A stretch of 31,625 nt of DNA from a virus. Positions 1-31,625 of this stretch are shown piece by piece (the first letter of the stretch is position 1; each line of letters opens with the position of its first letter). A program made the position numbers and the translations under genes. The notes under the pieces were generated by a model. The model was given only the letters and a program-made list of their open reading frames with translations. It ran no database searches and was not told where the DNA came from. The stretch covers positions 1-31,625 of IMG/VR virus record IMGVR_UViG_3300043775_000486. The stretch is one strand, 5' to 3'.

Positions 1-1
1 T

Positions 2-415
2 ATAGGATCAGGAGGGAATGCAGTCTACAAGACCTTCCTAGATAGCTATCTCACAGATACCCTATTCAACTATGTCCTAGGTGAATTGCCTATGGCTATG
101 CAGTACAAATTCGTGAATAAGGGAGTAGTAAAGCGCAAATCAGAGAACATCACAGAACCTACCTTTGCGGAATTGCAGAGTATTTCACAATACTACAAGG
201 GCTATGCTGAGTGGTATGCTGAACGGGCAATCAATTACCTGTGCGCTAACTCTGAGCAGTACCCTGAGTACTTAAATCCAGGATCTGATGTGACTACTAT
301 CCAACCTGTATCTAATCAGTACAAGGTGGCTATCAATCTAGGCAGGGGAGACTATGAAGATCACCGACCATATAGCGAAAGATACCAAGGGAACAGATAC
401 AAAAAACCATTCTAA
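2..415 (+). CDS. Head-tail connector (DUF6712-like), C-terminal part, cut by window edge
   Basis: The reading frame is open from base 2 to the stop at 413-415, so the 5' end lies outside the window. The visible part (about 137 residues) has an N-terminal stretch with AVYKTFLDSYL, then a long helical middle and NYLCANSEQYPEY. This is the pattern of the gp6-like/DUF6712 head-tail connectors that follow the portal gene in Bacteroidota phages. The gene that starts at 31488 after the portal looks like the N-terminal half of the same protein, so the two pieces probably join across the contig ends. Such proteins form the ring below the portal. The family call is from sequence pattern and position. 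Confidence 0.7.
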   Translation: MGSGGNAVYKTFLDSYLTDTLFNYVLGELPMAMQYKFVNKGVVKRKSENITEPTFAELQSISQYYKGYAEWYAERAINYLCANSEQYPEYLNPGSDVTTIQPVSNQYKVAINLGRGDYEDHRPYSERYQGNRYKKPF

Positions 416-417
416 AA

Positions 418-549
418 ATGGCTTATTCCAAAAACGAAAAGAAGCTAAAAGAATTTCTATCCAAGCAAGATGACATTAGTAGATCTAGTCAAAAAGTTAA
501 AGGCAATCCAAGAAGCACACCCAATGATCCGAACATTCGGAGAGGGTGA
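418..549 (+). CDS. Possible 43-aa basic protein overlapping the next gene
   Basis: An ATG lies two bases after the preceding stop and opens a 43-codon frame ending TGA at 547-549. It begins MAYSKNEKKLKEFLSKQDD and is rich in Lys, Ser and Asn. Its last 80 nt overlap the better supported gene at 470 in another frame, and the composition there follows the other frame. It could be a real short gene, or only the leader of the 470 gene. No family recognised. Confidence 0.25.
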   Translation: MAYSKNEKKLKEFLSKQDDISRSSQKVKGNPRSTPNDPNIRRG

Positions 550-907
550 TATCTACGATTATGTAGATAATGGTGGAGAGATTGAGTACCCTGTCCTTTG
601 GACTGTGGTGAGACCTTCCGTGTATAATGGAACTACTATGCGCTATGATCTAGTGCTTCTCTTTGCGGATCTATTGACTGAAGATAAAAGCAACAGACTA
701 CAGATCCAATCTGATCAGCTACTTGTGGCTTTGGATGTACTAGCAAAATTGAAACTAGATAATGACTATAGCTTTAATACTGCGCCTAATGGTGCTATCG
801 AATTCTTTCAAGAACGCTTTGATGATTTTACAGCAGGAGTCTCTATTGCTATACAGGTTTCTGCTCCTATGCCTTTGAACCTTTGTGTGATCCCAACTAT
901 AGCCTAA
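470..907 (+). CDS. Tail-completion / neck-like protein
   Basis: The 145-residue protein starts MTLVDLVKKLKAIQEAHPMI and has FGEGDIYDY and the EYPVLWTVV segment. A later stretch, IQSDQLLVALDVLAKL, is typical of a Bacteroidota phage family encoded between the head-tail connector and the lysis genes. By position it should cap the neck or the head-proximal end of the tail, but that role is inferred from gene order. The ATG at 470 is chosen because the conserved block begins there. No signal peptide or membrane segment is seen. Confidence 0.5.
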   Translation: MTLVDLVKKLKAIQEAHPMIRTFGEGDIYDYVDNGGEIEYPVLWTVVRPSVYNGTTMRYDLVLLFADLLTEDKSNRLQIQSDQLLVALDVLAKLKLDNDYSFNTAPNGAIEFFQERFDDFTAGVSIAIQVSAPMPLNLCVIPTIA

Positions 908-908
908 A

Positions 909-1097
909 ATGAATATTTTGAAAAGTGATGAACTAGGAGTGCCTTCTACCTTTGTAGCAATCTTTGCAAATGTTACTGCTATGGCAGGGCTTCAATTTGT
1001 TAATCTAGTTTTCACTTCTGTGATTTCTATTTTATCAATTGTTTATTTGGTTTATAAAATACGGGGAGAAATAAAGAAAAACAATGGCAAAGGCTAA
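909..1097 (+). CDS. Small membrane protein, holin-like
   Basis: A 62-residue protein whose ATG follows the previous stop after one base. Residues about 13-55 are almost wholly hydrophobic (two closely spaced helices or one long one), and the C-terminus is Lys-rich (KIRGEIKKNNGKG). This is the size and layout of a small holin or antiholin, and it opens a cassette that also holds a second membrane protein, a peptidase and an anchored envelope protein. Its 3' end overlaps the next gene by 14 nt. No specific family is recognised; the lysis role is inferred from context. Confidence 0.55.
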   Translation: MNILKSDELGVPSTFVAIFANVTAMAGLQFVNLVFTSVISILSIVYLVYKIRGEIKKNNGKG

Positions 1098-1209
1098 GGC
1101 AGTAGCACAGATCAAAATCACCTTTGGAAAAAGGAGAAACGGGAAGGCAAAGAAAGCCTACTCCAAAAGTTTAAACAAGCCTAAAAAATACAGGGGACAA
1201 GGCAGATGA
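1084..1209 (+). CDS. Very basic 41-aa peptide
   Basis: A 41-codon gene starting ATG at 1084 inside the end of the preceding gene and ending TGA at 1207-1209. The stop overlaps the ATG of the next gene (ATGA), a sign of translational coupling. The product has about 16 Lys/Arg and almost no acidic residues, and ends KPKKYRGQGR. Short basic proteins ending in a similar RGQG(R/K) tail occur near the lysis genes of Bacteroidota phages; their function is unknown. DNA or RNA binding, or binding to negatively charged envelope, would fit the charge. Confidence 0.7.
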   Translation: MAKAKAVAQIKITFGKRRNGKAKKAYSKSLNKPKKYRGQGR

Positions 1210-1445
1210 AAAACTTCTTCACATGGGCAAAAGGATTCCTGTCTGAAGGGGGAGAAGCATCTAGTAAAAGGCTTGTTGGTGTAATTAGTGCAATCGCATT
1301 ATCCTATACTCTTATCAGAAATCAAAACGAACCACTAGTGTATTCAGTAGCTGCCCTTTCTGCTGCTGCTTTGGGGATCACGGCTGCCGAAAAAATATTC
1401 AAAAAACCAAATAACAATAAAAATGAAGATCAGTCCACATCTTAA
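1206..1445 (+). CDS. Putative holin
   Basis: A 79-residue protein with an amphipathic N-terminus (MKNFFTWAKGFLSEGG). The motif ASSKRLVGVISAIALSY then leads into a first membrane helix (about 23-36), and a second hydrophobic segment follows at about 47-63. The tail is charged and Asn/Lys-rich. The ASSKRLVG segment followed by two helices is the common holin pattern of Bacteroidota phages, usually next to an endolysin. Here the M15 peptidase starts 23 nt before its stop. It would form inner-membrane lesions that time lysis. Homology is judged by eye. Confidence 0.7.
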   Translation: MKNFFTWAKGFLSEGGEASSKRLVGVISAIALSYTLIRNQNEPLVYSVAALSAAALGITAAEKIFKKPNNNKNEDQSTS

Positions 1446-1884
1446 TCTTGCTGAGATCACTAGAAGTGACACAGCCAAAAGACACGGAATAGATAACACG
1501 CCAACGGCAGAGCATCTTGAGAACTTCAAGCTACTTGCAGATAAAGTATTCGAACCAATTCGGGAACACTTCGGAGTTCCTATTTTTATTTCGAGCGGAT
1601 ACAGATCCAAGGCTTTGAATTCTTTCATCAAGGGTAGTCCTTCCTCACAACATTGCAAAGGTCAAGCCATTGATATAGATATGGATGGAGGTAATGGTGA
1701 AGTGACCAATCGGATGGTTTTTGATTTCATAAAAAATAAGCTAGACTTCGATCAGTTAATTTGGGAGTTCGGCACAGACTTCAATCCTGATTGGGTTCAT
1801 GTCTCATTCGTAAAATCAGGAAACAGAAAGCAGAAACTCAAGGCTGTTAGGTCTGGAGGAAAAACAACCTATCTACCCATCTAA
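1423..1884 (+). CDS. M15 family peptidase, endolysin
   Basis: A 153-residue single-domain zinc peptidase of the D-Ala-D-Ala carboxypeptidase / L-Ala-D-Glu endopeptidase type (M15). Visible landmarks are SSGYRS at 57-62, then SQHCKGQAIDID with ligands His77 and Asp84. Near the end is DWVHVS with likely catalytic Asp123 and third ligand His126. No signal peptide is present, so release should depend on the neighbouring holin. It would cut peptidoglycan stem peptides. It overlaps the holin by 23 nt and its stop shares one base with the next start. Confidence 0.9.
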   Translation: MKISPHLNLAEITRSDTAKRHGIDNTPTAEHLENFKLLADKVFEPIREHFGVPIFISSGYRSKALNSFIKGSPSSQHCKGQAIDIDMDGGNGEVTNRMVFDFIKNKLDFDQLIWEFGTDFNPDWVHVSFVKSGNRKQKLKAVRSGGKTTYLPI

Positions 1885-2765
1885 TGGAACTTACCAAAAT
1901 TGCACGGAATGTGCATTCTCTTGCACTAAGCAAAGAGGAAAACAGAGTAGCCCTTTTGTCTGACATTCATTGGGATAATCCAAAGTGTGACAGGGAGATG
2001 TTAAAAAGACACCTAGACTACTGCCTTGAAAATGATATTCCTATCTTCATCAATGGGGATTTCTTCTGCTGTATGCAGGGGCGCATGGATCGGAGAAGCA
2101 ACAAATCAGACATCAGACCTGAACACAATAATGCAAAGTACTTGGATAGCATAGTAGAAACGGCTGTAGAATGGTGGTCACCTTATGCTCACCTATTGAC
2201 TGTGATCGGGTACGGCAATCATGAGACTTCTATCATCAAGTACTCAGAGACCGACATCCTTCAAAGATTTGTAGATCTATTCAACTACAAGAATAAAAGC
2301 CAAGTTTATACGGGTGGATATGGGGGATGGATGGTTATTAAATATCATGTGAGACCTAGTACTACAATGACAAAAAATTTGAAGTACCATCATGGAATCG
2401 GTTTAGGTGGAATTGTTACACGCGGTGCTATAAACCTGACAAGATCACTTGAAATGTATGAGAACATGGACATCTTTATCATGGGGCACATTCATGAGAA
2501 CTCTAGCCGTAATGATGTGAGGGATACCCTTACATATAACCAGGGTAAGAGGGTGTATGAATTACAGCAGAAGCAGATTCACCTAGCTATAACGGGCACA
2601 TACAAGGAGGAATACGGAGATGGATCTCAGGGATGGCATGTAGAAAGAGGCGCACCTGTGAAACCTGTAGGAGGTAGAATTCTAACTTTGCACGGAAGGA
2701 GACTTGTGAAGGATGGATCTGAGAATTATGATTTGTTAATCGACTCAAATAAATTCCCACTATGA
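1884..2765 (+). CDS. Calcineurin-like metallophosphoesterase
   Basis: A 293-residue protein with the full metal-binding set of the calcineurin-like superfamily. The set comprises SDIHWD (Asp27, His29), NGDF (Asp59), YGNHE (Asn112, His113) and GHIHE (His202, His204), with a likely further ligand in YHHG (His169/170). It should be a two-metal phosphomonoesterase, diesterase or nuclease; the substrate cannot be read from sequence. It is coupled to the endolysin (TAATG) and overlaps the next gene by four bases (ATGA). A DNA or nucleotide role, or processing of cell-envelope phosphates, are both open. Confidence 0.85.
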   Translation: MELTKIARNVHSLALSKEENRVALLSDIHWDNPKCDREMLKRHLDYCLENDIPIFINGDFFCCMQGRMDRRSNKSDIRPEHNNAKYLDSIVETAVEWWSPYAHLLTVIGYGNHETSIIKYSETDILQRFVDLFNYKNKSQVYTGGYGGWMVIKYHVRPSTTMTKNLKYHHGIGLGGIVTRGAINLTRSLEMYENMDIFIMGHIHENSSRNDVRDTLTYNQGKRVYELQQKQIHLAITGTYKEEYGDGSQGWHVERGAPVKPVGGRILTLHGRRLVKDGSENYDLLIDSNKFPL

Positions 2766-2983
2766 AAGCTACTTTAATTTTTGATCTACCCAAGGATCAA
2801 TATGACTACTATAGGGCAATCAATGGAGGTGCTACCTTTGGCATTATTCATGACTTTGATCAATGGCTTAGATCTGAAATTAAGTATGGAGATCACAGCG
2901 AAGAAAAGTATAAAACCCTTGAGTTGTGCAGAAAGGAATTATTCAAGTTAATTGAAGCCGAAAACATAGACCTAGACAAATGA
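2762..2983 (+). CDS. Conserved small phage protein, unknown function
   Basis: A 73-residue protein with MKATLIFDLP at the start, the block FDQWLRSEIKYGDHSEEKY, and a helical C-terminus ending LIEAENIDLDK. Small proteins with this MKATLxFDLP...FDQxLRxEIKY pattern are widespread in phages and have no assigned function. Both ends overlap neighbours by ATGA (2762-2765 and 2980-2983), so it is co-translated within the cassette. No membrane segment or metal motif is visible. Confidence 0.7.
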   Translation: MKATLIFDLPKDQYDYYRAINGGATFGIIHDFDQWLRSEIKYGDHSEEKYKTLELCRKELFKLIEAENIDLDK

Positions 2984-3528
2984 AAGAGATGCTAGATGAT
3001 GAACGGATCAGGATTGCAATTTTAGCTTTTATTGCAGGAGTGATCTTAGCTTTTATTGTGTACCCTAGACCTGAGCAGGAGACAGTCTACAAGTTTGAAA
3101 CGAAGGTAGAAAGTGACACAATCTACACTCGAGTGGTGGACACAGTTTATGTGCCGAAAATGAGGATAAAATCACAGATTCTTAGGGATACAATCCTAAT
3201 TGATTATAAGCCTAAAATTAGCCTGTTTAAGACATCCATTCCTTCGGAGTATGGAAGTACCCATCTAAGCGGTGAAGTCCTTGGAGAAGTCCTTAAAATG
3301 ACTGCTACGAATGATTTCAAGATTCCCGTGGTGACCAACACAATCACGGAAACAAAAACAGAGACAATTATCAAAAAGCCCAAGGGGATCTACCTAGGTG
3401 CAGGGGTGAATTCGCTTCTTGATCCTTTGGCTAAAGTTTCCTACTTGGATAACAAATATCTATTCACCTATCAGTACCAACCCGTGACAAAAATTCACAC
3501 CTTGGGTATATCAAAAAAGCTATTCTAG
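2980..3528 (+). CDS. Membrane-anchored envelope protein, spanin candidate
   Basis: A 182-residue protein with a short charged N-terminus, one membrane helix at about 12-28 (IAILAFIAGVILAFIVYP), then a long periplasmic part. Residues 40-115 are rich in Thr and Val and probably beta-stranded. The end (about 136-182) has GIYLGAGVNSLLDP and alternating hydrophobic residues, finishing in Phe like a beta-barrel or outer-membrane-associated strand. An inner-membrane anchor plus an envelope-spanning body beside endolysin and holin suggests an Rz- or unimolecular-spanin-like role. That is inference; no spanin homology is visible. Confidence 0.55.
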   Translation: MKEMLDDERIRIAILAFIAGVILAFIVYPRPEQETVYKFETKVESDTIYTRVVDTVYVPKMRIKSQILRDTILIDYKPKISLFKTSIPSEYGSTHLSGEVLGEVLKMTATNDFKIPVVTNTITETKTETIIKKPKGIYLGAGVNSLLDPLAKVSYLDNKYLFTYQYQPVTKIHTLGISKKLF

Positions 3529-3529
3529 T

Positions 3530-3775
3530 ATGTGGATTGAAATTGATGTAATGCTAGCAGGTAGTACTATGGATTGGCAGGAACTAGGGCTAGATGTCAA
3601 GCACGAATTTGTGAGGCGCATGGTTAGGATTGAGGATATAGCCTATGTGCAGGAATTGGTGAATGATATTCAAGTCATGTACTTCTATGACAAATCTTCC
3701 TGCCTAATTCGGGGTAGCTACCAGGAGATCAGAGATGAACTTCTGCATCTTGATCAGGAAAGTGATCTTGACTAA
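3530..3775 (+). CDS. Hypothetical 81-aa acidic protein
   Basis: The last gene of the plus-strand lysis cassette, starting one base after the preceding stop. The 81 residues form an alternating strand pattern (VRIEDIAYVQEL, then QVMYFYDKSSCLIRG) and end with a helix and acidic tail (LLHLDQESDLD). The middle resembles small beta-rich regulators in which an Asp/Glu-Ile pair precedes paired strands, but no family can be assigned. A perfect 7-bp hairpin begins at the last base of its stop codon. Confidence 0.6.
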   Translation: MWIEIDVMLAGSTMDWQELGLDVKHEFVRRMVRIEDIAYVQELVNDIQVMYFYDKSSCLIRGSYQEIRDELLHLDQESDLD

Positions 3776-3793
3776 TTCGGATTTTTTCCGAAT
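3775..3793 (+). terminator. Hairpin between convergent operons
   Basis: ATTCGGA and TCCGAAT form a perfect 7-bp stem around a T5 loop. It starts at the stop codon of the plus-strand cassette and lies ahead of the end of the minus-strand operon. There is no T-run immediately after the stem on either strand, so it is a weak bidirectional terminator candidate at best. Confidence 0.4.
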
Positions 3794-3817
3794 AACTGCA
3801 TGAATTTTTACTAGAAG

Positions 3818-3836
3818 TGTAGACAATTTGTCGACA
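3818..3836. repeat. Imperfect inverted repeat in the convergent gap
   Basis: TGTAGACAA and TTGTCGACA flank one central base; the 9-bp arms differ at one position. It lies four bases beyond the stop of the minus-strand Cys-rich gene. It could be part of minus-strand transcription termination or a protein site; the sequence does not decide. Confidence 0.35.
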
Positions 3837-3839
3837 GTT

Positions 3840-4037
3840 CTATTCATTTTTTTTGACTATATCCTTCAATTGATTCCAAATATCTGATTCAAGATCCCCC
3901 CAATACATCTCACACTTTCCATCTTTGAAGGGTGGACTCATAAAATAGGACTGATAGTCACTAGGTTTAGCGGTGAATCTATAGCAGCCTTCTTTGTAGG
4001 GACAATCTGTCCCTAGGCACATGGTGATATCAGGCAT
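3840..4037 (-). CDS. Small Cys-rich protein, probable metal binder
   Basis: A 65-residue protein with MCLGTDCPYKEGCYRF near the N-terminus and GKCEMYW further on: Cys-x5-Cys-x5-Cys and one later Cys. The intervening segment is AKPSDYQSYFMSPP. Four cysteines in this arrangement suggest a zinc or iron-sulphur site. This Cys pattern followed by YF..PP...GKC recurs in small proteins of Bacteroidota phages with no known role. It is the last gene of the minus-strand operon, 48 nt after the Nmad1-like gene. Confidence 0.65.
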   Translation of the reverse strand: MPDITMCLGTDCPYKEGCYRFTAKPSDYQSYFMSPPFKDGKCEMYWGDLESDIWNQLKDIVKKNE

Positions 4038-4085
4038 GATTATTCATTCATTAGTTTATTTTTTCTCTTTAATGTTTAGGATATC

Positions 4086-4376
4086 TTACATTTTACCCCC
4101 TTTTTGTAAACTATATTTAACTTTATCATGAATCTTCAGCAGGACTAGGTAGCCTATCAGATCATTGATCACATCTTCATCATCATTCTCTAGGCTTCCG
4201 TTTTTGATCCGCTTCAGTTTGTCATCTATGCGAATCAGTAGTCCTTCTTTTGCGGACAACTGAGAGAACACACCTAGGGGTTCAAGGGCTGAGTTCCCGT
4301 ACTTGATATTTTTAGAGATCAGGAGTTCACGGATTTCCAGGAGATAGGTAGATACTAGATGTGAAAAATCATTCAT
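4086..4376 (-). CDS. Nmad1-like protein (DUF1599 / nucleotide modification associated)
   Basis: A 96-residue all-helical protein with KNIKYGNSALEPLGVFSQ, then RIDDKLKRI and EDVINDLIGYLVLLKI. The order (KYG.S, E...RIDDKL.R, DL.GYL.LL) matches the Nmad1/DUF1599 family, which has a MazG-like fold and is often encoded near nucleotide or DNA modification genes in phages. The role may be binding or hydrolysis of modified nucleotides, but the activity is not established from this sequence. Its start overlaps the stop of the 31-aa membrane peptide by ATGA. Confidence 0.75.
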   Translation of the reverse strand: MNDFSHLVSTYLLEIRELLISKNIKYGNSALEPLGVFSQLSAKEGLLIRIDDKLKRIKNGSLENDDEDVINDLIGYLVLLKIHDKVKYSLQKGGKM

Positions 4377-4468
4377 GTGATAAGGTATTCAAAAATGGCT
4401 ATAATGATCAAGGCAAAGATAAGAGATAAGCCTACTACTCTCAAGAAAGATTTAGCCTGCCGATTCAT
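4373..4468 (-). CDS. Hidden 31-aa single-pass membrane peptide
   Basis: The minus strand has ATG at 4468-4466 inside the end of the 4452-4703 gene, and TGA at 4375-4373 overlapping the ATG of the Nmad1-like gene. The peptide begins MNRQAKSFLRVVG and continues as one hydrophobic helix (LSLIFALIIIAIFEYLI), basic at the N-terminus, so an N-in inner-membrane orientation is likely. Tight overlaps on both sides fill an otherwise empty gap and argue that it is translated. No family recognised. Confidence 0.65.
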   Translation of the reverse strand: MNRQAKSFLRVVGLSLIFALIIIAIFEYLIT

Positions 4469-4703
4469 GAAACTCTTTGAAGGATCTGAACCTATCCCCT
4501 TTCAAGTATTGACTGCTTTGGAACTTTGACTTTCCCTTCTTTACTAGGCAGCCATCTTCAAACAGGACATAGAACTCATTTTCTGCTATCACTTGATTGA
4601 TAGAAATGTAATCTACCCACCATTCGGCAGGCTTTCGGTTCTCATCCATAACCTTTGAGGCTTTACCATATCCAAAGGGATTCAAGATCTCTGATTCTTC
4701 CAT
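4452..4703 (-). CDS. Hypothetical 83-aa protein, first gene of minus operon
   Basis: The first gene of the minus-strand operon, transcribed away from the divergent regulatory region at 4704-4850. The 83 residues contain KPAEWWVDYISINQVI and a strand-rich centre (FYVLFEDGCLVKKGKS), then a Phe/Arg-rich end (DRFRSFKEFHES). The protein looks small, globular and soluble. No known motif can be named. Its stop region overlaps the hidden membrane peptide, so the four minus-strand genes probably form one transcript. Confidence 0.6.
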   Translation of the reverse strand: MEESEILNPFGYGKASKVMDENRKPAEWWVDYISINQVIAENEFYVLFEDGCLVKKGKSKFQSSQYLKGDRFRSFKEFHESAG

Positions 4704-4746
4704 GTTTTTATTTGCAAGTTATAGGCTAAAAAAGATAGGCTTGAAA

Positions 4747-4761
4747 AAAATCTAAGATTTT
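4747..4761. promoter_or_regulatory. Perfect dyad, operator candidate
   Basis: AAAATCT, central A, AGATTTT: a perfect 15-bp inverted repeat in the divergent region. It is AT-rich, so chance cannot be excluded. Its centre lies 17 bp from that of the next dyad. Confidence 0.45.
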
Positions 4762-4763
4762 GT

Positions 4764-4778
4764 CTAAAATATTTTTAG
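4764..4778. promoter_or_regulatory. Second dyad, operator candidate
   Basis: CTAAAA, TAT, TTTTAG lies directly upstream of the -33 element of the plus promoter. Its TCTAAA/TTTAG core resembles the dyad that overlaps the promoter at 7701-7732. Confidence 0.45.
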
Positions 4779-4783
4779 TTAGG

Positions 4784-4815
4784 TATTGTATTTTAAGAAA
4801 TAAGTTGTATTCTTG
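4784..4815 (+). promoter_or_regulatory. Early promoter P1, Bacteroidota type
   Basis: TATTG (TTG at 4786-4788) is followed after exactly 19 nt by TATTCTTG (4808-4815) and then TATC. This fits the Bacteroidota consensus TTTG / TAnnTTTG with one change in the -7 box. Transcription would begin near 4820, about 30 nt before the ATG at 4851. The same TTG-N19 layout recurs at 7701-7732. Confidence 0.6.
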
Positions 4816-4850
4816 TATCAGCAATCAGGCACACATAACCAAAAGACACC

Positions 4851-5336
4851 ATGACAACCTTCAATTTTGAACCCATAAAAGAAACCGAAAAAGCAATTTT
4901 TGCAAAAGTTCCTTATTTTGAAGCTACACCTGAAGGAGTAAAAAAGCACAAACAACTATTTTTTGAGTGTTGGATTCCGAAATCAATAATTGAAAAGGGA
5001 TCAGCTAAAGATTTTGTCATAGCAAAAAGAAATGAAAAAAGGTTGTCTAATTCTTATCAGAGATTGTGTGAAATGCCTACAAGTTGGAAAACTATGGGAG
5101 AATATGCACCAATAAAAATTGAGAAAAAAGTTGAGGTTATTGACTACGATAAACTAGCAGAATTGGTCAAACATTTTGAGAATAAATATGGCTCAAATTT
5201 ACGCAAGTTGGTTATAGATGGCGAAGGAAGTAACGGGTATGTAAGTGATGAAGATGAAAAAATCATTAATAAATTAGAGTTTCCATCTATGACTATAGCT
5301 TGTGTTCCTAAAAAACAAATAACTATTTACAATTAA
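4851..5336 (+). CDS. Hypothetical early protein, AT-rich
   Basis: A 161-residue protein, first gene after promoter P1. The N-terminal half has KETEKAIFAKVPYFEATP and ECWIPKSII, the middle is Lys-rich, and the C-terminus has a conserved-looking DGEGSNGYVSDEDEKII and a final beta strand. The gene is more AT-rich than the backbone and uses AAA and TTT codons heavily, suggesting a separate origin. No catalytic motif is visible. Early position suggests a host-takeover or regulatory role, but that is only positional. Confidence 0.6.
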   Translation: MTTFNFEPIKETEKAIFAKVPYFEATPEGVKKHKQLFFECWIPKSIIEKGSAKDFVIAKRNEKRLSNSYQRLCEMPTSWKTMGEYAPIKIEKKVEVIDYDKLAELVKHFENKYGSNLRKLVIDGEGSNGYVSDEDEKIINKLEFPSMTIACVPKKQITIYN

Positions 5337-5348
5337 ACCCTAAAAAAA

Positions 5349-5603
5349 ATGAACTACGATTCAGAAAACTTCTACGATCAAGAGATAACATTCACTTACG
5401 AAGGTCAAGACTACCTTTGGATAGGTGACTACACCATCGAACACTTCGGTGAAGATGAAAGTGAATTTGCCCCTGCCTACGGGGAGATGGAGATCACCAT
5501 AGACTACACTAGAAGCCTATCATCCTATGAACACGGCTTTGAGGTAGTACCTACTAGATCTATGCTGATGGAACTAGAACTAGAAATTGAAAGAAACTAT
5601 TAA
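5349..5603 (+). CDS. Hypothetical 84-aa strongly acidic protein
   Basis: The protein has about 21 Asp/Glu against roughly 4 Lys/Arg in 84 residues. Aromatic-rich strands (FTYEGQDYLWIGDYTIEHF) lead to EMEITIDYTRSL and a helical acidic C-terminus. Such acidity is seen in DNA-mimic inhibitors, but also in ordinary small phage proteins, so no function is assigned. It lies 12 nt after the preceding gene and ahead of the ERF gene in the early operon. Confidence 0.6.
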   Translation: MNYDSENFYDQEITFTYEGQDYLWIGDYTIEHFGEDESEFAPAYGEMEITIDYTRSLSSYEHGFEVVPTRSMLMELELEIERNY

Positions 5604-5626
5604 TAAAAACCAAATAAACAAACCAA

Positions 5627-6178
5627 ATGGAAAGATCACCAAGTATTCAAAACCTAACCCAAGGATTAGCCAAGTTTCACGCTATGGTCGGGCGCATCTC
5701 TAAGGATGCAAAGAACCCCTTCTTCAAGTCAAACTACGCAAGCCTTCCGCACATCATCACAGAGATCTCTGAACCTATGGAGAAGGCAGGGCTAGTGATA
5801 TCACAGTTCCCTGATGGGGATGGTCTCACTACTATGCTTATTCACGCAGATAGTGGGGAGTTTATCTCAGCTACCTACACACTTCAGGTAGTACGGCAGA
5901 ATGATCCCCAGGCACAGGGTAGTGCCCTGTCTTATGCTAGAAGATACGGCTTGACTTCAGTCCTGAACCTAGCCATCTCAGATGATGATGCAGAGGCAGC
6001 CATGAAGCCCTTGAGACAATCACCTCCACCTGTTAAGGTAGCACCTACAGAAGCGCAGTTCGCAGGGATAGTGCAGTACTTGAATGGCACACCTGATCAA
6101 CAGAAGACAGCCAAGGAGGCACTAAAGAAATACAACTTAACCAAGGATCAAAAAGAAATAATCGAAGGACTTATCTAA
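5627..6178 (+). CDS. ERF-family single-strand annealing protein
   Basis: A 183-residue protein with the ERF core: IQNLTQGLAKFHAMVGRISKD, NPFFKSNYASLPHI, a central sheet, and DPQAQGSALSYARRYGLTSVLNL followed by DDDAE. ERF proteins anneal complementary single strands and drive phage recombination and genome circularisation or concatemer formation. The last 55 residues are a linker plus a helical tail. It starts after an A-rich leader (AACAAACCAA) rather than a Shine-Dalgarno. The nearby Gp157-like protein and, further on, SSB-like and RusA-like proteins complete a recombination set. Confidence 0.9.
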   Translation: MERSPSIQNLTQGLAKFHAMVGRISKDAKNPFFKSNYASLPHIITEISEPMEKAGLVISQFPDGDGLTTMLIHADSGEFISATYTLQVVRQNDPQAQGSALSYARRYGLTSVLNLAISDDDAEAAMKPLRQSPPPVKVAPTEAQFAGIVQYLNGTPDQQKTAKEALKKYNLTKDQKEIIEGLI

Positions 6179-6198
6179 AACCAAAACCAAAAATCAAA

Positions 6199-6534
6199 AT
6201 GAAAAACAATTTAAATGCATCCGAATTCTACAGCAAGGCTATCACTTCAATGCCTTCCGTGTTCTCATCTCACAAATTCCTTTCCAAGCTACGGAAGACA
6301 GGCATCAGGAAGGAAGAGATCAAGAGTGACTTTCATCTATCATTCCTGCTAAACAATAGCGAAAGGATTAATAAGTTCCTATGGAAAAAGAAAGAAGTAC
6401 AGATTGAAATACCTTTGAAGGTGGAGGTAGTAGAACCTGATCCTATCAAGGCTGAACTATCAGATGAAGAGATGATCAACATCTTGAAGGCAAAAGGATA
6501 CAAGGTATTAAAACCAACTTGGAGCGAACTATGA
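6199..6534 (+). CDS. Hypothetical 111-aa protein between ERF and Gp157
   Basis: A basic N-terminal half (SHKFLSKLRKTGIRKEEIKSD, then NNSERINKFLWKKKEVQ), an acidic linker (VEVVEPDPIKAELSDEE), and a short C-terminal helix plus strand (MINILKAKGYKVLKP). The C-terminal part resembles a small SAP- or LEM-like helix pair, but the match is too weak to name. Its stop overlaps the next start (ATGA), so it is coupled to the Gp157-like gene. Confidence 0.6.
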   Translation: MKNNLNASEFYSKAITSMPSVFSSHKFLSKLRKTGIRKEEIKSDFHLSFLLNNSERINKFLWKKKEVQIEIPLKVEVVEPDPIKAELSDEEMINILKAKGYKVLKPTWSEL

Positions 6535-7013
6535 ACCTATACCAAATCACCCAGGAGGCGCAGTATTTGGCTGCGCTTCTTGAAACTGAAGAACTCACAC
6601 CTGAACTAGAAGCAGAACTTCTGATCAATCAGGAACAGCTACAAAGCAAGGGCATCAACTACGCTAAGGTGATAGCTAACTACCAAAGTGAAAGCGATCA
6701 AATAGATGCCGAAATTAAGCGACTCAAGGCGATGAAAGAAAGCAGGGATAAGAAGGTCACATGGTTGACAGAAAGCCTCAAGAAAGCCATGCTAGTAAGC
6801 GGAATAGAGAAAATAGATTCACCCCTATTCAAGATCTCACTAAGAAGATCCGAAGCGGTGGAGGTAGATGTAGTAGAAGCCCTTCCTACTTCTTTTCAGA
6901 ATGTGAAGAATGTAGTAACTGCGGATAAGATGGCGATCAAAGAAGCTATCAAAAAAGGGGAGAATGTATTCGGTGCTAGAATTATTGAGAACTTTAGCTT
7001 ACAAATCAAATGA
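6531..7013 (+). CDS. Siphovirus Gp157-like protein
   Basis: A 160-residue protein counted from the ATG at 6531, which overlaps the preceding stop. It has an acidic helical N-terminus, a long coiled coil (KVIANYQSESDQIDAEIKRLKAMKE, about 46-70) and a C-terminal strand region with FKISLRRSEAVEVD. It ends GARIIENFSLQIK. Gp157-like proteins commonly sit beside ERF or RecT genes in phage recombination modules; a role with the annealase is inferred. An upstream in-frame TTG is disfavoured because of the ATGA overlap. Confidence 0.8.
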   Translation: MNLYQITQEAQYLAALLETEELTPELEAELLINQEQLQSKGINYAKVIANYQSESDQIDAEIKRLKAMKESRDKKVTWLTESLKKAMLVSGIEKIDSPLFKISLRRSEAVEVDVVEALPTSFQNVKNVVTADKMAIKEAIKKGENVFGARIIENFSLQIK

Positions 7014-7252
7014 AACAGACAGCAATACAGCAGGCCATAGTAATGGTTAGAAATAGAATAGACTCACAAATTGATACCTTGATGGGTAAGCATACTATTC
7101 ACCACCTTCAGCAGATTGAGAGGGGTTTATATGATTTAATTGATGTAGAGAAGGAGCAGATAAAAGATGCTTATGATACAGGAGTTTGGGATGTTGGATG
7201 TAGAAATAGTGATTCAAAAAGATACTACAACGAAAATTACGGAAAGAAATGA
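7010..7252 (+). CDS. Small conserved early protein
   Basis: An 80-residue helical protein ending DSKRYYNENYGKK. The central KEQIKDAYDTGVWD followed by a YYNENYG-like end is a pattern common to short proteins of Bacteroidota phages with no known role. It overlaps both neighbours by ATGA (7010-7013 and 7249-7252), indicating coupled translation. Confidence 0.65.
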   Translation: MKQTAIQQAIVMVRNRIDSQIDTLMGKHTIHHLQQIERGLYDLIDVEKEQIKDAYDTGVWDVGCRNSDSKRYYNENYGKK

Positions 7253-7395
7253 GCAATTATCTATACCTAGGAAAATTTATTCAGAGACCAGGAGACCTAT
7301 CCCCTAAGGGGGTTAAGTCTACCTACCAAACTGAGAAGCTACCATTCAATGAAACCTTTGAGAGAATATGGCAACTTGCAAGCACGAAAGCCTAG
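7249..7395 (+). CDS. 48-aa protein in coupled early string
   Basis: ATG at 7249 overlaps the preceding TGA (ATGA), and TAG is at 7393-7395. The peptide begins MSNYLYLGKFIQRPGD and ends FERIWQLASTKA. It fills what would otherwise be a 115-nt gap and overlaps the next gene by 28 nt. No motif is recognised; translation is supported only by the overlaps and backbone-like codon use (CTA, CCT). Confidence 0.6.
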   Translation: MSNYLYLGKFIQRPGDLSPKGVKSTYQTEKLPFNETFERIWQLASTKA

Positions 7396-7697
7396 TCCCA
7401 TTGGTAAGGGAACTATACACCCAAGGACATACCAAGCATCAGATAGCTGAGATCATGGGTGTGAGATTATCTGCTGTGAACTACATCTTGTACGGGATCT
7501 TAGGAGTTCAGACAAATAACCCTAGAGGGAATCTAGTCAATGAGATGCCTAGGGAACTAGTCAACAGGGTAGTGACCCTAGCCTGTTGGGGATACACGAA
7601 AAAGGAGATAGCCGAAGACCTGGAAGTAAAAGAAAAGCTAGTAGGGGATCTGATCAAGGAGGCTACAGATAAAAAAATTATTCAAAAATTTTGTTGA
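7368..7697 (+). CDS. Double helix-turn-helix DNA-binding protein
   Basis: A 109-residue protein with two HTH-like repeats. The first, at about 10-37, is YTQGHTKHQIAEIMGVRLSA; the second, at about 68-95, is CWGYTKKEIAEDLEVKEKLV. Both show the T..(Q/E)IA..(M/L).V pattern of sigma-region-4 or homeodomain-like recognition helices. It is the last gene before promoter P2, whose -7 box is overlapped by an inverted repeat, so autoregulation or control of the downstream operon is plausible. It could also be a transposase-type HTH remnant, but no catalytic part is present. Confidence 0.65.
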   Translation: MATCKHESLVPLVRELYTQGHTKHQIAEIMGVRLSAVNYILYGILGVQTNNPRGNLVNEMPRELVNRVVTLACWGYTKKEIAEDLEVKEKLVGDLIKEATDKKIIQKFC

Positions 7698-7700
7698 AAG

Positions 7701-7732
7701 TATTGTTTATTCTAAACTATTGTTTAGATTCG
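7701..7732 (+). promoter_or_regulatory. Early promoter P2, Bacteroidota type
   Basis: TATTG (TTG at 7703-7705) is followed after 19 nt by TAGATTCG (7725-7732) and then TGCATTC. Spacing and boxes match P1 and the Bacteroidota consensus with one mismatch (TTCG for TTTG). It lies right after the HTH gene and about 35 nt before the membrane peptide at 7767. Confidence 0.65.
7711..7728. promoter_or_regulatory. Inverted repeat overlapping P2, operator candidate
   Basis: TCTAAAC, TATT, GTTTAGA: perfect 7-bp arms with a 4-nt spacer, covering the spacer and the -7 box of P2. A protein bound here would block polymerase. The half-site TCTAAA also occurs in the dyad at 4763-4778 beside P1. Confidence 0.55.
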
Positions 7733-7766
7733 TGCATTCTAAAACACTAACCCAATAAAAAACACC

Positions 7767-7868
7767 ATGAAAAAAGCACTTCAGATCATAGGCAGAATCA
7801 TCTACACGATCCTTGCACTATCTCCCATCTTCGCACTTGGCTATATGCTAGGTCTTAAATTAATCTAA
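7767..7868 (+). CDS. 33-aa membrane peptide
   Basis: The first gene after P2. It begins MKKALQIIGRII and is then hydrophobic to the end (YTILALSPIFALGYMLG), consistent with one membrane helix with the basic N-terminus inside. It is preceded by an A-rich leader ending AACACC, as at 4851. Small inner-membrane peptides in early phage operons often act in exclusion or lysis timing, but nothing here decides a function. Confidence 0.65.
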   Translation: MKKALQIIGRIIYTILALSPIFALGYMLGLKLI

Positions 7869-7890
7869 ACACCAAAAACCAAAATCCAAA

Positions 7891-8196
7891 ATGGAAAATC
7901 TAAAAATCAAAATCCTAAAATCCGTAGAAGTAGAAGGTGAATTCACACTCTCTAAATACTTCACAATTCATGATTGGTCTTTCTACAAACTGCTAGATGA
8001 AAAGACCTGCCTTGCTGTAACCTACTACCCTAACCGAAAGGATACTATTTTCAGCCTAGAGTTATTTCCTAGCATACGGGTGGAGAACATCCGCTATGTT
8101 CAGTATGTGGTCAAGGCTGAGAACTACAAGGAGATCACAGAGGAAGAATTCAATATCAATCTAAATGAGTGCAAGAAATTTATTTCAAGCCTATGA
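7891..8196 (+). CDS. Hypothetical 101-aa early protein
   Basis: Beta-rich at the N-terminus (LKIKILKSVEVEGEFTLSKYFTIHDWSF), with aromatic strands in the middle (CLAVTYYPN, TIFSLELFP). It ends in a helix (EEEFNINLNECKKFISSL). It starts behind a repeated A/C leader (AAACCAAAAT) and overlaps the next gene by ATGA. No motif or family recognised. Confidence 0.6.
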   Translation: MENLKIKILKSVEVEGEFTLSKYFTIHDWSFYKLLDEKTCLAVTYYPNRKDTIFSLELFPSIRVENIRYVQYVVKAENYKEITEEEFNINLNECKKFISSL

Positions 8197-8366
8197 ATCC
8201 CGACTATAAAACTCTAAAAGATCTATTTAGTCAATTAGATCAAGAAGCAAAAGAATTGATTGAATTAGGAGATTCTAAAGAAAAAAGGGAGGGATACGGA
8301 ATGCTGAGGGTGACTGAAGCAATTTATATTTACTGCAAAAAAAATAAGATTATCTTATGGAAATAA
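8193..8366 (+). CDS. Hypothetical 57-aa protein before the methyltransferase
   Basis: The start is taken at ATG 8193, which overlaps the preceding TGA (ATGA); a GTG at 8169 would add eight residues. The 57-residue product is helical and charged (LDQEAKELIELGDSKEKREG) and ends KKNKIILWK. It overlaps the methyltransferase start by 10 nt. No family recognised. Confidence 0.55.
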   Translation: MNPDYKTLKDLFSQLDQEAKELIELGDSKEKREGYGMLRVTEAIYIYCKKNKIILWK

Positions 8367-9070
8367 ATAAGATTTACAAAGGAAATTGTGTTGAATTATC
8401 AAGTCTTTTAGATGATGAAAGTTTAGATTGTATCATCACTAGCCCACCTTATTACAATTCATCACACAAATATCAAAGAGGAAGTGGGTTTCATTATACT
8501 GCTGATGTAGGTGAACCACTATATGTGATTCAAGATGTCTTTGAGGCTTTAAAATCTAAATTGAAACCTGATGGTATCATCTGTATGAATTTGGGTTTTT
8601 CTTATGGTGAGACAGGTGTCATGAGACCTTTTGATATTGTAAATAGATTAAGGGAAAAGAATGGGTATTTTGTAAATGATATCATAATTTGGCACAAGAA
8701 TAATCCAATACCTATGCAGAATAGATTGACAAATGCAATTGAATATATTTTTGTTTTAAGTAAGCATCCTATAGGAAAATACTACACAAAAAAATACAGT
8801 CATAATGTTTGGAAATTTTCAGTAGATAGTGGTGGGAAAGGTCATTCAGCAGTTTTTCCTTTAGAACTTCCTTTAAATTGTATTGAGAATTTTACTAAAG
8901 AAAATGATTTAGTTCTTGATTGTTTCATGGGTAGTGGTACTACTGCTGAAGCCTGTGTAAAAACTAAAAGAAATTTTATAGGATTTGAAATAAATGAAGA
9001 TTATATCCAATTGGCAATAGATAGAATCAATAATGCAAATAAAAAAAATAATCAACAATCACTATTTTAA
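8357..9070 (+). CDS. DNA methyltransferase, beta-class N4/N6
   Basis: A 237-residue protein with catalytic motif IV TSPPYY at 28-33 and the S-adenosylmethionine-binding motif I FMGSGTT at 190-196, the order of the beta class. It would methylate the amino group of adenine or cytosine in a short DNA site; SPPY is found in both N4-C and N6-A enzymes, and the target cannot be read. No restriction partner is encoded. The gene is distinctly AT-rich and lacks any GATC in 714 nt, while the backbone is full of GATC, so it is probably acquired. It may protect phage DNA from host restriction. Confidence 0.9.
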   Translation: MEINKIYKGNCVELSSLLDDESLDCIITSPPYYNSSHKYQRGSGFHYTADVGEPLYVIQDVFEALKSKLKPDGIICMNLGFSYGETGVMRPFDIVNRLREKNGYFVNDIIIWHKNNPIPMQNRLTNAIEYIFVLSKHPIGKYYTKKYSHNVWKFSVDSGGKGHSAVFPLELPLNCIENFTKENDLVLDCFMGSGTTAEACVKTKRNFIGFEINEDYIQLAIDRINNANKKNNQQSLF

Positions 9071-9072
9071 AT

Positions 9073-9279
9073 ATGAAATCAACCGACTCACAGACTGCCT
9101 TGATCAAGGGGTGGCTATTGAATGGCTACTCTATTACACAGCTAGATGCATTGAATATGTTCGGCTGCTTCAGACTATCTGCAAGGATCAATAACCTACG
9201 GGAAGAAGGTCTTGACATCATCACCGACATGGTGACTATCAATGATAAACGAATAGCTAAATACTACTTGACAAAATGA
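9073..9279 (+). CDS. Small winged-helix/HTH protein (HTH_39-like)
   Basis: A 68-residue protein with SQTALIKGWLLNGYSITQLDALNMFGCFRLSARINNLREEGLDI in its first two thirds. This pattern (IT...AL..FG..RL.ARI..LR..G..I) is the HTH_39-like family common in phages, followed by a two-strand wing (ITDMVTINDKRIAKYYL). It probably binds DNA; no partner is known. It sits three bases after the methyltransferase and overlaps the next start by ATGA. Confidence 0.75.
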   Translation: MKSTDSQTALIKGWLLNGYSITQLDALNMFGCFRLSARINNLREEGLDIITDMVTINDKRIAKYYLTK

Positions 9280-9425
9280 GAAGGAGAAACCTAACCGAAT
9301 ACGAAAAGGAACTGATCTTTGAAAGATGGCAGGATCGGATACCTACAAAGGTGATTGCCATAGAATTTGGGGTCAGCTATATGTGCATATACAATCAGCT
9401 AAAAAAACGCTACCTAGTAGGATAA
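9276..9425 (+). CDS. 49-aa HTH protein
   Basis: ATG at 9276 overlaps the preceding stop (ATGA) and TAA is at 9423-9425. The peptide begins MRRRNLTEYEKELIFERWQD and continues IPTKVIAIEFGVSYMCIYNQL, which reads as a recombinase- or homeodomain-type helix-turn-helix. The N-terminus is very basic. Its end abuts promoter P3, so a regulatory role on the RNA or initiator downstream is possible. No family named. Confidence 0.65.
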   Translation: MRRRNLTEYEKELIFERWQDRIPTKVIAIEFGVSYMCIYNQLKKRYLVG

Positions 9426-9447
9426 TTCAAAAAAAGTATTATATTCG
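9418..9447 (+). promoter_or_regulatory. Promoter P3, in front of structured RNA
   Basis: The -7 box TATATTCG (9440-9447), followed by TGTATC, is nearly identical to P1 and P2. At the same 19-nt spacing, the -33 position reads TAG rather than TTG, so the upstream box is weak and activation may be needed. Initiation would fall near 9452-9455, at the base of the first hairpin of the RNA. Confidence 0.5.
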
Positions 9448-9453
9448 TGTATC

Positions 9454-9540
9454 AAATCATTCCTGAGGTGAGAGGCTAGAATGATTTCAAAAGGTTAACT
9501 ATAACCTAGCCCGACAGACTCTCACCTGTTGGGCTTTTTT
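9454..9540 (+). ncRNA. Structured leader/small RNA with kissing-loop complementarity
   Basis: About 87 nt between promoter P3 and a strong terminator, with no start codon or reading frame. Hairpin 1 is a perfect 9-bp stem (9454-9462 with 9479-9487) and a 16-nt loop. Hairpin 2 is 6 bp with loop ACTA (9492-9497 with 9502-9507). Hairpin 3 is the terminator. AGGTGAGAG in loop 1 (9466-9474) is perfectly complementary to CTCTCACCT (9519-9527) in the terminator loop. GGCTAG (9474-9479) can also pair with CTAGCC (9506-9511), giving a competing fold. It may be a small RNA or an attenuator for the initiator gene. It matches no riboswitch class I recognise. Confidence 0.65.
9508..9540 (+). terminator. 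Strong intrinsic terminator
   Basis: AGCCCGACAG (9508-9517) pairs with CTGTTGGGCT (9526-9535) over ten pairs with one G-U, around an 8-nt loop. T6 (9535-9540) follows, then ATTTT. The structure ends eight bases before the ATG of the DUF4373 gene, so read-through or antitermination is needed to express that gene from P3. Confidence 0.85.
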
Positions 9541-9547
9541 ATTTTAC

Positions 9548-10264
9548 ATGAAAAAAGAAGCATATTACTTTTCGCACGATTCAAATGCGAAAGATGATCC
9601 TAAGATCCTTCAGCTAAGAATGGAAATGGGATGGGAGGGGTACGGTCTATTTTGGGCATTGATTGAGATGCTTAGAAATGAATCAGATCACAGGATGCAA
9701 AAGCATTACAAAAGCATTGCATTTGCATTGCACACGCAAGAAGATAGCATCAAGAGATTGATCAATGACTTTGATTTATTTGCTATTGATGATCAGTACT
9801 TTTGGTCTGAAAGCCTTTTGAAAAGGATGGAGATGAAAGAAGCCAAGTCTGAAAAGATGCGTGAAGCAGCAAATAAAAGGTGGAATAAGGATGATGATGC
9901 AAAAGCAATGCATAAGCATAGCATAAGCAATGCGGAAGCAATGCAATTAAAGGAAAGGAAAGGAAAGGAAACAAAAGAAAATATCTTAACAGAGGAAAGT
10001 CACAATGAGATATTTAGAAAGCTATGGACTAGTAGTATATGGCTAGAAGGAATAGCAATAAAAAATAAGGCTACAAAGGAAGAAGTACAAAAGCACCTAA
10101 ATGATTTTAGACTTGAATGCATCTTAAAGGATGAATTGAAGGTAGATGAAAAGGATGCTAAAAATCACTTCATTAATTGGATGAAAAGAGGTAACCCTAT
10201 CCCATTGAAGGAAGAGAATTCACCTAAGTATCCAAAGTCTACGATAGAAGATAATTGGTGGTAA
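9548..10264 (+). CDS. Replisome organiser / replication initiator (DUF4373)
   Basis: A 238-residue protein. Residues 1-95 form the Lin1244/Lin1753-like DUF4373 winged-helix domain: YYFSHDSNAKDDPKILQLR, GWEGYGLFWALIEMLR, and a strand pair near FWSESLLKRM. Residues 96-150 are a charged low-complexity linker and the C-terminal part is helical. Such proteins bind the origin and load helicase in phages without their own initiator of DnaA type. The gene contains two sets of 11-bp DNA repeats (9703-9735, 9905-9948) and a purine tract, the lambda-O style of origin within the initiator gene. The terminator just upstream suggests regulated entry. Confidence 0.85.
   Translation: MKKEAYYFSHDSNAKDDPKILQLRMEMGWEGYGLFWALIEMLRNESDHRMQKHYKSIAFALHTQEDSIKRLINDFDLFAIDDQYFWSESLLKRMEMKEAKSEKMREAANKRWNKDDDAKAMHKHSISNAEAMQLKERKGKETKENILTEESHNEIFRKLWTSSIWLEGIAIKNKATKEEVQKHLNDFRLECILKDELKVDEKDAKNHFINWMKRGNPIPLKEENSPKYPKSTIEDNWW
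9703..9735. repeat. Iteron array 1, three 11-bp repeats
   Basis: GCATTACAAAA, GCATTGCATTT and GCATTGCACAC follow each other at exact 11-bp intervals (9703, 9714, 9725). Eleven is not a multiple of three, so the periodicity is not caused by repeated amino acids. The core GCATTGC is the reverse complement of the core in array 2. Confidence 0.75.
9905..9948. repeat. Iteron array 2, four 11-bp repeats
   Basis: GCAATGCATAA, GCATAGCATAA, GCAATGCGGAA and GCAATGCAATT start at 9905, 9916, 9927 and 9938. A degenerate further copy (ATGATGCAAAA) precedes at 9894. The 11-bp spacing places each copy on the same face of the helix. The array is inverted relative to array 1 and leads directly into the purine tract. 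Confidence 0.8.
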
Positions 10265-10265
10265 G

Positions 10266-10574
10266 ATGAAAACAGAAGATCTACAGAAAATGAATGACCT
10301 TAATAGGGATATTTGGGGCATGATAGTACAGGCACAGCAGACTAAGAATTGGGCTTTGATGGAAGTGAATCTCAAGAGACTATACTCCTTACAAAAAAAG
10401 TATATTAATTTAATCAATATCATGGATTATGAAGTGAAAGGTACTACCTTGATGCTTCAAGATGAAATACGGGTGAGGAATAAGTTTGAGAAGCAATGGT
10501 TCAAGGATGTAGCTACTAGATTAGGAAGCTACCAAGAGATGAAAGAGAATATAGATAAACACTTCCCTACATGA
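10266..10574 (+). CDS. Hypothetical 102-aa protein between initiator and helicase
   Basis: A wholly helical protein (ENTRY segment LQKMNDLNRDIWGMIVQAQ, then NWALMEVNLKRLYSLQKKYI and DEIRVRNKFEKQWFKDV), possibly coiled coil. It starts one base after the initiator stop and overlaps the ATPase start by ATGA, so it is co-translated with both. A helicase-loader or adaptor role would fit the position between initiator and helicase, but no loader motif (Walker A) is present. Confidence 0.6.
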   Translation: MKTEDLQKMNDLNRDIWGMIVQAQQTKNWALMEVNLKRLYSLQKKYINLINIMDYEVKGTTLMLQDEIRVRNKFEKQWFKDVATRLGSYQEMKENIDKHFPT

Positions 10575-11623
10575 AAAAGAAATCAGAAAAGACCTTTGAC
10601 CTAGACTTTTGCGAGGCATCTATCAAGACCTTTGCTGGGCAGAGAGACTCAATGCTACAGAACTTTAGGAAGGGAAAGGAGGCAGGATCTAAGACCTATG
10701 TGAGAGACCTAGATCAAATTAGTAGTGGAGGTATACAGAATAAGATGTGGTCTTGGAAGGCAGGAGAATTTAACCTCTGGACAGGATACAACAATGAAGG
10801 CAAAAGTCAATTCCTTATTTTTCTATGCGTACTAAAGGCAATAAATGAAGGATGGAAGTTCGCTTTTTTCAGCCCTGAAAACTACCCACCTGATGAATTC
10901 TTTGATGACATTATCCACACGATCCTGGGGAAAAGTACGGATAGGTTCTACAAGAACTTTGATGTATCTGAGCAGGAATACTTGAAGGCTTTTGACATGG
11001 TGAAGGACTCCTTCTACTTTGTATATCCTGAGAAGAATGGTGTACCTGATTTCACCATAGATCAGATTGAATCTGTATTTGAATTCCTAGTGTGGGAGAA
11101 GGATGTCAAGGCTGTGGTGGTAGATCCCTACATCAAGATAAGACATGAGATGACAGCAGGAGAACCTGAACACCTGTACGCTTCTAGGTTTATGATGGAT
11201 CGGATCAACTTCACACGGAAAAACAATGTATCCTATCACCTAGTGATGCATCAAACTACACCTAGGAAGGAGAAGGATGGAAACTACCCTCCACCTTCCC
11301 TGTACCAAATCAAAGGGGGTGGAACATTTGCAGACTCTACAGATAATTCTATCTCAGTATGGAGACCTAACAGGGCAACAGATCCCAATGATACCACAGT
11401 GATCATCAAAACGGATAAGATCAAGAAGCAGAAACTAGTAGGTATTCCCTTTGAGATCACCATAGACTTTAACAGAAAGAAGAACAGGTACATGGGGAAG
11501 GATGGCTTTGACTACTTTGAGAATGCAAAGCCTGATTCAGCACCCGAACCAAGGGTTGAGAAGTTCCACAGATCGGGACTAGAAGATTTTGAAATCAATC
11601 AAGAAACTATAACACCATTTTAA
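10571..11623 (+). CDS. DnaB-like RecA-fold ATPase / replicative helicase
   Basis: A 350-residue protein with the DnaB C-terminal fold. Walker A GYNNEGKS is at 72-79, a DnaB-type catalytic Glu is in FFSPEN (Glu103), and Walker B is VVVDPY (Asp185). HLVMHQT follows as the polar sensor strand, then GGGTFADSTDNSISVWRP. The DnaB N-terminal domain and any primase domain are missing; residues 1-55 are a short leader. It should unwind DNA as a hexamer at the fork. Related short forms occur in Bacteroidota phages. Some could instead be recombination ATPases, but the C-terminal signature favours DnaB. Confidence 0.8.
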   Translation: MKKKSEKTFDLDFCEASIKTFAGQRDSMLQNFRKGKEAGSKTYVRDLDQISSGGIQNKMWSWKAGEFNLWTGYNNEGKSQFLIFLCVLKAINEGWKFAFFSPENYPPDEFFDDIIHTILGKSTDRFYKNFDVSEQEYLKAFDMVKDSFYFVYPEKNGVPDFTIDQIESVFEFLVWEKDVKAVVVDPYIKIRHEMTAGEPEHLYASRFMMDRINFTRKNNVSYHLVMHQTTPRKEKDGNYPPPSLYQIKGGGTFADSTDNSISVWRPNRATDPNDTTVIIKTDKIKKQKLVGIPFEITIDFNRKKNRYMGKDGFDYFENAKPDSAPEPRVEKFHRSGLEDFEINQETITPF

Positions 11624-11800
11624 ATGAAAAAGATACTTCAACAATTTATCCCTAGTAAGCAGGATCTGTTCAGCATTCAGTCTACCCTGCTTTCAATCTT
11701 TGCCCTTTTCCATTTTGAATTTGAATTTGGGCTTTTGTTTATGGTCATAGTAGCCCTATACACTATAGGGATGGATCAAATCTATAAGATCTTCAGATGA
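11624..11800 (+). CDS. 58-aa membrane protein
   Basis: ATG directly follows the helicase stop; TGA at 11798-11800 overlaps the next ATG. After a short basic start (MKKILQQFIPSKQD) there are two hydrophobic stretches (TLLSIFALFHF and FGLLFMVIVALYTIG) separated by Glu-rich residues. This suggests one long or two short membrane helices. No family recognised; the overlaps support translation. Confidence 0.65.
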   Translation: MKKILQQFIPSKQDLFSIQSTLLSIFALFHFEFEFGLLFMVIVALYTIGMDQIYKIFR

Positions 11801-12138
11801 TACAATTCAAGATATATGAAAAACCCCTATCAATTAATAGGGCATTTCTAGGGCGAAAGATAAAATCACAGGCTTACAGAGATCATGAGAAAAATATGTT
11901 GCTACAAATGCCATCAGGAAAGATTGATCCAAATGATATGTTAAAAGTTGAATTATTTTTTGGATTTAGTTCGAAATCATCTGATATAGATAATGGGATA
12001 AAAGTCACACTTGACATAGCACAGAAAAAGTACGGATTTAATGACAAAATGATTTTTGAATTGAATGTGCGGAAGTGCTTAGTAAAAAAAGGCAATGATT
12101 TTATTTATATGGGAATTTTTAAAATGTTACCTTTTTAG
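11797..12138 (+). CDS. RusA-like Holliday-junction resolvase
   Basis: A 113-residue protein with the RusA pattern: an N-terminal strand and Asn-Arg (KPLSINRAFLGRK). It continues with SDIDNGIKVTLDIAQ (the acidic D..N..K...D set), FNDKMIFELNVRKCLVKKG and a final strand. RusA enzymes cut four-way junctions symmetrically as dimers and help resolve recombination intermediates before packaging. The usual second acidic pair appears as Asn-Asp (FND). The gene is more AT-rich than its neighbours. Coupled to the membrane protein by ATGA. Confidence 0.8.
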   Translation: MIQFKIYEKPLSINRAFLGRKIKSQAYRDHEKNMLLQMPSGKIDPNDMLKVELFFGFSSKSSDIDNGIKVTLDIAQKKYGFNDKMIFELNVRKCLVKKGNDFIYMGIFKMLPF

Positions 12139-12153
12139 ACAAAATTCACCCTT

Positions 12154-12161
12154 TAAATTTG
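12154..12161 (+). promoter_or_regulatory. -7 box candidate before the HTH regulator
   Basis: TAAATTTG matches the Bacteroidota -7 consensus exactly, 42 nt before the ATG at 12204. No clear TTG lies at the proper distance upstream (TTTTTAG instead), so the call is tentative. Confidence 0.4.
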
Positions 12162-12203
12162 GATATTAATTTTTATCCTATATTTGAAGAAATAACAAAC
12201 CAA

Positions 12204-12404
12204 ATGAGCGTAGAAGAAGGACTACTGATAAGAAGATCAAGAAAGAAAAGCGGATACACACAGCTAGAACTTTGCAAGAAGCTAGGCTTATCTCATGCAC
12301 CTATCAATCAGGTAGAGAATGGATGGGAGTCTATAAGCCTGTTCAATCTTAGGATGATCTGTGAGGCTATAGGTCTTGAGGTAGTGATCAGAGAAAAGAA
12401 ATAG
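12204..12404 (+). CDS. XRE-type HTH regulator
   Basis: A 66-residue protein from the ATG at 12204, preceded by the leader AACAAACCAA typical of this phage; an upstream in-frame TTG at 12159 lies in the promoter box and is unlikely. It has the Cro/C1 fold: EEGLLIRRSRKKSGYTQLELCKKLG, then SHAPINQVENGWESISLFNLRMICEAIGLEV. It should bind an operator as a dimer; the dyads at 4747-4778 and 7711-7728 are candidate sites. Its stop codon overlaps the first bases of the tRNA-like element. No partner integrase or antirepressor is seen, so it need not mean lysogeny. Confidence 0.85.
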   Translation: MSVEEGLLIRRSRKKSGYTQLELCKKLGLSHAPINQVENGWESISLFNLRMICEAIGLEVVIREKK

Positions 12405-12507
12405 TCATGTGGTGGAATGTAGACACACATCGGAACTGCTTGTAAAAGTGATGGCACAATGAGATACCCTATATTTGTGCGTGCAGGTTTGAATCCTGTC
12501 ATGACTA
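12403..12507 (+). tRNA. tRNA-Leu-like element with aberrant anticodon arm
   Basis: Class II tRNA architecture, 105 nt. The acceptor AGTCATG/CATGACT is a perfect 7 bp with discriminator A12507. TG follows, then D-stem GTG/CAC (12412-12414, 12424-12426) around the Leu-like D-loop GAATGTAGA. A long variable arm has a 6-bp stem (12454-12459 with 12475-12480), then GT and the T-stem GCAGG/CCTGT with loop TTTGAAT. The anticodon arm is 26 nt instead of 17: CATCG/TGATG with a 16-nt loop. It can also fold with ACT/AGT and loop GCTTGTAAA, placing TGT at the anticodon. The D-loop lacks one G and C56 is T; CCA is not encoded. It may be a decayed tRNA-Leu or a tRNA mimic. Confidence 0.55.
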
Positions 12508-12509
12508 CT

Positions 12510-12565
12510 AGGCTAAGTGACCCCACCTGCCTGCAATTGGGGTGTGAGTTGTTAGCAGGTAGCCT
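12510..12565 (+). ncRNA. H-type pseudoknot closed by an outer stem
   Basis: Outer stem AGGCTA (12510-12515) pairs with TAGCCT (12560-12565). Inside, stem 1 is ACCCCA (12520-12525) with TGGGGT (12538-12543). Stem 2 is CCTGC (12530-12534) with GCAGG (12555-12559), crossing stem 1, with loops of 4, 3 and 11 nt. The 3' side runs into TTTCTT. It begins three bases after the tRNA-like element, so the two may be one RNA. No reading frame fills 12405-12605. Folding is by eye. Confidence 0.5.
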
Positions 12566-12605
12566 TTCTTATTACGGCATAAATGCCACAAATAGAAAAT
12601 AGAAA

Positions 12606-12857
12606 ATGCCTAGAATGCTACCCAAATCACCACTAGATTATTCGCTTGAAATCCGCTACAGGCTTTCAAGCGGTGAATGGTCTGCATGGATGAATAAGGG
12701 AAAAGGTAGCTTTCAAAGTATTGAGATAGTGCAGAGGCAGATCAAAGTCCTAGCAGCCTTATATAATGGCAGAGAGAAGGAAGTACGCTTTGAGTGGAAC
12801 GGATGGCTGTGTGATTTTGCAGGTCTTCCCACAGGCGAAGTAATAAGCCTAAAATGA
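12606..12857 (+). CDS. Hypothetical 83-aa protein
   Basis: The first gene after the RNA region. The protein is beta-rich with YSLEIRYRLSSGEWSAWMNKG and VRFEWNGWLCDFAG, Trp-rich, with a central helix (EIVQRQIKVLAALYNG). The layout resembles small single-domain proteins of Bacteroidota phages that precede the sigma-like factor. No function can be assigned. It overlaps the next start by ATGA. Confidence 0.6.
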   Translation: MPRMLPKSPLDYSLEIRYRLSSGEWSAWMNKGKGSFQSIEIVQRQIKVLAALYNGREKEVRFEWNGWLCDFAGLPTGEVISLK

Positions 12858-13339
12858 AAGCAATCGGCTGGCTATATGACAATGAATTCAAATATGTATT
12901 TCAGAATATAGGAAAAGATCTTTGGGAAGATCTCAGGCAGGAGGTAGCGGTGATTGTCCTGGAGTATGATGCCGAAAAACTCAGGGAATTAGAAGCCAAG
13001 GGAAAGCAGGTTTTCAAGTTTTGGATAGTGCGGATCTGCTGCAATCAGACCAATAGCAAATATGGGAAGTTCGGAAGGATGTATGCAGCCCTAGTACCTG
13101 TGGAGGATATAGTCAAGTTCATCAAGGAAGAAGAAGAAATAGATAATAGTCAAGCGGTGGCAGACTCAATATCTAAGATCATTGAAACCCTGTATTGGTA
13201 TGATCAGGAGATTCTCAAGATGTATGTGGAACTAGGATCTGTGAGGAAGGTATCAAAGCAGACAGGCATTCCGCATACTTCAATTTTTATCACAATTAAA
13301 AACATTAGAAAATGTATCAAATCACAGCTAGTATACTAG
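12854..13339 (+). CDS. Sigma-70-like factor
   Basis: A 161-residue protein. The N-terminal part (about 10-75) resembles sigma region 2: LWEDLRQEVAVIVLEYD, KQVFKFWIVRICCNQTNS. The C-terminal part (about 112-158) is a region-4-type HTH: YDQEILKMYVELGSVRKVSKQTGIPHTSIFITIKNIRKCI. Region 3 is absent, as in ECF factors. It probably directs polymerase to late (terminase and structural) promoters, which would explain why the known consensus is hard to find there; that is inference. Its end overlaps the next gene by 28 nt. Confidence 0.75.
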   Translation: MKAIGWLYDNEFKYVFQNIGKDLWEDLRQEVAVIVLEYDAEKLRELEAKGKQVFKFWIVRICCNQTNSKYGKFGRMYAALVPVEDIVKFIKEEEEIDNSQAVADSISKIIETLYWYDQEILKMYVELGSVRKVSKQTGIPHTSIFITIKNIRKCIKSQLVY

Positions 13340-13578
13340 GGTCAATCGGGATCACCTTGACCTACTTCTACATTCTAAATATTCCTGAATTTTTTAAGGA
13401 ATTAACGGGCAGGAAATTTGTCAAGCCTTTTAGCTGTTCCTTCTGTATGTCCTTTTGGATCAGCCTGTTTTTTCTAATCTTAAAAACGGATTTACTAGAA
13501 GCAATATTTATAAGTAGCGCAGTACCCTTCATCTACCTGTATGTGGAGGATCATTTCACCAATAAGTTTGAACTATGA
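13312..13578 (+). CDS. Small membrane protein with CxxC-type motif
   Basis: An 88-residue protein with a hydrophobic N-terminal helix (about 4-24), a loop with KPFSCSFCMSFWISLFF leading into a second helix, and a third hydrophobic stretch (LEAIFISSAVPFIYLYV). The FSC.FC..FW signature resembles DUF1360-type phage membrane proteins, whose function is unknown. It overlaps the sigma-like gene by 28 nt and the next gene by ATGA. Confidence 0.65.
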   Translation: MYQITASILGSIGITLTYFYILNIPEFFKELTGRKFVKPFSCSFCMSFWISLFFLILKTDLLEAIFISSAVPFIYLYVEDHFTNKFEL

Positions 13579-13796
13579 CAGCAAGAGCAAAGGCAGATCA
13601 ATTGCTTATCAAATTTAATTTGAGCGAATGCACACATGGGTACAATGATGTGAGGGATCTACACGCTGCGAATAGATGTGCAATAATAGCTGTAGATGAA
13701 ATTTTGAAAGTGCTAGATGATGCCGATGACCTGATATACTATAGAAGTAAATTTAATTTTTGGACAGAAGTAAAAAACGAACTAGAAAAAATATGA
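13575..13796 (+). CDS. Small conserved phage protein
   Basis: A 73-residue helical protein with RAKADQLLIKF, then AANRCAIIAVDEILKVL, and WTEVKNELEKI at the end. The pattern A..CA.IAVDEI...L...........W..VK.E...I recurs in very many small proteins of Bacteroidota phages, with no known function. ATGA overlaps on both sides. Confidence 0.7.
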   Translation: MTARAKADQLLIKFNLSECTHGYNDVRDLHAANRCAIIAVDEILKVLDDADDLIYYRSKFNFWTEVKNELEKI

Positions 13797-14128
13797 AACC
13801 TGAAGATTTAGAACTATTCAAGAAGCACTTTGAACTCTATGAGTGCTACAAAAAACACGCTTTCATTCGCAACTATTCCAAGAGTGTGTATGCTGATCTC
13901 ATTCACCTATATACTACCTATGTGAATCCGAAGCATAACTTCTCCCATTGGTGCAGTAGCTGTAGGGCTGAACTAGTAAACTACCTATTTGGGTGGTACA
14001 CGAATGAGGCTAACACTACCTGGTACAAAGAAGAGAAGGTAGAAGCAGTAGCAGAAATGCCATTCACCACAGAAGAAAAAGTGATTGAAAACAAGCCTAT
14101 CAAGAGAAGAAGAAAACCAACCAAATAA
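13793..14128 (+). CDS. Hypothetical protein with CxxC and basic tail
   Basis: The start is taken at ATG 13793, overlapping the preceding TGA; an upstream TTG is less likely. The 111 residues are helical with aromatic and His-rich stretches (HFELYECYKKHAFIRNYSKS). Next come HNFSHWCSSCRAELVNYLFGWY, containing one CxxC, then an acidic linker and the tail KPIKRRRKPTK. One CxxC plus nearby His might bind metal; the tail might bind nucleic acid. No family recognised. Confidence 0.6.
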   Translation: MKPEDLELFKKHFELYECYKKHAFIRNYSKSVYADLIHLYTTYVNPKHNFSHWCSSCRAELVNYLFGWYTNEANTTWYKEEKVEAVAEMPFTTEEKVIENKPIKRRRKPTK

Positions 14129-14132
14129 ACAC

Positions 14133-14420
14133 ATGGACAACAAACCAAAAACTAGACTAGGTAACGGGAAGAAAAGAAGTGATTCATGGATCACGGCTGC
14201 TGTCTGCCTATCAGATGCTGAGGCACATTCATACACCTACAATGGTAAGAAGTATGTGAACCTGAATATCAATATCTATGATAAGCCGAATGAGTACGGG
14301 AAGGATGTGGCTATATACCTAAACGATTACAAAAAGGAAGAAAATAATAACCCACAGGTTAACAAGATGCCTACTGCTCCTGCACCTGTAGAGGAAGAAG
14401 AATACAATCTACCATTCTAA
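14133..14420 (+). CDS. Single-stranded-DNA-binding-like protein
   Basis: A 95-residue protein from the ATG at 14133, after the leader AACCAAATAAACAC. It has TRLGNGKKRSDSWITAAVCL and a beta-rich body (YTYNGKKYVNLNINIYDKP, YGKDVAIYLNDY). A Pro/Asn linker leads to an acidic end EEEEYNLPF. The short OB-like strand body and the acidic tip ending Leu-Pro-Phe mimic bacterial SSB tails that recruit partners. It likely coats ssDNA during replication or annealing by ERF. The fold is inferred; sequence similarity to canonical SSB is low. Confidence 0.65.
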   Translation: MDNKPKTRLGNGKKRSDSWITAAVCLSDAEAHSYTYNGKKYVNLNINIYDKPNEYGKDVAIYLNDYKKEENNNPQVNKMPTAPAPVEEEEYNLPF

Positions 14421-14431
14421 AAAAACAAACC

Positions 14432-14626
14432 ATGTCAAACTTTCAATTGAATTTCAATAGTGCAAAAAAAGTCATAAGTGTAACCCTTGACAATGAAGAA
14501 GGAATCTTTGATCTAGCTTACTTGTTTAAGAAGTTGCTAGATGATGCAGGAATCACTAACAAGCTAGAAGAAAAGGAGATCACACCTGTAGAACCTTTGC
14601 AAGTAGCCAACGAAAAACTAGACTAA
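14432..14626 (+). CDS. Hypothetical 64-aa protein
   Basis: A short protein with an N-terminal strand region (FQLNFNSAKKVISVTLDN), one helix (IFDLAYLFKKLLDDAGI) and an acidic disordered end (EEKEITPVEPLQVANEKLD). It lies 11 nt after the SSB-like gene and before terminase, with an A-rich leader. No family recognised. Confidence 0.6.
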   Translation: MSNFQLNFNSAKKVISVTLDNEEGIFDLAYLFKKLLDDAGITNKLEEKEITPVEPLQVANEKLD

Positions 14627-14647
14627 GAATCTACAAAAATCAACACT

Positions 14648-14983
14648 ATGAAAAAGCCTGAAAGATCCGTGATAGAACAAGCCATTGTGAAGGCATTTGG
14701 AAACCTATCAGCAGCCTCAAAGTCATTAGGGGTAGATAGGGTAAGCCTATATAAATGGATTGAACAGGATGGGCTAGAACAGGCTGTAATAGAAGGCAGG
14801 AATTCTAGGCTTGATTTCGTAGAAGGGAAGCTAGATCAAAAGATAGATAGCGGTGATACTACTGCTATCATCTTCTTCCTTAAAACACAGGGGAAGTCTA
14901 GGGGATATGTCGAAAGGCAGGAGATCACAGGTGCTGATGGCAAAAAGATATTCGAAGTGAATATTGTGGATGACAGCAACTAG
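14648..14983 (+). CDS. terS: Terminase small subunit
   Basis: A 111-residue protein with an N-terminal HTH: VIEQAIVKAFGNLSAASKSLGVDRVSLYKWIEQ. A helical oligomerisation part follows (EGRNSRLDFVEGKLDQKIDSGDTTAIIFFLKTQGK), then an acidic end. The GDTTAIIFFLKTQGKSRGY segment is typical of small terminases. It recognises the packaging site and stimulates the large subunit. It overlaps the large-subunit start by 14 nt. The cos or pac site is not identified. Confidence 0.85.
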   Translation: MKKPERSVIEQAIVKAFGNLSAASKSLGVDRVSLYKWIEQDGLEQAVIEGRNSRLDFVEGKLDQKIDSGDTTAIIFFLKTQGKSRGYVERQEITGADGKKIFEVNIVDDSN

Positions 14984-16130
14984 CATAAAAACAAATAAAG
15001 TATTTCGCCATCTTGAGAATAGCAAATCAAAGATAGTAATTGAGCAAGGTGGCACTAGATCAGGGAAGACCTACAATATCCTGCTTTGGATCATTTTTTC
15101 ATACTGCGAAAAGAACACGAATAAGGTAATCACCATCTGTAGGAAGACCTACCCTGCTTTGAGGGGTACTGTCATGCGTGACTTCCTAACCATCCTCAAG
15201 GATCATGAGATCTACTCAGAAGATGATCACTCGAAGACAGCATCAGAATACAGGCTTAATGGCAACACCATAGAATTCATATCCCTTGATATGCCTCAGA
15301 AGATCAGGGGTAGAAAGAGGGATCTACTTTTTTGCAATGAGGCTAATGAATTGACCTTTGAAGATTGGCAGCAGCTACTATTCAGAACGAATGAGAAGGT
15401 GATCATTGACTTCAACCCTTCAGAAGAATTTCATTGGATCTATGATCAGGTGCTACCTAGAAAGGATGTCGAATTCTATCAGACTACCTACAAGGATAAC
15501 CCTTTCCTGGGGGCAGAGATCAAGGCAGAGATTGAAAGGCTCAAGGATATAGATGAAAACTATTGGAGGGTATACGGCTTAGGAGAAAGGGGGCAGAGCA
15601 GATCCCTAGTATATACCTTCAGTACTACCAAAGAAATACCAAAGGAAGCCAAGCTAGTAAGCTATGGTTTAGACTTCGGATATAGTTCAGATCCTACTAG
15701 CCTAGTGAGAACCTACATCTTAGATGATTCCATGTATGTGGATGAATTGCTGTACAGGACAGGCATGACAAATCAGGACATAGCAAATGAGATGAAGGTA
15801 CTAGGTCTTGATAGGAGCAATGAAGTATTCGCAGATTCAGCCGAACCTAAAAGTATAGAGGAGATCTACAGGATGGGGTGGAATGTGAAGCCTACCATCA
15901 AAGGATCTATCAACATAGGGATAGACATCATTAGGAGATACAAGCTATATGCAACGGAAAGAAGCTATAATCTGATCAAGGAACTCAGGAACTACAAGTA
16001 TATTGAAGATAAGAATGGGCAGATGACCAATAAGCCTGTAGATAATTTCAATCACGCACTCGATGCCTTGAGGTATTCGGTGGTGAACAAGATAACATCA
16101 AGCCATCTAGGGAAGTACTCCTTCAGGTAG
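14970..16130 (+). CDS. terL: Terminase large subunit
   Basis: A 386-residue protein from ATG 14970; an in-frame TTG at 14964 adds two residues and is less likely. The ATPase domain has Walker A GGTRSGKT at 27-34 and a Walker-B-like LLFCNEAN (119-126) with catalytic Glu124. The nuclease domain has GLDFGYSSDP (Asp235), FADSAEP (Asp289) and HALDALRY (Asp365). It translocates DNA into the prohead and cuts it. The length is on the short side for the family. The gene is dense in GATC (about 16 in 15001-16000, counted by eye). A hairpin follows its stop. Confidence 0.95.
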   Translation: MTATSIKTNKVFRHLENSKSKIVIEQGGTRSGKTYNILLWIIFSYCEKNTNKVITICRKTYPALRGTVMRDFLTILKDHEIYSEDDHSKTASEYRLNGNTIEFISLDMPQKIRGRKRDLLFCNEANELTFEDWQQLLFRTNEKVIIDFNPSEEFHWIYDQVLPRKDVEFYQTTYKDNPFLGAEIKAEIERLKDIDENYWRVYGLGERGQSRSLVYTFSTTKEIPKEAKLVSYGLDFGYSSDPTSLVRTYILDDSMYVDELLYRTGMTNQDIANEMKVLGLDRSNEVFADSAEPKSIEEIYRMGWNVKPTIKGSINIGIDIIRRYKLYATERSYNLIKELRNYKYIEDKNGQMTNKPVDNFNHALDALRYSVVNKITSSHLGKYSFR

Positions 16131-16132
16131 TG

Positions 16133-16147
16133 GTCGCAGATTGCGAC
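16133..16147 (+). terminator. Short hairpin after terminase
   Basis: GTCGCA and TGCGAC form a perfect 6-bp stem with a 3-nt loop three bases after the terminase stop. TGCAAATTAAAA follows rather than a T-run. It may weakly terminate or mark the 3' end of the terminase message. The next 43 nt hold no gene and only a poor -7-like TATATTTC. Confidence 0.35.
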
Positions 16148-16190
16148 TGCAAATTAAAATACATCAAACCTTAAAAATATATTTCTAGCT

Positions 16191-16817
16191 ATGTGGGATA
16201 AACTTACAGTTGGGCAATTCATCAGCCTGTACGATATTGAGGCAAATTCAAATCTGAACATTATCGAGAAGCAGCAGAAGATGCTTGCAATCGTGGAGGG
16301 TAAGGATGAAGAATACTATGATGATTTTAAGTACAGAGATCTCATGCATGAGTACGCTGAGAAGCTATCCTTCTTTGACAACATCCCTGATACCAAGCCT
16401 GTAGACTATTTGCAGGTAGGTGATAACAGATACAAATTCTGCTTTGAACTACACGAGATCACGGCAGGGCAGTACATTGACATCCTGGCTTTTAGTGGGG
16501 AGATCATGCAGATCAATAAGATTGCTGCTTGTTTCTTCCTTCCTATGCAGGGTGATAAGTATCAAGGCTATGGGGTAGTGCCTCATGACATGGTTGCGGA
16601 TGATTTGCTAGGGGCGAAATTTATAGAAGTGTATAGCTGTATGCTTTTTTTTTGTCAACTATTCAGCGAATTAATCGCAACTACCATAACCTTCTCAATG
16701 GAGAACAAAAAGATGGCACAGAACCTAGTGGATTTATGGGAAGGTGGGGGTGGGTATTTAGCACTAAGCAGGTCGCAGACTTCCAAAATATCACAGTCAA
16801 TGCAGCCTATGAATTGA
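16191..16817 (+). CDS. Tail assembly chaperone, zero-frame product
   Basis: 208 residues. The N-terminal part (MWDKLTVGQFISLYDIEANS, then KLSFFDNIPDTKP, YKFCFELHEITAGQYIDILAF) resembles tail assembly chaperones of Bacteroidota phages. At 16645-16653 there is a run of nine T. Beyond it the zero frame continues for 55 codons as poor-looking sequence, while the -1 frame carries a conserved-looking domain. The functional long product is probably made by -1 slippage on T TTT TTT (154 + 88 = 242 residues, ending 16918), as with lambda G/GT. A homopolymer sequencing error is the alternative. Confidence 0.75.
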   Translation: MWDKLTVGQFISLYDIEANSNLNIIEKQQKMLAIVEGKDEEYYDDFKYRDLMHEYAEKLSFFDNIPDTKPVDYLQVGDNRYKFCFELHEITAGQYIDILAFSGEIMQINKIAACFFLPMQGDKYQGYGVVPHDMVADDLLGAKFIEVYSCMLFFCQLFSELIATTITFSMENKKMAQNLVDLWEGGGGYLALSRSQTSKISQSMQPMN

Positions 16818-16918
16818 GAGTGATAGAGTACCTGAATACCCTAGCATATTTAAAGGATTATAACAAAGACAAAGAGGCGCAGTATAAAAAATGGCAGTTG
16901 CAACAAAAGATGAAGTAG
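16652..16918 (+). CDS. -1 frame extension of the tail assembly chaperone
   Basis: About 88 codons open in the -1 frame from the T9 run: STIQRINRNYHNLLNGEQ, then GRWGWVFSTKQVADFQNITVN and RVIEYLNTLAYLKDYNKD. The last block (LNTLAYLKD) and the GW.F...V.DF segment look like the C-terminal domain of related chaperones encoded in one frame. It has no ATG of its own near its start, which favours translation by frameshift. It overlaps the next gene by 28 nt. Confidence 0.65.
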   Translation: MSTIQRINRNYHNLLNGEQKDGTEPSGFMGRWGWVFSTKQVADFQNITVNAAYELRVIEYLNTLAYLKDYNKDKEAQYKKWQLQQKMK

Positions 16919-17544
16919 CCAATATCACAATTGGAGGAAGAAAGCTAAAGGGTAGTGAATATGTCTTAAAGGCTGAAGATATCCTGCTCCAAAATGTGCA
17001 AAGTGCTTTGCTTCGGCTAGGTTATAATCTAGCTGATAAACTTGAGGCAAATGCTCCAATGGATACAGGAAGGATGAAGGGTTCTTTTGGACAGCCTAAC
17101 ATCATTGAAACTAAGTACGGCTATAGAGTAGAGATTCCAACAGGTGCAGAATACTATGACTATATTGATAAAGGGGTAAGGGGTGTTCAGCATGACATCA
17201 AAAACAAGAAAGTCTACCCAAATGCAAAGGGAGAGTTCTACCAATTTGAAACCTACTTCATGCCCTTGAAAGCCTTGCAACAATTAGAGGGATGGATGAA
17301 GCGAAAGAATATAGAAATAGAAGCTAGGAATCTAAGGATCAAAACAGGTGATGAAACTTTAAAGGGTAGAAGAATCCTTCCTCAGATTTCAAGTAGTGCT
17401 AAAAGGATGGCATACTATATCAAGAAGTATGGTATAGCAGGGACTAACTTCATCCAAAGATCAGTAAATGAGGCAACCCCTCAATTCAATGTAGACATTC
17501 AAACCATAGGAGCAGACTCACTCATTTTAAGAATAAGCAAATGA
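16891..17544 (+). CDS. HK97 gp10-like neck/tail-terminator protein
   Basis: A 217-residue protein with the family signature LADKLEANAPMDTGRMKGSF near residue 55. A strand region with YRVEIPTGAEYYDYIDKGVRG follows (the 'mature' edge strand and hairpin), then a longer C-terminal extension of about 100 residues. gp10-type proteins sit at the head-tail joint or tail end. The extension (LEGWMKRKNIEIEARNLRI and FIQRSVNEATPQF) is common in Bacteroidota phages. It overlaps the next start by ATGA. Confidence 0.7.
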   Translation: MAVATKDEVANITIGGRKLKGSEYVLKAEDILLQNVQSALLRLGYNLADKLEANAPMDTGRMKGSFGQPNIIETKYGYRVEIPTGAEYYDYIDKGVRGVQHDIKNKKVYPNAKGEFYQFETYFMPLKALQQLEGWMKRKNIEIEARNLRIKTGDETLKGRRILPQISSSAKRMAYYIKKYGIAGTNFIQRSVNEATPQFNVDIQTIGADSLILRISK

Positions 17545-18728
17545 TCACACTAGTAGAACCAAGCATTGATATTCTTCCTGCATTCAACAGGATAAACTAT
17601 ACCATAAGCAGCACGAACTCTGAGGAGATCGGTTTTAAGTATGTGGTAAAAGTCTACAATTCAGATGATGAATTAGTCACTACTGCATACTATGACAGCC
17701 CTGCTGATCCTGGGGATGCGGTGGAATTCGATGTATCAAAATATGTATCCGTAGATTTCACCTATTCCAAAGGGTTCTATGAGACTGCTACTTCTTCAAG
17801 TTCAAAGAATGTGATCAAGGGATACTACCTGAAGTGCTATGAGTACTATGAGGTAGGTGGGGAATTTATCATAGTCACAGCTAGTGAGGTAGTGAGTGAG
17901 ACTAAGTATGCTTTTGCAGGTGCTTTGCCTTTGCTAGAATTGAAAGAATGGTACTCTGATCAGGCGCAGTATTGGGGATCTAGCAATACTATATACAAGC
18001 CCTTGACTGCATGGGATACTATCAAAGTAAGGGAAACAGATGCGCAGGTATTTGGCTTCATTAACACGGGGCTTTTGACCAATGTAGAACTATTTGTGAC
18101 CTATTCAAACGCTACCACTCAGACCTACTATATCACCCCTTCGGCAGTTACTAGTCCCCATGTAACCTATGTACAGATAACCCCAATGACCTACACATCA
18201 GGGCTACCTGTAGTATCTATTCAACTATTTGTGAATTGGAATAACGGATCTGCAAGGAGGTACAAATTCGCTACCCTATACACCCAATCCTGTGGCAGGT
18301 ATGATCCTATGCGGATAGCCTACCTAAACAAGTATGGAACTTTTGATTTCTTCAATTTTGACCTAGTAAATAAGACTAGTTTTCAGATTGAAAAGAAGGG
18401 CTATGAGAGAAACTACAGCGGTGATATCTATGAGGCTAATGGGGTAGTGGTGAAGAACATCAATCCGATCTACTACACCAAAGAGACACAGAATTGGAAG
18501 ATCATTTCAGACTATTTGAATGACGCACAGGCGGAACTTCTACGGGAACTATATTCTAGTCCTTTGGTCTATTTGAACCTTGTGAATGACAACTATATAA
18601 GCCCTTCTTGGATTCCTGTCAAGCCTTCAGCTAGTAGCTATGAGGTAAAGAAGACGGCATCAGATAAGGTCTTCAATATTGAACTAGATGTGGAATTCCA
18701 AATCATAAACAATCGGCAGGTAATATGA
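17541..18728 (+). CDS. Tail structural protein, beta-rich
   Basis: A 395-residue, strand-rich protein with many Thr, Tyr and Ser and no membrane segment. The C-terminal third has MRIAYLNKYGTFDFFNFDL, then ERNYSGDIYEANG and a conserved-looking end. A pair of proteins like this and the next one lies upstream of the fibre in many Bacteroidota siphophages and is taken as distal tail or baseplate. No enzymatic motif. The role is inferred from order and family pattern. It overlaps the next gene by ATGA. Confidence 0.6.
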   Translation: MITLVEPSIDILPAFNRINYTISSTNSEEIGFKYVVKVYNSDDELVTTAYYDSPADPGDAVEFDVSKYVSVDFTYSKGFYETATSSSSKNVIKGYYLKCYEYYEVGGEFIIVTASEVVSETKYAFAGALPLLELKEWYSDQAQYWGSSNTIYKPLTAWDTIKVRETDAQVFGFINTGLLTNVELFVTYSNATTQTYYITPSAVTSPHVTYVQITPMTYTSGLPVVSIQLFVNWNNGSARRYKFATLYTQSCGRYDPMRIAYLNKYGTFDFFNFDLVNKTSFQIEKKGYERNYSGDIYEANGVVVKNINPIYYTKETQNWKIISDYLNDAQAELLRELYSSPLVYLNLVNDNYISPSWIPVKPSASSYEVKKTASDKVFNIELDVEFQIINNRQVI

Positions 18729-20899
18729 GCGCAAGGCTATTTGTAGAAGGTATTGAAGCGGATACCCTAGGGGACATAGATGTAGAATTCACCTTCTCTG
18801 TGGCTGATGTTAGCGACATTGAGAGAAGGAATACATCTTATTCAAAGACATTAACCCTACCAAGTACGGCAAAGAATCAGCAGCTATTCGGGAATATCTT
18901 TGACATCTCTGTGAGCAATGACTACATCATAGGTGATGTAAACATAGGGCAGAACTTCAACCCTGCAAAGCAGGCGCAGTCACAGATCTTCCTAGATAAT
19001 GTCAAGATATTTGACGGGGTTCTAAGGATGATGAAGATCAATTCTAAGGAAGGGGACATCACTTATGAGGTGAATATGTTCGGCAGGCTTCGGGATATCC
19101 TTCACGAACTAGGTGACAAGACCCTAGCTGATCTGGATTTTGATGATTATGACCATACTTGGAACAGAACAAATATAGAAGATAGTTGGGACAGGCTTGA
19201 ATGGGTAGATGGTGCGGACAACTATGTCTATCCTTTGGTGGATTATGGCTATTCAGTAGACTCAATCACCTATCCTATAGAGAACTTCAAACCTGCTGTA
19301 TTTGTAAGTGAAATTTTGAAGCGGATCTTTGCGGAAGCGAACTTTCAAGTGACTGCTCCCTTCTTTAATTCCTTCTATTTTAGGAAGCTACTTTTGATCA
19401 CGGCAGAGAAGACCATCACAAAGGAAAGCACTACCCTACTGCATCAAACCCCTGTACTATATCAGCAGGAAGTGACTACAGATCCTTCCTTCTCAAGGCT
19501 ATTGAATTTCAGTAGCACCTTAGCTTCAGGATTTTTGGTGCAAAATTCAGGCACTAGATTTAGATGGAATAAGAACCAAACTTTGAACACAGGATTGACC
19601 TTGAATCTCAGGGTATCGTTTGAATCTTTGCAGGCATACACAGATAATGTCTGGACTATATCAGTTTTGAAGAATGGATCAGAGGAACTATACAGCAGTA
19701 AGCTAGTTTCTTTTATTTCGATTGGTCAATTCTATTTTTGGGATGTAGAAATCACGGCAGGAATAGCACTTGCATACAATGACTACTTTGAGATCCGATT
19801 GAGGGGAGAGATTGCAGGATCAGGAACAAATACCCAACTTCAAACAGAGGTAGTAGTAGCACCTATTGGATCATTCAAGATAGGCAACACAGTACCCGTG
19901 GCAGTAGAACTAGAAGAAGGTGATATCATGAAGATAGGATACACCCTTCCAAAGTCAATGAAGCAGAGGGATTTCTTGAAGTCTATCATCTCAATGTACA
20001 ATCTGTATGTGACGCAGGACAGGCTTCGGACAAATGTCCTAGAGATAATACCCTACAATGAGTTCTACAGAACCTTCAAGGATCAGGCACTAGATTGGAG
20101 TGACAAGCTAGATCAAAGTCAAGAGATAACTATCACCCCACTATCCGAACTTTCAGCTAAGGAGTACAGGCTTACCTTTGATGATGATGCCGACTATTGG
20201 AGTACTTCCTACAAGACTAAGTTCAATCAAGCCTATGGGGAAAGTAGAACTATCATAGACAATGATTTCATTTTAGATACCAAGACTGTGAAGGTGGTAT
20301 TCAGTCCTCCTGTAATGAGGGAGCAAGTACTAGGGCAGATCATGATCCACCTATACAAGGTAGAAAATGGGGTCAAAGTACCTGACAACTTTAAGCCTAG
20401 AATAGCGTATTGGAAGCCACAGGTTGAATGTCCTTCTTGGAATATAGCCTATTCTTCAGGGAATATAGCCTATACTGCCTACCCCTATGCAGGTCACCTA
20501 GATGATCCTATAATCCCTACTACAGATGTGCTTTTCTCATATCCTAGGGAGGTCTATTTCTCTATTGGGGTGTACCCTCAAACCAATAACCTATACACGG
20601 AGTACTACGAAGGTTTAATCACTTCGATTGGTGACAGGAATAGTAGGCTATTGGAGGGATATTTTTACCTAACACCTACGGACATCATGAACCTAGATTT
20701 CAGGACTATCATCAAAGTAGGTGTTCACTACTTCCAACTTGAGAAGGTAGATAAGTTCAATCCGATTGCGAACAATTTATGCTATGTTTCCCTATTCAAG
20801 ATCCTGAGAAACATCAGCCCTGTAGACTATGACTTCATCCTATTGGAAGATGACTCATATATGCTACAAGAAAACGGGACTTCAAGATTTTATATTTAA
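18725..20899 (+). CDS. Large tail / baseplate protein
   Basis: A 724-residue protein beginning MSARLFVEGIEADTLGDI and containing DIERRNTSYSKTLTLPSTAKNQQLF, a strong signature of a Bacteroidota phage tail family. The middle (about 225-400) is beta-sandwich-like with Ser/Thr-rich strands. The next part (SMKQRDFLKSIISMYNLYVTQD, about 415-436) recalls the tail-associated hub proteins (gp27/gp44-like). The C-terminus returns to strands. A role as the tail-tip hub that holds the fibre is likely but not proven. It ends five bases before the fibre. Confidence 0.65.
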   Translation: MSARLFVEGIEADTLGDIDVEFTFSVADVSDIERRNTSYSKTLTLPSTAKNQQLFGNIFDISVSNDYIIGDVNIGQNFNPAKQAQSQIFLDNVKIFDGVLRMMKINSKEGDITYEVNMFGRLRDILHELGDKTLADLDFDDYDHTWNRTNIEDSWDRLEWVDGADNYVYPLVDYGYSVDSITYPIENFKPAVFVSEILKRIFAEANFQVTAPFFNSFYFRKLLLITAEKTITKESTTLLHQTPVLYQQEVTTDPSFSRLLNFSSTLASGFLVQNSGTRFRWNKNQTLNTGLTLNLRVSFESLQAYTDNVWTISVLKNGSEELYSSKLVSFISIGQFYFWDVEITAGIALAYNDYFEIRLRGEIAGSGTNTQLQTEVVVAPIGSFKIGNTVPVAVELEEGDIMKIGYTLPKSMKQRDFLKSIISMYNLYVTQDRLRTNVLEIIPYNEFYRTFKDQALDWSDKLDQSQEITITPLSELSAKEYRLTFDDDADYWSTSYKTKFNQAYGESRTIIDNDFILDTKTVKVVFSPPVMREQVLGQIMIHLYKVENGVKVPDNFKPRIAYWKPQVECPSWNIAYSSGNIAYTAYPYAGHLDDPIIPTTDVLFSYPREVYFSIGVYPQTNNLYTEYYEGLITSIGDRNSRLLEGYFYLTPTDIMNLDFRTIIKVGVHYFQLEKVDKFNPIANNLCYVSLFKILRNISPVDYDFILLEDDSYMLQENGTSRFYI

Positions 20900-20904
20900 G
20901 AATT

Positions 20905-23271
20905 ATGGCAGATAAGAGAATAAGTCAACTAGTAGAACGCACAGACATTGCAAATAATGATGTTCTACCTATAGTAGCAAGCGGTGCTACCACTACGAAC
21001 AAAGTCACTATTTCAACTATTCAAGATTGGATGCAGGACAACCTAGATGTAGGGGTCACTTCTGTAGGTCTTTCTATGCCTTCGGCTTTCACTGTCACCA
21101 ATAGCCCCGTAACTACTTCAGGGAATATCTCTGTAGTAGGAGCAGGATCTGTATCTCAATACATCAGGGGTGATGGTAGCCTAGCAGACTTCCCTCAAGG
21201 AGGTGGTGGCGGTTCTTCAGTTAACTACTACCTAAATGGATCAGTATCTCAGGGTACTATCGGAGGGATTGCATATACTGAATTGAGCAAAGTTCCCATT
21301 TTAGGAACAGGCACAGACTTCACTATTAATGCCGATGGATATATAGCTTCCTTCATTACTGATGCAGGAGATCCTGCTTTGCTAGAAATTCCTGCGGGAA
21401 ATTGGAATTTTGAAACATATCTACAGGCATCTTCAGCAGGAGGTACTCCTAGCTTTTATATTGAACTTTACAAAGTAAACTCAGGAGGAACAGCTACTTT
21501 GATAGCATCAAATTCAGCCACACCTGAACTCATAGCATTTGGTACTAGCACCACTCCTTACTTCTCTGCTTTGGCAGTTCCTACTACTACCCTAGCCCTT
21601 ACAGATAGGCTAGCTTTGAGGTACTATGTAACCCACTCAGGAAGGACTATCACCCTCCACACAGAGAATAACACCCTTTGTCAAATCATTACTACATTCA
21701 CCACAGGATTAACGGCTTTAAATGGGTTGACTGCGCAGGTGCAGAACTTTGCAACAGGGACTAGTGGATCTGATTTCAATATCTCAAGTTCATCTTCTAC
21801 CCATACCTTCAACCTACCTACGGCTACTTCTACTATTAGGGGTGCTTTGAGTAGTACTGATTGGTCTACATTTAACGGGAAGCAGAATGCTTTGAATGGA
21901 ACAGGATTTGTCAAAATAAGCGGTACTACTATAAGCTATGACAATTCAACCTACTTAACTACAGGGACTGCTGCTTCTACTTACCTTCCTTTGGTGGGGG
22001 GCACTTTGACAGGTGGTTTAAATGGTACTAGTGCTAATTTTTCGGGTAGTGTAGGAATAGGTACAAATACACCTGAAGGATCAGGTTTGACAGTTGCAAG
22101 TGGAGGGATATTAGTTAGTCTTGATCCAGGTGCTAATAGAAAAGTATTAGAACTTTATGCCACAAGCACGGGGGCAAAAGTATCTTCATCTTATGTCGGT
22201 GCTTCATCTTATGGTAATTTAGAATTATTGACTTCAGGACTAGCAAGGCTTACAATAGCCGACACGGGAGCATCAACTTTCTCAGGTGCTTTGAACGGGA
22301 CTAGTGCTGCTTTTAGTGGTAATTTAGGTGCAGGAGTTTCTAGTTTTTCCGCTTGGAGTGGTGGTACTGAAAATGTTTTACAAGTAAAATCTGCTAGTAT
22401 TTATGAGTACGGAGGATATGAAACAGGATTATCGGTAAATGCTTATTATAATTCAGGTTGGAAATATATTGGAACAAATGTAGCTAGTCAAATTGTAGTT
22501 TCTAGTGGTGCATTTACTTTCAATAGAAGTGTATCAGGAACTGCGGGGAATGCTATTTCTTGGATTCCTTCAATGACTATTAATAACTCAGGCAATGTAG
22601 GCATCGGCACGACTAGTCCTGCTACTTTTCTTAATGTTTTAGGTTCTAATACTTCAAATCGAGGTCAGCTATCTATTCAATCAAATAATGCTTCAAATGC
22701 TGCAAAAGTAACTTGGTATTATGATACATTTAATCAAGGAGAAATAGGTACTACAGGATCAGATTTTTATGCATTAGCAGCAAACAATTTGTTATTTTAT
22801 GCTTCAGGAGGTAATGTGGCTTCGGTAACTGCAAACGGAATAACCTTTAACGGAGACACGGCAGCAGCTAATGCATTGGATGATTATGAGGAAGGCACTT
22901 GGACACCTGTTGTAAAAGTAGGGACAACTACTAATACTTCAGTCTCTCCAATAGGAAGATATACTAAAATTGGGAATATAGTTTATATTCAAGCAACAAT
23001 TACAACTATAACAAAAAATGGCGCAGGGAATTTAACAATTCAAGGATTGCCGTTTACTGTAGGTTCAGGCGCATCTTTTGGAGATACTCAAGCAACTTTA
23101 AGATGGGATAACATAACTAGCAATGGGGTTATATATCCATATTTTTCATCAGGAGGCACTACTATTCAAATGCAAGATTATAGTAATACAGGATATGTTC
23201 AAATTATTAATGACACTCAACTATCATCAACCTATGAATTATATGGCATCTCAGGATTTTACATGGTTTAA
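20905..23271 (+). CDS. Tail fibre / receptor-binding protein
   Basis: 788 residues. The N-terminus (MADKRISQLVERTDIANND) is a virion-attachment type, followed by a Gly linker (QGGGGGSSV, about 92-102) and beta domains. Next comes STIRGALSSTDWSTFNGKQ, a repeat commonly found in phage fibres. From about 370 there are three related repeats (GLNGTSANFSGSVGIG, ALNGTSAAFSGNLGAG, NNSGNVGIGTTSP), probably trimeric beta-helix. The C-terminal domain from about 658 starts YEEGTWTP, seen in many marine and Bacteroidota fibres. Composition becomes more AT-rich from about 22020, so the receptor-binding half is probably exchanged between phages. Confidence 0.85.
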   Translation: MADKRISQLVERTDIANNDVLPIVASGATTTNKVTISTIQDWMQDNLDVGVTSVGLSMPSAFTVTNSPVTTSGNISVVGAGSVSQYIRGDGSLADFPQGGGGGSSVNYYLNGSVSQGTIGGIAYTELSKVPILGTGTDFTINADGYIASFITDAGDPALLEIPAGNWNFETYLQASSAGGTPSFYIELYKVNSGGTATLIASNSATPELIAFGTSTTPYFSALAVPTTTLALTDRLALRYYVTHSGRTITLHTENNTLCQIITTFTTGLTALNGLTAQVQNFATGTSGSDFNISSSSSTHTFNLPTATSTIRGALSSTDWSTFNGKQNALNGTGFVKISGTTISYDNSTYLTTGTAASTYLPLVGGTLTGGLNGTSANFSGSVGIGTNTPEGSGLTVASGGILVSLDPGANRKVLELYATSTGAKVSSSYVGASSYGNLELLTSGLARLTIADTGASTFSGALNGTSAAFSGNLGAGVSSFSAWSGGTENVLQVKSASIYEYGGYETGLSVNAYYNSGWKYIGTNVASQIVVSSGAFTFNRSVSGTAGNAISWIPSMTINNSGNVGIGTTSPATFLNVLGSNTSNRGQLSIQSNNASNAAKVTWYYDTFNQGEIGTTGSDFYALAANNLLFYASGGNVASVTANGITFNGDTAAANALDDYEEGTWTPVVKVGTTTNTSVSPIGRYTKIGNIVYIQATITTITKNGAGNLTIQGLPFTVGSGASFGDTQATLRWDNITSNGVIYPYFSSGGTTIQMQDYSNTGYVQIINDTQLSSTYELYGISGFYMV
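22015..22626 (+). repeat. Degenerate repeats in the fibre gene
   Basis: Three copies of a roughly 16-residue motif (NGTSAxFSGxxGxG / SGNVGIGTTSP) begin near 22018, 22291 and 22585. The first two share AACGG/AATGG-ACTAGTGCT at the DNA level. They mark a repetitive shaft just where composition changes. Confidence 0.6.
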
Positions 23272-23282
23272 ATTAAAATAAA

Positions 23283-23549
23283 ATGGCACTAATAGAAAAA
23301 CAAATTATTGACAAAATAGAGATACTTGAAAGCAATAGTATCCAAGTAAGAACTGCAAATGTAATCGAAAAAGATGGCGTAGAAATTAGCCGAACTTTTC
23401 ATCGCCATGTAGTCAATCCTAGCCAAGACATAAGTGGAGAAGATGCAAAGGTGCAAGCGGTAGCAAATGCCGTATGGACTGAAGAAATTATCGCTGCCTA
23501 TTTAGAATCACAAAACCAAAACCAAATTCAAGATGAAAGTAACGCTTAA
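23283..23549 (+). CDS. Small protein after the fibre
   Basis: An 88-residue protein with MALIEKQIIDKIEILESNSIQVRTANVIEKDGVEISRTFHRHVVNP, then a helix (DAKVQAVANAVWTEEIIAAYL) and a Gln/Asn tail. The (I/V)QVRTA.VIEKDG.EISR..HRH pattern is common in small proteins beside tail fibres in marine phages. It may be a fibre accessory or chaperone; the role is positional. Overlaps the next gene by 17 nt. Confidence 0.6.
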   Translation: MALIEKQIIDKIEILESNSIQVRTANVIEKDGVEISRTFHRHVVNPSQDISGEDAKVQAVANAVWTEEIIAAYLESQNQNQIQDESNA

Positions 23550-23679
23550 CGAAGACCAAATCAAAATGCTAGAAGCATGGGCACAAGAACTGCCTACTAA
23601 GTACGGGATGTCCTTCATCCAATTCCTAGCACAGCAAGTGCAGGAGCAGAACCCGAAGGAAGAAGCAGAATCAGAGTAG
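23533..23679 (+). CDS. 48-aa protein before the tape measure
   Basis: ATG at 23533 inside the end of the previous gene, TAG at 23677-23679. The peptide begins MKVTLNEDQIKMLEAWAQEL and ends QVQEQNPKEEAESE, helical and acidic. It uses backbone codons and is followed directly by a perfect hairpin, which supports it as the last gene of a transcript. No family recognised. Confidence 0.65.
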   Translation: MKVTLNEDQIKMLEAWAQELPTKYGMSFIQFLAQQVQEQNPKEEAESE

Positions 23680-23686
23680 TAAAAAT

Positions 23687-23707
23687 GGGGAATCAAATAG
23701 ATTCCCC
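23687..23707 (+). terminator. Perfect hairpin before the tape measure gene
   Basis: GGGGAATC and GATTCCCC form a perfect 8-bp stem around AAATA, eight bases after the 48-aa gene. The following bases (TAACCTTTAAAAA) are only weakly T-rich, so it may reduce rather than stop transcription into the tape measure gene. Confidence 0.55.
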
Positions 23708-23729
23708 TAACCTTTAAAAACCCACACCA

Positions 23730-25844
23730 ATGGCTGAAGAAAATAAGATCATATTAGATGCGGATGTCAAACCCCTGAAGAAACAATTAAGGGAAGCGAC
23801 ACAGGAACTACAACTTGCACGGCAGAAGTACGGGGAATTTTCCAATGAGGCTGTAAATGCTGCAAAGAAGGTAGCTACTATCCGTGATTCTATAGAAGAT
23901 GCAAATGAGGCTTCTCAGCTATTTGATCCAGGGAAAAGATTTCAGGCACTAACTACGGCAGCAAGCACGGCAGCAGGAGGAATAGCAGCGGTTCAAGGTG
24001 CTATGGCTTTATTCGGTGGGGAATCAGAGGAAGTAGAAAAGGCACTCCTAAAAGTACAGGGGGCTATGGCACTTTCTCAGGGACTTTCCCAACTAAAAGA
24101 TGTGGGCAAAGTAGGTGAGCAGTTAAAACTCACATTCAAGGGACTAGGCACTTCAGCAAAAGGGGCTACATCTTCTACAGATGGCTTAACAAAAAGTACT
24201 AAAGGCTTCGGGAAGGCAATCATAGCCACAGGTGTAGGTGCTTTAGTAGCTGCCCTAGGTCTATTGATAGCCAACTTTGACAAGGTGAAGGAAGTCATGA
24301 TGAAGCTATTCCCTGTTTTTGAGGAAGTAGGCAAATTCATTGGTGGGCTGATCACGGGTTTCACGGACTTTATAGGCTTAACAAATGAGGCAGAGCGAAA
24401 TCTTGAAGCCCTAGGAAAGTCAAACGAAAAGTTGAATGATGATATCAATAACAAGATCAAGATCCTGTCTGCCCAAGGCGGAAAAGAGAAGGAGATCTAC
24501 CAACTTAGAGCGAAGCAGATAGATAGTGAAATAGCACTCTTAGAGGAAAGCCAAAAGGTCAAAGGGCAGCTAACAGATGAAGAGCAGAAGAGACAAAAGG
24601 AACTCAATGCAGAAAGAACTTCGGAGGCTTACAACTTCTTGAAGTTTCAAAGTGAGCAGGAGAAAGCAGCAGCGGAAAAAAGCAAGGCAGCAGGGGAAAA
24701 GGCAAAGGCAGAAGCAGACAAAAGAAGGGCTTTAGAACTTGAAGCGCAGGGAATCCTAGAGGAATCAAAACTAGAATTGTTAGATCAAAGACAGCAGGAA
24801 GAAGCAGCAGTAGAAAAGGAATTTGAAGCCAAAAGACAGAAGCTAAAAGAGGCAGGCATTGAAGATGATGGCAGCCTAGAGATGGCACGGCAGAATAGAC
24901 TTGCACAGATCAAGAAGCAGTACCAAGATGAAGAAGATGCTAGGGAGCAGGAATTCCAAAAGAGGCTAAATGATATCCGCACAGAGATCAGGCTTGCAGG
25001 GATCAAGGATGAAAATGAGAAAGCTAGACAGCAGATTCTACTTGACTTTGAAAGCAAGAGGCAGGAGGTACTGAAAGATGAAAAGCTAACAGGAGAACAA
25101 AGGATTGCACTTCAGCTAGAACTAGCACAACAGGAACAGCAGCAACTAGCAGCCCTTCAATTGACTATTGATCAGCAGAATGCAGAGAAGGCACTCCTTG
25201 AATTGGATATGCAGATGAAGGAGGCGGATGCTAGTTTCCAAATTCAGAAGGATCTAGTTGACAAAAAAGAAGCCCTATCCCTTGAGCAGTTCCAAAAAGG
25301 ATTGATCAATGAACAGCAGTACAATGATGCCTTGAAGGGATATTCAGATGCAAGGATAGAGATTGATCGAAAGGAAAATGAGGCTAAGATGCAGAACGCA
25401 GCAATGGCAGCAGGTCTATTGAATACAGTCTCTAGTCTAGTAGGAAAGAACACGGCAGCAGGAAAGGCTACGGCAATTGCTGCTACTACAATTGATACCT
25501 ACCTAGGGGCACAGAAAGCCTATACTTCGCAACTAATCCCAGGAGATCCTTCATCCCCTATTCGTGCTGCTATTGCTGCTGCTATTGCGGTGGCAGGTGG
25601 TATCAAAAATGTTAGGGAGATTGTTAAAACGAAAGTCCCAGGAGGTGGTGCAGGATCTGCTCCTTCTATTTCTGCTGCTGCCCCTGCCTCGGTGGCTCAA
25701 GTACCTACTATAGGGAATAGTCCTATCACGGCACTAGGTGCTGCTATGACTCCTGCACAGCCTATCAAAGCCTATGTAGTAGAAAGCGAAGTCACAGGAT
25801 CTCAGAAGCGTGTGGCAGATATTGAACGAAGGGCAGGATTTTAA
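23730..25844 (+). CDS. Tail tape measure protein
   Basis: 704 residues. The N-terminus is coiled coil (VKPLKKQLREATQELQLARQ) and FDPGKRFQALTTAASTAAGGIAAVQGAMALF is typical of Bacteroidota tape measures. A membrane-like helix lies at about 163-183 (AIIATGVGALVAALGLLIANF). A long charged coiled coil of Glu, Lys and Gln (about 225-555) follows, then a second hydrophobic Ala-rich region (about 580-640) and a Ser/Pro tail. It sets tail length and helps DNA pass the inner membrane. At the usual 1.5 angstrom per residue the tail would be around 105 nm. The gene lies after, not before, the fibre gene. Confidence 0.9.
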   Translation: MAEENKIILDADVKPLKKQLREATQELQLARQKYGEFSNEAVNAAKKVATIRDSIEDANEASQLFDPGKRFQALTTAASTAAGGIAAVQGAMALFGGESEEVEKALLKVQGAMALSQGLSQLKDVGKVGEQLKLTFKGLGTSAKGATSSTDGLTKSTKGFGKAIIATGVGALVAALGLLIANFDKVKEVMMKLFPVFEEVGKFIGGLITGFTDFIGLTNEAERNLEALGKSNEKLNDDINNKIKILSAQGGKEKEIYQLRAKQIDSEIALLEESQKVKGQLTDEEQKRQKELNAERTSEAYNFLKFQSEQEKAAAEKSKAAGEKAKAEADKRRALELEAQGILEESKLELLDQRQQEEAAVEKEFEAKRQKLKEAGIEDDGSLEMARQNRLAQIKKQYQDEEDAREQEFQKRLNDIRTEIRLAGIKDENEKARQQILLDFESKRQEVLKDEKLTGEQRIALQLELAQQEQQQLAALQLTIDQQNAEKALLELDMQMKEADASFQIQKDLVDKKEALSLEQFQKGLINEQQYNDALKGYSDARIEIDRKENEAKMQNAAMAAGLLNTVSSLVGKNTAAGKATAIAATTIDTYLGAQKAYTSQLIPGDPSSPIRAAIAAAIAVAGGIKNVREIVKTKVPGGGAGSAPSISAAAPASVAQVPTIGNSPITALGAAMTPAQPIKAYVVESEVTGSQKRVADIERRAGF

Positions 25845-25855
25845 TACTTACAGAT

Positions 25856-26899
25856 ATGGATAAGAAACTACCACTATATGAAATGATGATCGGGGATACT
25901 ATCGAAGGTGAAGAAGAAGTAGACTTCATAGCCCTAGTAGAATACCCTGCGATTCAGAAAAACTTCCTAGCCTTTTCTCAGCAATTTGTAGAACCTAGCC
26001 AAGGTGAAAGCAAAGAAGATTTTTTGCCTAGATGTATTGAGTATGTGATCAATGAGGGGAAAGAATCAGAGCAGGCAGTAGCTATCTGCTCCAATCTATG
26101 GGAAGGTAGATTTCAAGAAGATTCATATAATGACTACCCTCAGAGTGCAAAGGATAACGCAGAACGGGGAATCCGTTTGAATGAGGCAATCGGAAATAGA
26201 TGCGCTACTCAGGTAGGAAAAGTTCGTGCTACTCAAATCATGAATGGTGAGAACCTTTCTAGGGAGACCATAAAAAGAACTTACTCCTACCTTAGCAGGG
26301 CTGCTGAATATTATAACCCTGATGATACAGAAGCCTGTGGGACTATATCCTACCTTCTTTGGGGTGGTGAACCTATGCTTCGATGGGCAGAAAGCAAGAT
26401 GAATCAAGAAGATTTCAGATCTGTAGGATTCAACAAATTTTCAATCGAGAATCAAGATCAGAGAATCGTGACAGGTGCTTTGATGATTGCGGATCTACCG
26501 ATCTATAGAAGGGATGAAGATGAAGAATACTATGTATCCTTTTCTGCTGCTGAGATCAAGAAGATAGTACAGCGGTTCTTCAAGAAAGGCTACCAATCCA
26601 AGGTAAATGTGGAGCATTCTACCCCTGTTGATGGGGTCTATATGTTTGAAAGTTTTATCATTGATCGGGAGAAGGGCATCATGCCTCCCAAGGGTTTTGA
26701 AGACATATCAAATGGATCATGGTTCGGATCTTTCAAAGTAGATAATGAGAAGATATGGAACGAAGTGAAGGCAGGGACTTTCAAAGGGTTCTCTGTGGAG
26801 GGACTTTTCCGATATGAGAAGACAAACAAGGTGATCACCCAGGAGGAACAGATCATGCAGCAGATCTTCAAAATTCTATCCCAAATTGAACAAGATTAA
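25856..26899 (+). CDS. XkdF-type prohead protease with inserted domains
   Basis: 347 residues. The start (LPLYEMMIGDTIEGEEEVDFIALVEYPAIQKNF) and the region from about 195 on (ALMIADLPIYR, VNVEHSTPVDGVYMFESFIID, GSWFGSFKVDN, FKGFSVEG) match the XkdF-like putative serine protease. Residues about 50-182 are an insert. The first part is CIEYVINEGKESEQAVAICSNLW. The second is a helical domain with RGIRLNEAIGNRCATQVGKVRA and YLSRAAEYYNPDDTEACGTI. It would mature the prohead by cleaving scaffold and capsid. Catalytic residues probably include the His and Ser of VEHSTPVDG and FKGFSVEG; that is a guess from conservation. Confidence 0.8.
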   Translation: MDKKLPLYEMMIGDTIEGEEEVDFIALVEYPAIQKNFLAFSQQFVEPSQGESKEDFLPRCIEYVINEGKESEQAVAICSNLWEGRFQEDSYNDYPQSAKDNAERGIRLNEAIGNRCATQVGKVRATQIMNGENLSRETIKRTYSYLSRAAEYYNPDDTEACGTISYLLWGGEPMLRWAESKMNQEDFRSVGFNKFSIENQDQRIVTGALMIADLPIYRRDEDEEYYVSFSAAEIKKIVQRFFKKGYQSKVNVEHSTPVDGVYMFESFIIDREKGIMPPKGFEDISNGSWFGSFKVDNEKIWNEVKAGTFKGFSVEGLFRYEKTNKVITQEEQIMQQIFKILSQIEQD

Positions 26900-26919
26900 T
26901 TAACTAAATATTTACAATT

Positions 26920-27510
26920 ATGAACGCAAAAGAAGCACTAGTAGAAATCAAAAAACTACTTTTCTCAGAGGCAGAAAAGCAGGCAGCCTTCGCATTGGTT
27001 GAAGGTAAGCTAGTAGATGGCACTATGGTAGCCTATGATCTTGAGGCAGGAGATATCTTTGTGATTGGTGAAGATGGGGCACAAATCCCTGCACCTGTTG
27101 GAGAGCATCAACTAGAATCAGGTGAAGTAGTAGTAGTCCTTGAAGAGGGTAAGATCGCAGAGGTAAAGCAAGCAGAGGCAAAGATCGAAGTTGAGATCGA
27201 AGCATCCGCAGAAGAAGTACCTGTAGAAGAACCTAAGAAGGATGAAGCAATGGCTAAAGTAGAACAGGCTATGGGTGACCTTGAAAAAAAGGTAGAAGAA
27301 TTGGTTGCAAAAGTTAAGGCAATGGAAGAAAAAGCAGGTAGTGTAGAGGAAGCGGTGAAGATGTCCGCAGTAGTCCTTGAGTCTCTTGCAAAAGAACCAA
27401 GTGATAAAGCAATCACAGCCCCTAATCAATTTGCAAAGCAATTGAAAGTAGAAAAAGTAGACAGGTATAACAGCCTTCAAAACGCATTTCAAAAATTAAA
27501 ACAAAAATAA
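26920..27510 (+). CDS. Capsid scaffolding protein
   Basis: A 196-residue, very acidic Ala/Glu/Lys/Val-rich protein. After a helix it has beta strands with LEAGDIFVIGEDGAQIPAPVGEHQLESG, then a long Glu-rich linker, a coiled coil (KVEQAMGDLEKKVEELVAKV, about 112-140) and a helical C-terminus. The 'DG...APVGEH.L..G' block before a coiled coil is typical of the protein encoded just before the major capsid in these phages. Position between protease and capsid supports a scaffold. The final QNAFQKLKQK may bind the capsid. Confidence 0.75.
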   Translation: MNAKEALVEIKKLLFSEAEKQAAFALVEGKLVDGTMVAYDLEAGDIFVIGEDGAQIPAPVGEHQLESGEVVVVLEEGKIAEVKQAEAKIEVEIEASAEEVPVEEPKKDEAMAKVEQAMGDLEKKVEELVAKVKAMEEKAGSVEEAVKMSAVVLESLAKEPSDKAITAPNQFAKQLKVEKVDRYNSLQNAFQKLKQK

Positions 27511-27511
27511 A

Positions 27512-28468
27512 ATGGCACTAGATTTATCAGGTTTAACAAACTATGTAAAAGAGAACGAATTGCAGTTGACTTCTGCTGCTATCTTCTCAGCAAAAACTGC
27601 TTCTTTGATCGAAGCACTAGGTAATGTTCAGGTGGGTATCAAATCCGCTGAGACTATTAACATCATGACTACTGATGCAGTATTCCAAGCAGGTGGAACT
27701 TGTGGTTTCAACTCAAGCGGAACTACTACTATCACTCAGAGAACTATCACTGTAGGTAAAATCAAGATTCAGGAATCAATTTGCCCTAAGGCATTCGAAG
27801 CTAAGTACACTCAGAAGGCTTTGAGAGAAGGATCTACCTATGACTACATGGCTTATGGTGCTGAGTATTCTGCACAGAAAGTAGCTAGAATTGGTGCAGC
27901 CCTTGAAACTGCTATTTGGCAGGGCAATACTGCATCTTCTGATGGTCAATTGAACAAGTTCCAAGGATTTGCTACTATCATCAATGCCCTAGGCTTTGGT
28001 GGATCAGGTGATCCTATCAATGGTAACTCTGCTAATGTTACTACCTTGACTTCTTCCAATGTGATCGCTGCTGTAGATGCTGTATTCGCTGCCCTTCCTG
28101 CTGCCCTTTTGGACAAGGATGATGTAGTGATCTTCTGCGGTAATGATACCTTCCGTGAGTATGTTCTTGCTTTGAGAGATGCTAACTTGTATCACTACCC
28201 TGTAGATGCTGCTAACATGGAGTTGATCATCCCAGGTACTAACATCAAATTGATTGGTGTGAATGGCTTGAATGGTACTGACTACCTAGTAGGTTTGTCT
28301 ATGTCAAATATGTACCTAGGGACTGACCTTTTGAATGAGCAGGATCGTTTCGAATTGTTCTATGCAAAAGAGGCGGATGAGATGAGATTCGTAGTAGAAT
28401 TCAAACTAGGTGTTCAGATTGCCTTCCCTGATGAGGTGGTATTCTGGAAGAAATATGTAGCACCTTAA
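27512..28468 (+). CDS. Major capsid protein
   Basis: A 318-residue HK97-fold capsid, judged by family pattern. Visible blocks are LSGLTNYVKENELQLTSAAIF, VGKIKIQESICPKAFEAKY, the helix with EYSAQKVARIGAALETAIWQG, and the C-terminal FELFYAKEADEMRFVVEFKLGVQIAFPDEVVFW. Codon use here differs from neighbours (more GGT, GCT, TTG and CGT), consistent with high expression. It starts one base after the scaffold stop and is followed by a strong hairpin, which may isolate its message. Confidence 0.9.
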   Translation: MALDLSGLTNYVKENELQLTSAAIFSAKTASLIEALGNVQVGIKSAETINIMTTDAVFQAGGTCGFNSSGTTTITQRTITVGKIKIQESICPKAFEAKYTQKALREGSTYDYMAYGAEYSAQKVARIGAALETAIWQGNTASSDGQLNKFQGFATIINALGFGGSGDPINGNSANVTTLTSSNVIAAVDAVFAALPAALLDKDDVVIFCGNDTFREYVLALRDANLYHYPVDAANMELIIPGTNIKLIGVNGLNGTDYLVGLSMSNMYLGTDLLNEQDRFELFYAKEADEMRFVVEFKLGVQIAFPDEVVFWKKYVAP

Positions 28469-28478
28469 TTCAAATCAC

Positions 28479-28501
28479 GGGTAGGGGATTCACCCCTACC
28501 C
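28479..28501 (+). terminator. Strong GC-rich hairpin after the capsid gene
   Basis: GGGTAGGGG and CCCCTACCC form a perfect 9-bp stem around ATTCA, starting 11 nt after the capsid stop. TAATTTAC follows, with no T-run. It may stabilise the 3' end of the capsid message or partly terminate, lowering expression of downstream genes. Confidence 0.65.
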
Positions 28502-28530
28502 TAATTTACTAATCTTAAAATAAAAAATAT

Positions 28531-29034
28531 ATGGCTTGCGCATTAACTCAAAACTATACACTCGATTGCAAGGACTCTATCGGAGGTCTTAAAGAGGTAT
28601 ACTTCGCAGCCGTAGAAGATATTGCATCTTGGACAGGATCAGCAGGCACTTACACAGGAGTGACTATGGATTCAGGTAAATACTTTTGGAAGTACGAACT
28701 AGTAAAAGAAAGTTCAAACTTTGCAGAGGCTGTCAATACCAATGTTCAAAATGGCACTGTATTCTACGCTCAAACTTTGGAGATCATCCTAAACAAATTG
28801 CAAGTGAACACTCGAAATGAGATCCTTCTACTTGCTAAGAATAGACTAGTAGCCCTAGTGAAAGATAACAATGACAAGATTTGGGCATTGGGTGAGGTGA
28901 ATGGACTTGACTTGACAGGTGGCGGATCAGGATCAGGTACTGCATTCGGTGATCGAAATGGCTACACCTTGACCTTCACGGGTAACGAGAAGGAACTTGC
29001 TCCACTATTTACAGGATCTGTTCCTTTGGACTAA
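28531..29034 (+). CDS. Major tail tube protein
   Basis: A 167-residue beta-rich protein: MACALTQNYTLDCKDSIGGLKEVYF, then VTMDSGKYFWKYELVKESSNFAEAVN, a helix-strand block with TLEIILNKLQVNTRNEILLLAKN, and DRNGYTLTFTGNEKELAP at the end. The last block is the usual end of tail tube subunits. It lies between capsid and portal and ends just before an intrinsic terminator, as expected for an abundant virion protein. A capsid-decorating protein is the less likely alternative. Confidence 0.65.
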   Translation: MACALTQNYTLDCKDSIGGLKEVYFAAVEDIASWTGSAGTYTGVTMDSGKYFWKYELVKESSNFAEAVNTNVQNGTVFYAQTLEIILNKLQVNTRNEILLLAKNRLVALVKDNNDKIWALGEVNGLDLTGGGSGSGTAFGDRNGYTLTFTGNEKELAPLFTGSVPLD

Positions 29035-29063
29035 ATATTTGGTTTGTTGTTTAGATGTGAAAG

Positions 29064-29091
29064 CACCCTCAATATTGGGGGTGTTTTTTTT
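29064..29091 (+). terminator. Intrinsic terminator after the tail tube gene
   Basis: CACCCTCA and TTGGGGGTG-type arms give a stem of about eight pairs (29064-29071 with 29076-29083, one G-U) followed by eight T. This is the clearest terminator of the structural half. The portal group downstream therefore needs read-through or a promoter in 29092-29125, where only a weak TTG...TATTTATAG can be seen. Confidence 0.85.
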
Positions 29092-29125
29092 GTGTACACA
29101 ATTCTAGTTTTTTCTATTTATAGGT

Positions 29126-29488
29126 ATGGTGATAATCGAGCAGGGGGCAGATAGCGTGATCTACATAGCCCTATTTGATAAAAGAGAAACAAGCAGCAAT
29201 GCCTACACCTTTTTATTTCAGCATGAAGTAACAAAGGAAGAGGTGACTTTAAACCTTACAGATGTGAGTGATTTCAAGGATCGATATTCAGAATTCTCAA
29301 TTGGTGAAGCATCCTTCAGTTCTTCTACTGTTGGCTTTTGGCGGTACTATGTAACCCAAACGGGAAGCGGTGCTGATATCATAGCAACAGGAAAAATGGA
29401 ATTGACAGCACCTAATCTATCAACTACAGGAGTGGTGAGATATAACGGCTATAATGGTACTTATAAGACATATACAACAAGCGCATGA
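29126..29488 (+). CDS. Small beta-rich virion protein
   Basis: A 120-residue protein of alternating strands: VIIEQGADSVIYIALFDKRE, YTFLFQHEVTKEEVTLNLTDVSDFKDRYSEF, and GFWRYYVTQTGSG, ending in Thr/Tyr-rich strands. Similar proteins (strand-rich, with FLF.H..T.E........S..K.RY..F) lie near portal and capsid genes of Bacteroidota phages. It may be a capsid-decoration, fibritin-like or tail protein. It overlaps the portal start by ATGA. Confidence 0.6.
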   Translation: MVIIEQGADSVIYIALFDKRETSSNAYTFLFQHEVTKEEVTLNLTDVSDFKDRYSEFSIGEASFSSSTVGFWRYYVTQTGSGADIIATGKMELTAPNLSTTGVVRYNGYNGTYKTYTTSA

Positions 29489-31491
29489 TAAAGCTATTCA
29501 AATTTGATCAAGTGCCTTTGCCCGTTTATAAAGAAGTAAAAGGGAAGGAATACATCTACTACGGGGAAAAGAATGACTACCCGAACTACCTATTGCGGAT
29601 CTATAACAATAGTGCAAAGAACAACGCTATAATCACGGGCAAGGTAGACTACATCTGTGGCAATGGGTGGACTGTCAAGGCTGAAGATGAAATGCAGAAG
29701 GCGAAGGCATTCGGTTTGATTGATCGGATCAACACCAAGCAGGAAAGCCTGAACGAATTGACTAAGAAGCTAGTGACTGATCTATCCATCTTTGGAGGCT
29801 ACTATCTTCAGGTGATATGGACAAAGGGCACGGGTGAGATCGCAGAACTCTATCATGTAGACTACTACAAGGTGAGAACGAATGCAGACAATAGTGAATT
29901 CTATGTGTCTGACAATTGGATCAAAAACGATAATGTCAACCCTAGACCTGATTTTGATACCTACCCTGCATTTGATCCTAATAACACTACAGGTACACAG
30001 ATCCTATACTTTAAAGAATACAGAGCAGGAGCAAATACCTATTCTTTGCCTGACTATAGAGGGGCTATATCCTACATTGAACTAGATATCTCTATAGGTG
30101 AATACCATTTGAACACCATAAACAACGGGATGTTCTCAAGTAAGTTGATCAACTTGAATGGAGGGAAGGTATCCCAGGAAGAAGAGGATAGAATTGAAAG
30201 ACAATTCAAGGATAAATTCTCAGGATCTAAGAATGCAGGAAAATTCATGTTGGCATTCAATGACAGCAAAGAGAATGAACCTTCAATCATTGACCTATCA
30301 GGTACTGAACTTGATAAGCACTTTGATCTACTGAATAAGACTGTTCAGCAGGAGATCTTCACAGGTCATAAGGTGACTAGTCCTATGCTTTTTGGGGTAA
30401 AGACTGAAGGGCAGCTAGGAGGCAGATCTGAAATGCGAGAGGCTTCTGAGTTATTTCAGAACACCTATGTAAACTCAAAGCAGCAAGCCCTAGAGGAAGT
30501 AGTGAACTACCTTTTGAAGTTCAATGACATTATAGCTGAACTTGAAATCAAAAAAGTAGAGCCTATTTCTTTTGAATTTTCTGAGGCTATCATTTCTCAG
30601 AACATGACTCAGGATGAGATCAGAGAGAAGCTAGGACTTGCACCTATTGAGAAGAAGGAAAGCCAAGGTGCGCAGGACATTATCAACTCATTGAATAGCC
30701 TATCCCCATTGATTGCTACTAAGGTGGTAGAATCTATGGATGTAAATGAATTGAGGGGATTGATTGGGCTACCCGTAAAAAATGAAATAGTTACTCCTAC
30801 AGAAGTCATCTCAGATCCTACTCAAGGATTCTCTGATCACCTCCACCTTGAGTGCAGCATCTCAGAACATGATGCAAATATTCTATCAAAGTTTGAAGGA
30901 AAGGGTGTATCAAAGCAAGGATTCAAAGTGATTGAAAGTTCAAAGATGCACTTCTCTAGTATGGATGATTTCATCAAGCAGGATCTCTTTGCTGAGTATA
31001 TGCTTAACGAAGTACAGAAGAAGATCATCACTCAGATTCAAAGAAATGAGGCGGTGACCATCCCACAAATAGCCAAGGCAGTAGGGATAGATGAAGCATC
31101 TGTGATCTCAAGAATCAATACTTTGATCGATGATCAGGTGCTAGTAGAAAAGATCAACAGAGATGGCTTGATCACTAGATCGGTGACTCGATCAGGGGTA
31201 GCAGCTATCAAAAGACTACAGCCTGTGACTTCTTTCAAAGTGCTTTATAGCTATGAAAAAAGACCTAATATCCCTGATGCAAAAAGCGGATCAAGACCTT
31301 TGTGTGCAGAATTAATCAAAAAAGATTTATTCTTTACAAGGGAAGAAATTCAAAATTTATCCAATCAGCTAGGCTATAGTGTATTTCAATTGTGCGGTGG
31401 ATGGTACACCAACCCTGACACAGGCAGAAGAACTCCATACTGCCGTCATGAGTGGAAAAGAAATGTAGTAGTAGAAAAGACATCACGATGA
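29485..31491 (+). CDS. Portal protein with C-terminal fusion
   Basis: 668 residues. Residues 1-430 are portal-like: EYIYYGEKNDYPNYLLRIYNNS, NAIITGKVDYICGNGW, IFGGYYLQVIWTKG, QQEIFTGHKVTSPMLFGV, and helical crown. Residues about 450-520 are a new segment (LHLECSISEHDANILSKFEGKG, KVIESSKMHFSS). Residues about 520-577 read as a winged helix (AVTIPQIAKAVGIDEASVISRINTLIDDQVLV). The end (about 598-668) has RPLCAELIKKDLFFTREEIQ and GGWYTNPDTGRRTPYCRHEW, a domain otherwise seen in head morphogenesis proteins. The portal is the DNA channel and packaging motor dock. The fusion probably replaces a separate minor head gene. Confidence 0.85.
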   Translation: MIKLFKFDQVPLPVYKEVKGKEYIYYGEKNDYPNYLLRIYNNSAKNNAIITGKVDYICGNGWTVKAEDEMQKAKAFGLIDRINTKQESLNELTKKLVTDLSIFGGYYLQVIWTKGTGEIAELYHVDYYKVRTNADNSEFYVSDNWIKNDNVNPRPDFDTYPAFDPNNTTGTQILYFKEYRAGANTYSLPDYRGAISYIELDISIGEYHLNTINNGMFSSKLINLNGGKVSQEEEDRIERQFKDKFSGSKNAGKFMLAFNDSKENEPSIIDLSGTELDKHFDLLNKTVQQEIFTGHKVTSPMLFGVKTEGQLGGRSEMREASELFQNTYVNSKQQALEEVVNYLLKFNDIIAELEIKKVEPISFEFSEAIISQNMTQDEIREKLGLAPIEKKESQGAQDIINSLNSLSPLIATKVVESMDVNELRGLIGLPVKNEIVTPTEVISDPTQGFSDHLHLECSISEHDANILSKFEGKGVSKQGFKVIESSKMHFSSMDDFIKQDLFAEYMLNEVQKKIITQIQRNEAVTIPQIAKAVGIDEASVISRINTLIDDQVLVEKINRDGLITRSVTRSGVAAIKRLQPVTSFKVLYSYEKRPNIPDAKSGSRPLCAELIKKDLFFTREEIQNLSNQLGYSVFQLCGGWYTNPDTGRRTPYCRHEWKRNVVVEKTSR

Positions 31492-31625
31492 GCGCAAATG
31501 TATTAATGATCAGTGAGCAGTCCTTCAAGGATTTCACTGTAGCCTCCGCAAATATTGACCTGAAGAATGTAACTCAGGTGATCAAGATGACACAGGACAG
31601 GTATATACATCCTATCTGTGGTACT
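31488..31625 (+). CDS. Head-tail connector (DUF6712-like), N-terminal part, cut by window edge
   Basis: ATG at 31488 overlaps the portal stop (ATGA), and the frame is open to the last base (46 complete codons). It begins MSANVLMISEQSFKDFTVAS and reaches TQDRYIHPICGT. The pattern 'I....T.......VA.D.Y..P..GT' is how DUF6712-like connectors begin. In relatives the next residues lead to a YK.LLD.Y segment like the one at the very start of this window. The two fragments probably form one gene of roughly 190-200 residues with about 3n+2 bases missing between the contig ends. Confidence 0.75.
   Translation, partial: MSANVLMISEQSFKDFTVASANIDLKNVTQVIKMTQDRYIHPICGT

Follow-up and report, generated by a model that had tools for sequence, protein, structure and literature searches.

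A conserved loop-loop contact joins a 5′ hairpin to an intrinsic terminator ahead of phage replication genes

What kind of RNA is read from the interval between a promoter and the replication initiator gene of this virus record, and does the complementarity between two of its loops matter for the gene behind it? The window, by which we mean the whole 31.6-kb virus record that was analysed, carries this leader between an HTH gene (9276-9425) and the initiator gene (9548-10264). We compared the leader with its relatives, with leaders of the same plan in other phages and with known RNA systems.

Architecture of the leader

All elements lie on the plus strand. The HTH_23-like gene (49 aa) ends just upstream of a -7 promoter box, TATATTCG (9440-9447), of the Bacteroidota TAnnTTTG type, and a similar box stands upstream of the first hairpin in 85 of the 86 RNAs of group I, the family to which the window leader belongs. 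A simple sigma-70 scan, the model of which is not of the TAnnTTTG type, returned one weak minus-strand match, at chance level. The last codons of the mini-HTH gene (LVG stop) probably overlap an upstream promoter element, and the same layout is seen in relatives. Behind the box follow the 5′ hairpin P1 (9454-9487; 9454-9462 paired with 9479-9487, 9 bp around a 16-nt loop), a small hairpin P2 that occurs in group I only (AGGUUA-ACUA-UAACCU, 9492-9507; 9492-9497 with 9502-9507, 6 bp) and P3, a terminator hairpin with its U tract (9508-9540; 9508-9517 with 9526-9535, 10 bp, 8-nt loop). From the start of P1 to the end of the terminator the predicted RNA, as read from the sequence, measures about 90 nt, and the leader region folds better than 200 of 200 shuffles (z -3.3). 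An earlier note on this DNA had held that no reading frame lies within the leader, and we found no ORF of at least 60 aa overlapping 9448-9547; three ORFs of 20-46 aa touch this interval, all of them short and extending into the flanks.

P3 has the form of an intrinsic terminator, a GC-rich hairpin followed by a U tract, and is predicted to be stable by itself (about -20 kcal/mol at 25 °C). It is the sole terminator-like site in a 1.6-kb stretch. The initiator gene (Lin1244_N / phrog_2562) has its start codon only 7 nt past the U tract, which leaves no room for a promoter. With a sole terminator and no intervening promoter, initiator expression would therefore need read-through of P3, and this requirement is our chief ground for considering attenuation of transcription.

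The loop-loop contact is kept while its letters change

The segment L1 of the P1 loop (AGGUGAGAG, 9466-9474) is complementary over 9 nt to L3 of the terminator loop (CUCUCACCU, 9519-9527), and seven of the nine pairs (9468-9474 with 9519-9525) fall within both loops. No further L1 copy was found elsewhere in the window. The promoter box, P1, P2, the terminator and this complementarity had all been described in the earlier note, and each was recovered at the same position. The P1 of 9 bp with a 16-nt loop is correct for the window, but in the family P1 extends to about 12 bp through an internal C.A mismatch followed by two more pairs, which leaves a loop of 8-10 nt. Because of this extension the kissing core of the family is 7 bp, with the pattern GU-NNN-AG / CU-NNN-AC (GUGAGAG at 9468-9474 in the window).

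The covariance model was built from P1, P2 and P3 only, with the loop contact left out; it aligned 95 matches, from which 86 distinct RNAs were used for the counts. At least 7 complementary L1/L3 bases are present in all 86, among which six core types occur (AGG, GAG, GGU, GGA, CGG and CGC). When L3 was permuted among the RNAs (1000 permutations), a mean of 17 and a maximum of 30 of the 86 were complementary, and between types the L1/L3 complementarity runs to no more than 5 nt. Covariation in the stems P1, P2 and P3 exceeds both controls, with 96.3% paired and double changes at 17 pairs; these counts of compensatory change incorporate shared descent and are not counts of independent events. 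Between L166 and L167, whose initiators are 99.6% identical, a U to A change in L1 is matched by an A to U change in L3, which on sequence grounds is a fresh compensatory event. Compensatory change within the loop-loop helix, the mark by which a conserved kissing-loop RNA is recognised, is thus present in this family, and a complementarity that is kept while its letters change shows that the contact is real. The earlier proposal of a structured phage RNA between promoter and initiator gene, held by a kissing contact, is borne out in every one of the distinct RNAs, including the complementarity and covariation in relatives that had been set beforehand as its check.

A second pairing proposed at the same time, 9474-9479 with 9506-9511, which would open the terminator, is confined to two of the 86 RNAs, those of the window and L012; it is incidental and was rejected as a switch. 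In 68 of the 86 RNAs the P1 region pairs with the 5′ arm of the terminator over 3-4 nt at most, and with no conserved antiterminator helix a classical switch is therefore absent.

Loop types and neighbouring genes

The RNA is present in nearly all relatives of the window initiator. A search with the terminator pattern only, blind to genes, returned 90 places, with an initiator-type ORF downstream wherever the contig continues, and these initiators fall into three N-terminal families. A prophage or plasmid source was considered and rejected, the six matches of the terminator pattern on genome contigs of unrelated taxa being apparently due to chance; blastn against phage and plasmid records found none, and the cultured cases described below are too divergent for blastn.

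Each of 14 identical HTH peptide ends accompanies more than one loop type (two or three), and all three initiator families share at least four loop types. By these comparisons the loop type tracks no neighbour, only the RNA's own other loop, and we rejected the adjacent HTH peptide and the initiator as controlling factors, the loop types being independent of both. The same observations bear on a DNA-level element, in which the inverted 7-9 bp repeats would be sites for a regulator or for the initiator. Inverted repeats are what such an element would offer, and group II leaders (see below) add a third, direct copy; however, the repeats lie in the loops of hairpins whose stems covary, with G-U pairs on the plus strand, and they do not follow the neighbouring DNA-binding proteins, and we consider this explanation extremely improbable.

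Direct repeats that resemble iterons (AAGCAATGC / AAGCATTGC), in part spaced by 11 bp, lie within the initiator gene at 9694-9952 of the window, and to judge from them this segment is a likely replication origin. The initiators of L112, L135, L078, L080 and the window look modular, with differing N-terminal domains and similar C-terminal ends (for example ...PKYPKSTIEDNWW), and the same leader RNA stands in front of them.

Leaders of the same plan in other phages

The leaders found with relatives of the third initiator lack sequence similarity to group I and follow the same plan, namely a promoter, a 5′ hairpin, a spacer, a terminator with a loop complementary to that of the 5′ hairpin, and the replication operon next. 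Across such sequence-unrelated leaders nothing is common beyond promoter, loop complementarity, spacing, terminator and position, and L1 and L3 are separated by 39-49 nt in 25 of 25 representatives. Group II has short hairpins with loops of 6-7 nt (for example GUUGCAG, AGGCAG and GUGCAG), and in each case the terminator loop is complementary; group III has contacts of 8-9 nt (for example GGCUCGAC and GCUCUCACA), and most of its leaders are followed by a small gene, with the initiator behind it. By eye, the terminators of L244, L249, L259, L294 and L351 show AGUA opposite GAA, resembling the sarcin-ricin/loop E motif, and tandem GA internal loops are seen in group III. Further uncultured phages have leaders of the same topology ahead of their replication operons, and the cultured phages with such a leader are elemoA, Harreka_1, phi13:2, lillamy9-1, hemulen6-1, tooticki9-1, 11b and phi19:3. 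No such leader was seen by eye in the stretches upstream of related initiators in two Vibrio, one Porphyromonas and one fecal phage.

In single leaders the chance probability of the contact is modest (from <0.001 to 0.08), and for this reason it is recurrence at one and the same position that carries the argument for the wider class. Most loci were found via their initiators, the terminator-only scan and the whole-genome scans being independent of them. An earlier, loose kissing-loop descriptor gave many background matches, and a strict descriptor was substituted; this descriptor, the parameters of which were set after these leaders had been seen, has exactly one match each in the window, lillamy9-1, Harreka_1 and 11b, all four scanned as whole genomes, its background being about one stray match per 4.5 Mb with both strands counted.

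Group II carries a third copy of L1 between the terminator and the initiator start, or spanning the start/ATG (L243, L244, L249, L300, L242, L301 and L259). This copy matches L1 over 7/7, 6/6 and 6/6 nt in three types (GUUGCAG, AGGCAG and GUGCAG, respectively) and changes with the loop type, so that two alternative partners, L1 and the translation start, are open to the group II terminator loop. The third copy is absent from group I, group III and the cultured leaders. Seen in three types only, it is the best hint of an action in trans or on translation.

Comparison with known systems

A cmscan of the window and 21 related loci against Rfam 15 gave no leader match at the gathering cut-off, and up to E 10 nothing came near a gathering score, in agreement with the earlier note, which had recognised no known RNA family; a side match is one tRNA elsewhere in L350. 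The c4 antisense RNA of Rfam and other phage RNA motifs are small phage RNAs with complementary segments, and none of them was matched in the window or the 21 loci. In the literature searched, with most subscription papers outside its coverage, we found no published description of such a leader, and the phage leader appears to be an undescribed switch on replication.

The CI RNA / seqA-seqC leader of satellite phage P4 is, like the leader described here, untranslated and placed ahead of replication genes, and premature termination of these genes is governed by RNA segments of a single transcript region that pair with one another (PMC4825925). In lysogeny P4 relies on an antisense RNA that is processed, whereas here the loops belong to one short leader with its own intrinsic terminator; set against the two-segment design of P4 CI, L3 in group II has two complementary partners, L1 and the third copy. 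Among the relatives, the lillamy and mumin phages were virulent when isolated (PMC7077304), and prophage immunity is therefore not a general explanation.

The attenuators of pT181 likewise consist of a leader with a 5′ hairpin and an intrinsic terminator, and kissing loops initiate their regulation (PMC4878617). In pT181, however, the kissing partner of the 5′ hairpin is an antisense RNA, and the terminator stem finds its partner in an antiterminator, whereas here it is the 5′ loop that pairs with the terminator loop. Pairing of the pT181 type, between the leader and the 5′ arm of the terminator, reaches 6 nt, and none longer, in 7 of the 86 RNAs, and judged by this antiterminator the leader lies outside the pT181 kind. 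The RNA I and RNA II of ColE1 form loop-loop helices of about 7 bp, the type of which is changed by compensatory mutation; these are two RNAs from opposite strands, whereas the contact described here is within one RNA. The comparison with plasmid copy control drawn in the earlier note is apt as an analogy only, and an antisense gene was not identified.

Discussion

The elements of the leader, the conserved contact and its position are directly legible in the sequence. We propose that the leader is a cis-acting transcription attenuator, a reading that is probably, if by no means certainly, correct, in which the loop contact would tune read-through into the replication operon. Transcription by the host RNA polymerase would begin at the TAnnTTTG promoter, and the transcript would form P1, the spacer and then the intrinsic terminator P3 just ahead of the first replication gene, which would be expressed solely through terminator read-through. 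The P1 loop would kiss the P3 loop, and the contact would set the frequency of completed termination and hence the amount of initiator. An effect of the contact on read-through, its direction and any regulating factor are what we infer.

As the topology is conserved and the sequence is not, the contact would act on the terminator itself, rather than as part of a protein-binding RNA. It would be dispensable for termination, because P3 alone is already a strong hairpin, and it may either help or hinder the terminator, the sequence accommodating both since P3 alone is stable, there is no conserved antiterminator and, in group I, the folded P2 shortens the spacer. By a hand estimate of group I geometry, the stack of P1, kiss and P3 is about 75 Å long, and the spacer spans about 50-55 Å with P2 folded and about 124 Å if P2 melts. 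With so short a spacer, P2 would have to melt for a cis contact in group I, and the short spacer also fits a contact in trans.

Such a contact is the basis of a model of self-titration, which we regard as possible yet doubtful. The terminated RNA would accumulate with the template copies and limit initiator synthesis of the same loop type, its loops pairing with L1 or L3 of nascent or full-length transcripts and, in group II, also with the initiator start site, and the loop types would be orthogonal, like plasmid incompatibility groups. The model would suit the fast switching of types between phages with nearly identical neighbours, with self-complementarity perfect and cross-type runs of at most 5, and it gains from the copy at the group II initiator start in three types and from the group I spacer, which by the hand estimate disfavours cis contact. 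However, that copy is confined to group II, compensatory drift alone would likewise produce types, and the constant spacing is sufficient for cis contact in groups other than I.

Rather unlikely, in our view, is a stand-alone noncoding RNA, acting as a decoy, protein partner or homo-oligomer, with its fold held by the kiss and the initiator made by constant leak-through. The predicted start at P1 and end at the terminator would yield a compact RNA of the length given above, and other large phage-related RNAs assemble as homo-oligomers (PMC12286853). Yet no unpaired sequence is conserved between the groups, and the position is fixed ahead of replication genes, not scattered over the genome. We give little credence to a riboregulator in which a metabolite or a phage or host protein would bind the kissing complex or the internal loops and shift termination. 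The AGUA/GAA and tandem GA internal loops seen by eye in groups II and III would offer binding sites of this kind, and there is a precedent in Rop, which binds the kissing loops of ColE1 by shape; a candidate binding pocket conserved across the groups was nevertheless not found, and the HTH peptide next door does not follow the loop type.

Whether it acts as the cis attenuator that we favour or otherwise, the leader points to a shared RNA device at a key replication step of flavobacterial phages, in which gene control is little known. Its presence in the cultured elemoA, lillamy, 11b, Harreka and phi13:2 makes it immediately testable, and with its natural loop types a set of orthogonal kissing pairs is ready to hand. 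More tentatively, widespread self-complementary leaders may sense their own concentration, and hence phage copy number, and shut off initiators of the same type in trans. If such copy-sensing in trans is true, the orthogonal loop types would be incompatibility groups among co-infecting phages.
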